A model generated the notes under the pieces. It made no database searches. It saw nothing but the letters and a program-made list of their open reading frames with translations, and was not told the DNA's origin. This document shows positions 1-64,000 of a stretch of DNA of 64,000 nt, one piece after another; position 1 is the first letter of the stretch; every line of letters starts with the position of its first letter. The DNA is from Aurantiochytrium sp. KH105 (taxonomy: Eukaryota; Sar; Bigyra; Thraustochytrida; Thraustochytriidae), in contig BGKB01000025.1 in NCBI GenBank assembly GCA_003116975.1, forward strand, positions 186,001-250,000. Direction: 5' to 3'. Both the position numbers and the translations under genes were made by a program.

Positions 1-3000
1 TTTCTCTCCGGAAGAGCGTACACGCGCGCTTCCGAGAAGAAGCTCGGCGACCTCTACGTCGTCGTGTTGGACGGCGAGATGCAACGCGTTCTGCCCATCG
101 CGAAGTGCGCACATGGTTGGATCTGCACGATGCTGAAGCAGCAGCTCAACAAGATCACAATTCTTCAGCATCGCTGCCATCATGAGCGCTGTCACTCCAT
201 CAGCATTGCTGATTCGTTGATTTGGGTTTGCGCCGTGCCACAGTAGCAAGCGAGCCATTTGCACATCCTGTGATAGCACAGCATGGTGCAGAGGTGAAAA
301 GCCGTCACTATCACAGTCGTCGCAGCTGGCAAGAAAATCAAGCACAGACGCTGCAACGTCGAGGTTGTGAGACTTGGCCGCCTGGCAGAGAAGTGTCGTC
401 TGCAACTTGCACGTCTTGCTCTCTGAGGATGGTTGGGGATCGCTCTCTGGCAGAGAAGGGTCCGAAGCTTCCATCAGTGAATTCCGCGACGCCATTAAGG
501 CGGCAAAATTTCCCGAGGTCCCGCACGAGGTTTGCTCTTCAATCTCGTACTGCTTGTGAAGTGACCGAAACAGCTCTGGCTCGCGACCTCTCCGCTCAAG
601 AGATGCAATGGCTCGGTCCAGCATGTCGAAGCCATGTTCGCCCTCTGTGGCCACCCATGCCGGACATGCTAGGAGCGATTGTAATAGACGCACGGCATCA
701 AAGCGCGCATGCTTGTTGTCGAGAATCAAAGCACAGAGCTCGAAGCTTCCCGACGTCGCAGCTTCCTCCGCCGCGCTTCGGCCGTTTGACGCGCAAGCGT
801 TGGGGTCCACACCGAGCGCGAGTAATGTGCGGGCAATCTCGAGACGAACTTCATCGGTCTTGGAGTCCTTCTTTGAAAGGGACGCAAGAAGATGTAAAAG
901 GGTTTGACCCGATCCTGGATCGGAGTTGCGGAGCTGATCGTCACTGAGCATTTGCATCAGATTCTTGGCTTGAACCAGTTCGCAAGCCTGTACTGCGGCC
1001 CGCACGGCCTGGAGAGGGTCTACAAAGCTCTGAAGCTGTTGCACAACCCCAAACATTGACTTTCGTGAGGCGTACAGCAACAGCGGCTCACTCTTGAGTT
1101 CTTCTTCTTCTACCTTCTTTATTGAGTCTTGACGGGGGTCATTATCGTCGCTGTCACGTGGCGGACGGTAGCCCACGGGTCGTCCGCCTCTTCGACTGGG
1201 CACTCGCGCACGTGTTCCTCTGCCTATCGCAGATCCCGACTGGAGTGGCGCAGATGCACGCTTCTGATGCCGTATCATCGACATTCGCGCAGCAAAAGAT
1301 GATCTTGATAGATGCGGGCTATGCTGTCGGGAAGTCTTTGGTGTTGCAGGTTTGTAAAGAGGAATGTTCACGGCGGCCTCGCAGGACTCCACACCAGTAA
1401 CGAGACATGTACGCGCGAAACTTGCGTGTTTGGTGAGCAAGGCCGTTCCCAATGCAGTGTTTTTCCAATGGTCCTGTACATCGAGTCTGACACCGCGCCG
1501 AAGAATCTCCACACCGCAGTAGTCGGCGCCGCAGGCGGCTGCAAAATGAAGCACAGATCGGCCTGCGTTGTCGACAACAGACGGGTCTTTGCAGTAAGTC
1601 AAGAGGGTTCTCACTGCGAGAACAAAATCTCTCGACCGAGCGGGTTGCGCGGGTTGCGAAGATAAAGGTGAAGACAGCATAGAGTTTAACCGGTTTCCCA
1701 CAGCTGAACTATGAACGCGACTTCTTCGTGCCACGCCTTGTACGCGATCCTTTCGTAATTCGGCTCTTGTTATATCGGCTCTCTCGCCCGGTTGTCGGAG
1801 CCTTAACAACGAATGGAATTTTTTATTGGCGTGGCGCATTACGCTCTCATCCTCAAAGTAATACATGGGGAATTGGTCTGAAGAAGCAAAATCACAAATC
1901 CATCTCCACTCGCCTGTGAACACGATGAAGAGAGGTGTCCAGCCGTGATTGTCCGCAAGATCGGCATTCGCCCCTGCCCGAAGCAGAGCGAGTGCTTCGG
2001 GACAGAGACCCCCTTCAGAGACACCCCAACGAAGGACGTGATGAAGGGGAGTCTGGCCCGCGTGATCCTGGCTATTAATGGTCGCTGACGACCCAGGGGC
2101 GTCCAGTAATATTTGTAGGATCTCTAAGTTTGAGTATATGGCAGCTGCGTGCAAAGGTAAACGTTTGCAAAGAGGATCTGCAATTGTCAGTAAATCTGGA
2201 GCTGCACGCAGCAGATACTCGCAAGTGCGCGGCAAGCCTTTCGCAGCAGCCACCACGAGGAGAGACGTCTCCTCCTCGGGACGTTCGGGAAGCAATGAAA
2301 GGTCGAATTTCTCGTGCATGAACTCAAGAACAGCCGCCACTACCCCGTCCTCCTTCTTTGTACTTGCAGAGGCAACAAAGTATGCCCATTGCGAAGCAAA
2401 GCCACCCCAAGCCTTCCACTCGGCTTCTTCTTCTGTATGCCATTTGAGCTTTGCTTGAGCCATCGCGGCTTCCTCCTGGGTTGAGGGGCATTGCTCAGGC
2501 ACAGAAGCCGTGCTCGTATCGGTCGTCGAGACGACATCGTCCGTTTGCGTTCCTACTTTTGCCTTGAGAGTCTCCAAATACTCGACACGCTCATTCTGCG
2601 TCGCGTGCCAATGTGCGCTTCCGTGACGAGAAAACCGAGATGCGTGACCAGGTCTAACGTCGATCATCTGAGCGCCAAAGTCCTGAATCAAAACTCGCAA
2701 GAGTTCGCACACATCGGATGCGAAATCGTCATCATCCTCTCCGGCATTGCAATTTTCCAACGCAAAATTGATCAGGGTATGAAGAGGAGTTCGTCTTTCG
2801 TCAGCGAATGGGCGTTGGAGAGTGATCTCTCGACGCTCAGGTGGCGAAAGAAGCGTGGACATGTGCATGAGTAAGCTTTTCTGAAGTTTTCGGTCAGGTG
2901 TCGCGAGGATGACGTGAACAATGTTGCTGAAATACTCGTCTGAGTTGTTGTCGTCGTGCGTAGCAGTCGTTACAACTGGGCGCGTGAACGAAGCTGCGCA

Positions 3001-6000
3001 CTGCTCGAACACAATCTTGAGAATCTCCATGGTCGCCTCTTGTTCTTTCCTTAAATCCGTCACATGAGGTCCATGTTGTGATGAAGCTCCTTCCTTGAGG
3101 GTCACCAGGGCGATGCCGACCGGTGTTAGACCAATCCGCTGACTCGGTGTCGAAGAATTGTCACAGATAAACAACTGAAGCTTCGCAACAGCTCGTAGCG
3201 TACCCGGGCAGCGCGCCTCGAATGTTTGAAGAGTCTCAAGCATCTTGCAACGATCGACGCAGGCATCGGACATGGCTAAAAAGAAGACATGCCAGAAATA
3301 ATCTGATGATCGTGGGCTCCGCTGGTCATGCGAAACTTCATATTTTGCACCATGATCCAAGAGGAACTCGAGCATAGGCATATTAAGCGCCATGGAAGCT
3401 CGGTGGATGGCTTGCCACCCGTCGATCGTACCTGCGTTTGGATCGGCGCCTCGTTGCAGTAGCGCCTGAGCAAGGGACATTAAGCCGTCGTTATCCTCGT
3501 TCGACACATTTGCTGACGCCACGGTGGTTAAAATAGAGACACCATTGCAGCACGCGTCGTTTGCGTCAAAGGCGTCCTGGCGATGAAGAAGGATGCACTT
3601 GAGAAGGCGCGGTGCACGTTGCATAATGGCGGGCCAGCCGCTAAGACCACCTCGAGATTGGTCCATGGGTAGCTGCTGGTTTTTTTGTACCGCCTCTATG
3701 CTTGGAAACGCGACCTCGGCCTCGCTCTCGAGCTGGTTCTCTTTCGCTGACTTGGACTTCTTTTCGAGAGTCGCCATGAACTCCCGAAACAGTCTGTGCA
3801 CGAGGGTGCGTTGGCATGCGTCGTGCAATGTAATGTCGACCTCCTTGAGCGGGACGAGCACCTCGGCAACGAGCATGTGCCGCTTTTGCAATGCCACAGA
3901 CACAGGGGTTCTGCCCCATTCGTTGGACGGATCGGGGGGCGCTCCGAGACAGAGAAGAACACCGACCACTCTTTCCCAACCATAGGCTGCCGCATAGTGC
4001 AGGGGAGTATTGAGCGCAAGATCCAATGCCTTAATATCGGCGCCACCGCGATGCACAAGCCAGGCGGCAACCTGTTCATGGCCATTCATGCAAGCAATCA
4101 TGAGAGGCGTGAGTCCACGGTCGGTCTTTGCGTCAACGTGGGCTCCAAACTCGATCAGAAGTCGTGCAGAGCCAAGATCCCCGATTCGGGCTGCGGCATG
4201 CAGCCCAGTCTCTTTTTGTGGGCCATAGACTTGGTCTGGCTTCGCGCCAAGTTCCAAAAGCGCTCGCACAGTATCTATCTTCCGGTCTGCATCACGTTGA
4301 GTGAAAACGGCGTGGACGAGAGCAGTTAAGCCCTTCTTATCTGTGGTCGTAAGCTCACCGCCAAGATCTTGCTTGGATTTCTGAATAGCATTGGCGAGAA
4401 TTCGCACATTCTCCGCACGAGCGCAGATGGACGCGGTCATGAGAGGCGTGATTCCAAAGTCGTCCTGGCTTACCAGATCCCTGGTGCGCCGACACGCGTC
4501 CACTACGACTTGGAAGACACTGGCGTTCTCGTTTGCTGCACCATAATGCACAACCGAAGCCTGAAAGGCGTCCTTGGTCATGGCCGAACGGCCTTGTAAG
4601 AGGACGCGAACACCGTCTGCATCTTCTGCGAGAGCGCTTGCAACATGAAGGATGGTGTACTTGAAGGTCGAATCAGTTGCCTGGAGACGACGGGGCGCAA
4701 AGCACCAATCCTTGGTCTCGCTTGCCGTGAAGACCAACTCGTCATTGCGGTCAAGTGCATCTTCTTCGTCTTGAGGCTCAGAAGGCTCGAACTCGGATAC
4801 GGACACGGACACAGCAAACCCGGCAGCAGCGAGGCTCAATTTGCATATGTGAGCAGCGCCTTGGCGGGTCCCTTGAATCATGAGGCGCGCAGAAGCCTCG
4901 CGATGCCCCCAGCGAATGAGACGATCGAGATCTAAGGAGAGATTGGGTAGAATGTCGGCTTCGGCAAGTGCTTTCCACGAGGATTCCGGAATCGCATCAA
5001 AATGCGCAAAGAGATCAAGCGTACCAAGACGCCCCACGTCAAAAAAGTCCTTGCTAAGGGTAGTCGTTGAGCAGAGCTGTCTGCATTGCGCCCGCACCAC
5101 GCCTTGCGTGGTTTTCTCCGGCGACACATAATTTACATCCAGTAGAAAGCACAACCTCTTTACGACATCGTCGCCTTCATTCTTGAAAGCCTCTCGCCAA
5201 TTTTGATACTTGCCTGCGGACATCTCCACCGCGGCCTCTCGCTGTGCCGCATCGATCTCCCCCGCCCCGTCGTCTTCAAAAAGAACACCCTTGTGAAGCC
5301 TTTCGGAGCAGTTTTTCATGTCGCCAAATAATTCAAAGCCAGCTTGAGATCGTACTTCGCAAGCTCCGACGTAACGCCGAATAAATTCTCGCGCGTTTCG
5401 AAAGGGTCTCGCTGCATAGATACTTTCGGGTCTGCGGCGGTCTTCCTCTTCAGAGTCCAGCGAAGGTAGAGACTTGGGCGAAGACGAAGACGAAGACGTT
5501 GACGAGGCGTCATCATTCGAGGCGTCATCATTCGAGGCATCCCTTGAGCCAAAGTCCGCATCGTCCAGTGAACGGATTTCACGCCGTATACAGTCCAGGA
5601 GACTGCGAATGGTATGCGCATTGGCGCCAAAAAGAACGGCACAGTCCAAGCTCTGGAGAAGCACTTCGGCGGACATGGGCAAGCGAAAGACCGGCGCCAC
5701 TGTGTCCGTTAGTTTTCTTGTTTTTTGCCTGCTTTGCGAGAGTGCTTGCTCCAATGGATTGAAATCACCATGTCGTGCAGCTCGAGCTAGTTCTCGACTC
5801 GCTCGATCAAGATCGCCATCAAAGTTCTTGGTCTTGTTGTCGTCATGAAGGAAGACGGAGAGACCCCCAAGAGAGGACGCAGGAATGATTTCAGAGACCT
5901 TATCTTCCACATTCGACTCCACGCCAGGGGACGTCTTAGTCAGAACGCAGATTACTTCGTGGATTTTGCAGACGCCCGTCATTAGCTCATTGGCATTGTC

Positions 6001-6621
6001 AAGCACCAGGCCATGTTCGAAATCCAAGTCGGTAGCTCTGACTGCATCCTTTGTGAGCCATACGACAGGGATATCGCTCTGATCGGCAGGTACCATGACT
6101 CGAACCCGAGCAATGCGAACGAGGTTCTCGGTACCTGAATGCACGCGTACGGCGATAATTTCACCTGCAGTAAACTTGGCGAAGAGAGCTTCGCGAGCTT
6201 GAGGAGTGATCGCCGTCTCGCAAGGACTCGCAAAGGCCTTCGCGGATGAGTCAGAATTGCGGTCTGTCTCGATCTGCGAGACGGCGTCCTCGAGAAGCGC
6301 AAGTTTGCGCTTGGCGCCTCGTGTTTTCGGCTTCCTTGCGCCTTGTGGATTCACTGCCGAGGACACGGCGGAAGCCTCCTCCTCTCCAACAGGAGTCGGC
6401 GAGATAGTGGTGCACGAATCGGCGCGTTTAGGCGTCGACGAAGGCGAAGGCGAAGATGCCTTGGTCGACGACGCTGAGACTAGGCGCGGTGAGCGCCGAG
6501 CAGGGTGAGCTGCGTCTTGTACTCTACGCGTCGCGATCGAATCTCTCTTGGCGCTCCGGGTACTTGAGGAAGGTCCTTGCATCCTATGACCCTCGCGGCC
6601 AACACGAGGATGTTTCCCCAT
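1..6621 (-). CDS. Giant ankyrin-repeat protein, 3' end beyond the left edge
   Basis: Reading the minus strand from the ATG at 6621 gives 2,207 sense codons with no stop before the window edge, so the gene is cut on its 3' side. An in-frame TGA lies nine codons upstream of this ATG, which makes it the first possible start. A second ATG is at 6582. The first 130 residues are Ser/Pro/Arg-rich and basic. An acidic tandem repeat (DASND units) lies near residue 365. Ankyrin repeats then appear, for example TPLMIACMNGHEQVAAWL near 4100 and SPLHHAVLSQDVQMARLLL near 260, separated by long non-repeat linkers. They continue to the edge (ALHLAVQHDDVEVAELLL). Ankyrin repeats mediate protein binding; no enzymatic domain is visible in the part present. 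A catalytic domain such as the PARP found behind ankyrins in some protists could lie outside the window, but nothing here shows it. The coding call is firm; the function is unknown. Confidence 0.88.
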   Translation of the reverse strand, partial: MGKHPRVGREGHRMQGPSSSTRSAKRDSIATRRVQDAAHPARRSPRLVSASSTKASSPSPSSTPKRADSCTTISPTPVGEEEASAVSSAVNPQGARKPKTRGAKRKLALLEDAVSQIETDRNSDSSAKAFASPCETAITPQAREALFAKFTAGEIIAVRVHSGTENLVRIARVRVMVPADQSDIPVVWLTKDAVRATDLDFEHGLVLDNANELMTGVCKIHEVICVLTKTSPGVESNVEDKVSEIIPASSLGGLSVFLHDDNKTKNFDGDLDRASRELARAARHGDFNPLEQALSQSRQKTRKLTDTVAPVFRLPMSAEVLLQSLDCAVLFGANAHTIRSLLDCIRREIRSLDDADFGSRDASNDDASNDDASSTSSSSSSPKSLPSLDSEEEDRRRPESIYAARPFRNAREFIRRYVGACEVRSQAGFELFGDMKNCSERLHKGVLFEDDGAGEIDAAQREAAVEMSAGKYQNWREAFKNEGDDVVKRLCFLLDVNYVSPEKTTQGVVRAQCRQLCSTTTLSKDFFDVGRLGTLDLFAHFDAIPESSWKALAEADILPNLSLDLDRLIRWGHREASARLMIQGTRQGAAHICKLSLAAAGFAVSVSVSEFEPSEPQDEEDALDRNDELVFTASETKDWCFAPRRLQATDSTFKYTILHVASALAEDADGVRVLLQGRSAMTKDAFQASVVHYGAANENASVFQVVVDACRRTRDLVSQDDFGITPLMTASICARAENVRILANAIQKSKQDLGGELTTTDKKGLTALVHAVFTQRDADRKIDTVRALLELGAKPDQVYGPQKETGLHAAARIGDLGSARLLIEFGAHVDAKTDRGLTPLMIACMNGHEQVAAWLVHRGGADIKALDLALNTPLHYAAAYGWERVVGVLLCLGAPPDPSNEWGRTPVSVALQKRHMLVAEVLVPLKEVDITLHDACQRTLVHRLFREFMATLEKKSKSAKENQLESEAEVAFPSIEAVQKNQQLPMDQSRGGLSGWPAIMQRAPRLLKCILLHRQDAFDANDACCNGVSILTTVASANVSNEDNDGLMSLAQALLQRGADPNAGTIDGWQAIHRASMALNMPMLEFLLDHGAKYEVSHDQRSPRSSDYFWHVFFLAMSDACVDRCKMLETLQTFEARCPGTLRAVAKLQLFICDNSSTPSQRIGLTPVGIALVTLKEGASSQHGPHVTDLRKEQEATMEILKIVFEQCAASFTRPVVTTATHDDNNSDEYFSNIVHVILATPDRKLQKSLLMHMSTLLSPPERREITLQRPFADERRTPLHTLINFALENCNAGEDDDDFASDVCELLRVLIQDFGAQMIDVRPGHASRFSRHGSAHWHATQNERVEYLETLKAKVGTQTDDVVSTTDTSTASVPEQCPSTQEEAAMAQAKLKWHTEEEAEWKAWGGFASQWAYFVASASTKKEDGVVAAVLEFMHEKFDLSLLPERPEEETSLLVVAAAKGLPRTCEYLLRAAPDLLTIADPLCKRLPLHAAAIYSNLEILQILLDAPGSSATINSQDHAGQTPLHHVLRWGVSEGGLCPEALALLRAGANADLADNHGWTPLFIVFTGEWRWICDFASSDQFPMYYFEDESVMRHANKKFHSLLRLRQPGERADITRAELRKDRVQGVARRSRVHSSAVGNRLNSMLSSPLSSQPAQPARSRDFVLAVRTLLTYCKDPSVVDNAGRSVLHFAAACGADYCGVEILRRGVRLDVQDHWKNTALGTALLTKHASFARTCLVTGVESCEAAVNIPLYKPATPKTSRQHSPHLSRSSFAARMSMIRHQKRASAPLQSGSAIGRGTRARVPSRRGGRPVGYRPPRDSDDNDPRQDSIKKVEEEELKSEPLLLYASRKSMFGVVQQLQSFVDPLQAVRAAVQACELVQAKNLMQMLSDDQLRNSDPGSGQTLLHLLASLSKKDSKTDEVRLEIARTLLALGVDPNACASNGRSAAEEAATSGSFELCALILDNKHARFDAVRLLQSLLACPAWVATEGEHGFDMLDRAIASLERRGREPELFRSLHKQYEIEEQTSCGTSGNFAALMASRNSLMEASDPSLPESDPQPSSESKTCKLQTTLLCQAAKSHNLDVAASVLDFLASCDDCDSDGFSPLHHAVLSQDVQMARLLLWHGANPNQRISNADGVTALMMAAMLKNCDLVELLLQHRADPTMCALRDGQNALHLAVQHDDVEVAELLLGSARVRSSGEK
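5504..5542 (-). repeat. 15-bp coding tandem repeat in the ankyrin gene
   Basis: The unit GAGGCGTCATCATTC (plus strand) occurs twice perfectly (5504-5518, 5519-5533) and a third time in part. It keeps the reading frame and encodes repeated Asp/Ala/Ser/Asn residues in an acidic linker. A GAAGAC run lies just before it at about 5480-5497. Confidence 0.85.
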
Positions 6622-6702
6622 GATCGCTCGACGACGATACACTGTTCACTCAAAGCTCGCACGCTCACGCGCGGGTGCGAGAGACTACTCCCGCGAGATC
6701 AA

Positions 6703-6757
6703 CAGGCCAGCAGGCCAGCAGGCCAGCAGGCCAGCAGGCAGGCAGGCCAGCAGGCAG
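6703..6757. repeat. GGCCAGCA 8-bp tandem repeat
   Basis: About five GGCCAGCA units are mixed with GGCA half units, less than 100 bp upstream of the ankyrin gene ATG (minus strand). Confidence 0.85.
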
Positions 6758-7360
6758 TCAAGGCCGCAGCGCCACGGGAGCGCGCCGCGGTCGGGTCTGT
6801 TTGCGTTCCGCTCCCGAAAAGGACGAGCTTGCTTCGTTCTCCTCCTCCTCCTCCTCGTGCCACGTGAGTTGTCCAAGACGACGGCGGGGCGACGGGCGCG
6901 CACAACGGGCGCGGGCGCGGTCGCCGCTCGCCTGGCGCAGACGCAGGGCGCGGGCGCGGTCAGGCCGCCGGCCCTCGCGTCCCGGCTGCTCCTGTGTCGC
7001 GAGATCCGGCGAGCGAGGGGGATCGAGCCGCGCGAATCCGCGAGTTCGAAATCCTCGATCCCAAGCACACGCGCAGACACCCTGCGCGCGAGCTCGACGC
7101 CCGCGGGCGGCGGCAGGCGAGGGGAAGGGGCGCGCGCGTCTCGGCGGCGGGCGTGCGGGCGTGCGGGCGGGCGTGCGGGCGGGGCAGGCGCTCGCAAGGG
7201 GCGCCCCTCGTTCGGGTTCTGCTGCTCTCTCCATCTGCTGCTGCTGCTGGAGAACGATCAATCAATCGGCCGGGATCGTCATCAACCAAGTGAAAGAAGA
7301 GAAAAGAAGCATTGACAGTGGAAAAAAAGTGACCATTTGGGAGAACCTGAGCGACAGTAA

Positions 7361-7408
7361 ATGAATGAATGAATGAATGAATGAATGAATGAATGAATGA
7401 ATGAATGA
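7361..7408. repeat. (ATGA)n microsatellite, 12 copies
   Basis: Twelve uninterrupted ATGA units lie in intergenic DNA. The repeat creates open frames made of Ser/Phe/Ile/His repeats on the minus strand, which are not genes. Confidence 0.95.
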
Positions 7409-8057
7409 GTGAGGAACGGGGCAGGAGCTGAAAAGGAATAGGGCCATTGGAAAACATGGGATTGACTTTACTATAGTATACTACTCCGTCACTCACTTGC
7501 CGTCACTCACACAGGCTGCCAAAAAAAGAAGAAAACTTGAAGATCTCACTTCTGCCTGCACGCAGCAGCCAGCCACCCAGCCGCCCAGCTGCCATCCGCC
7601 AGAGCCGAGACATGCAATCCTCAGCATTGCATGCTGGTGCTGCCGCAGTGCAGACGCCCCGCGTTCTTCAAGAACACAACCTGGCTGCGAGAGTCTCTAC
7701 CATTGTGGAATTACCTCTTCGCTCTTCTTCGTCTCCCCTTTCCTTCCTTCAAGCAAGTTCTTCTTGTATCACGATCGCGCCTGATCAAAAGTCGCGCGAC
7801 AGCGACCAGAAGCGGCGCGAGAGCGGCGAGGGCAGCCCGCGCGGGCAGCGGAGGTCGTCGCCAAGGGCGCGCGGACGGCCTTGGTCGCTCTGGCAAGGCA
7901 GGGTGCTCCGACCCTGAGCCGCCGGGAGGCAGCGAGCGAGCGAGCGAGGGAAGGTGAAGAAGGACCGCCGGGTCACGGAGCACGCGCACGTGCAAGCCAA
8001 GCAAGCTGAGCCGAAAGCAAGCAGGCAAGCGCACAGACGAGAGACAGTGCGTGTGTG

Positions 8058-8058
<1 letters not shown>

Positions 8059-8089
<31 letters not shown>

Positions 8090-8090
8090 C
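8059..8090. repeat. GC then GA dinucleotide tract
   Basis: An alternating GCGC run passes directly into GAGAGA. It is intergenic, downstream of the COMMD10 stop codon. Confidence 0.85.
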
Positions 8091-8316
8091 GGAAAACCGA
8101 CGTCGCGCAGCTTTGCAACGTGGTCGGAGGCGCAGTGCAGCCACAGCCAGCTGCAGCAGATCATTATCAAGTGTAGTATGTATGCATGCATGGGTTCCGC
8201 AACCCGAGGTGGTCTCAGCAGACTAGAATTGTAACTCCAGGCTCCGCAGTGCCCCCATTGTCGTAGTATGTGACTCGCTATCGCGAACGAAACCTTCGAA
8301 AGAGGACAAAGACTGA

Positions 8317-9108
8317 TCAATCGAGCTCCTGCTGGATCTGCTCCAGCCTCTGGAAGAGATCGAAGAGCTCAGATCGCGAGAATGAATATGAAAAGCACGC
8401 GCGCTCCCCACGGGTTTTGGTGTGCAAATGCAAAGTGGCCGTGGGAACAGCGAGTCGCAAAGCGTTGCTGTTGCCAAGGTGGACACCGACATCCCAATCA
8501 ACGTGCTTCAGCCTGGGCATTTTCGAGTCGTCATTGTCGTCATCGTCGTCGTCGTTGTCGTCGTCGGTATCGGCATCATCCAGGGCAGAAGAGCGGTCTT
8601 GTGGGTGGGCTTGAATACCACCGCTGGCAACGGGCCTTCGAGATGCATGCAAAGTCCACGCCCGCCCAAACGCTTGCGCGTGCTCATAATCCATGCCACA
8701 CTGTTCTGACGTGAGAAAGGAGACGAGCTCCGCTGCGCTGCATTCGTCGAGCGCTCGAATGCGTTTGATCAGTTCCACAGCGAGCGCAACGACATCGTCG
8801 AGCTCCGCCATTGACAGCCCCGTGACCTTGACCAGCCTCGCTTTCTCGCGCGCGTGAAAAACCAAGACCTCCCCGCCACTTGCTCTCGGCCCAGCCCGTT
8901 CCACATTTCCTCCACCGCCTTCGCCTTCGCCTGAGACTTTGCCTTGGTCCTGGTCCTGTTCACCTTGTTCCCGTCGACCCTGGGTCTCCCCCGTGCGCTC
9001 CATGATCTCCATCACGAGCGCCTCGAAGCGCGTCGCGGAGGTCTTCGCGCATACCGGCGCCGCCAGGGCCTCGCGGAAGCGGCGAGGCGCGCGGCCCAGC
9101 GCGGCCAT
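8317..9108 (-). CDS. COMMD10: COMM domain-containing protein, COMMD10-like
   Basis: The product is 263 residues. The last 65 form a COMM domain beginning at LKHVDWDVGV and ending ELFDLFQRLEQIQQELD, which closely follows the C-terminus of animal COMMD10 (KELFDFYNKLETIQAQLD). The N-terminal helical part (RFEALVMEIM, then AELDDVVALAVELIKRI) also fits COMMD10 order. COMMD proteins assemble as heteromers in the Commander complex, which recycles membrane proteins from endosomes. I chose the Met at 9108 because the frame further upstream is only Arg/Pro-rich sequence. An Asp-rich insert (about residues 176-195) just before the COMM domain makes it longer than the roughly 200-residue animal protein. 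It is divergent from VPS8, another endosomal gene, 197 bp away. Confidence 0.85.
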   Translation of the reverse strand: MAALGRAPRRFREALAAPVCAKTSATRFEALVMEIMERTGETQGRREQGEQDQDQGKVSGEGEGGGGNVERAGPRASGGEVLVFHAREKARLVKVTGLSMAELDDVVALAVELIKRIRALDECSAAELVSFLTSEQCGMDYEHAQAFGRAWTLHASRRPVASGGIQAHPQDRSSALDDADTDDDNDDDDDDNDDSKMPRLKHVDWDVGVHLGNSNALRLAVPTATLHLHTKTRGERACFSYSFSRSELFDLFQRLEQIQQELD

Positions 9109-9305
9109 GCTCGTCCCCGTCGACGCGCACGCCCTCGCCCTCGCGAGGAAGGCGTCTCGAAGATACTGGTTTGAACGAGTTTGAACGAGTTTGAAAAGTC
9201 GAGGCTCGCTCGCTCCAGCCCGCCTCCTCGAGCAGCAGACCCGGAGCTCTCGAGCGCGAGGACGCGGGCGCGAGCGGGGCGCGCGGCGCGCGCGGAGGCG
9301 CCGCG
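9109..9305. promoter_or_regulatory. Shared COMMD10/VPS8 divergent promoter interval
   Basis: Only 197 bp separate the two start codons. The interval contains a 10-bp tandem repeat, GTTTGAACGA, at about 9170-9194 (two full copies and a partial third). No TATA box is evident. The promoter role is inferred from gene orientation. Confidence 0.5.
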
Positions 9306-12300
9306 ATGCAGCGCCAGCACTCGGCGCTCGAAGACCTGCTGCTCGAGGCCAGCAGCGGCGAGGAGGATGCCGCGGATCTCGCATCCGCGGCCTCGGACGC
9401 CGCGAGCGACGACCTCGCCGCCGCGGCCTCGCCAGCAGCAGCGGCGTCGACCTCGCCGCCGCTTCTGGCCGGGGACGCCGCCGCCGGGGCTGCAGCCGAG
9501 GGCGGCGAAGACCGGGCGGGGACTCCCGGGCTCGAAGCAGCGGCGACGACGGCGCACGCAGGCAAGGCCAAGGGCGAAGAAGACGAGGCCGGCAAAAACG
9601 AGAACGCGCCAAGGCCACGGCGACTCGCGCCCCCGCCTACTGTCGAGGATCTCCTCGCCGAGAGCGACGATGACGCCGCAGAGGACATGAGCGGAGGTGA
9701 CATCGATGCCCTGCTTGCAGAGGACGACGAAGACGACAACGACAAAGACGTTCTCGACGACATTCGCAGCACCAACAATGACGACAAGGGAAAAGAAGAG
9801 ATTTCATCTCAAGAGCTGAATGGCGTAGAAGGTGATGAAACCGAGGTTCTTGGCAACAACAACAATGAAAATGAGGAAGATGACGCTTCCGGTGACGTGC
9901 CTCCATCGACCGCTGCCAAACAAAATGGTGATTCCGGCTCGATTTCCTCGCTCACCCAAGACAAGACCCACTCACCACACACAGCGCGAAAGACAGAGCA
10001 TGAGACCCAAGACAGTCGCCAAAAGGGACATGATGAAAGTGTTCGCAACGTCAAGGACGACATGCAAGAGTCGTCGTCCTCCCGTTCCGCGTCGGCGGCA
10101 AGCAAACGGATCCGACGGCTCACGAGCTACACAAACGTTGGAAACCGTGAAATCTCCGCTCCCCTTCATGAAATCCGTGCCAAGTTTCGCGCCCGAACAG
10201 AGGCCAATTTTGCCTCCGCCAAGGGCATTGACGCCAATGTGCAATTTGCCCAGGTTGTCAGCCTCGACGTCATGGACCACATCACCGCAGATCTAGAGCG
10301 AAACGCCCAGTTCGAGCAACACGGACCCGGCCTGCCGACGTCAATTGCAGTCCTTGGCTCCAACATCATCATTGGTACTTCGCGTTCACTAATGCTTGTC
10401 TTTGATGCCGAGCAAAGATGCACGCGCGTGCTCTGCGGTGGGCGTCCATTCGACAAGCTCGAAGCAGCTCTTCGCTTCAGTCTCACCTCTGACGCAAATC
10501 ACGGACCCGTGAGCTCCATCGACGCAGCCGTCTCGGGCGCGAATAGCCACAACCTCTTGGCCGTCGGCTTCGCGCGAGGGCGAGTGGAAATTTGGGATCT
10601 CACACGCTTCGCGCTTTTGCGCCATGTGGCGGAAGCCAGCGGACCCAGTGCACATTCGTGCGCTATTTGCTCAATTCGTTTCGTCGGCACCGGCGGACCC
10701 AAGAGTAATCGCTTTGACCTCGGCTCAGGGTCTGCGGCGCCTCGCAAACCATACGCGACCATTGTGAGCGCAGACACGAGCGGCGTTGTCAATATGAGCA
10801 TCGTGTCCAAGACGCTCATGATGTTTTCACTAGAAACGAAGTGTCTTCTTGATGGCGCTGCGGGGCAGATCGTTTCAATGGCAGCCATCGAAACCCTCAA
10901 TCTCGTTGCCATCACCTCTTCCCGCGACACTTTCGTTGTCTCGCTCGACAATAATACTGCCAAAATTGTACATCGGTGGCCCGTCGCAGCAGGCCAGGAA
11001 GCCGCCCAAAAAGAGGCTGCTGCCAATGGCATCTTGCCGCGCCTTTCCTGGGGTCACGCGAGGCTCGCCGACGACTTCGCGCGCCAAAAGTCGCCTCACA
11101 TTCTTGCGCGCGCCGAGGGCAATATAGTACGCTTTTTGCGCTGCGATGTAGCGATTGATCGCAAGTCACGAAAGCGACATCAGCGCGTCGACCTCTCGCG
11201 CGAGACGTATCAAGACAAGGCAGCGCAAAGCTTTGTGGCGCTCGAATGGCTGAGCGAGACGCTCCTCGCCTTGCTTACATCAGATTATGACCTCTGTATT
11301 CTCGACGTTTCAGGCATGGCTGTCGTCGAGCGGACGAGCGTGCGCAACGTGGAGCTCGTGTGGACCGCGTTCAGCGCGCGCGACTTTTCGTTTCAGAATA
11401 GCGTGCGCGCCAATGGGTCAGAGCTCTATCTGCTCGGCATCCGCCAGCTTAGTTTAGCGTCTGTGCAATCCTGGATGCAGCGCGTCGAGGTACTCATTGC
11501 GCACAATGGCTGGCTCGAAGCTCTGGCCCTCGCACTTGATCATTATCAGCTCACCAACCACAGAGACACAGGCCAACTCGTCGACCTTGTCATGCGTTTT
11601 GTGTCAACGGCCGCAGGGACGCCCGTGTTGGGAGATCCGCAAAGCGTCGCAGCCTGCATTGAATTCTGCGTCGAAATCGAAAAGACTGACTTTCTCTTTG
11701 ACACCGTCTACAATGTATTTGTGCAGTGCGGCCAGCAAAGTGTCTTTTTGCGTCTCATGGAGCCCTATATTCTCAACAGACTGCTCACTGTCGTGCGCCC
11801 TTCGGTACTGCAGGACTTTGTTCACGAATACATGCAACAGGGTCAAGCCGACCGGCTCGAACAATGCATTCTGCATCTCACGCCCGACACAATTCGCACG
11901 GATCTTCACACCCTGGTCAGCGTCTGCAAGGCAAACGGCCTGCTTTCCGGTCTTGTATACCTCTACACAGCCGGCCTTAATGACTTTGAAACGCCGGCGC
12001 GTTCGCTACTGGAAATGGGCGAGGTCGAGCGCCTCCTGGCGTACATGGAGACGTCTTTCCACGGACTTTCCTACCCGTTTGGCTTTCCCATGGAGCCTGG
12101 TGCGACGGCCTTTGTTCGCGTGACGCTCTTGGGCTTCCTCATTGAGAACATCAAGCCGATGGCACGCGCTCTCGTACTGAATGACAAGGACGTCACCGAT
12201 CTCTTTGCGCTCTGTCGCGCCGGCCTCGGACCCGCACAGGACGAGTGGGAGCTCCGCGTGGTCGAGGCCGTTCGCACTCTTGACATGTCCGAGGCAGTGG

Positions 12301-13679
12301 CACTCTGCTCGGATCGACTGCTCGAGCACTCGGTGCCTGGTCTGCGCGATGCTGATCTCGTCGATCAGGTTTTGCAGCGAATAATTCTTGATACCAAAAA
12401 CCAGGACGAGCTCGTACAGGTTCTGAAACACTGCAATGGAGACCTGTACGACGTCGAGCGACTTACGGAGCAGCTTCGAGCCTTTGGCTGGAACCGCGCG
12501 CTTAGAACCTTGCACGAGAACGCGCTCGAGGCGGCAATTGCAGACGGTCAAAACCCGGCGCGCATACAGTCCGTCTACGAGCAGATTATCCGCGTCAGCG
12601 AGACGCCAGCTGCCTTTATTCACTCGCAGCTTTTGCGCTACCACGATGCTCTCGTCGTGCGGGAGGCGCTTGAGGAAGCCGTCAAAGCGAACCTTGCTTC
12701 TCTTCTTGCGAACGCCGACGAGCGCGACCTTGCTGCGCAAGTCATTGTTCGGGTCGTTGCGCGCGCACGCGAGCTCGATGCGTTCCCGGAGCTGCAATTT
12801 CTGCACATGAAAAATGCATACCTGACCAGCTCCCTCGGCATTGACCCCGGATCCTCTGGATCCTATGGTTTTGACGAAGGCCTCGAAGACACCGCGGCAA
12901 GAGAGGCGAGCGTGGTTCGCTTTGTGGAGCTGCTTTGTCGCTTCGAGCCCGATGAGGTCCTTCGCTTCGTGCGTGACAGAGATGGGCTTTTCCCGCTCGA
13001 CACCGTATTGGAAATATGCAAGGAGCACAAGGTAAGGGACGCTGCGGCATTCTTGCTCGAGCGGACCGGGGATACGACGGGTGCCTTGCACACCATATTG
13101 GCCTCTCTTGGCGACGCGGATGTACATGCTTCTCTCGAGAGCACCCGCGCGGTGGCACTCGCTGCCGTGCAGCTTTGCGAGCGTAATTCGCTCACAGACC
13201 TGGACGAGCACAATGCCGAGCGTCTTTGGTTTGCGCTTCTCGACGCCGTGGCCAAATTGCCCGAAACGAGCGCCGCGCAAGCTTCGAATAATACGGCGGT
13301 GCTCCGTCAAGTATTGGACGCCATGATGACCCGTGTTGAGTCAGAAACGATCCTCAGCAACATCAAGGCAGATTCGTTCGGACAAATTCGCCACACTGTA
13401 AAGTGCATGGTGGATGCTCGGGTCTACGAGAAGCAGATACTTATTGCTGCACGCAGTCTTGCGTCCAAAGACCTCGTCAATCTTGTACGCGCCAAGCATG
13501 GGACGCTGGCCAAGGCTTCTACTCGTGTTTACACGCGTCGCGGGATCGGGACAGGAGGCACGCGAGGACAGCGAAGTGCCGTTTGGTCTGCATCTTCGCG
13601 CGCACGTGCCACACAGCCCTCTTGGGACCAACAAATCTCTGACCTCTTGCCTTCCAAGCTCAAGATCGACCCCGACTAA
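9306..13679 (+). CDS. VPS8: VPS8-like CORVET tethering complex subunit
   Basis: The product is 1,457 residues. CORVET tethers early endosomes through Rab5, and Vps8 is its Rab5-binding subunit. Residues 1 to about 270 are acidic and Ala/Ser-rich. A beta-propeller follows (about 310-700) with the Vps8-type stretch LPTSIAVLGSNIIIGTSRS and the WD-like LLAVGFARGRVEIWDL. The family signature VLIAHNGWLEALALALDHY lies near residue 730. The rest is alpha-helical, as expected for the solenoid. The length matches the human protein (about 1,430), but the C-terminus lacks the Cys/His-rich RING finger usual in Vps8. It ends instead in a basic Arg/Ser/Thr-rich tail and LLPSKLKIDPD. The stop is about 100 bp from the convergent APC1 stop. 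Identification is confident; the missing RING could also reflect an unrecognised 3' exon. Confidence 0.88.
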   Translation: MQRQHSALEDLLLEASSGEEDAADLASAASDAASDDLAAAASPAAAASTSPPLLAGDAAAGAAAEGGEDRAGTPGLEAAATTAHAGKAKGEEDEAGKNENAPRPRRLAPPPTVEDLLAESDDDAAEDMSGGDIDALLAEDDEDDNDKDVLDDIRSTNNDDKGKEEISSQELNGVEGDETEVLGNNNNENEEDDASGDVPPSTAAKQNGDSGSISSLTQDKTHSPHTARKTEHETQDSRQKGHDESVRNVKDDMQESSSSRSASAASKRIRRLTSYTNVGNREISAPLHEIRAKFRARTEANFASAKGIDANVQFAQVVSLDVMDHITADLERNAQFEQHGPGLPTSIAVLGSNIIIGTSRSLMLVFDAEQRCTRVLCGGRPFDKLEAALRFSLTSDANHGPVSSIDAAVSGANSHNLLAVGFARGRVEIWDLTRFALLRHVAEASGPSAHSCAICSIRFVGTGGPKSNRFDLGSGSAAPRKPYATIVSADTSGVVNMSIVSKTLMMFSLETKCLLDGAAGQIVSMAAIETLNLVAITSSRDTFVVSLDNNTAKIVHRWPVAAGQEAAQKEAAANGILPRLSWGHARLADDFARQKSPHILARAEGNIVRFLRCDVAIDRKSRKRHQRVDLSRETYQDKAAQSFVALEWLSETLLALLTSDYDLCILDVSGMAVVERTSVRNVELVWTAFSARDFSFQNSVRANGSELYLLGIRQLSLASVQSWMQRVEVLIAHNGWLEALALALDHYQLTNHRDTGQLVDLVMRFVSTAAGTPVLGDPQSVAACIEFCVEIEKTDFLFDTVYNVFVQCGQQSVFLRLMEPYILNRLLTVVRPSVLQDFVHEYMQQGQADRLEQCILHLTPDTIRTDLHTLVSVCKANGLLSGLVYLYTAGLNDFETPARSLLEMGEVERLLAYMETSFHGLSYPFGFPMEPGATAFVRVTLLGFLIENIKPMARALVLNDKDVTDLFALCRAGLGPAQDEWELRVVEAVRTLDMSEAVALCSDRLLEHSVPGLRDADLVDQVLQRIILDTKNQDELVQVLKHCNGDLYDVERLTEQLRAFGWNRALRTLHENALEAAIADGQNPARIQSVYEQIIRVSETPAAFIHSQLLRYHDALVVREALEEAVKANLASLLANADERDLAAQVIVRVVARARELDAFPELQFLHMKNAYLTSSLGIDPGSSGSYGFDEGLEDTAAREASVVRFVELLCRFEPDEVLRFVRDRDGLFPLDTVLEICKEHKVRDAAAFLLERTGDTTGALHTILASLGDADVHASLESTRAVALAAVQLCERNSLTDLDEHNAERLWFALLDAVAKLPETSAAQASNNTAVLRQVLDAMMTRVESETILSNIKADSFGQIRHTVKCMVDARVYEKQILIAARSLASKDLVNLVRAKHGTLAKASTRVYTRRGIGTGGTRGQRSAVWSASSRARATQPSWDQQISDLLPSKLKIDPD

Positions 13680-13782
13680 GCAGAAGAAACAATGATTTCC
13701 ATTGACTTTATAACCCTTTTTGCTCAATACGCGAATCTCTGTAATCTCTCCATGTTTACGTTTCTACGCCGATGTAGATAAG

Positions 13783-16700
13783 CTATCTGCTTGCTCCCAT
13801 GGCTATGGCCATCTTAAGAAGTGCGCTTGGTCGCAAAACTCCTGCATGCTGCGCCATAAATACAGGTAGACTCTCCATCGAGAGCCTTGACAAATCCATG
13901 GATGCCAGCACGCCGGCATCGGGAATGCCATGAAAGTGCAAGTATGCCGCGAAGAGAACTTCACAGTTGGCGTGCCCGCTCCTTTGCGCCAGAGCATCCT
14001 GTTCAACGGACGCACTCTGCCCTCCTGCTTGATGGTCTGCAATAGCAGCGGCCAACAAAGCCCGCGGAGGAAACTCCAGACGCTGCAAGTAATCGCGCAA
14101 AAGCCCAGGTGCTGCGTCGAACCCACGAAATGCCGCACGAAAGTTGTCCTCCAAGGACACTAAAAAGGCATAGTCCACCAAGGGCTGTTCTTCAGGTTTG
14201 GCAGCTTGCGTCTGCTTGCGCATGCTCTCGTCTGCATAAAAGGCCATAAGCACCTTGAGGTTGCGCAAATGGAACGAGTGACTACTTCGCTGGAAGGCAC
14301 GCCCAGTCTGATGCAGATTAATCATGTCATTGAGCATCTCGGGCTTTTCATGCGTAAGGCACTCGTATAGCGTTGTCGTGCAAAACTCGACAAATTCGCG
14401 TTCCTGGTCGTCGACGCCAGCCGGCACCGCGCCGCAAAAGTGTTTTGCAAATGCAAGAACGTGCGGGTCTGCTGTGAAGGCTCGCATGAAATCAGACGAG
14501 TGGGTATCGAGACCAGACTTGGATTGCATCAGCTTGAGGCGCGGCCTGGCCAACAATGACGACACACCCTGCGGGTCCTCAAGGTAGCTAAGGTGGCCGA
14601 CTTTGCGCTTGACGCAAATCACGCGGTAGGCGCTAAGGGCAAGCTTTTGGGCAACGTTTTGTTCGCCGTCAAGAGCGATGTTCATGGGCCAGTATCTCGG
14701 CGACGCGATCCTAATTGACGAGATCCACGCGAGTGGTGGCAAGAGGCAAGGCGCCACCATATCAACGACTGTGGCCTTGCTCTGCAACGTCCGTGCCACT
14801 TGCCGCGGCGGCAGACACTCCTCGCCTCTAAAGGCGACTCCTGCGATGCCTTCGCCTCGCGCGGCGGCCTTGTCATTGTAATAGTGCGCAGCATCCTCGC
14901 GTAATGTGACCTTGATGGGCAGGTAACACGGCGAACGTGTGTCGATGTCGTACGCGTCGAGGCAGCGTTCTTCGGCCGCGAGCACGTACAAGTGCCGCAA
15001 GGCCTGCAAATGATACTGATTGTCGAACGTATGAAGAGGGTACCGCGGGAAAAAGGAGGTCAGAAGGGCCGCAATCGAGGCGTTGTCGTTGTTGAAGGAC
15101 ATGCGCCCACCACCGAGAAAAAGAATACCAATCGCCGCGCCGATGCACATGTGATTTCCAAAGCGAACGGTTTCATCAGTCTTGAAGCGCAGGGCGCGCA
15201 GAATTCGAAGCGTTTCGAGATCTCCTGTTCCCGCCATGACGAGGGCAAGCGACACCGCACACGTGCCAAGGCAAAGCTCCAAGGTGCTGCGATCCGGCCT
15301 TTGGGGGACGTGAGGATCGTCGCTCTCGCAGGTGCGCAAGTGCGCAAAGTGCCGTACAAATCGAAGAATCGTTTGCTGCGCTGCGCGCAAGCCCGTGCCC
15401 ACAAAACGCAGGCCAAGAGCAAAACATGCACCCGCAACAATGTTGGCATGGGCGAGCCGCACGGCGTCCTCATCAACTGGAACGCCCGTGTTGCGCCGCG
15501 GCTTGCCGTCACTGTCCTCATCCACAGAAGACTTGCGTGAGTTGACCGACATCATTGAATTTCCGCGGCGTCGTAAACGTGCAATGGGATTCGAAAACAT
15601 GCGGCGAGGACCCACGGCGTCGTGGCTCTGTGAGCGAGGACGGTTTGCCCCTCGTCCTCGAGAGGGGCTTGGCGTGGCGGCGCTTTGACGCATAGGCGGG
15701 GCAGGAAGCGCTTCCTCCTCATCATCATCATTGCCGTCGTCCCCATTTGCGCTCGTTCGACGCCCTTCACCATGGTCCGCATCGCCCATGTCCTCGTCGC
15801 TTTCTTCACCCGGAGGCGGCGAGACAATTTCGTACTCGAGGTTGTCGTCCGCGTCTTCCTGCGGGGCATGCCGTGCTCCTGCAAGTCCAGCCGCGCGAAT
15901 CGAGGCCGCCGTGCTTCCACCGCCCAAAAGCCGCTCAAACGAGAATCGAATCGCAGGGGGGACCTGGCCCAGCGCCCACGCCTCCGTTGGTTCGACCGCG
16001 TCCCAAAGAACAAGACTGCGCGCCACCACGCGAAGCATAAGAAGATCGGGTCGAACGTAATCGAGCAAAAAGTGCGTGTCCGGAATGGCGAGGCGTGCCG
16101 CCACGGATTCGTTGCCGCTCTTCAGATACATCATAGCAAGTGCGAGAGTGGCTCCCGGGGAAGTCACATTCACATTCACATAGGGGCCCTCGTTGACCCT
16201 TGAGCACTTGCTCGGGTCTGAGCCGCCCCCCGCACGTTGCGCAGCGGCAAAATCGGGGTCCAGGCCGCCCACCATGTACCTGTGAAGCCTGTCCTCGAGA
16301 CCGAGATCTGCGAGGCCAGAGAGTCCCCGCTCGCGAGCGCCAAAGCCGAGCGTGACAAAGCCCAAGGCAAGGCCAGCCGCCAGCGAGTAGCTTTCACGGT
16401 CCTCACAGCGGTCGGAGTTGGGACGCCGGCCAATTTCTGCGAGCAGGAACTCCGTCATGAGGCGATGCGCGGTACCTTGATACAACAGTCCAATGCCAAT
16501 GAGAGCTGATGTTTGTACTGTAGGAGGGACTTCCATATCCGAGAATGCAGCTGGAAGGAGCGATGGAATGTGCAGACAGAGCATCTTGGACACAGTTGGG
16601 GCCATCGTGCCGCGCTTTGCGGCGCTGAGGCCAAGCATGATGGCCACAGTGGTCTCATCGTGTCCCTGAGCAAGATACTCGTATATATCAGCCATGGTCA

Positions 16701-19700
16701 GCGCTGCTAAATGACCATGCAGTCCGAGCGCGAGAAGATAGCCTGCGTGCGTTGCGTTTGGTGTCTCGGGTCGGTTGTACGCAATCCAGGTGCGAGTCAA
16801 CGGGGTCACTTGGCGGCCTGCCGCAAGACGAAGCCCTGCTGCGCATCCATTATGAAATTGCGGCCAGCTCATGAGCTCCTCGACGTTGCTAACGTTCGTA
16901 AAGTCGAGCTTGACGACGGCGTTGTTCGGCGGGATCTTACCCGCCAATGTAAGGACGGGAATGTCCACGGTGTCCGTGAGAAGTGGGCGAACGGTTCCCA
17001 GCGTGATCATACCGCGCCCAACAGGCAAAGCCATGATGCGACGCGACAGCAGCAAGAGTTTGGCCTGCTGTGCTGCTACCAGCTCGTGATCAGAAGTCTC
17101 CGGTTTGCGCTCAACAGCAAGTCGCACCGGTTTCGAAGACCGCAGCAGCTTACAAACTTCCACAATGCGCCGGTCGCTGCCAAAGCGCAAACTGCTCATT
17201 CGTTGCAACAGGCCAAATCCAGAAGGGTCATCGGCCCTGCCCGTGCTACCACCACGCCCGGATCCCGCAGCACGAGATGCTCCGCCTGCACCAGCGGACG
17301 CACCCATGCCGCCCATGCCAGAACTCGCGACCCCGGCACCGTTTGAGGCCCCGGACTTGACCCCATCGAGGCCGCCTTCGTCCTCGAAACCAAAAATGTC
17401 TGCGCCGTGGGATCCGGCACTGACCTCGGCAGACGCGCTTGCGCTCAGACGCGCAAAGTCGGCGATGGAGAGTAGCTTGCGTGTTGCGGTCGTCACTTGA
17501 CTGCGCTGTTGTTGTTGCTGCTGACGCAGCAAGGACTGATCCATGATGCCATCTCGACCGAGACGACGGTCCATGGCTCCGCCTCCGCCCCACAGGATGT
17601 CCTCCGCAACTTGAGTCGCCAAGCCTTGACCTGACGCAATACGCCGCCATACGGGCGTCACGGCAGTAGTAACGGTGCTGAGCGAAGCCTCGCTAAGACG
17701 GCGGCGACGTCGCAATTTACTCGAGCGTCTAAAACTGCTTCCTGCAGAGTGAATGGAACTCACGTATGGCGTCGAGGAAGATCGGGCTAGGGAGGCGGCA
17801 TGTGCCTTGCTACTACTACCTTGCACGCCGCCAGGCGTGCGAAACGCGTTCCCGCTTTCCGAAAAATGAGAAGGTGCAGGCAGCTGGGACGGCGGGCCAG
17901 CTCCGAGTCCATCGTCGCCCGCGGCCTCGAGGCGATCAGCAATTTTTCGCAACTGCTTTCGCATAAAAACGGGTATGAGCGTTGGTGGCGGCGCCAGAGC
18001 GAGAGCTGCCATGTCCTCACGGCCTACCAAGACGTATGCATCTGCAGGCCAGCGCCCGGAAGGGTTTGAGCGACAGTGATGAAGCGCCTCGCGAAGTGGG
18101 ATGCTGAGCCCAAAGCTAAGCGTCTCGAGGTCTTGGAGTGTAAAGTTGAACCAAACCATACCAAGAACGGTGCGCTCCGCAGCGTTGCGAGCTTCGTAAC
18201 CATGTACGCTCATCCAATGCCCAAGAGAGCCGTCCATGGCCACAATAGCTGACATGACGGGTGACTTGCTTGCGGCGCGAGGCATCTTGCGGTCCTTGCT
18301 GAGACGGAACTCGAGCGGGTCCGAGGTTGCCTCATCCCCCGTCCCACCAGCAAGCAAGTCGTAAAAGCAGCAAATTTGCTGCGTCCGAAAGCAGGAGTCG
18401 AGTTCTGGAAATGGTCGCAGGGTGGCCATGTCTGCGCTCGTAAAAGTGGAATGTGCGGACGGACGCGCTGGTGTCGCCGCACGGTCGCCTCCTCGCTCTC
18501 CCGAGTACGATGGAGGATCTTGCCCATTTCCGCGGAAAGACCCGGCGCTGGAACCCATATACGCCACACCTGGGGGCTTTATAGCGCGATAGGACCCAGA
18601 GGCGCGTTGCGCGCGTAGCGTGAGCCACGCGAAAACGTCGGGCGCAGAAGACGTTGTGTGCAGATTAAGGCGCGCCTCGCTTGGCATTGCTGGTAGAGGA
18701 ATGGGGCTTTCGACGCCAAGGTCTCGGGCGTAGTGATCAAGATATCGGGCGGCGCTCGAGGTGGTCAACGTAGCCTTGACAATGCCCGACAGCAGACCCG
18801 CCATGGGACGCACCATTCCCCACGTTAGCGTTGATAGTTTCATGTCTTCATAAACGAGGTGGAGACAAAGCAAAAGGACTCGAGCATAACGCTCAAAGGG
18901 TTCTGGTGCCGCCATGGCTGCTTTGGCATACGAGGACGAGACTTCGAGGAGGGAAACATACCATGCGACGTCTTCTGTCTCGCTCGGTTGCGGTGACTCA
19001 TCGAATGGCAGAACGCCCTGGTTTTCTTGAGCATACTCGCAGTGAAAATCAGTGGCCATCATAAGCGCAAAAGCTGAAGAAGTATTGCCATGGTCGTCAT
19101 TTTCGTCATTATCGTCGTCCGTCATGAGAGAGGAAGAAGACGTTTTGGATGTCTGCCCAGCTGGCAGGCTCTCCTGGATGAGTGATGCGATGACAATAAT
19201 GAAGGCAGCCCATTCGAGATCGACCGCTTTACCTGTCTTGGCTAGGCCCTGAACGCCCACGAGCACTGAGGCGGCTCGTTCGAGGCGGGGATCCTCGCCG
19301 TTACACAACAAGTCGTACCAGTACGAGGTCTCCACGCGAATACGCAAGGCAACGCGAGCAGGTAGCGCCCGGTCGAGGCCCTCCAGACAAGGGCGAACGA
19401 GCCTCGAGGAGAAGGCCATTGCCGTCATGGCGCGAAGCACGTAGCCATTGTCGAGTACCAGATTCACACGATTCGAGACGGCACGTTCAAGACGAATGAC
19501 TTGTCCTGTGCCCTGCGGCCGTTTGTTAATTGCCAAGGCAGCACGTCGCCGAGCCGCGACGCTCTGCCCTGTCGATGGCGAGGGCAACGGGGGCACGAGC
19601 TCTGTCGCGAGCTCTATTGAACAGAGGGAGGATGCGCCACGAAAGAGCTGGAGCTTGCCGTCCAATCCAAGCACCAAGAGATCGAGACAGTTTGCATTTC

Positions 19701-21666
19701 CGGAGGCCATAACAGGTTGTGCGCTCTTACACTCAAGGACAAATGCGTCCTCAATGAAGACCTCCGTTCGAGGTGCAGACTTCATCAGCGCAGGTACGGG
19801 GGTGGCCAGGAGCGCAGTAGGCGCAGGCGTTACAGGAGAGGACGATGCAGCAGTTCCAGGACCCGAGATCGGGGATTTATTGGCAGTACGGACCTTGAGC
19901 ACCTGGAGACGGTTTGTTGCAGCATGCATGAGGCAAATGAGAGGCGTCCCATTGACGTCGTGGGCGACAAAAACAGAACGTACAGGTTCGGACGCTACAC
20001 CCTTTTTATCTCCGCTCCAAATTTCTTGCATGTACACTTCGGACTCAATGAGGTCGTCTTCATCGAGATAAGAATCATCATCTTCAGAAGCGTCTGACAC
20101 TGCCACAAAGTCCTCATCGGCGTCATCATCGTCATCTTCACCGTCATTGCCGATCTCTCGACTATCTCTTGGTGCTGCTTCAACCATAACGGGCGAGTCA
20201 TCGTCATGTAATTCCGGGTGCTGCATCTCGTGTTCATTGGGATGAAGAGCGATCTCCTCCTCGTCATCCTCACACACGCGCGCCATGCGCTGCCGCAGTG
20301 CACTTTCCTGGCCGACCTCGGCTCGCGACGAGGTGTTCACAGCCGAGGCGGGAAGGAGACTCCAGACAGTATGCGATTTACGTAAGGCGTGGTATGTAAC
20401 GACGAGGCAAAGAGAGTTGTCGACAAACAAGATTCTCTGATGCGAATCGCACATGAATTCGCCAACCACAAAGTCTGGCGTGCTCCTGGTGTTCCGGCCC
20501 TCGTCTTCCTCCTCCTCCTCCTCGGCGGCTCCCATATCTGTATCCTGATCTTCTCCATTGTCAGCAACATCGCCGTTGCCACTGCGATTGCGGGTTCGAC
20601 TTCCTCGCGGGCGCGCTGGCGTGAAGCCGAGAGCGTCTTCGTCGACCTTCATAGGGGATGGCATTGAGAGTCTTTGCGGGGGAATGTGCTTGGCGTCGTG
20701 TTTGGTTTCCAGGACCGCACTTGTGTCCATGAATGCAGCTTCGTCCTCTGGACTGGCGGTCTTTTGCGAGATCGTATATGAAACAGGTTTGAGTTCTTCG
20801 AGAGGGTGAAGCAAACTGAAGAACATTGGAGATGGTACATCATCATCATTATCACCATTGCCCTTGGTGGTGGTGAGGCCTCGGGAAGTTCCCATGCCTT
20901 GATCGCGCATTCTGGATGACGCAGCAGCGGTTGCTGCTTCTGCTGCTGCGGCGGCGGCGGCTGCAGCAGCCGCAGCAGTTGGGGGCACTCGCTGGCGAGG
21001 GGGCATGCCTGATTGAACATCATCTGCAGGGTCTGGCTCATCCACGTCGTCGACACCTGGAACAGCGCGCTCGATGAGAATGCCACGAGGGAGAGCCCAC
21101 ATACGCGCTGCCTTGCAAGGAAGCGCGACTTCGAACTCGGATCCATCAGGAGCATAGATTTTCACGCACTCGAGCCCTTGCAACACGCAAAGACAACGAT
21201 CCTCTTGCGCCAAAGGTTCGGAGGCCCGAGATGGTGTTTCCGACGCAGGTGGCGTAGCATCTGCAGCATCAGCATCCGGTCCAACGCCAGGACTGCCACC
21301 AAAGTTACTTTGCGCAGGCTGCTGGTCACCGACCTGGCTATCGCCAGTGACACCAAGGCTACGAATGTCCTGCGTCACGCCCACGCCAACAAATGAGGCG
21401 AGCAACGCCTGCTTGGCCGATAGCACTTGACGGTAGCTCTTGTAGATGCGTTGCGTCGACCCATGGCCCGCGCTCCACACAACTTGTTTGCCATTCACGT
21501 GAACCATCTCGTCAAAGTCTGGAGGGCTCGTCTGGGCCTGCAACGTCGACTCGTCATGGCGCCGAGCCCCACCTGCAAAGAGCTCGAATGATTTTGACGG
21601 CGCCGTGAACCACCCCACGGGATAGAGCCTCATTCTCTCTTGATCGCGTCTTCCCCTCTCGAGCAA
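13783..21666 (-). CDS. APC1: Anaphase-promoting complex subunit 1
   Basis: The product is 2,627 residues, clearly longer than human APC1 (about 1,940). APC1 is the largest scaffold of the APC/C ubiquitin ligase that drives mitotic exit. The diagnostic region lies near residues 2170-2240, with IGILFLGGGRMSFNN, AALLTSFFPRYPLHTFDN and YHLQALRHLYVLAAEERCL. Proteasome/cyclosome (PC) repeats are visible upstream, for example LALGLHGHLAALTMADIYEY near 1650. The extra length is disordered insertion: a run of about a dozen Ala near residue 235, several Asp/Glu-rich blocks (about 380-560) and Ser/Gly-rich segments near 1300-1480. The first ATG gives MLERGRRDQE; a Met twelve residues in (MRLYPVGWF) is an equally good start. 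The gene is one uninterrupted frame of nearly 8 kb. Confidence 0.93.
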   Translation of the reverse strand: MLERGRRDQERMRLYPVGWFTAPSKSFELFAGGARRHDESTLQAQTSPPDFDEMVHVNGKQVVWSAGHGSTQRIYKSYRQVLSAKQALLASFVGVGVTQDIRSLGVTGDSQVGDQQPAQSNFGGSPGVGPDADAADATPPASETPSRASEPLAQEDRCLCVLQGLECVKIYAPDGSEFEVALPCKAARMWALPRGILIERAVPGVDDVDEPDPADDVQSGMPPRQRVPPTAAAAAAAAAAAAEAATAAASSRMRDQGMGTSRGLTTTKGNGDNDDDVPSPMFFSLLHPLEELKPVSYTISQKTASPEDEAAFMDTSAVLETKHDAKHIPPQRLSMPSPMKVDEDALGFTPARPRGSRTRNRSGNGDVADNGEDQDTDMGAAEEEEEEDEGRNTRSTPDFVVGEFMCDSHQRILFVDNSLCLVVTYHALRKSHTVWSLLPASAVNTSSRAEVGQESALRQRMARVCEDDEEEIALHPNEHEMQHPELHDDDSPVMVEAAPRDSREIGNDGEDDDDDADEDFVAVSDASEDDDSYLDEDDLIESEVYMQEIWSGDKKGVASEPVRSVFVAHDVNGTPLICLMHAATNRLQVLKVRTANKSPISGPGTAASSSPVTPAPTALLATPVPALMKSAPRTEVFIEDAFVLECKSAQPVMASGNANCLDLLVLGLDGKLQLFRGASSLCSIELATELVPPLPSPSTGQSVAARRRAALAINKRPQGTGQVIRLERAVSNRVNLVLDNGYVLRAMTAMAFSSRLVRPCLEGLDRALPARVALRIRVETSYWYDLLCNGEDPRLERAASVLVGVQGLAKTGKAVDLEWAAFIIVIASLIQESLPAGQTSKTSSSSLMTDDDNDENDDHGNTSSAFALMMATDFHCEYAQENQGVLPFDESPQPSETEDVAWYVSLLEVSSSYAKAAMAAPEPFERYARVLLLCLHLVYEDMKLSTLTWGMVRPMAGLLSGIVKATLTTSSAARYLDHYARDLGVESPIPLPAMPSEARLNLHTTSSAPDVFAWLTLRAQRASGSYRAIKPPGVAYMGSSAGSFRGNGQDPPSYSGERGGDRAATPARPSAHSTFTSADMATLRPFPELDSCFRTQQICCFYDLLAGGTGDEATSDPLEFRLSKDRKMPRAASKSPVMSAIVAMDGSLGHWMSVHGYEARNAAERTVLGMVWFNFTLQDLETLSFGLSIPLREALHHCRSNPSGRWPADAYVLVGREDMAALALAPPPTLIPVFMRKQLRKIADRLEAAGDDGLGAGPPSQLPAPSHFSESGNAFRTPGGVQGSSSKAHAASLARSSSTPYVSSIHSAGSSFRRSSKLRRRRRLSEASLSTVTTAVTPVWRRIASGQGLATQVAEDILWGGGGAMDRRLGRDGIMDQSLLRQQQQQQRSQVTTATRKLLSIADFARLSASASAEVSAGSHGADIFGFEDEGGLDGVKSGASNGAGVASSGMGGMGASAGAGGASRAAGSGRGGSTGRADDPSGFGLLQRMSSLRFGSDRRIVEVCKLLRSSKPVRLAVERKPETSDHELVAAQQAKLLLLSRRIMALPVGRGMITLGTVRPLLTDTVDIPVLTLAGKIPPNNAVVKLDFTNVSNVEELMSWPQFHNGCAAGLRLAAGRQVTPLTRTWIAYNRPETPNATHAGYLLALGLHGHLAALTMADIYEYLAQGHDETTVAIMLGLSAAKRGTMAPTVSKMLCLHIPSLLPAAFSDMEVPPTVQTSALIGIGLLYQGTAHRLMTEFLLAEIGRRPNSDRCEDRESYSLAAGLALGFVTLGFGARERGLSGLADLGLEDRLHRYMVGGLDPDFAAAQRAGGGSDPSKCSRVNEGPYVNVNVTSPGATLALAMMYLKSGNESVAARLAIPDTHFLLDYVRPDLLMLRVVARSLVLWDAVEPTEAWALGQVPPAIRFSFERLLGGGSTAASIRAAGLAGARHAPQEDADDNLEYEIVSPPPGEESDEDMGDADHGEGRRTSANGDDGNDDDEEEALPAPPMRQSAATPSPSRGRGANRPRSQSHDAVGPRRMFSNPIARLRRRGNSMMSVNSRKSSVDEDSDGKPRRNTGVPVDEDAVRLAHANIVAGACFALGLRFVGTGLRAAQQTILRFVRHFAHLRTCESDDPHVPQRPDRSTLELCLGTCAVSLALVMAGTGDLETLRILRALRFKTDETVRFGNHMCIGAAIGILFLGGGRMSFNNDNASIAALLTSFFPRYPLHTFDNQYHLQALRHLYVLAAEERCLDAYDIDTRSPCYLPIKVTLREDAAHYYNDKAAARGEGIAGVAFRGEECLPPRQVARTLQSKATVVDMVAPCLLPPLAWISSIRIASPRYWPMNIALDGEQNVAQKLALSAYRVICVKRKVGHLSYLEDPQGVSSLLARPRLKLMQSKSGLDTHSSDFMRAFTADPHVLAFAKHFCGAVPAGVDDQEREFVEFCTTTLYECLTHEKPEMLNDMINLHQTGRAFQRSSHSFHLRNLKVLMAFYADESMRKQTQAAKPEEQPLVDYAFLVSLEDNFRAAFRGFDAAPGLLRDYLQRLEFPPRALLAAAIADHQAGGQSASVEQDALAQRSGHANCEVLFAAYLHFHGIPDAGVLASMDLSRLSMESLPVFMAQHAGVLRPSALLKMAIAMGASR
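20925..20985 (-). repeat. Poly-alanine tract encoded in APC1
   Basis: GCN repeats give about a dozen consecutive Ala on the minus strand, followed by more Ala-rich sequence, in the disordered N-terminal part of APC1. Confidence 0.8.
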
Positions 21667-22406
21667 TCAACAATGCTGCGCCCGCGCCGTCACGATCCTC
21701 TGTCCTCTGTGCTCGTCGCCGGCGCCGTCGTCTTCGGCCTCGAGCGCGGAAAGTAGTCTGCTCGAGGCGGTCTCCTCGTTTGCCCCGCGGCGTCCAACCG
21801 CCAAGACGCGCAATCTCGCGTCTCGTCGGCCTCGGCCGGGCCTTGCGCTCCTTGGAGGGAGCGACTGCAATCGCGCAGGGCCCGCGGCAGAGCGTTGTCG
21901 CGCCTCGCGCGCGGAGAGCCGCTCGTCGGATGTGGCCGCGCAACGCTGCAGCCAGCGGAGCGGTTGCTAGTTTGGGCTTGCCTCTCTCTGCGTCTCCTCG
22001 TTTGTTTTCCGACGATGAAAGAACAATGATAAAGCAAGAAGCAAGAAGGGGCAAGAGGCAAGGAAGGAGATTGTTGAAGGCTTTTGTTCACCATGGGATC
22101 TCGCGGCTTATGTGGGCGTCATTCAGGATCTTGGACCGGACCGCGAGTCATGCAAGGTTTAAAATTGTCGCGGCTGCGGGAAGAAGAACCAAGGAAAGAT
22201 GAATGGATGACTTAGAGATGTTGATGACTCGGAAGATGGGACACCTGATGTCCACGTTATTTTAGTGGGGTCTGTTCGGGTCTGTCTGATTGTAAGACTC
22301 GAAACCAGATCTTTGCATTTCTCTGCAAAATAATACGATCAATCTTCTGATCAAATTGTAGAACAGGTTTATTCACTCGATCGCTCCAATGTGTCAACGT
22401 TCGGCG
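21667..22406. other. 740-bp intergenic region upstream of APC1
   Basis: The first 350 bp are GC-rich and the rest is AT-richer. It should hold the APC1 promoter and the 3' flank of the next minus-strand gene. No coding sequence with recognisable features was found. Confidence 0.5.
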
Positions 22407-23105
22407 CTACACAAAGATGAGGACCCACACAACAATGTTGAGCGCAAAGTCCAGGAAACAAAAGGTGCAGGCAATTGTATCACTGAATGCCCAATCAAGA
22501 GCGTGCTTGAAGGCTGCGATGGCGGACCGATGCACGGGTTTGCCGTCATACAAGGCCTGATCACCGTACAGGATGTAAAAGTAGTAATTGCGATCGCGCC
22601 AAATATCAACCATAGCGACGGCGTCCGTAGCGGTTGAGATGACCAAGAAAAGAAGACTCGAGTATTGCCGCATGGCAGCATTTTCATATCCCATCGCAAG
22701 ATAGGCACTGAAAGCCATAAAGAATGTCGACGACACCTTGTTCACGGCCATGGAATCGCGACCATTGAGTTCAGGTCGAAGTGTGTTCGAGAAAGCCAGC
22801 ACATTGAAGGAATCTCTGATGAGGCGCAAAGACGTAACGAGAACGGCCAAGCCACTGAGAATGATGCCAACTGTTGTGCGCGTAAGCGCGCTGGCATGGC
22901 GTCCGTCAAGGGAGTCGAGACATACACCCAAAACAAAGAAGGCCTCTGACTGCGTTGCAAGCAACCCAGACGCATAGTTGGCAAGCCAATTGTCGTCGCT
23001 GGTCGTTTCCTCTGCCTCCTGCTGCTGCTGTTGCTGCTCCGCCTGATCTTCGCCCTTCTCCATGTCTTCAGCAGCGACACGCGCGTCGAGCGTGGACTCC
23101 GCCAT
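22407..23105 (-). CDS. Unrecognised small multi-pass membrane protein (intact copy)
   Basis: The product is 232 residues from the Met at 23105. An in-frame ATG at 23318 would add 71 Arg/Ala-rich residues, but similarity to the second copy begins only after residue 13, so I prefer the shorter form. Residues 15-40 are Glu/Gln-rich. Hydrophobic segments lie at about 54-68, 75-97, 126-143, 150-170 and 205-230. Conserved polar motifs include CLDSLDGR, RDSFNVLAF and DIWRDRNYY, shared with the damaged copy at 23570. I do not recognise the family. It looks like an organelle or endomembrane protein with three to five membrane passes. The second copy conserves the motifs as protein sequence, which supports past coding function. 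Confidence 0.7.
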   Translation of the reverse strand: MAESTLDARVAAEDMEKGEDQAEQQQQQQEAEETTSDDNWLANYASGLLATQSEAFFVLGVCLDSLDGRHASALTRTTVGIILSGLAVLVTSLRLIRDSFNVLAFSNTLRPELNGRDSMAVNKVSSTFFMAFSAYLAMGYENAAMRQYSSLLFLVISTATDAVAMVDIWRDRNYYFYILYGDQALYDGKPVHRSAIAAFKHALDWAFSDTIACTFCFLDFALNIVVWVLIFV

Positions 23106-23565
23106 CTTCACTTCGCGACAGTGGGCAGGGCTGATCCGAGCGGCCGGCCGAGACGGAGCCTCTGCGACTTTCCTTCGTCGCGCGGCCAGGGGCGGCACTC
23201 CGCGAGCGCCAGCAGCGCTTGTAGTTTTGCTGGCGCGCCCTGTTGCCACTCCCACTCCCATGTGCGGTTTTGAGGGGCGAGTTGATACTAAACTATACTG
23301 GCGAGCGCGTGCACACACCGGTGTGCGTGGTCTTTACTTATGGTACTTTTATGGGCGGGCAGGGGCACCCACCCCCATTTGGGAGCCGGCGCTTCGCGCA
23401 CAGACTGTGAATGCCCACAAGGCCTAGGCCTGCCTCGCAGGATGAGGATCAGATGAGGATCAGAATCAGAACGAGGAGGACGCGATCGACATCAAGAATG
23501 GAGTTTCTATCGTCGATCAGCACTGGCACGACATGGCAAAGTTCTTTTCAAACGAAGAGGCCTGA
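23106..23565. other. Spacer between the two inverted copies
   Basis: About 460 bp lie between the intact gene start and the beginning of similarity in the inverted copy. It includes an AGGCCTAGGCCT palindrome at about 23421 and short repeats of GATGAGGATCAGA near 23440-23465. No ATG in frame with the damaged copy was found here. Confidence 0.5.
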
Positions 23566-23569
23566 CAGC

Positions 23570-24215
23570 TGAAGACATTGAAGAGAGCGAAGACCAGGCG
23601 GAGAAAGAGCACGAGCAACAGGAGCAGCAAGAAGAATCGACGGTCTCGGACGATCAGTGGCTTGCCAATTATGCAACCGCGTTGCTCGTATCACAGCTGG
23701 GGCCCTTTCTCGTGTTGGGAGTCTGCCTCGACGCCATTGATGGGCGCGATGCCAGCTTGCTAACTCGCGCAGGAGCTGGCGTTGTGCTCAGGGGCATGGC
23801 CATTCTCCCCGCGATCGGACGACTCCTCAGAGATTCCTTCAATGTTTTAGCTTTCAAAGACTCAGTACGACGACAAGTCGGGGGGACGCGACTCCATGGC
23901 CGTAAGCAAGGTGTCATCAACATTCTTTACGGCTCTTAGCGTCTATCTCGCGACGGGTTACGAGAAGGCAGCAATGCGGCAGTTCTCAAGTCTATTGCTT
24001 TTGATTATCTCGACGATCCCGGACGTCGTCGACATCTTCGATATTTGGCGTGATCGTAATTACTACTATTACCTCCTGTACGGTGACGAGGAAATGTATG
24101 ATGGTAAGTCTGAACGTCGGTCATTTATTGCGGCCTACAGGCATGCTCTCGGATGGGTGTTCAGTGATAAAATTGCCTGCACCTTTTGTTTTCTGAACGC
24201 GTGCGCACGCTTAAT
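23570..24215 (+). pseudogene. Frameshifted inverted duplicate of the 22407..23105 membrane protein gene
   Basis: Translation from about 23570 starts EDIEESEDQAEKEH and continues SDDQWLANYA, GPFLVLGVCLDAIDGRDAS and RLLRDSFNVLAF, matching the neighbouring gene motif by motif. Near the G6 run at 23880-23885 the similarity jumps one frame and continues as RDSMAVSKVSSTFF, DIWRDRNYYYYLLYGD and KIACTFCFL. After that the C-terminus diverges from the intact copy. No in-frame start codon is apparent upstream of the homologous part. The two copies face away from each other, as after an inverted duplication. The many conservative substitutions suggest an old duplicate that was under selection before it broke. 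A sequencing error in the G run is an alternative, but the missing start and altered C-terminus argue for decay. Confidence 0.8.
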
Positions 24216-24408
24216 ATGTTATTGTGCACATGAGTCTCGAGTGATGACGGTTCGAGCGATCAAAAGTATACGCCAAGGAATGCAGTAGGCCTATTTGAGG
24301 TGGCCAAGTCTGGCAAGTTACGCCTCGACATGGTTCGGAAAAAGCGATCCTTACAACGATCTATCAAACAAAAAAAAATCATCAATCAACACCGGCGACA
24401 GGAAATGC

Positions 24409-24849
24409 TTAGCTCGTCTTGAAGCATGTGATGTAGCTTTTACGAAAGTAAAAATGCCAATAAGTCTTGGAGGCGCACGTGAACTGAGAGCTGTAGCTCT
24501 GACCGACAACGACCATCCAGTTGGGGCCGTAATTAAAATCCAGCAACTCCTTGAGGTATTTGGAGAGCATGCTTGCCTCCTTCTCCTCTTTGGCGCGGTC
24601 TGTTGACTTCTCGAACATGTCAAAGGCCTGTTTACATAGCTGCACTACCTTGTCGCGCTGGTTCGCGTCCATGTCAGAGTGGGGCTGCTCGCTGAGCTGC
24701 TTCAAGCTCACGTCCTCGAGGCGGTTCATGCTGGACGTCATTTGCCTCTTTCCCCGCTCCACCACGTTCTCAAGCTCTTGCAGCGCCTGGCCTCCCCGGA
24801 CTTCCTCTCGCGCAGCCCGCGCGCACCGCCCCTCCCCGCGCGTCGTCAC
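24409..24849 (-). CDS. LC8-like dynein light chain domain protein
   Basis: The product is 146 residues. The C-terminal half (about residues 60-146) follows dynein light chain LC8: the helix VVQLCKQAFDMFEK, the segment YLKELLDFNYGPNWMVVVG (compare FDKKYNPTWHCIVG) and the strand ending YWHFYF (compare KHFIYFYLG). LC8 proteins are dimeric hubs found in dynein arms and cytoplasmic dynein. The first 55 residues are an extra, charged N-terminus absent from the 90-residue classical LC8. Met37 (MTSSMNRLEDV) is an alternative start. The sequence is diverged from canonical LC8, so this is more likely an axonemal or paralogous light chain than the LC8 orthologue. It is divergent from WDR17 and convergent with the damaged gene at 23570. 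Confidence 0.72.
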   Translation of the reverse strand: MTTRGEGRCARAAREEVRGGQALQELENVVERGKRQMTSSMNRLEDVSLKQLSEQPHSDMDANQRDKVVQLCKQAFDMFEKSTDRAKEEKEASMLSKYLKELLDFNYGPNWMVVVGQSYSSQFTCASKTYWHFYFRKSYITCFKTS

Positions 24850-25426
24850 GCAACGATGAAGTTGGTCTGCTCTAGCTTCGCTTGGCTGAGCTCGCCTCGC
24901 CTTTGTTTTGACTGTCTGTCTTTTGCCTTGCCTCTTCTTGCCTTGCTCTGCCTTGCGCGATCGTTAACGAAGAAGAGGCCCCTCGCGCGTCCCACTCGTA
25001 AAGCCGTTGAGCGCGCGGTCCCGTAGGATACACATCAATTGCCGCCATGACACGGTACCAAAAGGACGTCGCCGTTCTTCTTAGCGGAACCAGGAGTCCG
25101 TTGGAAGAGGAGGCGAAGGTGGGGTCCAAGCGACCCATCAGGGCCAGCACGGCGCGGCAAGCTCTATGTGCTGCTAGCTAGCGAAAGCACGCACATCAAT
25201 GCTTGAATGGTGCTCCTGCGAGGACAAAGAGGCCTACATTGATGCTCGGTGACAATACCTGCTCTCCGAACAAAGGTCGCGGCAAAACTCAACGGTGCTG
25301 ACGGACGCGGCCACTGCAGGAGCCGCGGAAGAGGTGCAAACGCGGACGAACGTAGACGTAGACGCGGCAACAGCGAAAAAAGGAGAGCAGTGAGCTACGA
25401 CGCGCCAGCAGCGAGGACTGCCAAAC
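24850..25426. promoter_or_regulatory. Divergent region between LC8-like and WDR17 genes
   Basis: This 577-bp spacer between two outward-facing genes should contain both promoters. A pyrimidine-rich block (CTTGCCTT repeats) is at about 24920-24960. A 44-codon open frame with a strong start context (GCCGCCATGA at 25041) lies at 25047..25181 but has no recognisable feature. Confidence 0.4.
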
Positions 25427-28400
25427 ATGGAGCAAGTGGACCTTTTAGGCGCTGGCGTCCAACTATGGAACAAGAATGTGATTGCCTGTCGGACGCATTC
25501 TCCTGACGGTCCAAGTCGGTCCTCCGACTTGGCGCGATCTTCCTCCGCTCTTTTGTCCTCGTCGTCGTCGACCTCGTCGCTGACAGGGTCCAAGAAAGGG
25601 TCGAGGTCCGCGTCAGGAAGCAAGACTTGTGCAAACGACGATGAGTACGCAGATGAGATCCTTGTGGCATATTGCAGCTCTCTCGCCGTTTTCATTTACG
25701 ACGTGCGTGCACGAAATGTTCGTGCTTTGCTTGCTGGGTACGAGGGCATGATTTCGTCCCTTGCATGGAGTTTGTACGAAATGAATCTTCTGGCCACAGG
25801 GTCTGAAGATGGACGGCTAACGCTTTGGGATATCTTTACCGAACAACGAGTTGCCTCCGCATCGGTTCGGCAGGCCCCCGTTTGCATGAGCTGGTTTCCA
25901 ATCAAACGCAAAGCGCATGTCGTAGAGCTCGGCGAACGCGTAATTGCGCTTACCACCGTGCGAGGCAGCGTCATCCTTTGGAATATCGCCACCTCCTCGC
26001 ACCGCATGCTTGTTCAGCGCACCGTGCCTACCAAACTTTCCGTGGGCGACACACGCCAATGGAAAGACTCGCATCGCCCAACGGTACTGCGCTGCAACTT
26101 GCATCCAGTCTCGGGAGAGATCGCTGTTGGTTTCAAAGATGGCCGCATCGAACTCGTATCCGTGCACCAAGACGTGCAAACCCCGGTTGCATTCTTTTAC
26201 GAAAAGGGTTGCGACGTTGGAAAGACGTCGCAGCCGAAATCTGCGCAGCGGACCGGCCGCGTCGTGGACTTGCAGTGGGATCCTTTCTCGCCAAACTACC
26301 TTCTTGCAGCATATGCCGATTGCGACGAGGTGGTACTTTGGGATTGCCTAGAAAAGATCCCTCGCGTTGTGCAGACATTCCCCTTGGAAAACAGGACGCG
26401 AGCCGTTGCGGGTCTTGCTTGGCAGTCCTGGGCACCCGGCAACTTTTCCACTGTCTCGGAAAAAGGCGCAGGTCTCATGCACGTGTGGAATGTTTCGCAA
26501 AAGACCCCCATCGAGACCTTGCGTATCTCGAATGGCTCCGCGGGTGTCGCCATGAGCGCATGGGGTAGTCTGTGTCTCATTGGCCTCGAGAACGGTGCCA
26601 TGGTAACTTACGACGCACAGCGTCGGCTTCAACTTCTTACCACGCGTCCATCACATCGCGAGACTGTCTTTGACGTGCGCTTCAGACCGAGCAATCTCAG
26701 CGCGGCCGACGCGACTGCAGAGAGTGATGAAGATCGCGAGTTTGCAACCTGCAGTTTTGATGGACGCGTTATCATCTACGGGGCCCGAGACAAAGACTGC
26801 AGGCGAACACTCAAACACAAGGACAAACCAGTCATTTATGGTGTCTCCTGGGCCCCGGCGCCGCGTCGATGGATTGCTTCTTGCACCTACACGGGGATTC
26901 TCTCCATTTGGGATGTAGCCCCATTGGTCCCAAGACTTTTAAGCAGTGTCAAGCTGCACAAGGGGCCAACATACCGCGTTGACTGGAACAAATGCGAACC
27001 GTCCCTGATTGCCACCTCTAGTGCAGATCGATTTGCCGTCATTTCCGAAATTAATCTCGAAGACGGGAGCCTCAAGGTACGCCAGCGGCTTGAACACCCA
27101 GCCAAGACGTTTGGCTGCGCGTGGGCGCCATTTTACTCGGACAAGAACCCTTGGTTGGCCACAGGTTGCGGTAATGGCGTTGTGTACGTGTGGAATGCTA
27201 TGACAGCCAAAGTAGGATTTAAGCTTACCAAGCACGAAGCCAAGATCTTCAACGTTACGTGGAGCCCGCTGCGAACCGGAGTCTTGGCCAGCGGCTCGGA
27301 CGATCGCACCATTATCGTGTGGAAATTGCCTCTGAACGAGACTTCTGGCGCAACGAGCGAGACCAAGGACAAACAAGCCACCGTCATCGAGCCCCAGATC
27401 TGCCTCCGCGGACATTCAATGAATGTGCGCGCCTTGCTGTGGAGCACGGAGATTCCCTCGTTGTTGCTCAGTGGTTCGTGGGACGGATCGATTCGTGCGT
27501 GGGACACGGACAAGGGCGTGTGCCTTGCTTCCATCTTCGATCATCATGCTGACGTGTACGGCCTTGATCTTGATCCCGAGCGGCCCTTTACGGTGTTGAG
27601 TTCGTCGCGAGATACCACAATTCGCGTCTGGGATCTCGTCAAGCCCGTTGAAGTGGTACAGGCCAAGCTGGAGCTCCTCTGTGAAATCATTTTTGAAGGC
27701 AGGCTTCCTGCCCGCACGCAAAATGCTGCAGATCACGCACTGCGCGGCCGCGCGGGCAGACAGCTCTTGCAGCGCATTCGCTACGCGACGTCTTCTAACC
27801 ACGATATGGACGCGGACAACAAGGTGGACCTTTTGCGCGATTTGTTCTTCTTTTTCGGAGAACGACCGGGCATGCATGATCTGTTCAAACTACTCGCGGA
27901 CGACACGAGCGGAACTCGCGTCGTCCACGCTGCCTCGCGCGTTCTGCTCCATCACGACGAGCAGCTCCCATCCAACGACGAGGAGCGAGCTGTTTCTCTC
28001 ATTAAGAGTGGTCGACTGCGGAGCGCTTGCGAAGCGCTTCGGCGAGCTGGTCGCTGGGAGCGCGCCTTGGCGCTCGCGCCAGCCGTATCTCTCGCGTACT
28101 GGCGGTCTCTGGCCACCGAATACGGTCGCAGCCTTGCAGAGTCTCACGACGAGGAGGCCCCGACATTTCTCATGGCCGCGGGCCACGTCAGCGAGGCCAT
28201 TCGATTCCACAAGGACCGGCATGAGTTCGACGCGGCAATGGTGCTTGCACAGGCGGGCATTGAGCGCAGTGCGCAGGAGTCGCAGATTACCATGCAACAT
28301 GCAGAACTACCCCCACAGCGCAATGAAGGCGACTTGCAGCGAGCAGCTTTGGCAGCACGGAAACGGCGCGATGCTCTCGCACACGAGCAAGCACACATGT

Positions 28401-29782
28401 TCCTCGAGTCAGGCAGGCCTTTGCTTGCGGCCTGCGCAATGCTTGCCGTCGACGACACGCATGCAGCCATCCGGGCACTCATGCTTGCTGGGGTCCCGGA
28501 GCTCGCGCTCTGCGTGGCCAAAGTACGCGTTCCTCAACACGCTCACGAAAACATTCTCAAGGCGGTGGCGGCCAAGTGCGAGCGGTACGGATGCACGGAG
28601 CTTGCGCTGCAGTTATACCGCAAGACCTCTAATCCTTCGCGGGAAGCGCACCTTATGTGCGCGCGAGTGAATTTTCCCAAACCGGTTCGTCAAGGTCTCG
28701 GTCTGCGACAGCCACTGCAGTATCTGCAGCAAGCGCAAGAGCTCCTCACGCGGCGCGACAAAGGCCGCGATGTGAGTTTGTGCCAAACGCTGGAGCTTTT
28801 GTGCGCCAGCGGAGACGTGGCTGCCCAGGCGCAGGCTGTCCAACTTGGCACCGAGGAAGCCTGTCGTCTGCTCAAGCACGGCCAAGCATGGGACATTGAT
28901 CGCGTGCGCGAAATCACTCGTATCCTGCAATGTGTGGACTTGGAGGCTACGATCAGTCCAGAGCACGCTCGCAACAGAGATCTCCTGCTTGCTCTGTGCT
29001 GCTTTGTGGGCGCCCTGGATGCCATATGGAAGCGCCTCGACCCGATCGTCTTGCCCTTGTTTCGCGCTCTCCGAACTATTCTTCGCGAGCACCCCGATCT
29101 CGGATTCCCTGTACACCTGGAGGCAATTACCGCGCGCGAAGTGGAATTTCGTATTCGCTCCGGACTTGCAGTTCGGGGGCGAAAGGAAGCAATGGATGTT
29201 TTTGCAGCGGCGGAGACACTCATTGCCAAGACGCTAACGCAAAGCGCAGAGGAGCCTTCGACATCGCAGCAAGCAGAGGCACGCATGGCACTTTCACGTG
29301 CAGCTGATCATCTTGAAGAAGCCAAAGCGTTTTTTCAGCAGAGCCAGCTTGGCAAGGACGATGGCGCTTCCCCAGACCTTGGCGAAAAGAATTCGATTGG
29401 AGCCGCGGCCTGTGAAATGAGCAATGTCGCGCTCTTTGCGCGGGGCCTCCCCAACGGCAACACTCGGAGCGGACGAAGGTCCATGTTCGACAACAAAATC
29501 ATTCGAGGACCTTGCGTGTGTCTTCCGGGCGGCGATGGCCAGTTTTTCTTATCTTTGCCGCACGCTCTCATGTGGGACGAGGTGAATGCGTATTCGCCTC
29601 TTAACAATGGTGCTCTCCTCTTTCCTTCGCGATATCATGTTGCGCAACAGCCACCGACGACGAATGCCTTTTCGCCCAAGGCCATGCCCGCCGCTACTGC
29701 ACAGTCAAAGAAGGGCGTTAAGACTTCCGAGGGCGACGCAGATGCTGCCGAGCCCGAGACAAAGTCGGTCCGCGTACATTAG
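25427..29782 (+). CDS. WDR17: WD-repeat protein WDR17-like
   Basis: The product is 1,451 residues. The N-terminus MEQVDLLGAGVQLWNKNV matches the start of animal WDR17 (QVGLLAAGCQPWNKDV), which supports this start codon. WD40 repeats fill residues 1 to about 760, probably as two propellers; clear units include FNVTWSPLRTGVLASGSDD and LLSGSWDGSIRAWDTD. Residues about 780-1300 are helical (TPR/clathrin-like, for example REALRRAGRWERALALAP-type units), and the tail is low-complexity. WDR17 is a poorly characterised family found mainly in ciliated eukaryotes, with an architecture resembling IFT and coat proteins. That makes a ciliary or trafficking role plausible but unproven. A Ser-rich, Asp-containing insert sits at about residues 30-60. 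Confidence 0.87.
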   Translation: MEQVDLLGAGVQLWNKNVIACRTHSPDGPSRSSDLARSSSALLSSSSSTSSLTGSKKGSRSASGSKTCANDDEYADEILVAYCSSLAVFIYDVRARNVRALLAGYEGMISSLAWSLYEMNLLATGSEDGRLTLWDIFTEQRVASASVRQAPVCMSWFPIKRKAHVVELGERVIALTTVRGSVILWNIATSSHRMLVQRTVPTKLSVGDTRQWKDSHRPTVLRCNLHPVSGEIAVGFKDGRIELVSVHQDVQTPVAFFYEKGCDVGKTSQPKSAQRTGRVVDLQWDPFSPNYLLAAYADCDEVVLWDCLEKIPRVVQTFPLENRTRAVAGLAWQSWAPGNFSTVSEKGAGLMHVWNVSQKTPIETLRISNGSAGVAMSAWGSLCLIGLENGAMVTYDAQRRLQLLTTRPSHRETVFDVRFRPSNLSAADATAESDEDREFATCSFDGRVIIYGARDKDCRRTLKHKDKPVIYGVSWAPAPRRWIASCTYTGILSIWDVAPLVPRLLSSVKLHKGPTYRVDWNKCEPSLIATSSADRFAVISEINLEDGSLKVRQRLEHPAKTFGCAWAPFYSDKNPWLATGCGNGVVYVWNAMTAKVGFKLTKHEAKIFNVTWSPLRTGVLASGSDDRTIIVWKLPLNETSGATSETKDKQATVIEPQICLRGHSMNVRALLWSTEIPSLLLSGSWDGSIRAWDTDKGVCLASIFDHHADVYGLDLDPERPFTVLSSSRDTTIRVWDLVKPVEVVQAKLELLCEIIFEGRLPARTQNAADHALRGRAGRQLLQRIRYATSSNHDMDADNKVDLLRDLFFFFGERPGMHDLFKLLADDTSGTRVVHAASRVLLHHDEQLPSNDEERAVSLIKSGRLRSACEALRRAGRWERALALAPAVSLAYWRSLATEYGRSLAESHDEEAPTFLMAAGHVSEAIRFHKDRHEFDAAMVLAQAGIERSAQESQITMQHAELPPQRNEGDLQRAALAARKRRDALAHEQAHMFLESGRPLLAACAMLAVDDTHAAIRALMLAGVPELALCVAKVRVPQHAHENILKAVAAKCERYGCTELALQLYRKTSNPSREAHLMCARVNFPKPVRQGLGLRQPLQYLQQAQELLTRRDKGRDVSLCQTLELLCASGDVAAQAQAVQLGTEEACRLLKHGQAWDIDRVREITRILQCVDLEATISPEHARNRDLLLALCCFVGALDAIWKRLDPIVLPLFRALRTILREHPDLGFPVHLEAITAREVEFRIRSGLAVRGRKEAMDVFAAAETLIAKTLTQSAEEPSTSQQAEARMALSRAADHLEEAKAFFQQSQLGKDDGASPDLGEKNSIGAAACEMSNVALFARGLPNGNTRSGRRSMFDNKIIRGPCVCLPGGDGQFFLSLPHALMWDEVNAYSPLNNGALLFPSRYHVAQQPPTTNAFSPKAMPAATAQSKKGVKTSEGDADAAEPETKSVRVH

Positions 29783-29818
29783 GGTCAGCACGACTCAGCA
29801 TTAGAAATTTTCAATCCA

Positions 29819-31666
29819 ATGATCTCGAGCACATTTTACAATCATGTGTTGCGTCCGAACGCGGCGTTGCGGGCGCAAAAGGCTGCGGGAACCTCAATGT
29901 ATGCTTGGTCTTTTTCTTTCTTTCTTTCTTTCGCTTTCTTTGCTCGCTCTCGGCTCGCTCCTATTCCCAAATGGTCGCAAATGGTGACAACAACATCACA
30001 ATGGTTCCGACGTAGAGGCGTCGCGCCGGTCGTGGTGGTAGTGGTGGCCGGCCTGCTGACGGTTGTGTGGTCAACGTGGTCGGATGCGCGGCGTCTGCAG
30101 ACGTGGCTCACTGCCGGCTTGCCTCAAGATCCCCTCGAGACGGTAGTTAACGTCGTGGACGATGACCCTGAAGGTCTTTTCGGTGATCACGACGCAGCAG
30201 CACAGGCGGCGCAGGCAACGCGGGCGACACGACACATTCTTGTTATCATTGCTGACGACTGGCGTGGAACGCCTGTGCCAGGGGCACGCATGCCACACGT
30301 ATCAGCCCTTGAAGGAGATGCCATGACTGTGTCTTTTACTGCGGCGTACACGCAGTATCCACTGTGCAATCCATCGCGGGCGTCAATGCTGTCGGGCCGA
30401 CGACCCGAAGGCACGGGAATATTTGATCTTGACGCGCGCGTTAACCAACAAGGGGTAAATGGCATCGCGTCATTGCCAGCGTTTCTTCGGTTGCATGGTT
30501 GGCGCACCGTCGCTGCCGGCAAAGTCTTCCATGGCGAAACGGACCCACACGCTTGGGATCACATCGCCGCACCTTCTGTGGAACGGCCATTCCAAGCAAC
30601 CCTGTGCTCTCGTGCAGCATACAAGCGTCACGCAAGCAAGCCATATCGGGTCAACGGTCAGCCGATGCTGCAAGATGTCATGTGCAAGGTCGCTGCAGCA
30701 AACGAAACACTTGACATGCAGTTTGCGCTCGCTGCTATGAACGTTCTGAGGACTCACCTTGACAAACGCCCGGCGCAACCTCTGTTTCTTGCTCTTGGTC
30801 TGGTGAGTACTCACCTTCCTTGGATGACTGCGAAAGAGTTTTGGCCTTCTCAAGAAGCGACGGAGGCTCTTCTCGCGAGCAAAACCGGCGACAGGGATGT
30901 TCCTCTTCACTGGCGGGAAGCACCTGCAGAGGAACGATCAGATCATGTCTCATTTGAAACGAGCCTCGTTCGTGGAAAGCCTTTCACATACCGAACGGTG
31001 GACGCCCAGACCCGCATCGCTTTTCGACTTGGCTATCGTGCAGCGATTGCGCAATTGGATGCAGCTGTGGGCCACGTTCTCGATGAGCTCACTCGTCTTG
31101 GCATTTCGCAGCAGACACTTGTCGTCTTGACGTCCGACCACGGCTTTGCGCTCGGGGAGGACGGACACTATGGCAAGCGTGCATTGAATGAGGTGAGTAC
31201 GCGAGTTCCGCTCATTGTACGTTGCCCATGGCGGCATGATCACTTTCATCGCGTGGGTAATACATATAAGCTGCCTGTGGAATCTCTTGGTCTGTATCGA
31301 AGCGTCGCGAATTTGGTGGGACTTGGCGATGCCGTCCCCAAGGAGATTGAAGGAGTTCCATGGTGGAGCTCTTTGGTGGCGACCTCGCAAGTGGTGCGAT
31401 GCAAGGAGCCCATCTGTCCAAATGACATGAACCCAATTGCAACGCATGTGAGCATGCTGGGCACGAGCATTCGCAAGGGTGACCAGAGACTGACGCAATG
31501 GAGACAAGTTCGTGCGAGAAAGTCTGAGACGTCGGACGCCGTGCATTTCGATGTAAATTGCACTGCACCAGGCATTCGGTATACTTACACGGTTGGCGTA
31601 GACGGCGCGCAGGCCGCGAGTTCGCCGGGAGACTTTCGAGGAAATGACGAGTGTGGGCCTTTATGA
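29819..31666 (+). CDS. Iduronate-2-sulfatase-like sulfatase with N-terminal membrane anchor
   Basis: The product is 615 residues from the first ATG, or 561 from the Met at 29981. The latter places a signal anchor (VVVVVVAGLLTVV) just after a basic RRR. Type I sulfatases hydrolyse sulfate esters, usually in lysosomes, Golgi or outside the cell. The metal-binding start VIIADDWRG, the core motif LCNPSRASMLSGRRP with Cys183 (site of formylglycine formation) and the second metal site TSDHGFALGEDGHYGK are all present. The segments GKVFHGETDPHAWD and ASLPAFLRLHGWRT follow the iduronate-2-sulfatase subfamily. The substrate cannot be told from sequence and may be an algal-type sulfated polysaccharide. 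The start lies only about 40 bp after the WDR17 stop, and the gene is convergent with the TMEM135-like gene. Confidence 0.85.
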   Translation: MISSTFYNHVLRPNAALRAQKAAGTSMYAWSFSFFLSFAFFARSRLAPIPKWSQMVTTTSQWFRRRGVAPVVVVVVAGLLTVVWSTWSDARRLQTWLTAGLPQDPLETVVNVVDDDPEGLFGDHDAAAQAAQATRATRHILVIIADDWRGTPVPGARMPHVSALEGDAMTVSFTAAYTQYPLCNPSRASMLSGRRPEGTGIFDLDARVNQQGVNGIASLPAFLRLHGWRTVAAGKVFHGETDPHAWDHIAAPSVERPFQATLCSRAAYKRHASKPYRVNGQPMLQDVMCKVAAANETLDMQFALAAMNVLRTHLDKRPAQPLFLALGLVSTHLPWMTAKEFWPSQEATEALLASKTGDRDVPLHWREAPAEERSDHVSFETSLVRGKPFTYRTVDAQTRIAFRLGYRAAIAQLDAAVGHVLDELTRLGISQQTLVVLTSDHGFALGEDGHYGKRALNEVSTRVPLIVRCPWRHDHFHRVGNTYKLPVESLGLYRSVANLVGLGDAVPKEIEGVPWWSSLVATSQVVRCKEPICPNDMNPIATHVSMLGTSIRKGDQRLTQWRQVRARKSETSDAVHFDVNCTAPGIRYTYTVGVDGAQAASSPGDFRGNDECGPL

Positions 31667-31976
31667 ATTCAAACAATGCAAGCAAGCAAGCAAGCAAGCA
31701 AGATCAAGGTAGGAAAGGAAAGGAAAGGAGGAAGTTCATACCATGGTATGAACAGCACATGAAAGGAAAGAAAACCCATGAAATGAAATAACTTGAGTCT
31801 GTCTTGTCTAATCTGCTCCCTCTTTCTGTATCTGTCGGTGTGTTTGCTGATAAAGTAGGTTAGTAAATTAGTCTGTGTAGTAGTTTTCGTTTGTCTATGG
31901 CAAGCGTGATTTACTGCAAACGTATCTGTCTCGCCGTCCACAAAGTGGCTTTGTAACATGAGGTCTAGCTCAGCTT
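31667..31976. other. Convergent 3' spacer with short repeats
   Basis: This 310-bp AT-rich spacer lies between two converging genes. A GCAA run (31678-31702) and GGAAA units (31711-31730) lie just after the sulfatase stop. No gene was seen. Confidence 0.6.
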
Positions 31977-33653
31977 TCAGGGCGCCATCGTGTAGCTTCC
32001 ATTGAGTGAGAGAACACTCCGGTCGCGAGGCATATCGTGGCGCGATGACATCACACTGCTCGTGCCGTCGGTGTCTTCGCCATCGAAATCGGCATCATCC
32101 GCTGACCCAAGCGACTCAGAACCCTCTGAGCGAACGGCCGAGCGACGAAGGCCGTGACGCGGGAGGAATCGGTCAAGCAACTTGACCACAAGCGGGGAAA
32201 GGTACGTCTCATCGTTCTCATAAGCCCACATGACGGCACTCATGGCACAGCAAAAGAGAAGAACTTCGCCCTGCGGGACGCGAAAAGCCAGACGGTGATC
32301 GTAGAGAATCATGTACAGACTGTCTGCGGCTCGCGGAAAAGCATAGAGCGCGAGCTCGGAACGGCGGCTCTTGCGTTCGATGAGGATGGAAAGAGAGCTG
32401 ATGATGCCTGCAAAGTAGTACCAAAGTTTGTGATCCTTCATTCCGCGCGCCTCAAGCAGAGATCGCTGCAGGCAGATGATGCCTTGGTAGCCACTGCAAA
32501 AGACGGCGAGGAAGGCTGTAGAGCGGATGGCGCTCTTGACGGAGCGCGCAACCACACCTGTAGGCTCGCGCACAAAGTTCTTGAAGCGCAGCACGACGGA
32601 GGGTATGAGCGCCAGTGTGAGGTAGACGGGAAAGATTTGGCGCGCGGTACCCTTGAAGGCGTTAAAGGTGTGAAGCAGCTTGGAGGAGGTGTACGGATGT
32701 AGAGCGCGCGAGGGCACGAGCTTGGGCATGTCGGTGGAAAGGTATGCCTTTGTTGCCTTGATGGCCTCCTCGCCGCCGTTTGTGCTAATGTAGTCCATGA
32801 CAGCCGGCAAGTTGATGGGCTTGTCGCGGCAGTTGTCACGCACGGCCTGTAGCATGGTTTCCGCGATTGGGCCCTGGCGCACAATGAACTTGTAGTAGCT
32901 GGGCGGCAAGGTTTCGGGACGCATGACGTATGCGTACATGACTTGGGCCGAAGAGATGATAAAGAGCAGGGAATCGCCGTAGGCCCAGTCGCTGCCCCAA
33001 AAGTGCCAGTAGCCCCGGGCCTTGGCAAAGTTGTACGCAAGCTGGGCCATGCGGGCGGACATGTAGAGGGCCAAGGTGCGGTGCCAGCTGCGATCCATAA
33101 AGTAGAGCGAGAGGCCAGCGATCCAGCCGGCAAAGGCACTGTGCCACTGCTTGCGGATGGACTTGGTCGCGTAGACGGCCAGCCCATGGGCGACGGCGCG
33201 GTAAAGGCCCGTGAAGCCGCCGAGGAAGAGGCCCATGCGCACGGCTTCCACGCGGAAAGCGAGGTTGCCCTCCCCGAGCAGCTTTTCGAAGGAGAGCGCG
33301 TCTTTTGGTCTGCGCAGCAGGGTGCGCACGAACTTGAGGAGGAAGGCCACGCCCGCGCGCAGGTTGTAGGCGAGCAGAAAGTTCGTGAGCCCCGTCTTGA
33401 GGGCCTTGCTGTCGATCAGGCACACCTGCAGCGCCTCCATCGCCTTGGCCAGCGCCCCTCGCGGCGGCAGCGAGACCTGCTTCCGCGTCCCGCGCGGCGT
33501 TCGCAGGCCGCCCGCCGGCGCCGCGGCCGGCGCCGCGTTCACCGCCATCGCGCTCGCCGCGTTCGTCGCGCTCGCGGAGACCGGCGGCGTCAGCGACCTC
33601 TCGCTGCCGCGGCCGCTGTCCTCGCCGCTGCTCGCGTCGCGCTCCTGCGCCAT
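31977..33653 (-). CDS. TMEM135-like multi-pass membrane protein
   Basis: The product is 558 residues from the Met at 33653. An in-frame ATG at 33803 adds only an Arg-rich stretch. After a Ser/Ala-rich N-terminus, a pair of similar halves can be seen. The first half includes LGGFTGLYRAVAHGL then AGWIAGLSLYFMDRSWHRTL; the second has FAGIISSLSILIERKSRRSE then LALYAFPRAADSL. The pattern of helix, Gly-rich AG-LS, charged Arg/Trp and ALY is that of TMEM135 and its fungal relatives, proteins of peroxisomes and mitochondria linked to lipid metabolism. It is a little longer than human TMEM135 (458). The C-terminal 60 residues are Ser/Asp-rich and disordered. The gene is divergent from PSMA6 across about 980 bp. 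The family call is good; a precise role is not known even in animals. Confidence 0.8.
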   Translation of the reverse strand: MAQERDASSGEDSGRGSERSLTPPVSASATNAASAMAVNAAPAAAPAGGLRTPRGTRKQVSLPPRGALAKAMEALQVCLIDSKALKTGLTNFLLAYNLRAGVAFLLKFVRTLLRRPKDALSFEKLLGEGNLAFRVEAVRMGLFLGGFTGLYRAVAHGLAVYATKSIRKQWHSAFAGWIAGLSLYFMDRSWHRTLALYMSARMAQLAYNFAKARGYWHFWGSDWAYGDSLLFIISSAQVMYAYVMRPETLPPSYYKFIVRQGPIAETMLQAVRDNCRDKPINLPAVMDYISTNGGEEAIKATKAYLSTDMPKLVPSRALHPYTSSKLLHTFNAFKGTARQIFPVYLTLALIPSVVLRFKNFVREPTGVVARSVKSAIRSTAFLAVFCSGYQGIICLQRSLLEARGMKDHKLWYYFAGIISSLSILIERKSRRSELALYAFPRAADSLYMILYDHRLAFRVPQGEVLLFCCAMSAVMWAYENDETYLSPLVVKLLDRFLPRHGLRRSAVRSEGSESLGSADDADFDGEDTDGTSSVMSSRHDMPRDRSVLSLNGSYTMAP

Positions 33654-34065
33654 GCTCCCTCCCTCCTCCGCCTCCCTCCGTCGCCCCCGCCGCGTTGCCG
33701 CTCTGCACGCCGCGGCCGCACAGTCCGGTCCCGCGCGCCCTCCCTCTGGTGACAAGGTCCTGCGCAAGCTTGGCGTGGCCGAGTTGGTACTAGGCCAGGC
33801 CAAGTCCTACGCTGCCTCTTGGCCGCGCTCTCGCTCGTCTCGGCCAAGCGAGACCGCCCCTGCGGTCCGCCACGCCTCGATCGTCGAGCGGAGACCAAGA
33901 CGTCCGCCGCCGCGCACGCGCCTGGATTCGCCCGGGCCCGCGGGATGGTGCCGCGCGGCGGGCGAGGGTGTTCGCGCCGCATGCCGCCATCGCCGTATCA
34001 GCGCGCGAGGTACGGCTTGACCGCTCTCACGTGGCATACAGACATCGTCACCTTCATCCTCCACA

Positions 34066-34086
34066 AGCAGCAGCAGCAGCAGCAGC
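34066..34086. repeat. (CAG)7 microsatellite
   Basis: Seven AGC/CAG units in non-coding DNA upstream of PSMA6. Confidence 0.9.
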
Positions 34087-34365
34087 TGTGCTGCAGTACC
34101 TGCAGCTGCCGGCCACCGCCATTTCCAGCGGCAGTTGGGCGGCCTGCAGCTGCTCGCCTGCGCACGCGCGCTGCCAAAGGAAGCCTCGCTCCTGGGCCGG
34201 AGTCCCTCCGCGGCTCGCCGAAGCGCCCGCCGCGTGTCGACGACTTCGATGTCGCGCGCAAATCGAAACGAGCACCATGCGCTCGCCGGCCAGGCTGGTG
34301 GTGCTGCCGGAGCCCCCTCCTGCACTGCCTCCTCCTCCCTCCCTTCCCTCATCGCGGACCCGTGG

Positions 34366-34460
34366 AACAGAACGAGAACAGAACGGGAACAGAGCGGGAA
34401 CAGAACAGAGGGACAGAACGGAACAGAGCGGAGCAGCGGCGGCCAGATGAGAACATAGAA
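34366..34460. repeat. Degenerate AACAGA/GGAACAG minisatellite
   Basis: About ten imperfect units built on GAACAG, 180-270 bp upstream of the PSMA6 start codon. Confidence 0.75.
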
Positions 34461-34635
34461 CAGAACAGAGGGTTCCTGCGCGTTCTTCGAGGAGGCAAGC
34501 GGTGGACGAACCAGAGCGAAGGATCGCCGTTGAGGAGCACGAGCAGACCCAGACGGAGAGCATTGCCGAGCGCGCGCAGGAGCGGAGCGGGGCAGGAGCG
34601 GAGCGGAGCAGGAGAGGACCAAGCAGGCCGGCACG

Positions 34636-35799
34636 ATGTCGCGCGACGCCGGCTACGATCGCTAGTACGTGAACAACGGGTTTGTGGCGGCGGGGAGGGG
34701 AAGGTAGGAAAGGAAAGGAGAGGCAAGAAAGAAGGGATGGCCGAAAAAGGTCGACGAGGAGATATCGATCGATGCGCCCCCACGCCCCACGCTCTTACGC
34801 GCTAGCTCGCGCGCTTGCTCGTGGCGGACGTAGATCAGGCGGGGTCTAAGACGTGGACGTGCGGACTAGAGCTTTCCGGTCTACTGATCAGCTTGAATGA
34901 AAACGAACGAACCTTTGCCTGACTAACCTGCGCGCTTTCCCATGGCGTTTCTCCGGATACGCTAACCCATTGCTCGAATTCCTAACAGTTTGTCAATCTT
35001 CAGTCCAGAAGGACGCCTTTACCAGCTCGGTAAGTCTGACAATGTGCAGCTAGAGCCGTGGGGCGTAAAAAATCCCAAAAGCAGCAGCGTAAAACTGACG
35101 ATCTTTTGCGGGGACTCGTACGATCGGTGAATGTATGAAACAGAATATGCCAAGAAGGCTGTGGAGAGCGGTGGCCTCACAACCGTGGCTGTTCGCGGGA
35201 GTGATAGCGTGTGCCTTGTGACGCAGCGCAAGGTGGAGGACAAGCTTGTGGACGCGGCGTCCATGACGCGCATGTTCAAGGTCACGCCCAAGATTGGCTG
35301 CGTTGTAACGGGTCTCATCGCCGACGGACGATCTCTTGTTGCCCAGGCCCGTCAGGAGGCATTCAACTTCGAGTACCAAAACGGTTACCCTATCCCGTGC
35401 TCGTACCTTGCGCGCCGCGTGGCTGATATTGCCCAGGTAAACACCCAGCACGCCGGTCGACGTGTCATGGCTGTGGACATGATCTTTTGCAGCATCGATG
35501 ACGAAGCAGGCGCCCAGCTATACCACGTTGACCCCGCCGGTCACTACCACGGCTACCGGGCTACGGCGGCTGGCTCCAAGTTCCAGGAGGCCGTCTCTTT
35601 GCTCGAAAAGAAGGATACGGACTCGATGGACCTTGAAACGACCATCCAGACGGCCATCATGACCCTGCAAACCACCGTCTCGGCTGACTTCAAGCCAGAA
35701 GAAATCGAGGTCGCCATTGTGCATTCTGGCTCCGGCTTTAGCCTTTTGGAGGACGCCGAGGTCGAGGAGCATCTCACTGCCATTGCTGAGCGCGACTAA
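34636..35799 (+). CDS. PSMA6: 20S proteasome alpha-1 subunit, spliced from three exons
   Basis: Exons: 34636..34664, 34989..35029 and 35144..35799, giving 241 residues (human PSMA6 has 246). The joined N-terminus reads MSRDAGYDRYLSIFSPEG then RLYQLEYAKKA. That is the alpha-subunit signature, and it resembles human [20 protein letters not shown]. Introns begin GTACGT and GTAAGT and end AACAG and AACAG. The body continues GGLTTVAVRG, TGLIADGRS, DPAGHYHGYRATAAG and ends HLTAIAERD, like PSMA6 (HLVALAERD). Alpha subunits form the gated outer ring of the 20S core and are not catalytic. Exon 3 alone has an internal ATG (35131 lies in the intron) that would lose the essential N-terminal gate residues, so the spliced model is much better. 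It is followed in tandem by an FAD monooxygenase. Confidence 0.93.
34665..34988 (+). other. PSMA6 intron 1 (324 bp)
   Basis: It starts GTACGT and ends CCTAACAG, splitting a Tyr codon (TA|T). Splicing restores the alpha-subunit signature between YDR and LSIF. CTAAC just before the acceptor could serve as a branch site, although it is very close to it. Confidence 0.85.
35030..35143 (+). other. PSMA6 intron 2 (114 bp)
   Basis: It starts GTAAGT and ends GAAACAG, splitting a Glu codon (G|AA). Splicing yields YQLEYAKKA, the conserved alpha-subunit block. The intron contains in-frame stops, so reading through it is not possible. Confidence 0.9.
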
Positions 35800-36241
35800 A
35801 AGAGTACCTTTTCGCTGCGTTTCTTCTCTTTCATGCCTCTCTGCATGCATCCATGCAGTCATTCATGTAAGGTGCGTGACCGCCTAGCTCTCCTTTCGAC
35901 CTTGCTTCTTCTTTCTTCTCTATCCATTACCACTTTTCTCCTGTAGACGAACGACGAATTCGCGAACCGCGACCCAAACCATTCCAATCACCCCACTCCA
36001 TCCACCCCCACTCCATCTCATCTCATTCCATTTCATTCCATCAAAAACAATCAATCAATTTGCAAAACAGCTTTTAATCATCACAGTCACAGCCCATCAC
36101 GATACTGCGCCAAACACGACAAAAGTAGCCATGTTAGATGTGATGGTCCCGGTGGTGGCGGCTCAAATAGATAGATTAGTGACCAAGACAAAGCGCATTC
36201 AAGTTGGAGGCGATCCTTGCGCTGCAAGCGGCCGAGGAGCC
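35800..36241. other. PSMA6 3' flank and upstream region of the monooxygenase
   Basis: About 440 bp. The first half is pyrimidine-rich (CTTCTTCTTTCTTC, then CCACTCCATC repeats at 35985-36040). No other gene was seen. In-frame ATGs at 36131 and 36242 compete as the start of the following gene. Confidence 0.5.
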
Positions 36242-38563
36242 ATGCGGTGCGCCGGGCGCATCGAATTGTCCTCAATCGTTCGCCGACCTGCGCGAGCATG
36301 GAGCCCTCGAGGCGGGCGTGGTGGCCTCGCTGCTGACGCCGCATGGTGGAGGCTCAGGCGGGCGAGTCCAGCATTTCGCCAGGCGTCCCTGTCCCCGCCC
36401 ATCGCTGCGCAGACAGCAAGCCTGACGACAAAAGCACAGTCGCCTTCGCAGTTGCGGTCGCCGTCGCCGTCGCAATCGCAGTCGCAACCAGCGATACCGA
36501 CAGAGGTTCCTGTGCTTATTGCAGGAGCAGGGCCGGTGGGGACGCTTACGTCTCTCTTGCTGTCCAAGCACGGCGTGCAGTCTCTTGTCGTGGAGCAAGG
36601 CGAAGCGGGCGGGGACGGCGCAGGCGTGTCTGGAACGAAACTCGACCAAAACGACGATGAACATCATGCGTTGCCGCATCCACGGGCCCATGTAATGCAT
36701 ACGCGCGCCATGGAGGTGCTGCGTCAGCTGGGTCTTGAAGAAACGGTGTGGGGTCATGTGCCGCCTTCCGAGCATTGGCGTCGCTTTCGCTACTGCACCT
36801 CGCTCTTGGGCGATGATCTCGCTGTCATGGACCACTTTCGCACCGAAGAGTTTAAACTCTTGGGTTCGTTAAGCCCATGCCGTGTTGCGCAGCTTTCGCA
36901 GCCGATCCTTGAAAACATCCTCAGCGAGGCCGCAAACGCCGCAGCCGAAAGTTCTGGCGCAAAAGTGCTGACAGGCCATATTGTCCAAGATCTTTCACCT
37001 CGCAGCGAGGATGGCGGGGTGAATGTCACGATTTGCCCGACGAACGGTGGGCCGCCAACCACCATCGCGGCCCAATACGTCGTCGGCGCGGACGGAACCC
37101 GAAGCGCCGTGCGCCGCGCGCTAGGTATCACATCCCGAGGCGAGCACGACATGGAGTCCTTTGCCAGCATTCATTTCACAAGTCGCGAGCTTGGCAAAAG
37201 GCTGGCCAAGGATCGGCGGGGCGCCATGCTGTCCTTTGTGTTCAGCCCAGACGTACTTGGAGTGGTTGTTTCGCACGATTTGCGTCGGGGCGACTGGGTC
37301 ATCCATGCGCCCTTTTTCCCGCCGGCACAATCTCTCGAGGACATCTGCGGCACCGAAGAGGCTTGCATTGAAATCATCCGTCAGTGTTGTGCTCCGATGT
37401 CAACGCACAAAGGCGCAGAGGACGATCCTCTACGTGACCTAGAACTCCACTCCGTGCGGGCCTGGGGCATGCACGCCACTTGCGCCACTTCTTTTGCCGG
37501 CATGGGTAATCGTGTTTTCCTCGCTGGAGATGCCGCACACCAGTTTCCCCCCTCCGGTGGCTTTGGTGTTAATGCCGGTCTCGTCGATGCACATAATCTC
37601 GCCTGGAAGCTCGCGTACACGCTGCAAGGAAAAGCAGGCCCCAGCCTTCTCGCTTCCTACGACCTTGAGCGGCGCCCCGTCATCGAGGATGCATTGAGTG
37701 TTGCCGTCGACAACTACCGTCGAGGCCTCCTTCCAGCTCGCGCCATGGGCCTCGAGCGAAATCTTGTCGCCACGGCCGTATCAATGCTTGGGCAAGGTGG
37801 CGCCACCCTTCCATGGGCCGGTGACCTCGTGAGTGGAATGCTTACAGTCGGCAAGCAGCATTTGCGATCCCCCGCGCTCGTCAAGTCACGCGTTAAGCGC
37901 GTGGTCGAGGAGGACCAGGACGCTCTGCCGCTCCTCTTCCCACGCACAGACAAGGGTTTTCGATACTTTCCGGAGGCTGGCGGCGTCGCACGGCCTGCAA
38001 CTTCTCCGACATCCACGCCTCGGGATCTGAGTCCCAGTGAGTTCTGGCTCAAGCCTCACTTGAAAAGAGGCACTCAGAAAGATATTGCGCTCGGGACTTC
38101 CCCCGGTCAGGCCCTCCCCCACGCTTGGATTCTAGAACGCGACTCCAACTTGCGACTTTCCACTATTGATATCATCAGCGCACAGCTTCCCGCATACACG
38201 CTTCTTTACGCAATGCCATCGATTTGGCGCCCTGCCTTGGAAACGCTTCACCGAAAGTATGGAAAGGCGAAAACAGATCAAGTTATTCGTGGCGTTGCGC
38301 TTGTGCCTCTACAATTACCTGACGGTACCACCGGAGACACCGGCGATTTCAAAGAAGCTGTATTTGTGTACGAGGCTAACTCGCCCTGGGAGAAGCTCCG
38401 TGAGATTAGTGAGCGTGGCGCTCTCCTGGTGCGCCCGGATGGCCACATTGCGGCTCAATTGGCGGGCCCGTCCTCCTCTACCCCGGCAGCGTCTTCTCGA
38501 GATCTCTCGCATGACATACTCAAAGTTTTAGAGGAGCTCGAACTTCGCATTAACTGTAATTGA
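36242..38563 (+). CDS. FAD-dependent aromatic-ring-type monooxygenase
   Basis: The product is 773 residues from the ATG at 36242; 37 more if the ATG at 36131 is used. It has the class A flavoprotein hydroxylase layout. The dinucleotide motif VLIAGAGPVGTLTSLLLSKHG lies near residue 90, the DG motif VVGADGTRSAVRRALG near 285, and the GD motif FLAGDAAHQFPPSGGFGVNAG near 425. The C-terminal 150 residues form the thioredoxin-like domain seen in phenol-hydroxylase relatives, ending GALLVRPDGHIAAQLAG. Such enzymes use NAD(P)H and O2 to hydroxylate aromatic rings. The N-terminus is Arg/Ala-rich without acidic residues (RRPARAWSPRGGRGG), so mitochondrial import is possible. The substrate is unknown, and no pathway neighbours help. 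Confidence 0.85.
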   Translation: MRCAGRIELSSIVRRPARAWSPRGGRGGLAADAAWWRLRRASPAFRQASLSPPIAAQTASLTTKAQSPSQLRSPSPSQSQSQPAIPTEVPVLIAGAGPVGTLTSLLLSKHGVQSLVVEQGEAGGDGAGVSGTKLDQNDDEHHALPHPRAHVMHTRAMEVLRQLGLEETVWGHVPPSEHWRRFRYCTSLLGDDLAVMDHFRTEEFKLLGSLSPCRVAQLSQPILENILSEAANAAAESSGAKVLTGHIVQDLSPRSEDGGVNVTICPTNGGPPTTIAAQYVVGADGTRSAVRRALGITSRGEHDMESFASIHFTSRELGKRLAKDRRGAMLSFVFSPDVLGVVVSHDLRRGDWVIHAPFFPPAQSLEDICGTEEACIEIIRQCCAPMSTHKGAEDDPLRDLELHSVRAWGMHATCATSFAGMGNRVFLAGDAAHQFPPSGGFGVNAGLVDAHNLAWKLAYTLQGKAGPSLLASYDLERRPVIEDALSVAVDNYRRGLLPARAMGLERNLVATAVSMLGQGGATLPWAGDLVSGMLTVGKQHLRSPALVKSRVKRVVEEDQDALPLLFPRTDKGFRYFPEAGGVARPATSPTSTPRDLSPSEFWLKPHLKRGTQKDIALGTSPGQALPHAWILERDSNLRLSTIDIISAQLPAYTLLYAMPSIWRPALETLHRKYGKAKTDQVIRGVALVPLQLPDGTTGDTGDFKEAVFVYEANSPWEKLREISERGALLVRPDGHIAAQLAGPSSSTPAASSRDLSHDILKVLEELELRINCN

Positions 38564-39128
38564 ACTTTACTTGTGGTAGGCCTAGTAAGGCTCTCGTACG
38601 GAACATCTTGGGGTGAAAGTCACGGAAAGAAAGAGCGTGAAAAAAATCAATCTCTTTTTTATCCGTTTGGTTTCAGGCTCGGAACTTCGACCTTTAAACT
38701 GGCACTGCACTGCGGCCTGCACTGTCCTGTCCTGCACTGGACGAACTAAGGCGAGCGTTCCACCGTCTTGGACTGACGCCCAGGGGACCAGACCCCGTCA
38801 CGGCGTAAGGGATAAGACAAAGTGCGACGGGAATCGTTTGCAGTACGAACAAAGGAGGCCGGCCAACTTGGCTAGTATTTTAATCGGCCTAGGCCTGCTA
38901 GACCTCGATATTATCGCAATCATATATAGCAGCGAAGTGGCGGATGCCAGCACTGGTGAAAAGGTGCTCACTCACACGAAAGCAAGACAGAACCCGCTTC
39001 CTCGTCCGAGGAGCAAACAGACTATCTCCCCTAGGCTGCGACGCAACGCAGAGAAAAGCACGCGGAAGGGCCGCGTTGGGCGTCCCGCCCACGCCGGCTG
39101 GACCTCGAGTGCCGCACGCTCGTTGACC
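38564..39128. other. Upstream region of EGF-7TM paralogue A
   Basis: About 565 bp after the monooxygenase stop. The frame of paralogue A stays open back to 38613, but the translation has no similarity to the other paralogues, so I treat it as non-coding. TAGGCCTA-like palindromes occur at about 38578 and 38889. Confidence 0.5.
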
Positions 39129-40280
39129 ATGGTGACTGATTGCATTGTCCATTGCGAAGAGGCCAATCGTGGAACATGCATCGAGAGCGCCATCAACAGC
39201 TCTTTCTATCATGGTGATACATGCTTGTGTGACAATGCATGGACACGTGACACGACCAACGTCTGGATTGAATCCGCAAGGTGTCCATTGTCTGTACTCT
39301 TTGCAAGAGTATTCTTCTGCGTCTGCTCTGCTGGGTCTGGAACGCTGTTTCTGCTCAGTATTTGGCTTTTGTACCAATTTGGGAGAAACCATCGGTCGAT
39401 AGCGATTCCTTTGCGCCTGTGTATTGCATCTCTCGCGCACCTCGGCTATGACGTAATCCGCTTATTCTCGCTGCAGACGTCACTCGTCACAACTCTTCTT
39501 TATTTGGCGTTCAACGTCGCTCTTCTCGAACTTTTGAGAGCATTTGCATTGCAAACTGCTGCTTCGGTCGTAGAAATTCTACGAAAGTACCCCAAGAAGC
39601 ACGAGGCTCTTCTTTCCAACTATGCAATGGTTATTTTATGGAGTACAAGCTCAATGCTCTTGTCCATGTTTGTTCAGGTCGGAGCGCGCATGTTTGGACA
39701 TTGGAGATTCGCCGCTGGGGACATTGACGGATTCAATGCAGGCAGTATGTTTGCGCTATTAGGCATTTCCCTCGGCCTGCTCGGTTTTTTCCCGGCAATC
39801 TTCCTCTTTTCAAGAAAGCTTCATCAGCTGCTCAATCCAGACACCAATGTCTCGGGTCAGAGTCTTACCACTGCATCGCTGGCATCTTTGAGTTTCAAGC
39901 TTGATGGATTGCTCTCATGTCTACAGCTCGTCAGGAACATTGTGACGTTCCTTGGCTCGGTGTCAATTCTAATTAATTTCGCGGGGCTGGCGTTATATAC
40001 CCTTGGCCATGATGCCGCGGCCTACATTTGGGTCGTCTTTTGGATCGCGCAAGGCGGCACGGTCTTCGGATTGGCGGCACTTTGGAGATTCCAAAGCAAA
40101 CTCATCAGGGCCTCTGTGGTTCCCGATCCCACACACGGTTCGACAGCCCTTGCCTTTGAGGGGACGACTACGAATTCAAAACGTCAAGACAGTTTTCAAG
40201 CTCTCGGACCCATTGTCGTCTCACACAGCACTTCCTCATCATTGAAACTAATTTCGGACCAGGGGTCCCAGGCTCCCTAA
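39129..40280 (+). CDS. EGF-like, seven-helix membrane protein, paralogue A
   Basis: The product is 383 residues from an ATG in good context (ACCATGG) at 39129, the start that aligns with the other two copies. Residues 5-52 hold six cysteines spaced C-x3-C-x7-C-x14-C-x-C-x17-C, the order of one EGF module, with the conserved WTRD. Seven hydrophobic segments follow, including TM2 with HLGYDVIRLF and TM7 with YIWVVFWIAQGGT. The C-terminal 55 residues are hydrophilic and Ser/Thr-rich. With no cleavable signal peptide, TM1 probably acts as a reverse anchor, putting the EGF module outside. It resembles a receptor layout but has no recognised GPCR motif. It is the most diverged of the three tandem copies and lacks the C-terminal SVL-x-H of copies B and C. 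Confidence 0.78.
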   Translation: MVTDCIVHCEEANRGTCIESAINSSFYHGDTCLCDNAWTRDTTNVWIESARCPLSVLFARVFFCVCSAGSGTLFLLSIWLLYQFGRNHRSIAIPLRLCIASLAHLGYDVIRLFSLQTSLVTTLLYLAFNVALLELLRAFALQTAASVVEILRKYPKKHEALLSNYAMVILWSTSSMLLSMFVQVGARMFGHWRFAAGDIDGFNAGSMFALLGISLGLLGFFPAIFLFSRKLHQLLNPDTNVSGQSLTTASLASLSFKLDGLLSCLQLVRNIVTFLGSVSILINFAGLALYTLGHDAAAYIWVVFWIAQGGTVFGLAALWRFQSKLIRASVVPDPTHGSTALAFEGTTTNSKRQDSFQALGPIVVSHSTSSSLKLISDQGSQAP

Positions 40281-40813
40281 TCCAACCCTCACCCCCCCCC
40301 CCCAAAAAAAATCAAAATTAAAAGAAAACTTTTTATAGCCGTTTCGTTGTAGACTTGTTAGTCACTGCTGTGGCACTGGCACTGCGGAAGTTCGTTGAAT
40401 CTGAAGCTAGCTCACTTCTTTGAACTCGAATGCGATGCCGTTCGGGCCCATGTGACTCTCTGTGGCCGTGACTGAGACTCGGAGCCTCTGAGTCTGAGCT
40501 TCTCAAGATGAGCATGAATGCATGGATGTGCAAAGAAGCAACGACATTGGTTTGCTCCACTCTGAGTCAGTCGATGTGCCGAAAATTGAGCGTATCGGTC
40601 CCACGTTCCCCTCGTTTGTGCACAAAAAAGCTAGCGAGCCATTCGGGTGTCGGTTCAAAGTGTACTTTTTGAAGCGATTGTAACCGAGTGTGCACTCATT
40701 CGTTCATCTTCTGCGCCCCTATCACAACATTTGGGCAAACAATCAAAGGCAAACTCCGTCTGCTCATAGTGGCGGCGTGCGCCTGCAGGCCAGGTGACGG
40801 CGGTCACGGGAGC
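40281..40813. other. Spacer between paralogues A and B
   Basis: About 530 bp. A C10/A8 homopolymer junction lies just after the A stop (about 40290-40310). The B frame is open back to an ATG at 40688, which would add 42 residues including a short hydrophobic LRLLIVAACAC. No other gene was seen. Confidence 0.5.
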
Positions 40814-41881
40814 ATGGGCGACCACCATCTGCACGGGGCCATAGCTGCGAACTGCACAGAAACTTGCGAAGTGTCAGGGCACGGGACATGTTTCCAAGAA
40901 GAAGGCTCCTCACTCTTTTCGTGCGTGTGTGACAGTGGCTGGACGCGTGATGACATGCTTATTGTCAATAGTCAGCCAAGCTGCCCGGTTCCACTTGCAG
41001 TACCGCTAACTATCTCTAGCGCGCTGCTCATCGGGAGCTGTTACGTCGCCGTTTGGGCCATCCGTATGGCAATATCAAACCCGTCGACGCGTAGATTTAG
41101 TCTGCAGATTCTCGTGTCCGCTTTGATCCATGCAAGCTATGACGCCACAAAGTTATTCACCTTTGCACCATCGGCATGGTCAACCCTAGGCTTCGCCAGC
41201 GTGACGATGATGTCATTGCACATGACACGGGTCATTATACGCGAGCTAGCAAGCGAAGCATATCATCTCCTTGAAAGAGATCCCCAAAGACTTAAGCCTC
41301 TCATTCTCGTGCGGTCTCGAATCATGGCGTGGACAAATAGTGCCGTCGATTCGACTTTGTTTCTTGTTTTGATCTCGAGGCTTTATTGTGTTGCAGCAAT
41401 CCAGATCGAAGATTGGGATGCATTTAATTACAACACAGTCAGTTCTGCAGGTATTGCATGCATTGCGTACGTTGTCGTGCTTGGAACTTTACAGGTTTTT
41501 TTTGTACAGATGAAAGTCATTGTTTCCTTTAAGAGTAGCGTCCCGAATAGTAAGAATGAGGACTTCCTGCTCGATAGCCTTGAGGATTTTCGCAACACTA
41601 TACTCTTTGTGGCCACGTTTTTATTGATGACCTCGGCATTTCTTTACACGGTGTACATTTTAAAGAGTCAAGAGAGCGACTACGCCTGGATTGTATTTCA
41701 GATGGCGCAGATCGGTACTTTTGTCGACGTGTGGATGTTACGTTCCTTCGCCGAAAGATTGACCACATTCAAGGAAACCAGGCCATTGAAACCTACAGCC
41801 TCTGTTCCATCCAAGGTCAAGCAAAGCCCAAATAATGCGCTCAAAATATCCGACACAACAACTTCTGTGCTGCAACATTGA
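40814..41881 (+). CDS. EGF-like, seven-helix membrane protein, paralogue B
   Basis: The product is 355 residues from the ATG at 40814. Cysteines 14, 18, 26, 37, 39 and 57 follow C-x3-C-x7-C-x10-C-x-C-x17-C, with EVSGHGTC and GWTRDD shared with paralogue C. Asn13 is in an NCT sequon, fitting an extracellular N-terminus. Seven hydrophobic helices follow from residue 58 to about 320. TM2 carries HASYDATKLF, and the last carries YAWIVFQMAQIGT. The cytosolic tail ends SVLQH, nearly the same as SVLRH in paralogue C. An alternative upstream ATG at 40688 cannot be excluded. Function is unknown; a surface sensor or adhesion receptor is the natural guess from topology. Confidence 0.8.
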   Translation: MGDHHLHGAIAANCTETCEVSGHGTCFQEEGSSLFSCVCDSGWTRDDMLIVNSQPSCPVPLAVPLTISSALLIGSCYVAVWAIRMAISNPSTRRFSLQILVSALIHASYDATKLFTFAPSAWSTLGFASVTMMSLHMTRVIIRELASEAYHLLERDPQRLKPLILVRSRIMAWTNSAVDSTLFLVLISRLYCVAAIQIEDWDAFNYNTVSSAGIACIAYVVVLGTLQVFFVQMKVIVSFKSSVPNSKNEDFLLDSLEDFRNTILFVATFLLMTSAFLYTVYILKSQESDYAWIVFQMAQIGTFVDVWMLRSFAERLTTFKETRPLKPTASVPSKVKQSPNNALKISDTTTSVLQH

Positions 41882-42582
41882 GCTGCAATGCTGGTGGTTG
41901 AGTAGTAAACGCATAATCCACAATGCGATGAAAGTGATAATCAGAAACGAGGTTCAGGCCTACTTTTTTAGGAAGTAAACAAGCCTGGCTGGTTAAACTC
42001 GTGGAGCAGAAGGAAAGAAGAAAGAATCTTTCAGATGGAACAAAAAAAACTCAGGGAAAAGCCGTTGGCTTGCTCAGGGACTCACTGTCAGACGAACAAA
42101 CCCGGTCCCGCGCGTCAGTCAGTGGGCGACGGGCAAAGTGGCGGCGGGCGACCGACCATAGGTGTATTAGACGGGGACAGAGACTCGCTTCGGCCCGGAC
42201 TCTCATAGATGCTAGCAGACAGGTGATTGGTGTCTTGAAAGGGACCGTTGAATTCATGGTTGGTGGCGGCATTTGAAGTGTACAGTTACTACTATTCGAC
42301 TACTACTATTTACTGTTAGGAATTATAAGGTCCGAGCGCCAGCAAGCCAGGAAGCAGAATGATCACGGCTAGAGCCAGAGTCTTGACAGTGTCGGATGCA
42401 GAGAGGGAGAAAGAGAGAGAGAGAGAGAGAAAGAAGAAGGAGACCGCCAAACTCGTCATAGGCCTCGTTGCACCCGCCTTCACTCAGCCCATGGAAGAAG
42501 AATAAGGTTGCTGCATCGCGAGCAGACGTGATACTCATCGTTGCAGAAAAGCGAAAACACTGCGGCGAGAGCAGCTGACAAG
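41882..42582. other. Spacer between paralogues B and C
   Basis: About 700 bp. It contains TACTACTATT repeats (42287-42315) and a GA microsatellite (42411-42430). Small open frames have no recognisable content. An ATG at 42541 is in frame with paralogue C but adds only 14 residues. Confidence 0.5.
42411..42430. repeat. (GA)n microsatellite
   Basis: About ten GA units, within a purine-rich block between paralogues B and C. Confidence 0.85.
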
Positions 42583-43617
42583 ATGGTAGACGTCCACTTT
42601 CACGGCAACCTCATCGAGAATTGCTCAGAAGCATGTGAGGTCTCGGGACACGGAACTTGCGTTTGGCATAACGTGTCGGAGCAATTCATTTGCGCTTGCA
42701 ATGGTCAATGGACGCGTGACGACATGCACTTTATCAATCCTCCTCTGGCATGCCCTGTTCCCATGTTGTTTCAGCAAGTCTTTTCGTGCGTGCACCTTCT
42801 CGGGAGTTGCTACATAGCGGCATGGGCAATCCGTTTCGCGCGAGCGTTTCCGAGAGATCGAAAGCTCGGTATTATTTTCTTCGTGTCCGCAGTTTCTCAC
42901 GCAGTATATGACATTATAAGGATCGTCACCGTCAATGAATCTGCAATCGGCGCGATATCATTTGCGTTTATATGTATATCATGCGTCAACTGCGCGCGAA
43001 CAGTCATCCTCGAACTCGCACAAGAAGCGCACGAGCTCGTACACGATAATGCAGAGCAGCTCGAGCACTTTGTCCTTGTTTATTCGAGGTTAGCTGCTTG
43101 GGTAGACTCCGTGGTGGACACTGTCAGCTCACTTATGGTCGTCGCGAGACTGTTCGGCACCAGCGCGCTGAGTAGTGACGATATTCTGGGCTATAATCAA
43201 AACACAAGGATCAACATTTGGCTGCTAACCGTCGCCGAAATTGTTCTGGCTGTTTCCTTCCAGGTATTCCTCTCACGTATACGTATGATTCTCAGCATGA
43301 ACAATGGTGCCTCGGCGACATCGGAGACGGGGACGTTCCTTCTTCGAAGTATCAAAAAATATCGAGACCTTATGGTCGTTGCAGCGGGCAATATATGCGT
43401 CTGCTCCACTATTCTTGGATATCGATACAAACAATCCAATGAAAATCTCGAGAACGTGTGGATACTTTTTGCGTACGTGCAAGCAAGATCTCTCGCGCAG
43501 TTGACACTTTGGCGTGGTCCCATTGTCGAGTTGGCAGAGCTTCGGAGCAAAAAAGATCCAGCTTCGACCGGATTCGGTCGAATCACGTCCGGACACTTTT
43601 CGGTGTTACGGCATTGA
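42583..43617 (+). CDS. EGF-like, seven-helix membrane protein, paralogue C
   Basis: The product is 344 residues from the ATG at 42583. The six cysteines sit at exactly the positions seen in paralogue B (14, 18, 26, 37, 39, 57), with EVSGHGTC and QWTRDDM. Sequons NCS and NVS lie in this ectodomain. Seven hydrophobic helices follow, with TM2 motif HAVYDIIRIV and TM7 beginning NVWILFAYVQ. The C-terminus ends SVLRH. The last 12 bp overlap the 3' end of the coiled-coil gene on the other strand. B and C are clearly closer to each other than to A, consistent with stepwise tandem duplication. The family is not recognised. Confidence 0.8.
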   Translation: MVDVHFHGNLIENCSEACEVSGHGTCVWHNVSEQFICACNGQWTRDDMHFINPPLACPVPMLFQQVFSCVHLLGSCYIAAWAIRFARAFPRDRKLGIIFFVSAVSHAVYDIIRIVTVNESAIGAISFAFICISCVNCARTVILELAQEAHELVHDNAEQLEHFVLVYSRLAAWVDSVVDTVSSLMVVARLFGTSALSSDDILGYNQNTRINIWLLTVAEIVLAVSFQVFLSRIRMILSMNNGASATSETGTFLLRSIKKYRDLMVVAAGNICVCSTILGYRYKQSNENLENVWILFAYVQARSLAQLTLWRGPIVELAELRSKKDPASTGFGRITSGHFSVLRH

Positions 43618-44679
43618 ACATGTCTCTTCTCTGCGCCGTGACGAGGAATCAGGGTTTGCCCTGCCCACGGTGTGCTTTCTCTGGCTCATGTAATTTGCTT
43701 TTGGCACATCTTTTGCACCGGGTATTTGAACGTAGGCTTCTCTCCAACGTTCATCATCCCGATACTCACCGTGCCGTTTCGGGACTTGAGAGTTCACATT
43801 GTTTGTTGATTGCACGACGCCCTGAAGCCCGATTTTCATCTCAACGACAGAGAGCATGCTCGCTTGAGCCTGACCACGAAAGTGGTCAACCATAAGTTCA
43901 AGTTCGTCCTTTTCCGATTTGAGCTGGGCAATTTGAAGTTCGAATGATATCCGCTGTTCTTCGAGGGTGCGCCGCAACTCACTTTCGAGACGCTCACGTC
44001 GGGCTGTCTCCCGGACGAGGTCGTCCTTGAGCCGGGTCTCGAGAGCAGCAGCTGCAGCTGCTCGATCCTCTTCGCGCGCAAGGTGCCGCCGCAGCTCACC
44101 TGCCTGAGCCTGAGCCTCTGCAACGCTTGCTTCGGCACGTTCTGCGCGCTGACGCAACGCGTCTTGCGCTTCACGGAATTGTTTTCTTTCCGAGGCGAAG
44201 AGCTTGGAGGACTTTTGCGCTTGATCGCGGGCCATGGCGGCTTCTCTTCGGAACTTACAAATTTGAGTGTACATGGCAATCTTTTCCCTCGGTAGCTTGT
44301 GTAAACTATTGTACATTTGAGCATGTTCATACGTGTCTTTTTCCAGGATCGCCTGTTTGTATCGCTTCACTGCTTCGGACCGCACAGACATTGCCTCCTG
44401 TAAGAGACTGTCGATTGCGTCTGCTGTGCGAAGCGCCTCTGCGTCGAGCATCGGACCTTCTTCAGCTTCTTCTGCTTCTTTTTCTTCTCCTAGTACTTGC
44501 TGTTGTAGTTCTTGTTGTCGTTGTTCTTTTTCTTTGTCTTCATATCGATGAGTTCCCTCGAGTCGCTCATCAGCAATAAGTCCTGGTGATCTCACGGTTT
44601 GGGAGCTTTCTTGGGGCATCAATGCCGGGGTAGGTCCACGTGGCGGCGTAGAGTCTTCTGCTGCATGTCCGGCTTTCAT
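43606..44679 (-). CDS. Coiled-coil protein of unknown function
   Basis: The product is 357 residues. Residues 1-80 are Pro/Ser then Gln/Glu-rich. Residues about 85-285 form a long coiled coil rich in Ala, Glu, Arg and Gln (for example EAQDALRQRAERAEASVAEA and LESELRRTLEEQRISFELQI). The basic tail contains RWREAYVQIPG. It lacks signals for a membrane or an enzyme. Such proteins are often cytoskeletal or basal-body components, but nothing specific supports that here. The stop codon lies inside the coding end of paralogue C, so the two mRNAs must overlap. Confidence 0.7.
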   Translation of the reverse strand: MKAGHAAEDSTPPRGPTPALMPQESSQTVRSPGLIADERLEGTHRYEDKEKEQRQQELQQQVLGEEKEAEEAEEGPMLDAEALRTADAIDSLLQEAMSVRSEAVKRYKQAILEKDTYEHAQMYNSLHKLPREKIAMYTQICKFRREAAMARDQAQKSSKLFASERKQFREAQDALRQRAERAEASVAEAQAQAGELRRHLAREEDRAAAAAALETRLKDDLVRETARRERLESELRRTLEEQRISFELQIAQLKSEKDELELMVDHFRGQAQASMLSVVEMKIGLQGVVQSTNNVNSQVPKRHGEYRDDERWREAYVQIPGAKDVPKANYMSQRKHTVGRANPDSSSRRREETCSMP

Positions 44680-45771
44680 GGGCGCCTCCGCCCGCTGGTC
44701 CGGGACTTCTCTCCGTTGTCAGACCACTTCCTTTCTCGACGGAGATCACCGCGCGCGCCGCCTTCAACCACGTGCCATTCAAGCGATGACCGCTTTTCAT
44801 GCCATGACGCAGACTCGCCAGACGCACGGATATGCTCGCTTTTTTACTCAAAGAGGCGTTACACTTCAAGACGACTCGGACTCGGACTTTCGACCGGACT
44901 CGGAATCATGTTTGCCACGAATGCGAGACACATTGATAACGTCCCCATGGTGCACTATTAGTCGCCTCGTTACGCACGCTCCTCATGAAGATGAAAAGAA
45001 CACTAGAACGAGCACTGCCACTGCCACAGCAACGGCAAACCAAGGAATGGGACTCTGAGACCAGTAACGTAGGAGGGAAATAGTCGAGAGCTTGTTGCTA
45101 GAGCCATTTTCTCTTTCCACCGCCATGTTTGGCTGACTTTCAATACCACTGTTGTGCGCAGATAGAAATTCTACTCCAGAAAATCATAGATCAGCACCGC
45201 TGGGAGTAGCAGCAGCAGCAGTAGTTCGCTATCGGCAATTAAGCACGCGATTTAGTGCACTCCCCACGACCACTACCCAACAAGCGTCCTTTGTGAGTCG
45301 GGCGCTGGTACCTCCAGCATCAAACATGATGCGCAGGAGTTCGGATGTTGCGCCGCCCAGCGTCCAGCTGCTTGCTGCATGTACGTCCATAACTTGCCTG
45401 CAGAATCAGAGTCGTGAGAATGGTGGCCAGACACAACATATCCGATCGAACCTCATTGAGTAACATTCATCGAGCAATCACGAAAAAAGGGGGCAAAAGA
45501 ATTGTATTATGTGGGGAGGGGTTTGGGTTGGGTTGGGAGGGAAAGGATAGGAAAGGGGTTAAGCGAAGTGAGGTCAGATTGATGGGATGGATGATGATGG
45601 GCGGGGGCTGCTCATGGGCAAAAGAAGAGGGGCAAAGCACCTCTCTCGACAACCGCCAAGACATGAGATACGAGCTGAAAGTGATTCTTCGCGCGCCGGT
45701 GATTTCAGACCTGCTCCCATGAGACGATTCGATTCGAGTCGAGAACGCTCAAGGCGCACCACAACTCGAAC
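44680..45771. other. 1.1-kb region upstream of the coiled-coil gene
   Basis: This region lies between two minus-strand genes and is the coiled-coil gene's upstream side. It contains a candidate small tail-anchored protein (44983..45126, listed separately) and a G-rich GGTTTGGGTTGGGTTGGGAGG block at about 45518-45541. No larger gene could be supported on either strand, although a spliced one is not excluded. Confidence 0.5.
44983..45126 (-). CDS. Candidate 47-residue tail-anchored microprotein or last exon
   Basis: A minus-strand ATG at 45126 with A at -3 and G at +4 opens a 47-codon frame. It ends in a single strong membrane segment, SPIPWFAVAVAVAVLVLVFF, and then SSS before the stop. Only three residues follow the helix, as in tail-anchored ER proteins. 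The frame stays open upstream to a TGA near 45187, and a GTAG acceptor-like site lies just after it. This could therefore be the last exon of a longer spliced gene rather than a free microprotein. No family is recognised. The evidence is one helix and one start context, so confidence is low. Confidence 0.3.
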   Translation of the reverse strand: MAVERENGSSNKLSTISLLRYWSQSPIPWFAVAVAVAVLVLVFFSSS

Positions 45772-48642
45772 TTAATTGCGGTGGCTGGGCTCGGTCCACT
45801 CAAAGGGCGCTGGTGGCTCGGCGCTATCCTCATCGTCATCTGCGCCCATGGCCGCGCCCGTGGGGGGCACTGCAACTTTCATGACGTCTTCATCTTCGCC
45901 CGGCTGACGATCTCGCAAGACAAAGATACCCATGGGGTGGTCCATCGGGTACACTGGGACGTAGCGCTGCCTGTCGTCAGTCTTGAAGCGAATGTACTTG
46001 CTCTGTTGTGCTGTCACGCGAAGAGGATTCGTGAGCTTCGTCACGGGAGCCTCGTGTTCCGGGCTATTGCTCTTCTTGCTTTTGGTCTTCTTCTTGGTGT
46101 CTTCGTCCTCGTCCTCCTCCATGGCGTCGAGGCCGGTGTCCTTGCGCTTGAGCGCCTCGCGCGCCTTGGCCTTGGCCGTCATGGAGAGAACAGCCGTCTT
46201 GACGCGCACCTGTTTCTTCTCCTTCTTCTCCTGCATTGGCTTCGGGTAGTCAAAGAACTTGAGGTCCTCGTAGCAGTCAACCTCAAAGTTGGTGGGCATG
46301 TCGAGCTGCCAGTTGACACCAATAAGCGCCGTCGGGGTAAGCGTGAGCGAGATCATGTGCAGCATGGGGTACCAATACCAGTACTGGGTCCACAGCACCA
46401 TACCAACCACGGCAGGCGGCTTGGTGAAGCCTGTGCGAGATTTGAGCTCCACCTTGACGTTGCGGCCGCCTGCGTCGATGAGACCCGTGGCCAAAATGGC
46501 GCCCATTCGCGTCATCGTCGGCGAATGCTTGGCATCGCCGATTGTCTGCGAAAGCTTATGGCGCAAGATTTTGGCCTTGTTGTTCGTCTCCGGGTTTTGC
46601 TGCATGAGCAGCATGGCGCACGCAAGGAGAGCGCCCTGCTTGACGAAATCAACTTTGTCATCCTTGAGGTGATCGAGCAGATTCAGCGCCTCGGTAGGAT
46701 CATCCATGTGCGAGCATCCAATCGCCAGAGCCATGCACGCGCCATAGCGCACGTGCGGGTTGTAGCTCTCAGAAAGAAGGGCGATGAGCTCCGGAATGCG
46801 CTCTGGAACGTTGAGCATGACAAAACCAAGGGAAGTCACCGCGGCGCGACGCACGTCGTCGGCCACGTCCGAGACAGCCACGTGCAAGAGGCGCCGAATC
46901 GCGGCGTTGTTTGCTGTGCCCGCGTACGCGAGACCGACCGTGTACATGCCACCATAGCGGAGGATGGGGTCCTTGTCGCGGCAAAGTTGCTCGATGAGCG
47001 CATCGGCGGCCTCTTCCTGGCCGTACATGACCATTGCCACCGCGAGGCCGAGGCCGCGAATAATCTTTTCGTGCTGCGTGTCGTGAGCGTACCCGAGGAT
47101 ATCGGCCACAACGTCAGCATGTTTGGAGCCGCCACCCAACATCACCATACCCATGGCGAGCGCCGCACCCTCGCCAGCCACGGCGTTATCGTTGTACACC
47201 ACGTTCTGTAGTTTTTCTGCCAGTCCGGCGTCCCCCGAAGCCATGGCGACGAGACCGACGCCGAGACAGGCGCCATGCTGCAGTGCTTCGCGCGCAGTCT
47301 CGTTCTCCTGGTTGCCAGCGCCATCAAGAGCCGTCGTCAAGTACTCGAGCGCGCTTGACCCGTTCTCGTTGGTGGCGCCCTCGCCGGCATGAATGAGACC
47401 AAGAGCATAAAGGGCGCCGCCCTCGGAATAAGGGCTCTGCGAAGCGCCGGTGCCCAGGTCGCTGGGAAGGTAAGGCTGCAAGAGGTCCATGCTAGGCTTG
47501 ACATTGCCCTTGTGAATGACGCCCAGACTTGCGGTGGCGGTGAATTTGGCCCAGTTTGTGGCGCGACCAAGCCACTCAAGGTTGTTGCGCACAAAAGAAT
47601 CCACAGTCGTGCCTGCCTGCAGGTAGCTATGCGCAACAATGGTGGCATTATGCAGGACCGAATTCTTACGTCCCTGCTCCACAGACTGCTTGAGCAGGCG
47701 CAGGCCTAGAGCATCGGTCTTGTTGTTCTTGTAGAGAAAGTCCAAGTACATGGCAGTACTGATGCCTTCGCCGAGAATTTCCCGCACGGTAAGAAGGCGC
47801 CGCTCATCGCCGTCAGGAAGGTCCGCAGACGATTTGGACCCTTCAGGCTTCGGCAAGGCTGCCAAGAGCTCCCCCACGAATCGTTGATCTTGAAGTTCCA
47901 TAAGATCAAAGACAGCTTGGTAGGCCGTGAGGTACTCGTCGTCATCCTGTTCGATGAGCTTCATGATGAGGGACGCATACTTGGCCACCTCCCCAAGGTA
48001 GTGGAGGCAGGTTGCGAGCTCGATGTACTTACAAGAGTCGCGTTGTTCCTCGTAGAGGCGAACCAGCGTGCTAAAGACTTCACGGCGGAACGAGCGGCTC
48101 GACACGTGCCGTTGGCACACTTGCATGCAGTGCGAGAGCATTTCCGGAAGCTCGTCGCCCGAGCGAACAAGGGCGTCCTCAACCTTGTCGAGACGGTTGG
48201 CCTCCAGAGCGATGCCCAGGGCCTGGCGAAAGTTCCCCAGTGAGTAGCACTTTTCAAACATGCCCTCGACGATGCGCTCCAGCTTGGGGTCCACCTCAGC
48301 TTCCTCGCTGCGAAGAGCAATGTATTGTTCGATGCATTTGCCCACGATGGTCACTTCGTACTCACCAGCAGAACCGACATCGAAGAGGTCCCCTGCGGAG
48401 AGCGCGAGGCGAAGGGCGTCGTCGTATTCCTCGAGATGGTAAAAGCACTTGCTCGAGACAAATGCGGCTAGCTCTTGGTGCGGAAAGGATTCGTCCTCGG
48501 AGAGGGCCTCGATTGTGTCGAGTGTGTCAGCAACCTCTGCCCAGTGCTCATCGAGGACACTCAGCAGCTTTTCCAGCGCGTACGCCTGGAGCTTGTCGTC
48601 CTCCTCGTCCAGGAGGCCCAGAAGGCCAGTGACCGAGTTCAT
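45772..48642 (-). CDS. RPN2: 26S proteasome non-ATPase regulatory subunit RPN2/PSMD1
   Basis: The product is 956 residues, close to human PSMD1 (953). RPN2 is a scaffold of the 19S base that contacts Rpn13 and the 20S core side. The N-terminus MNSVTGLLGLLDEEDDKLQA and the PC repeats between about 400 and 750 (for example RYGGMYTVGLAYAGT, VRYGACMALAIGCSH and GALLACAMLLMQQN) are characteristic. The C-terminal part has the family block PMLHMISLTLTPTALIG, then a Lys-rich linker (KEKKQVRVKTA) and the ending PVYPMDHPMGIFVL. This is the second proteasome gene in the window, about 10 kb from PSMA6; the two are not linked in an operon-like way. One uninterrupted frame. Confidence 0.95.
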   Translation of the reverse strand: MNSVTGLLGLLDEEDDKLQAYALEKLLSVLDEHWAEVADTLDTIEALSEDESFPHQELAAFVSSKCFYHLEEYDDALRLALSAGDLFDVGSAGEYEVTIVGKCIEQYIALRSEEAEVDPKLERIVEGMFEKCYSLGNFRQALGIALEANRLDKVEDALVRSGDELPEMLSHCMQVCQRHVSSRSFRREVFSTLVRLYEEQRDSCKYIELATCLHYLGEVAKYASLIMKLIEQDDDEYLTAYQAVFDLMELQDQRFVGELLAALPKPEGSKSSADLPDGDERRLLTVREILGEGISTAMYLDFLYKNNKTDALGLRLLKQSVEQGRKNSVLHNATIVAHSYLQAGTTVDSFVRNNLEWLGRATNWAKFTATASLGVIHKGNVKPSMDLLQPYLPSDLGTGASQSPYSEGGALYALGLIHAGEGATNENGSSALEYLTTALDGAGNQENETAREALQHGACLGVGLVAMASGDAGLAEKLQNVVYNDNAVAGEGAALAMGMVMLGGGSKHADVVADILGYAHDTQHEKIIRGLGLAVAMVMYGQEEAADALIEQLCRDKDPILRYGGMYTVGLAYAGTANNAAIRRLLHVAVSDVADDVRRAAVTSLGFVMLNVPERIPELIALLSESYNPHVRYGACMALAIGCSHMDDPTEALNLLDHLKDDKVDFVKQGALLACAMLLMQQNPETNNKAKILRHKLSQTIGDAKHSPTMTRMGAILATGLIDAGGRNVKVELKSRTGFTKPPAVVGMVLWTQYWYWYPMLHMISLTLTPTALIGVNWQLDMPTNFEVDCYEDLKFFDYPKPMQEKKEKKQVRVKTAVLSMTAKAKAREALKRKDTGLDAMEEDEDEDTKKKTKSKKSNSPEHEAPVTKLTNPLRVTAQQSKYIRFKTDDRQRYVPVYPMDHPMGIFVLRDRQPGEDEDVMKVAVPPTGAAMGADDDEDSAEPPAPFEWTEPSHRN

Positions 48643-48676
48643 TTTGGCTTTCGCAGCTGCTGATACTCTTCTTTCT

Positions 48677-48726
48677 ACTGCTGCTGCTGCTGCTGCTGCA
48701 AATGCTGCTGCAACTGCTGCTGCAAC
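48677..48726. repeat. CTG-rich trinucleotide repeat
   Basis: Seven or more CTG units followed by CTGCTGCAA variants, about 35 bp upstream of the RPN2 ATG, probably in its 5' leader. Confidence 0.85.
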
Positions 48727-48757
48727 TGCTTCGCAACGCGCTCACGGCGGTGCTTGC

Positions 48758-48787
48758 CTGTCCGTCTGTCTGTCTGTCTGTCTGTCT
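48758..48787. repeat. (TGTC)n microsatellite
   Basis: About seven TGTC units upstream of RPN2. Confidence 0.85.
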
Positions 48788-49046
48788 AGCGAACTTCGCT
48801 CGATGGGTCCCTCGACCTCGGCCTGCCCGGCAACCCGGGCGATCGACGGCGCGGCGGCTCGCGGGAGCCAGCGGCGCGCCCGGAGGAGTTCGTGCGGGCG
48901 CGCTCTCGCTCGCTCGCTCGCTCGCTGCGGCTGCGCGGCGCGCGCGGCGGACTCGCGGGCGGTCTCGCGGGCGGTCTCGCGGGTCTGCCGCGCCCGCGCG
49001 CAGAGTATCCGCCGTTGCCGCCGGCGGCGAAGCTTCATCCACCTTG

Positions 49047-49080
49047 GCGAGGATATCCGCGAGTACGCGGATATCCTCGC
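49047..49080. promoter_or_regulatory. Perfect 15-bp inverted repeat with 4-bp spacer
   Basis: Arms GCGAGGATATCCGCG (49047-49061) and its exact complement (49066-49080) flank AGTA. Each arm contains the palindrome GGATATCC, and a third GGATATCC lies 30 bp further on (about 49109-49116, in GGCGGATATCCTGG). The position between two divergent genes fits a binding site for a dimeric regulator or an RNA/DNA hairpin. Function is inference. Confidence 0.7.
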
Positions 49081-49397
49081 GCGTATCCCTCGGCGCCGTG
49101 TTGGAGGCGGATATCCTGGACTAGCGATTGAGGACCGTAGAGGGCGCTAATTATTTAGCCGTTGGCGCGGAGAGGGGCCCGGTTGGCTTCAAGTTGAGTG
49201 TGGAGCGAGTCGCGTGGCGGCCAGAGTCTCCGGTTGGAGTTGATGAGTGGGGGTCGGGGTGAGTGGGCGAGTGGGAAACAGACTTCGTCGTTGGACGCGA
49301 TCGGTGAATGGTATAGAAAAAAAAATGAAATGAATGACTAATAAAAGAGAAGAAAAGAACTGAAGATGAGATCAAATCAGATAAACATCATTTATCG

Positions 49398-49437
49398 GTC
49401 AGTCAGTCAGTCAGTCAGTCAATCAGTCAGTCAGTCG
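49398..49437. repeat. (GTCA)n microsatellite
   Basis: About nine GTCA units with one GTCAATCA interruption, upstream of the BAR protein gene. Confidence 0.85.
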
Positions 49438-49718
49438 ATTGACCGAAGTATTAGCTCTTGAGGCTCTCTCGCGAACTTCTTCTCTCCCCGAAAAAAGAGA
49501 AAGGGAAAGAAGAAAACAACAAGTTTTCCTCTTGCAGCTCAAGCTGGGTGCACCCACTCACTCTCTCTCACACACATTCACACAGTCCTAGGAATTTCCG
49601 GCGCGTAGTTGATACTCTCCAGGGTTCCGTGCCAGTGCCAGACACAACGAACGTGTAGCACCAGCAATAAACAAAACGTTGCTTTAAGAAAAGTGGCACG
49701 CCGCGACGGAAGCGTACG

Positions 49719-51338
49719 ATGGCGGCCTTGATTCGCAGGCTGATCGGCAGCGATCGTGACGAAGACGAGGTCGCGACCGCTCTATGGGGGGAACGAGCAG
49801 GACTCGCGCTCCCGTCGAATCGAAGCTTGTCTGGAGCTGCCTCGCAATTTGGCGGCGACGATGCACAGTCCATGAGAAGCGGCGACTTTGACGACGGCAG
49901 ATCTATGGACGGCCGCTGCGGCCTGGACAAGGACCAAGAGCGTCAATATAAACAGCTCTATGATGCCTTTCTTATCATGGAGGCATCATTGCAGAAATAC
50001 TGGAAGACCTGCACAGCCTTTCTTGAAGTGAGCTCGCTCATGCAGGAGGGCGTCGATCAGATGACCGCCGACGTGCTCTCCTTCTGCAGCTCGATGGAGG
50101 AAGACGCGATGATCCAACGGCTTGAGCACGACGCGCTCTGTATGCGCGATGGAATGGCCTGCGAAGATGTGGTCAACGAGTCTGTGCGCAAACATTTATT
50201 AGGTCCCATGGGAGATCGCCTTGCCTTCTTCCAGGCCATCAAGGTTCGGGCCCGCGACATTGCAACCCATCGTCGAGCCTATCGGGAGCAGCGGAAGAAG
50301 CTTGGCAAAATGCGCGTCGATCGAAAGAGCAACCCAGTCAGACTCAAGGCAGCGGAACATGAGCTTGGCGTTCTGGCCAACAAGTTTGAGTCCACGTTCC
50401 GGAATCTCGTGGGTGACCTTCAGGATCTTCACGAAAATCGCGCACAAATTCTACGCGAACCTTTCGATGCCCTGCGTCGATGCCAGATCGACTTCATGCA
50501 ACACCTGTCTGGCGTGCTTGGCGCCGACATGCGCAAGGATGAAGTCCGATGCATGCATGATTTCGAGCCCGCTTCGAACCAGCACGAGGCCCAGGCGCCG
50601 AATTGGGATATGGGCATCGAGGACTCGGCGAGCGTTGCCGCAGAGTATCACGCGCAGTTCGAGGCCGAGGAGACCCTCTCCGTGCGCACAGGAAATGCAA
50701 GTCAAAGCATTGCTGAGCAGCTTCACCAAAGTCAAGCACAGTCGATGCATCCGGAAAGACTTGTCTCAACAACAACTTCGCTTTCCGCGTCATCTGCATC
50801 GCCAGCCGCGTCAGAGCCGGTGATTTCGTCGTCTTCAGCGGCCGTACTCTCCCAAGGCCATCGTCCGCGACAGCGACACCAGGTGGCGCAAATTGTCAAA
50901 GACTTTCACCTCTTGCGGGGCCGTCGCATCTTTGAGCGCCCTGAGCAATTTCGAGCGCTCGAAGTCGCGCCTCCGGGGCGCCCAGGTCCACTTGCTCGGG
51001 TTAAGGGAGAAACGGCGGACGCAGATGACTCCTCCACTTATGCCATGGTCCGGCGCTTTGCGGCCTCGGTCCGGCGCGTGACGCAAGGCAGTGTATCTGC
51101 ACTTGATCGGGATACACCCGCCAACGACCTCGACGAAACGTCTGCCGCGCGCAAACTTCAGGGTTTCGCGCGAACCGTTGCCGCACAGTCGCAAGCGCGC
51201 GCGCTGGCAGATCAGATATTTGCGGTGCACCGAGACAATGCCGGGTATACCTTTTATTCGAACCCCCACACGGGCTACATGTCTTGGACACGGCCACTCT
51301 TTGTGCGAAAAGGAGGAGAAGGAGGAAGTCTTTCGTAG
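49719..51338 (+). CDS. BAR domain protein with IQ-like and WW-like C-terminus
   Basis: The product is 539 residues. Residues about 70-275 are a helical BAR-type domain. After the first helix (QYKQLYDAFLIMEASLQKYW), a basic helix RRAYREQRKKLGKMRVDRKS and the pattern KAAEHELGVLANKFESTFRN resemble amphiphysin/endophilin BAR proteins, which bind curved membranes. A Ser/Ala-rich linker follows. Near residue 477 ARKLQGFARTVAAQSQAR looks like a diverged IQ (calmodulin-binding) motif. Near 509 GYTFYSNPHTGYMSWTRP resembles a WW domain core, although the first Trp is replaced by Tyr/Phe. No SH3 domain is present. A role in endocytosis or membrane remodelling is inferred from the BAR domain only. The start follows a short leader and is the first ATG of the frame. 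Confidence 0.75.
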   Translation: MAALIRRLIGSDRDEDEVATALWGERAGLALPSNRSLSGAASQFGGDDAQSMRSGDFDDGRSMDGRCGLDKDQERQYKQLYDAFLIMEASLQKYWKTCTAFLEVSSLMQEGVDQMTADVLSFCSSMEEDAMIQRLEHDALCMRDGMACEDVVNESVRKHLLGPMGDRLAFFQAIKVRARDIATHRRAYREQRKKLGKMRVDRKSNPVRLKAAEHELGVLANKFESTFRNLVGDLQDLHENRAQILREPFDALRRCQIDFMQHLSGVLGADMRKDEVRCMHDFEPASNQHEAQAPNWDMGIEDSASVAAEYHAQFEAEETLSVRTGNASQSIAEQLHQSQAQSMHPERLVSTTTSLSASSASPAASEPVISSSSAAVLSQGHRPRQRHQVAQIVKDFHLLRGRRIFERPEQFRALEVAPPGRPGPLARVKGETADADDSSTYAMVRRFAASVRRVTQGSVSALDRDTPANDLDETSAARKLQGFARTVAAQSQARALADQIFAVHRDNAGYTFYSNPHTGYMSWTRPLFVRKGGEGGSLS

Positions 51339-51553
51339 CGTAGCATAGCATAGCGTTTCCGAAAAAGTTATGACAGGGCAGGATGCCTTGCAGCCACGGC
51401 TTAGAACTGTGGCGAGCTATTGTCTCTTTTAAGTCACGTGTGCATGCATAGGTTCTGAAGCATAAACTCTGAAAGACCAACGTCCACTGTTCGCAGCAGG
51501 TACTCTGTACTTATCGTTCTTGGAAATTATTGGTGTTGTTGCTGTTCTTGATA

Positions 51554-51587
<34 letters not shown>

Positions 51588-51628
51588 AAAGTGGCTTTTT
51601 TTTGCGCGCGTGGGTAAGAATCCTTTGT
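51339..51628. other. Convergent spacer with (CGT)n microsatellite
   Basis: 290 bp between converging genes. A CGT run of about 11 units lies at 51555-51588, with short TAGCA repeats near 51338-51353. No gene. Confidence 0.75.
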
Positions 51629-52831
51629 TCACCAATTGTGGCTACGTACCTCCCAGAGTCCGGGCCCTGTGGCCAAGAGAGCAAATACCAAGGCACCGCA
51701 CATGGACAAATACACGATGGCCCAACCCGTTTCGGACTCGTGAAAGCTTTCATTTATGTTCGCGGCAGACTGCGCAGACACCGCCGCTGGCGCTTGCGCA
51801 GTAGACACGGGACTGGGGCCAGAACCGGACGCTGCAGCAACGGCACTGCTTTTGGCCACCGTGGCGACGTGTGATGCACTCTGTCCTTGATAGTAGGTGC
51901 CATCGTCAGAGTGCTGACCGGCCCAGTTGGCTGAGTCAATCATTTCAAGAATGATACCGACCAAACCTGAGAGTGACAAGACGACGAGCATGGTGACGAG
52001 CTTGGTCTGAAACTGGAACTTGCCAAGCGCCTTGTGCATTGCATGTTCGTAGTCGGGCGCATGCAAAAAACGAAACTCGCCTTCGTCATCCTCATCAAAA
52101 CTCGAGGATAACTTGCCCTTGCTTTGCGTGGTGACGTCCGCTTCGCTCACCGCCTCTTGCGAGCGTCGTGAGAGAACCCCAGGTTCAGAGGGAGTTTCAT
52201 TCGAGTCTAATTTAGCAACAAACTCGGCCGTCTGAAAGCTTGCGGGGAAGAGGGACGGTGGCGTGAGCGACTGGCGGCGCAACAAGATGATCATGGCGGT
52301 CCAGATGGAAAAGAAGGTGCTGAGCACGGCGAGTAACAGCATGGGGACCTCAAAGAGGATGAGCGCAGCCACAGGCGGCTTGTACATGAAGCAAAAGAGC
52401 GTACGCTGCTCAAATTCGCCCACAATGGCGCTCAGGAGCGTAGGCCCGAGGGCCATTCCTGCAGCAAGTGCTGCAGCCCGCCGCACGCCACAAACCTGCG
52501 ACTCGAGCCGCACGCCTCGATAGAGGAGTGACCACGTTGACATCGCAAGCAAGAGGAGCAAAATGCCACTCATGAGCGTAAAGAACAAGAGGACAACGCC
52601 ATGGCAGGTGCACCACGCTCGGGAGACTGTGTCAGTGATTACTGTAATGACCGTGAAGAGGAGAACGCCACTCAAGGCCAAGAGGACACCAATAAAATTA
52701 ACGAGCATTGCCAGCAGCGGATCATCGCTGCTGCCCACGCCCGCGAGCCGCTGCGTCGCCGCCATCCAGGTCACGAGCAGCAACACTGTGCTCGTCAGCA
52801 GCAGCGTTAGCGAGTTCCACGTGGGGTTCAT
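51629..52831 (-). CDS. Orphan seven-helix membrane protein, GPCR-like layout
   Basis: The product is 400 residues. Hydrophobic helices lie at about 6-25, 38-66, 77-103, 119-137, 153-184, 276-298 and 371-393. A 90-residue charged loop after helix 5 and a Ser/Ala-rich loop after helix 6 separate them. Helix 3 (HGVVLLFFTLMSGILLLLLA then STWSLLY) has a pattern reminiscent of Frizzled/cAMP-receptor helix 3. A Cys before helix 3 (WCTC) and one before helix 5 (LFCF) could form the usual GPCR disulphide. This is suggestive only. It is not similar to the EGF-7TM trio at 39-43 kb and lacks an EGF module. The first ATG is used. Confidence 0.65.
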   Translation of the reverse strand: MNPTWNSLTLLLTSTVLLLVTWMAATQRLAGVGSSDDPLLAMLVNFIGVLLALSGVLLFTVITVITDTVSRAWCTCHGVVLLFFTLMSGILLLLLAMSTWSLLYRGVRLESQVCGVRRAAALAAGMALGPTLLSAIVGEFEQRTLFCFMYKPPVAALILFEVPMLLLAVLSTFFSIWTAMIILLRRQSLTPPSLFPASFQTAEFVAKLDSNETPSEPGVLSRRSQEAVSEADVTTQSKGKLSSSFDEDDEGEFRFLHAPDYEHAMHKALGKFQFQTKLVTMLVVLSLSGLVGIILEMIDSANWAGQHSDDGTYYQGQSASHVATVAKSSAVAAASGSGPSPVSTAQAPAAVSAQSAANINESFHESETGWAIVYLSMCGALVFALLATGPGLWEVRSHNW

Positions 52832-53388
52832 GGCGGCGGTCCACGTCGGGTCGGGACCACTCGTGGCCCTGTCCTCAGCCGGCTCAGCACCTCAATCACG
52901 TTTGCCTTTCGTGCCTCGACCTAGCAATAAGTCAGGCGAACCAAGGCGGCGCGGTGGCCAGGGTCTGTCGAGGCTCTTTCGCTTTTGAGCGCCCGAGCGC
53001 GCAAGCAATACCTTTGCTGGCTCTCTCTTCTTTTCGATGCAAGTCGATGCAAGTTGATATTTTTATTTTTTATTTTTTTAGCATCACCCAATGTTGTTGT
53101 CGTGACTCGGACACCGTGACAGTGATAGGCTAGGATCAAATGCCTAATTTGTGAAAAGCAGTGGCAATGGTGGCGAGCACCACAAGCTCTCTTCCACTGC
53201 TGACGTTCTTTGCTTGCAATTCCACCTCGCCTGCTAATGAAGAAAGAAATTGCTTTCTTTTCTGGCATAGCACGCACAACAAAAGCAAAATGTTGCAGTG
53301 AGAATGACTTGACGGCAAAAAGCTGAAAGGAATGAAGAGCAGTGTAGTATGTATTTTTTCCTTTTAAATTTTTTCTTCTAAGCTAAAC
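52832..53388. other. Spacer between two minus-strand genes
   Basis: 557 bp, part GC-rich and part AT-rich (TATTTTTATTTTTTATTTTT at about 53058). It should include the 7TM gene promoter and the 3' flank of the multifunctional enzyme. No gene was seen. Confidence 0.5.
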
Positions 53389-55557
53389 CTATTTGGCGGA
53401 CTTGAGACGCTGGATCCAATGCTCCGCAAGAGTGGTCTTGGAGGCCACAAGATCTTCGAGAAGCTGGGCAGGCTGAAAATGCCAATGCGGGAGCTCCGGG
53501 TTGGCATCGTGGATCCGCAAAAGACCGTCTCGCACGGTGTCGAGACCGACGAGGTCAGCGTAAAACATGGGGCCACCACGGTAACGCGGGAAACCATAGC
53601 CTGCGTTGTAGAGTACGTCAATATCCGAAGGCCGCGAGGCAATATCCTCTTCGAGAATGCGAAAGCCCTCATTGATCATCGGGTAAAGGACGCGCTCAAG
53701 AATTTCCTGGTCCGAAATGTTCGATCGTTTGGGAATTCCAAAATTTTCGCGGTGCTCGTCGCAGAGCTTGTTGACCGCCTCGTCGTCCGAGGCAGAGCGG
53801 CCCTCGTACTTGTACCATCCCGCGCCAGTCTTCTGTCCCAGACGGCCCATGTCGCAGAGACCATCGGCCAGCTTCATCCACGTAGCACCGCGGGCGCCCT
53901 TGACATTTTCGGCAGTGTGCGGGTAGTACGACTCGGCCCGAATGCGCTGACCAATGTCGTTGCCAGCGAGATCGAGGACGGCGAGCGGGCCCATAGCCAT
54001 ACCGAACATTCCCGGCTGCGGGCCAAGAACGCGATCCACCTGCGAGGGCAGAGCTCCTTCCTCGACGAGGCCAATGGCCGCCTGGGTGTAAGGCTCAAAC
54101 ATGCGGTTGCCGATGAAACCAAAGCAATTGCCAGCCAGCATGGTCGTCTTTCCAATACGCTTGCCCATGTTCATAGCAGTCGCGATGGCCACTTCGCTCG
54201 AGGCGGAACCGCGGACGTTCTCAAGAGCCGGCATCACGTTGGCAGGACTGAAAAAGTGCATTCCCAAGAACATTTCCGGGCGGCCGGAGGCTTGTGCAAT
54301 CTCATCAATGTCCAGATACGACGTGTTCGAAGCGAGGAGTGCGAATTCTTTGCAGATCTTACCCAGCTGGCCAAAGATCTTCTTCTTGAGGTCAAGGTTC
54401 TCAAAGACGGCCTCAATCACCGCGTCGCACTCTGCAAGTGCCTTGTATTCAGGGTCTGTGGTACCTTCGATGAGCTCCATACGCGCCGCGACATCTGCTT
54501 CAGACATGCGCCCCGAGCGAAAGGCCGAGCTCTTCTTGTAAAGGCCTTCAATTGCGTCCTTGGCGCCCTGCAGGGCCTCCTCCGAAGTCTCGGAAAGTGT
54601 CACGCGAATGCCTTTATTGGCAAAGCACATGGCAATGCCACGGCCCATGGTTCCGCCGCCAATAACACCGACGTGCTTCACCTCGAGAGCCTTTTTGCTG
54701 TCGATGCCGGGAACCTTGTTGCAGGACCGCTCGGCGAAGAACATGTACTGCATGGCCTTGGACTGTGAGCCGTCCATGAGTTCCTGAAAAAGGCGGGCTT
54801 CCTCCTTGAGACCGGCGTCGAAGCGTGCGCTCTCTACGGCTGCACGCACGGCATCAACAATCTTCTGGGGTGCCTCCTGGCCGCGCGCGATTTTGGCGAA
54901 CTTGACGCGCGCGCTGGCGTAAACGTCGTCGTCCACAGGTTCGACGGTGCGCTCCGAGATGCGCGGCACGGGTTTCTTGTCAGAAACAGACTCGGCGAAC
55001 TTGATGGCGCCCGCCAAAAGATCGTCTGCTGTCTTGCCCTCGATAATTTCGTCGACGATCCCGAGCTTGTGCGCTGCCGACGCCCCAATGGGCTTGCCGG
55101 TTCCAATCATTTCGAGCGCCTGCTCGACACCGACAACGCGTGGAAGACGCTGAGTCCCACCAGCGCCGGGCAGGATTCCGAGGTGGACCTCGGGAAGTCC
55201 GACCTTGGCGCTCGAGAGCGCCACGCGGTAGTTGCACGAGAGCGCGGTCTCGAGGCCCCCACCGAGCGCATTGCCATGAATGGCGGCCACAACGGGGATG
55301 TCAGAGGCGTCGAGCTGCGCAAAGACCTGGTTCAGGTCTGGATCATCGTTCCAGGCGCCGCTGGCGAACTCCTTGATGTCGGCACCCGCGGGGAAGGTTG
55401 CACCCTCGCCCAGAATCACCACCGACTTGGCGCCATCTTGCTGCGCTTGCTTGAGCCCCTGCACGAGACCCTGGCGCACCGCGCGGCTCAACCCATTCAC
55501 GGGTGGGTTGCTCGCCGTCACAATCGCCACACCCTGCTTCAACGCGTACTTGGACAT
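53389..55557 (-). CDS. EHHADH: Enoyl-CoA hydratase/3-hydroxyacyl-CoA dehydrogenase (MFE-1 type)
   Basis: The product is 722 residues from the Met at 55557; an ATG at 55707 would add 50 Arg/Gly-rich residues. Two enzymes of beta-oxidation are fused. The N-terminal hydratase/isomerase has AGADIKEF and both catalytic Glu regions (GNALGGGLETALS, GLPEVHLGILPGAGGTQ). The C-terminal dehydrogenase has the NAD motif VIGGGTMGRGIAMCFANKG near residue 300, the catalytic His in GMHFFSPANVMPALE, and two C-terminal dehydrogenase repeats with GFPRYRGGPMFYAD. Order and length match peroxisomal MFE-1. The C-terminus reads RLKSAK, not a standard SKL-type peroxisomal signal, so location is open. The long 5' spacer is shared with SPAG1. 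Confidence 0.92.
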   Translation of the reverse strand: MSKYALKQGVAIVTASNPPVNGLSRAVRQGLVQGLKQAQQDGAKSVVILGEGATFPAGADIKEFASGAWNDDPDLNQVFAQLDASDIPVVAAIHGNALGGGLETALSCNYRVALSSAKVGLPEVHLGILPGAGGTQRLPRVVGVEQALEMIGTGKPIGASAAHKLGIVDEIIEGKTADDLLAGAIKFAESVSDKKPVPRISERTVEPVDDDVYASARVKFAKIARGQEAPQKIVDAVRAAVESARFDAGLKEEARLFQELMDGSQSKAMQYMFFAERSCNKVPGIDSKKALEVKHVGVIGGGTMGRGIAMCFANKGIRVTLSETSEEALQGAKDAIEGLYKKSSAFRSGRMSEADVAARMELIEGTTDPEYKALAECDAVIEAVFENLDLKKKIFGQLGKICKEFALLASNTSYLDIDEIAQASGRPEMFLGMHFFSPANVMPALENVRGSASSEVAIATAMNMGKRIGKTTMLAGNCFGFIGNRMFEPYTQAAIGLVEEGALPSQVDRVLGPQPGMFGMAMGPLAVLDLAGNDIGQRIRAESYYPHTAENVKGARGATWMKLADGLCDMGRLGQKTGAGWYKYEGRSASDDEAVNKLCDEHRENFGIPKRSNISDQEILERVLYPMINEGFRILEEDIASRPSDIDVLYNAGYGFPRYRGGPMFYADLVGLDTVRDGLLRIHDANPELPHWHFQPAQLLEDLVASKTTLAEHWIQRLKSAK

Positions 55558-56487
55558 GTTCTCCGCAACGTGCGTGCGTCCCGACGTCGAGGCAGCTCCT
55601 GCTGCGCCGCTCCCTTCTTGCTGCTCTCCTCCGCTGCCTGCTGCTCGCCGTCGCCGCCGTCTCGAGCCAAGATCCCGTGTAATGGAGTTTGCAATCTGCT
55701 GCTGCAACTCAACACGACTTGACTCTGTGCGTCAGTCAGTACTGCCGCGCTATCGTACCAGGTGCGCTCTTCTTGTCAGTCCGCTCAGCCCGCATATACG
55801 TACGTACCAGGCGCATCACTGACCAAGCTCAGATCGACCTCAGCTATAGTTATGAGTCGCACTACCCGGGCGGCCGCAAGACGGGCCCTCGTCGTGCGCA
55901 TCGCATCGCATCGCATCGCTTACCGCATCACATTGCAGCGCGTCGCATCGCGGTGTTGGTTTGCTTTTGCCTGTTTTTGCACATGCTCCCCGCGAAAAAG
56001 CACATCCTCCCCGCGAGCACAGCAGAGCTGAGCAAGAGGGAAAATGGCCGCCAGCAAGTCCCTTCCGAAGCATCTTCAAGGCGCGCGCGAGCTTCTCCAT
56101 CTTGGTTTGTGAGACTCAGAAAAAGGGACGCTGGCGCCACTCCCGTATACACCATCCATCGATCGGCCCTGGCCCTTGTGAAGTGGCCCAATTGCTCTGC
56201 TGGCCGAGCGGAAAGCGGGCTAACGCACATACGCGAGCTGGGCCGCGGCGCGCCTGCTTTTTCTTAGCACAGCGGGGCGAGCTAGCGGTCTGCGTCAACG
56301 GCCGGAAGACGGGACCCTTGGCTTGCTTGCCTTGGACGGAGGAAGGGCTTCGCGAGTGTTCCAGAGCCCTCTCGCCAGCGCACGCAGACACGGAAAGCCG
56401 AGCCAGGAAAGCAGGTGGTCAGACCTCCGTCAGTTCGCGGGAGCCGACGAGACTGGCGGAGAAACGGACGGGAGAAGGAGCAGGACG
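55558..56487. promoter_or_regulatory. Divergent region between the beta-oxidation gene and SPAG1
   Basis: About 930 bp between start codons (shorter if upstream ATGs are used). GCATC repeats occur at 55897-55918. The frames through this region translate to Arg/Ala/Ser-rich sequence only. Promoters for both genes are expected. Confidence 0.5.
55897..55918. repeat. (GCATC)n short tandem repeat
   Basis: Four GCATC units, intergenic. Confidence 0.8.
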
Positions 56488-57870
56488 ATGATGCAAGCCC
56501 TCGCGCAGTCCGCTGGCAAGAGCGCGAAAAACGCGCAAGAGCCCGAAGAGGCGCTCCCGGACGTTCCCGTGGAGCACCTGGACTACGGGTATATTGAAAA
56601 GTGCAAAGATGCTGACGAATTGCGCGACATCCTGCGCGTCCTGCAGTCGGGCAAGGAAGGGCGTTGGTACGAGCTGGAAAGAGCCTGTGAAAAGAAGATG
56701 GTCGAGTGCATGCCCGCCAAAGAGCGCACTCTCTACGTGGCACAGCACACGGAGCCCTCGGATCAGGACAAGCAACGGGCTGCGTCAGACCTCACTTCCT
56801 TTCTAGAGTCCATCGCACAGCGCGACGCCTCTCTCCGGGGAGAAAACGACGACGCCCGCTCGCCGACGTCGCGCGTTGAAACCGAAAATGGGCCTGAAGC
56901 AATCTTCGATGTCGCAAACGAAAGCTCCACTAGGCCTGCACCGCACAAAGAGCGCTCTCTCCCTCCTGTGCGAGGAACGAGCGGCGCCGAAGTCGAGGCG
57001 AAAAGCGCCCCGCAAACGATGATCTCGCACCGCACCCCAGATGAAGTCAAGGAGGAGGAGCGCCGTCGCCAGGAACGCATCTCGGGCTACGACTTTCGCG
57101 CCTGGGATAAGTACGATGTCGAGAATGAGCTCAAGCGTATCGACGAAGAAGACCAGGCTGAAGCCGCGCGCAAGGCGGAGACGATTGCAGCAAGGCAAGC
57201 AGCCATCGACGAACGGCAAAAGCGCGCGGAGCGCAGCCGTGCGCAACTGGGATTGCCAGAGAATCTCGAAGACATGTCGGCCGACCAGCGCACTTTTCAC
57301 GCGGATCGCGAGCGCGAAAAGGGCAACGAATGTTTCCGTGCCCTCGAGTTCGAGGCGTCTCTACGCCACTATTCCCGGTGCGTGCTTCTCATGCCTCCAC
57401 ACCATACTGACGCGCGTCCCTTTGCCAACCGAGCCATGGCACTTCTCAAACTCGAACGTTGGGCAGAGGCAGAGCGCGACTGCGACGCGGCGCTGGAAAT
57501 TGACGCGAGTTTCACCAAGGCCTATATTCGCCGCGGCATGGCGCGTCATCGCCGCGGCAAATACCTCGACGCCATCGACGACTTTGAAGAGGCCCTCCAG
57601 CATGAACCGCGCAACACCAAGCTGAACGGTCTTCTCGCTGAGTCCCGCAAAATGTACAACAAAGTTGGTGGCATCGGCGCCGAGCGTCCCGGTGCGCCGG
57701 CTCGAGATGGCGAGGGTGGCAATAAAAAGCCCGAGACCTTCAAGAAACTGATGATCATGGAGGACTCGGATTCGGAAGACTCGGACTCGGAAGACGACGA
57801 GAGCGAGGCCAAGATCGGCGTTGAGGCCAACGCCAAGGTCAGTGATGGCCTCAAATCCCAAGAGGGCGAG

Positions 57871-57913
<43 letters not shown>

Positions 57914-59445
57914 GCGAGTTAAGCCCCCAAGAGAGTGTAAAAGGGCCCGGGGCGTCCGAAAGCGAGCCCCCGTCCCCAGAAGAGGAGTACGTGCTCATTG
58001 ACACCGCCGCCCAGATCGACGATTGGGTCGAGGCGAAACGACGTGGTGCGGAAATGTTTGCCAAGAAGGATTTTCGCAACGCGCTCGCATGGTTTTCACG
58101 CGCGTGCGAAATCCTTCGTGCGCCTGTTCAAGAAGGGAATGTGACGTCGCGCGCGTCTTCCCCGCAAGATCTCTGTAACTGTCTTGGCAACATGGCTGTC
58201 TGCAACAAGGAGCTCGCACGCTGGAACGAAGTTGTTCAGATTTGCGACGGCATTCTTGAGCTCCAAAAGGACAATATTAAGGCACTCTTTCGCCGTGGCG
58301 TTGCCCTTGAGGAACTTGGGCGCTTCGAGGACGCCTTGCAAGACATGTGTCAGGTTCTTCGACTCGAACCAGAGCGCGCCGAGGCCGGCGATCGCATTGC
58401 AGCCCTTATGGCAAAGCTCAACAGCGCAAGCGCAAGCACGAAATCGTCCCCTCCTGTTCCTCCTGCCACTCCTGCCGCGCCGTCTTCGATTGACGTGAAC
58501 ACCACAGCACAGTCTTTGCCATCTGCAACAGCAAAAGCAGCACCAGCATCATCCGTCAAAGCCACTTCTGACCCAGCAAAAGTGCCAGTGGAACCCCCTG
58601 TGTTGAGCGCCGAAGAGACTCTCGAGCAGATCAAGGCCAAAGGGAATGATCTCTTCAAAACGAGTGACTTGGAGGGCGCCCTTCGCAAATACCAACAATG
58701 CCTTGACCTGGATGGAACTAATGTTTCTGTTCTCGCCAACATTGCCATGGTTTGCTTGCAGCAAGAAGAGTATCAGCAAGCAGCAGATGCCGCTACAAAG
58801 GCTCTCAACCGCGCCAGCAAGAGCGACAAAATTTATGCCAAGCTTCTCTACCGACGCGCTCTGGCCAAAAAGGCGTTGCATAATCTCGAGGGTGCGCTGA
58901 CAGATCTGCAAGGAATTCTTGAGACTGAACCCCGTAACAGCCGGGTTCAGGCGGAGATAAGCCAGGTGCAAAAGTTGCAGCGCGTGGAAACCGAAAAGAA
59001 GCGTATCGAAGAGCGCCGTGCAAAGCAGGCCGAAGCCGAGGAGCTGGCCAAACGCGCGCATGCTCGCGCTGCGGCCAAGACCTCTGCTAAAGGAAGACCT
59101 GCCTTTTCCGTGCCTGCGTCTGGCTACGAGTTCCAACGTGTATGGCGCTCGTTGACAGCAAGCGAGCGCGCCGCTTACCTGGCTGCAATTCCTTCGACTC
59201 AATTTGCCAAGATTTTTCGCGTCGAACTCGAAGACGACACGCTGATGGATATGGTGAGCGCCATTGATCTCGAGCTCATCCCGAAGGAGATGGATGTTGC
59301 TCAGAACATTCTGCGAGCGCTCGCAACTATTCCCCGATTTGCAACTACGATCAAGTTCCTGTCCAAGTCGCAGCGTGCAGTTGTTCAGGCTACAGTAAAC
59401 AAGGCGGAGGATCCTTCCATCGCAAAGCTCTTCTTTCCCGAATAG
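56488..59445 (+). CDS. SPAG1: SPAG1-like TPR co-chaperone for dynein arm assembly
   Basis: The product is 985 residues from the ATG at 56488; the frame is open back to 56323. Animal SPAG1 (DNAAF13) works with HSP90/R2TP to preassemble axonemal dynein arms in the cytoplasm. The N-terminal signature VEHLDYGYIEKCKDADELRD (human IEHLDFKYIEKCSDVKHLEK) continues with VLQSGKEGRWYELERACEK. The block YDFRAWDKYDVENELKRIDEE also matches human. Three TPR units follow, beginning near residues 270 (EKGNECFRALEFEASL), 513 and 711 (KAKGNDLFKTSDLEGALRKY). A poly-Gln tract lies at about 463-475. The C-terminal RPAP3-type domain starts near 879 (YEFQRVWRSLTASERAAYL). Architecture and order equal human SPAG1 (926 residues). 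It indicates a flagellated life stage. Confidence 0.93.
57876..57912 (+). repeat. CAG/poly-Gln tract in SPAG1
   Basis: About twelve CAG codons in frame, in the acidic linker between the first and second TPR units of SPAG1. Confidence 0.95.
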
Positions 59446-59938
59446 ATTGGTCGTTATTACGGTAAGGCTCGAACCTTGATCTCTGTCAAAGATTTCTTCT
59501 CGCTGCTGCTTGTTTGGTCGTACAAATATCGAGCATGTGCATGCCTGTGGCTTTCTGAGGAATGTTATCCCTCTATAAAGTATTCAAGTTCCCCTTTTTC
59601 TTTTGAGTTACTGGCATCGTCATTTCCGAGAACGCTCCTGGTATGTATTGGCTGCAATGTTCGCTGATGGGTATTACTTTTACTTCGACTTGCGCGTTGC
59701 ATCTAGGCCTACTTGACACTCTCGTCTCGTTCATTTTCAGAGACGTGGTTCATGACCGACACTTGCCAGCTTCTTGACAAGTCAAGATCATTCCCTTCGG
59801 GAAAAGTCAGCAGACCCCGGGTTCACCCCATCAGCACAGCACACACATGGCAATCTTTTCAAAAAGTAGTGGTATGATAATCTTGTAGAATTTTGATGTT
59901 TGTTAATTGTGTCTATGTGTGAAGGAGTTTGACATATC
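59446..59938. other. Convergent spacer between SPAG1 and importin-5
   Basis: About 490 bp, AT-rich, with no gene found. It should hold both polyadenylation regions. Confidence 0.6.
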
Positions 59939-62900
59939 TCATGAGGGTGGCACCGGTGCCTGGCCAGGCGCAGGGCCGCCAAGGTTAGTGTGAACCCAGG
60001 CCCTCGTCTCGTTCGAGACAATAGCCGTTTCCTCGTCAAAAGCACCAGTCTTTGTGCTGAGGCCGGTATCGTTGCTGCAAGCTTCGATCAAGATCTGGCG
60101 AATGCGGTCCGCATGTGGCATAAAGGTGGCGTTCTGCGTCGCGAGAGCGCGGTAGAGGCGATAATGCACAATTCGCGACTCGAGGGCATCCGAGGTGCAC
60201 GGAGGGTACGTAAGGAACTTGGCCGTGATGCTCGTGGCGTTCTTAAAGATGATGCACTTGAGAAGCGCCGAGATCGCATTGTCAGTGGCACTAGCGCCGA
60301 AACCGGTGCGAGCGCCTTGGGCCTCGATCGCCTTAACAAGAGCCTGCACGATTTGTTCCATGTACGGGTCGACGTAGGTACCACCGTGCTGAACACAAAC
60401 ACCGAGACCAAAGAGAGAGGCCTGGCGGAGACCATTGTTGGCGGCGTCCGCGTGCCGAAGCAAGTGCGGCATGGCCTTGTTCACGAGCTCAGCAGCCCGC
60501 GGCCCACCGTACTCGATCACGTCGTCGAGAAAGAAGAGCCCAACCGCCTTGAGCGACGGTGTCACGCCGGAAGCAGGGTCCTTGCTAAGGGGGGCATCGA
60601 GCAGGCGATCCGCAATAGGGAGAACATGCTTCGCAAAGGGCTCCAGCGCAGCCTCGCCGTGAGCCTTGACCAGAAGACCCACACTTTCCGCGAGAGAGTC
60701 CATCACTTCGTGGTTATGCGAATCCTTCCACCAAGGCTTGCCACGAGGGCGATCGCACGAGCTCCGCATGAGGGACACGAGGGTCGCGATAGTGTTTTCG
60801 AGCTGGTCTTGCGGAACGCCAAAGATAGGCATGTAGCGCTCGCGCGAGTAGCTGTCATTGCACATACGGTCAATGTTGGAGTCCGTGAGCCCGCCGCTCT
60901 CAAACCCAGCGCGGAGGATCTCGGTAATCTGGTTTGCAGTAGCGGTGAGCAGGAGCGAGCTTTGATCCTCATCCTCATCCATTTCCTTGCCCATGGCCTG
61001 TTCCTCCTGGCGCTGCTCGTCCTCGTTAGCAGCCTCGAGGAAGCCGTCCACAAGGTTGTTCACGCACGATTCGAGAGACTTTTGGAACAGCGTTTGCGAG
61101 AATTCGCGACGCGCGGCGTTCACCTCGGTGCCCGGCTGGTTGAGCCACTTGCCCACAGCCGTCACGAGGCAGCCAATGCCGTAGACAGCGTAAAGCTGAA
61201 AGTCGGGCGAAGTCACGCCGCCGTTGAGGAGCTCGATAAAGAGCGTGGCAATTTCGCCGGCCCAAGGCATGAGTTTAAGACCGAGGTCCGCCACGAGCGT
61301 GTGGATCAGCTCGGTGACGCGGAGACGGTCCTTGAAGAGAAAAGTATTAATGCAGAGAACACCCTCCTCGGTCATAACGTACTGCTTGCTGTGGTCAGGA
61401 TCCTCGTCCTCGTCGTCGTCTTCCTCCTGAAGCTTTTCGAGCTCAGCATCGTCGACCTCATGGTAATGGGACTTGTTGGCCCACTCAATGAAGCGAGGCA
61501 TAATCTTTCCGAGCACAGCCTCGTCGACCGAGTCGCCCATGCAGACGCAAATGTTGGTGGCAAGGCTTGCCACCTGAGCGTTGCGGTCCGTGTCGCCCTT
61601 TGCCCACTCCGAGTCCATGTAGCGGAGGACAAACTCCATCAGCGCGCCGGCGTCCGGCATGAATTTGGAGGCACCAACAGCCATGCCCATCAGAGAAAGA
61701 CTCTCCATGATGAGACCCAGCAGGTGGCTCTGCTTCTCATTCCAGGTCGAGCGCTCGGTTGAAACCTTGCCCGCACCATGGTTTGCCATGTGTTGCTTGG
61801 ACTCGGCCACGGCCTGCTCTTGGTGCGAGTAGAGCTCCTTGACGAGAGGCATAAAGGTATCGTAAAAGGGGGTGAAGTCCTCGCCGAGGGACTTGGCCAC
61901 GACGCCAACGGCCTGGACGCAAGAGCCCGTGACGTCGGCCACATCGACGGCACCGTCGACAAGAGCAAACCCATGCTGGGCGGTCTGCTGCTGCTGCAAC
62001 GCCGAGGAGGCCTTGATAAGGCCAATCAGGCGCTCCAAAATCGGCTGCGTGAAGTTGCCGAGAAGTTCAGCACCCTTACCATCCTCGAAACCTGAGCAAA
62101 AGTAGGCGACAGCCAGAGCGCCCTTGCTCGCAAAGGCCCACTGCGCGGGCGACTTGCTCTGGGGCGGCTCGAGGGTCTTGGTGATGCACTCAAGGAGCAT
62201 GGGACCAAAGAGCGTTTGCACATTCGGGCGCTCGTTGTTGCCGCTCGAGTCAAAGCCGGTCTCGTCAGAGTCCTCATCCTCGTCGTAAAGCGTGCTGGCG
62301 TCAGAGTACACAAAGAGCAGGGTGCTGAGCGTGTCGAGCGCCACGTGGCGCACACGCATTTTCGTGTTCGGGTTGTTGACAAAGGGCACAAGGCGTTCGA
62401 GAACAGACTGCAGGTTCTCGTAGAGCAACTTGCCCGAAGTATAGGCCAACGAGTTGAGCGCGCTGATGCCGGCACGCTCGCGGCGCCAGTCGCCCGAGGC
62501 AGCAAGAAGCTGATGGATCATAGGGAAGAGCAGGGGCACGGTAAGGTCCTCGCCAATGTTCTCGATCAGGAGATAGAGGGCGCGGAAACCATGGTCGTAC
62601 AGGGTGTCTTCCGTGGCGGCGCCCTCGACCTTGGCAAAGTCGTCCTCGTCCTCGTCCTCGTCGACACTAAGCGTGAGGCGGATGCAGCTCTCGAGCAGGC
62701 TCTTGATGAGCTCCTGATTGGCCTTAATGGCAAGAGGAAGCTCCATGGCGATCTGCACACACACCTCGAGGCTCTGCTTTTGCACGTCCTCCGAGCCGTT
62801 GTTGGCAGCGGCGGCACCGAGCTCGAGCATGGTCTTAACGAGAGGCTCAGCCACGTTGCTCTTGTGAACGAGACGAGGCTGGTTCTGAATCATCTCAATG

Positions 62901-63619
62901 ACGGACTCGCACCACTTGAGCAAGAGTTCCTCATTATTGCCCACAGCGGTGACAACATTGAGCGCCGCAGGCACGATGGCATGGAACTCGGAAGCATCGT
63001 CCTCGTCGAGAAAGGTGAGCAGACACGCACCCGCCGAGACGGCCGCGATGCGCACCTGGATACTGTCATTGGGTGGTGACGTCATGAGTTTAGTCAGGAG
63101 ATCGCGCAATTCAAAGGGGGTGCTGCCCACCTCGACCTTGGGAGGAACAGTCTTCATGAGTTCTTCGATCGTGACGACTGCCACATGCGCCGTTGCGCCA
63201 CCTTCGTCGGAGCTCGAGCACATTTGCGCAAGGTTACCGAGCAGCGTGGGCCAATGATCATTGCCATTTGGGTCAAAGGACATGCGTGCGACCTGGGCCA
63301 CAATCTGACTGACTTGGCGCTTGGTCTTGGGCGTGGGTGCGGACTGCAGCCTGCCGAGGAGCACGCTACGAAGGTTCTCCTTTTCGTCGTTGCTCAAGGT
63401 CTTCCACCACTTCTCTCCGGTCTTTTTCCGAGTAAGTTGGCCGCGGAAGAGCACGGCGCCGAACTGGCAGATGGCCGCGTCTGGGCTAACGAGCACAAGC
63501 TGCAGGAGATTGTTCATGGTCGACCTGACATCGCTCGCCAACGCCTGCACGAACTGCTTCTCGGCGGCATCGCGCTCCGCGTTGTTGTTCGACTGCAGGC
63601 TCCGCAGCAGACCCTCCAT
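59939..63619 (-). CDS. IPO5: Importin-5/Kap121-type nuclear import receptor
   Basis: The product is 1,226 residues, a little longer than human IPO5 (about 1,100). It is built of HEAT repeats throughout. The N-terminus MEGLLRSLQSNNNAERDAAE begins the Ran-binding importin-beta N-terminal region, and ICQFGAVLFRGQLTRK fits the family (human MAAVLLRRLL). Middle blocks FTPFYDTFMPLVKEL and GLIMESLSLMGMAVGASKFM match IPO5 (KFVPYYDLFMPSLK; ISLIGLAVGKEKFM). The C-terminal LFFLDDVIEYGGPRAAELVN and RQASLFGLGVCVQHGG match IPO5 CIFDDVIEHCSP and AAYGLGVMAQYGG. It imports cargo such as ribosomal proteins into the nucleus and releases it on RanGTP. Acidic insertions (EDEDEDD) occur near 320 and 735. One uninterrupted frame. 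Confidence 0.93.
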   Translation of the reverse strand: MEGLLRSLQSNNNAERDAAEKQFVQALASDVRSTMNNLLQLVLVSPDAAICQFGAVLFRGQLTRKKTGEKWWKTLSNDEKENLRSVLLGRLQSAPTPKTKRQVSQIVAQVARMSFDPNGNDHWPTLLGNLAQMCSSSDEGGATAHVAVVTIEELMKTVPPKVEVGSTPFELRDLLTKLMTSPPNDSIQVRIAAVSAGACLLTFLDEDDASEFHAIVPAALNVVTAVGNNEELLLKWCESVIEMIQNQPRLVHKSNVAEPLVKTMLELGAAAANNGSEDVQKQSLEVCVQIAMELPLAIKANQELIKSLLESCIRLTLSVDEDEDEDDFAKVEGAATEDTLYDHGFRALYLLIENIGEDLTVPLLFPMIHQLLAASGDWRRERAGISALNSLAYTSGKLLYENLQSVLERLVPFVNNPNTKMRVRHVALDTLSTLLFVYSDASTLYDEDEDSDETGFDSSGNNERPNVQTLFGPMLLECITKTLEPPQSKSPAQWAFASKGALAVAYFCSGFEDGKGAELLGNFTQPILERLIGLIKASSALQQQQTAQHGFALVDGAVDVADVTGSCVQAVGVVAKSLGEDFTPFYDTFMPLVKELYSHQEQAVAESKQHMANHGAGKVSTERSTWNEKQSHLLGLIMESLSLMGMAVGASKFMPDAGALMEFVLRYMDSEWAKGDTDRNAQVASLATNICVCMGDSVDEAVLGKIMPRFIEWANKSHYHEVDDAELEKLQEEDDDEDEDPDHSKQYVMTEEGVLCINTFLFKDRLRVTELIHTLVADLGLKLMPWAGEIATLFIELLNGGVTSPDFQLYAVYGIGCLVTAVGKWLNQPGTEVNAARREFSQTLFQKSLESCVNNLVDGFLEAANEDEQRQEEQAMGKEMDEDEDQSSLLLTATANQITEILRAGFESGGLTDSNIDRMCNDSYSRERYMPIFGVPQDQLENTIATLVSLMRSSCDRPRGKPWWKDSHNHEVMDSLAESVGLLVKAHGEAALEPFAKHVLPIADRLLDAPLSKDPASGVTPSLKAVGLFFLDDVIEYGGPRAAELVNKAMPHLLRHADAANNGLRQASLFGLGVCVQHGGTYVDPYMEQIVQALVKAIEAQGARTGFGASATDNAISALLKCIIFKNATSITAKFLTYPPCTSDALESRIVHYRLYRALATQNATFMPHADRIRQILIEACSNDTGLSTKTGAFDEETAIVSNETRAWVHTNLGGPAPGQAPVPPS

Positions 63620-64000
63620 GGTTTCTCCCGTTGCTCGTGGACTTGGTCGCCACCACTCGTGCGTCTCGTCTCGGACCTCGCCTCTCCTTCAGACCGCGCC
63701 GCCGCAGTCACCGCCGCAGGGACGGCGGGATGGCGAGCGGGGGCCGCGCGTGCGCGACTGAGAGAGCGAGCGAACGTGCGTGCTTGCTTGCGTGCGTGCG
63801 TGCGTACGTGCGTGCGTGCGTGCGTGCGTGCGGCGTACGAGTCGCGACTCGCAGCGCCTGGCTGGTGTTTCTGGTCTGCGCCGTCTCCGCCAGCCGATCT
63901 CCCGCGGGGGCACTCTGCGAGTGTCAACGAAAAGCTAGTGCAGGTCTACATACTAGATCAATACACGATTTGGATTTAGGTCCACCCAAATTCCCAGTAT
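63620..64000. promoter_or_regulatory. Importin-5 upstream region and right edge
   Basis: 380 bp upstream of IPO5 with a GCGT microsatellite in the middle. The last 100 bp are less GC-rich. No start of a further gene can be supported before the window ends. Confidence 0.5.
63776..63831. repeat. (GCGT)n microsatellite
   Basis: About 13 GTGC/GCTT/GTAC-type tetranucleotide units, mostly GCGT, 160-210 bp upstream of the importin-5 start. Confidence 0.9.

Follow-up and report, generated by a model that had tools for sequence, protein, structure and literature searches.

In this study, we asked what is encoded by three consecutive genes on one strand of a 64-kb window (the whole stretch of DNA that was analysed), in which a cysteine-rich N-terminal module is joined directly to a set of hydrophobic helices, and whether this layout marks a family of surface receptors, as the initial annotation had proposed. 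The core that we found comprises a six-cysteine N-terminal part, seven hydrophobic helices and a basic tail in three anciently duplicated genes, which together span from the first in-frame ATG of copy A (position 39129) to the stop codon of copy C (position 43617). From this layout, we tentatively read the trio as orphan cell-surface seven-transmembrane (7TM) receptors. Genes elsewhere in the window, encoding RPN2, IPO5-like and TMEM135-like proteins, mark the DNA as eukaryotic; the genome is compact and intron-poor, with about 55% G+C.

Three old tandem paralogues

Copy A (39129..40280, plus strand, 383 aa), copy B (40814..41881, plus strand, 355 aa) and copy C (42583..43617, plus strand, 344 aa) each encode a six-cysteine module, EGF-like in copy B, followed by seven helices. 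All three reading frames start with ATG, end with a stop codon, have a length divisible by three and are free of internal stops. Upstream of A, 180 codons are open and ATG-free, a run matched by only 3 of 5000 mononucleotide shuffles, with no in-frame ATG between the start at 39129 and the preceding stop; this open stretch contains one hydrophobic stretch and has an intermediate codon score, and A could gain another helix if the extension were real. We rejected the longer gene and kept the first ATG, since the extension has neither a start codon nor homology support.

The three proteins are related over most of their length, B and C most closely (33% identity, BLASTP E = 5e-69), with A equally distant from both (21% identity to each; E = 8e-24 to B and 1e-21 to C). 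In all six comparisons with shuffled sequences, the real alignment score exceeded all 300 shuffles, with z values of 29 to 71 for the whole proteins and 17 to 54 from the membrane part onward; these shuffles were segment-preserving, so that the compositions of the N-terminal part, the helices and the loops were kept apart. A, B and C are true paralogues, one family in tandem, and on this point BLASTP and the shuffles agree with what had been proposed for the same-strand trio. The duplications are old. B and C agree at 47, 62 and 33% of first, second and third codon positions, respectively (343 aligned codons), and an ungapped repeat search with a minimum length of 16 nt detected no long DNA repeat shared by the copies: its longest repeat families, of 53 and 29 nt, sit in the coding sequence of the module, and the remaining seven are short two-copy matches. 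Within the 64-kb window, tblastn found no fourth copy (best other match, E = 0.16).

The N-terminal module, the helices and their topology

The module, scanned at 39129..39293 in A, 40814..40990 in B and 42583..42759 in C (all plus strand), has its cysteines at residues 5, 9, 17, 32, 34 and 52 in A and at residues 14, 18, 26, 37, 39 and 57 in both B and C. The common outer spacing and the WTRD motif that had been noticed in the trio both hold in all three copies, each of which fits C-x3-C-x7-C-x(10,14)-C-x-C-x17-C, with 10 or 14 residues between the third and fourth cysteines and WTRD after the fifth. No Pfam EGF family reached its curated cut-off in any of the three modules, the closest being B, which, scanned alone, scored 23.2 bits against EGF_Teneurin (E = 7.2e-5; cut-off, 24.3) and 20.3 bits against EGF_2 (E = 7e-4; cut-off, 22.1). 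EGF_Teneurin came up in A at an E value of 0.11, below the cut-off, and no EGF family was listed for C, whose module gave only WAK_assoc, also below the cut-off (E = 0.0076). Other sub-threshold Pfam matches of C (DUF1029, DUF6097 and Yippee-Mis18) are unrelated. The PROSITE EGF patterns PS00022 and PS01186 describe a short loop between the fifth and sixth cysteines; neither pattern matches any of the three copies, whose x17 loop exceeds that of both. Among PDB sequences, copy B had a single match, Notch1, at an E value of 5.3, and a profile of the three copies matched five M130 (CD163) chains at E values of 0.23 to 1.5, in both cases over the module. The module is therefore best labelled EGF-like but atypical, because its Pfam scores stay below the cut-offs and its last loop is overlong; of the original claim of an EGF module, the six cysteines with C-x-C stand in all copies, whereas the EGF identity itself comes from sub-threshold Pfam scores, mainly of B.

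Seven helices, as originally counted, are borne out by hydropathy, which at a cut-off of 1.0 gave seven segments in B, seven in C and eight in A, and by the low-confidence AlphaFold2 models of B (full length) and A (trimmed), both of which place seven long helices after the module. The eighth segment of A (residues 250 to 268, between helices 5 and 6) is weak, with a Kyte-Doolittle value of 1.23, and is taken as not membrane-spanning. The initial annotation had named an N terminus on the inside, beforehand, as refuting its reading; the distribution of lysine and arginine gives the opposite, with inside/outside counts of 18/6 in A, 21/2 in B and 18/4 in C, and for this reason an N terminus predicted outside fits all three proteins. 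Five of the six N-glycosylation sequons in loops and ends lie on the predicted outside, four of these N-terminal, and the sixth, at residue 240 of A, is predicted to face inward. The helix limits behind these charge and sequon counts were set by hand from hydropathy; in C, helices 1 and 4 were moved for this purpose, and the eighth segment of A was omitted. Judged by eye, no signal peptide is apparent.

Several motifs are shared along the helices and beyond. The motif in helix 2, originally given as H-x3-YD, is in fact spaced H-x2-YD (H104, Y107 and D108 in A; H106, Y109 and D110 in B). Helix 7 is indeed related across the copies, with tryptophan, phenylalanine and glutamine invariant. C-terminal to the helices, the proteins carry a basic tail, and the tail motif claimed for B and C was found directly ahead of the stop codon in both, as SVLQH in B and SVLRH in C; A ends without SVLxH.

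Known families and predicted folds

No Pfam 7TM family was listed for the whole proteins or their isolated membrane parts up to an E value of 10, a limit that is weaker than it sounds, as most Pfam matches with E values higher than roughly 0.1 are lost to the HMMER filters. Neither GPCR nor CREST chains came up when the three-copy profile was run against the PDB (E up to 10), and NCBIfam and PHROGs each gave one chance-level match (E = 0.094 and 0.3, respectively). The trio is itself eukaryotic, and the collections in which relatives were sought were prokaryotic, viral and plasmid ones: no relatives were confirmed in prokaryotic genome contigs (35 and 12 pattern matches), in viral contigs (41, 8 and 3 pattern matches) or, with copy B only as the query, on plasmids. 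A literature search of titles and abstract starts found no earlier report of the family, which is weak evidence. We also considered and rejected membership of the THH1/TOM1/TOM3 family: hhalign gave a probability of 0.3% against one member, compared with 0.1% for each of two other membrane proteins of the window used as negative controls, and no PF06454 match was listed for the trio. The THH1/TOM1/TOM3 sequence used here is recognised by Pfam as PF06454 (E = 1e-144).

Classical GPCRs resemble the trio in having seven helices with the N terminus outside, basic cytoplasmic loops and tail, and an N-terminal tail that lacks an apparent signal peptide. In addition to the missing Pfam match, the class A marks DRY/ERY and NPxxY are absent from all three copies, so that the claim that no known GPCR motif is present stands for those tested. 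Class A GPCRs also carry a conserved cysteine pair linking helix 3 to the second outer loop, whereas the alignment of the three copies contains no invariant cysteine outside the N-terminal module. Adhesion GPCRs of the EGF-TM7 kind share with the trio the combination of an EGF-like part and seven helices and carry a GAIN/GPS region before helix 1; the 61 to 64 residues ahead of helix 1 in the trio leave no room for such a region, and no GAIN/GPS match was found by Pfam.

Built from only three sequences, the AlphaFold2 models were poor, with a mean pLDDT of 48 and a pTM of 0.34 for full-length copy B and a mean pLDDT of 51 and a pTM of 0.46 for trimmed copy A. Among the best 50 of 899 PDB matches (E up to 10) that Foldseek returned for the low-confidence B model, 43 were GPCRs, including 4 engineered consensus olfactory receptors, and 2 further matches were designed GPCR-like folds; the best E value was 8.5e-3, with none at or below 1e-3. 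For the A model, GPCRs made up 11 of the best 50 of 658 PDB matches, none of these 50 exceeding a query TM-score of 0.25, and a viral fold library yielded nothing meaningful (query TM-scores at most 0.30). The suggested comparison with GPCR folds thus gave a divided answer, the B model being GPCR-like and the A model not, and these fold matches carry little weight because both models are of low confidence. The proposal of a surface receptor fares likewise, in that the layout fits but the two low-confidence structure predictions disagree.

Conservation pattern and possible functions

Within the helices, B has a non-hydrophobic residue in 47 alignment columns, of which 9 are invariant, compared to 3 of the 86 hydrophobic columns (Fisher p = 0.004, uncorrected; hydrophobic meaning I, L, V, M, F, A or C in B). 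An alternative classing by the residue of any copy, given as counts without a test, found 5 invariant columns among the 23 that are strongly polar, 4 among the 59 that are aromatic or small and 3 among the 51 that are apolar. To the invariant non-hydrophobic residues, helix 1 contributes G and S, helix 2 H, Y and D, helix 3 R, helix 4 an R close to its outer end, and helix 7 W and Q; they argue that the helix bundle is a working one. When A is compared with B or C, conservation is lowest in helices 5 and 6, with 0 to 1 of 19 positions identical. The module, for its part, shows higher identity than the 7TM part between B and C (29 of 57 against 77 of 254 positions identical; p = 0.005, or 0.049 without the shared cysteines) and between A and B when the shared cysteines are counted (17 of 48 against 53 of 262; p = 0.025, or 0.42 without them), and is not significantly better conserved between A and C (p = 0.079, or 0.67 without them). 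The suggestion that tandem divergence diversified the ligand is therefore unsupported, as the module is at least as conserved as the helices, the reverse of what was predicted: between B and C the ectodomain has changed less than the 7TM part, and in the pairs with A it has changed no more.

This pattern could also be read in terms of a membrane protein other than a receptor (adhesion, scaffold or transport-accessory), in which the cap would bind a constant partner and the bundle would be only loosely constrained. The higher conservation of the module in B and C and, with cysteines, in A and B, as well as the little that helices 5 and 6 conserve, would follow from such a role, but the edge of the module is not significant between A and C and disappears without the shared cysteines in both comparisons involving A, and the invariant non-hydrophobic residues of helices 1, 2, 3, 4 and 7 suggest that the bundle is functional; we consider this reading doubtful. 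A more specific possibility, which would turn the trio into pseudo-enzymes, is that of degenerate CREST relatives with the layout of TMEM8/PGAP6 and a lost metal site. Among known families, CREST was the strongest contender, on account of the EGF domain that its TMEM8 proteins carry. The CREST family has SxxxH in helix 2 and a conserved aspartate in helix 3. Like TMEM8/PGAP6, all three copies have a six-cysteine EGF-like, if atypical, module ahead of seven helices and a histidine in helix 2, which in B and C is part of SxxxH (at residue 102). The aspartate in helix 3 and the HxxxH of helix 7 are, however, missing from all three copies; A has AxxxH in place of SxxxH, and the only HxxxH of C, at residue 150, falls in the loop that joins helix 3 to helix 4, whereas neither A nor B has one at all. 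With its two long cytoplasmic loops, the trio also departs from CREST proteins, whose loops are shorter; no CREST family was listed in Pfam and no CREST chain appeared among the PDB profile matches, both up to an E value of 10, nor did one appear among the best 50 of 899 (B) or the best 50 of 658 (A) Foldseek matches. PMC3146951 describes TMEM8 proteins as having a divergent six-cysteine EGF domain and a C-terminal transmembrane region, and reports TMEM8c without the serine and aspartate, so that residue loss does occur within the family. On balance, we regard CREST descent as improbable; if it were true, the trio would show the layout of an intramembrane hydrolase turned non-catalytic.

It is likewise improbable that the trio belongs to a known eukaryotic 7TM receptor class from which it has diverged too far for three-sequence profiles to reach. 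The GPCR-like layout and the weak matches of the B model to GPCR folds would be compatible with this; the profile comparison with the single THH1/TOM1/TOM3 sequence is not. One orphan 7TM family has already been described: according to PMC12716839, RSF occurs in rhodophytes among other groups, with the motif NxLQxxMNxL between helices 6 and 7 and no additional domain. The trio is also an orphan seven-helix family, but it has an N-terminal module, and the RSF motif is absent from all three copies. As further context, PMC5784254 calls GPCRs rare in plants, with red algae counted among the plants; surface receptors of this kind would gain in importance if the DNA came from a red alga, which is a guess prompted by the compact, intron-poor genome and its G+C content.

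For the reading of the trio as orphan surface receptors speak the paralogy, the seven helices, the N-out charge distribution, the mostly outward sequons, the invariance of non-hydrophobic helix residues and the GPCR matches of the B model, and we take it as the likeliest of the readings, if still a tentative one that leans on layout. Counting against it are the low confidence of both models, the few GPCRs among the matches of the A model, the absent GPCR motifs and the sequon of A on the inside; the low conservation of helices 5 and 6 between A and B or C is not expected of a receptor family either. Many GPCRs have their N-terminal tail translocated by helix 1. If the trio works as a receptor, its short acidic N-terminal tail may be translocated in the same way, and the disulfide-bonded EGF-like module would sit as a cap over the outer mouth of the seven-helix bundle. 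The functional core would be formed by H-x2-YD in helix 2, the arginines of helix 3 and of the outer end of helix 4, and W, F and Q of helix 7; the signal might be passed on by the tail together with the two cytoplasmic loops that are longer than the rest, and SVLxH at the end of B and C could serve in sorting or docking. The broader proposition that the trio represents a class of surface 7TM receptors with a membrane-proximal EGF-like cap, unrelated in sequence to all known receptor classes and expanded in tandem long ago in this eukaryotic lineage, in which specificity resides in the diverged helices and the cap is constant, we consider unlikely. If the three proteins are receptors, this lineage would possess EGF-capped 7TM sensors of its own that belong to none of the classes known from animals and fungi, and the tandem trio would lend itself naturally to separating the role of the cap from that of the helices.

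Base composition and codon usage of the trio

The three paralogous genes (copies A, B and C), which encode proteins with a six-cysteine N-terminal module and seven hydrophobic helices, lie in the three 2-kb bins (38001-44000) with the lowest G+C content (0.492 to 0.516) among the 32 in the window. Their codon usage correlates poorly with that of the other genes in the window (0.23 to 0.31, compared to 0.47 to 0.94 for 13 of the 14 non-trio genes), and the remaining gene, a coiled-coil-like open reading frame (ORF) adjoining the trio, scores 0.15, these correlations being noisier in short genes.

Neighboring genes

This convergent ORF (43606-44679, opposite strand to C), its translation judged coiled-coil-like by eye, overlaps the 3′ end of C with its own 3′ end by 12 bases (43606-43617). 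The immediate upstream neighbor of the trio encodes a FAD-dependent hydroxylase-like protein (36131-38563, + strand; Pfam FAD_binding_3, E 1.3e-64), and a sulfatase family protein is encoded at 29819-31666 (+ strand; E 3.1e-29). Profile comparison found no similarity between the trio and a 400-aa hydrophobic protein (51629-52831, − strand) that lacks a Pfam match at E 0.001.

An open frame upstream of copy A

Upstream of the first ATG of A, the same frame stays open for 180 codons (38589-39128, + strand) that contain no in-frame ATG, a stretch matched by 3 of 5,000 mononucleotide shuffles. It harbors a hydrophobic stretch (Kyte-Doolittle hydropathy, 2.36), and its codon score is intermediate. 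This frame may represent an overlooked upstream exon or may be open by chance.
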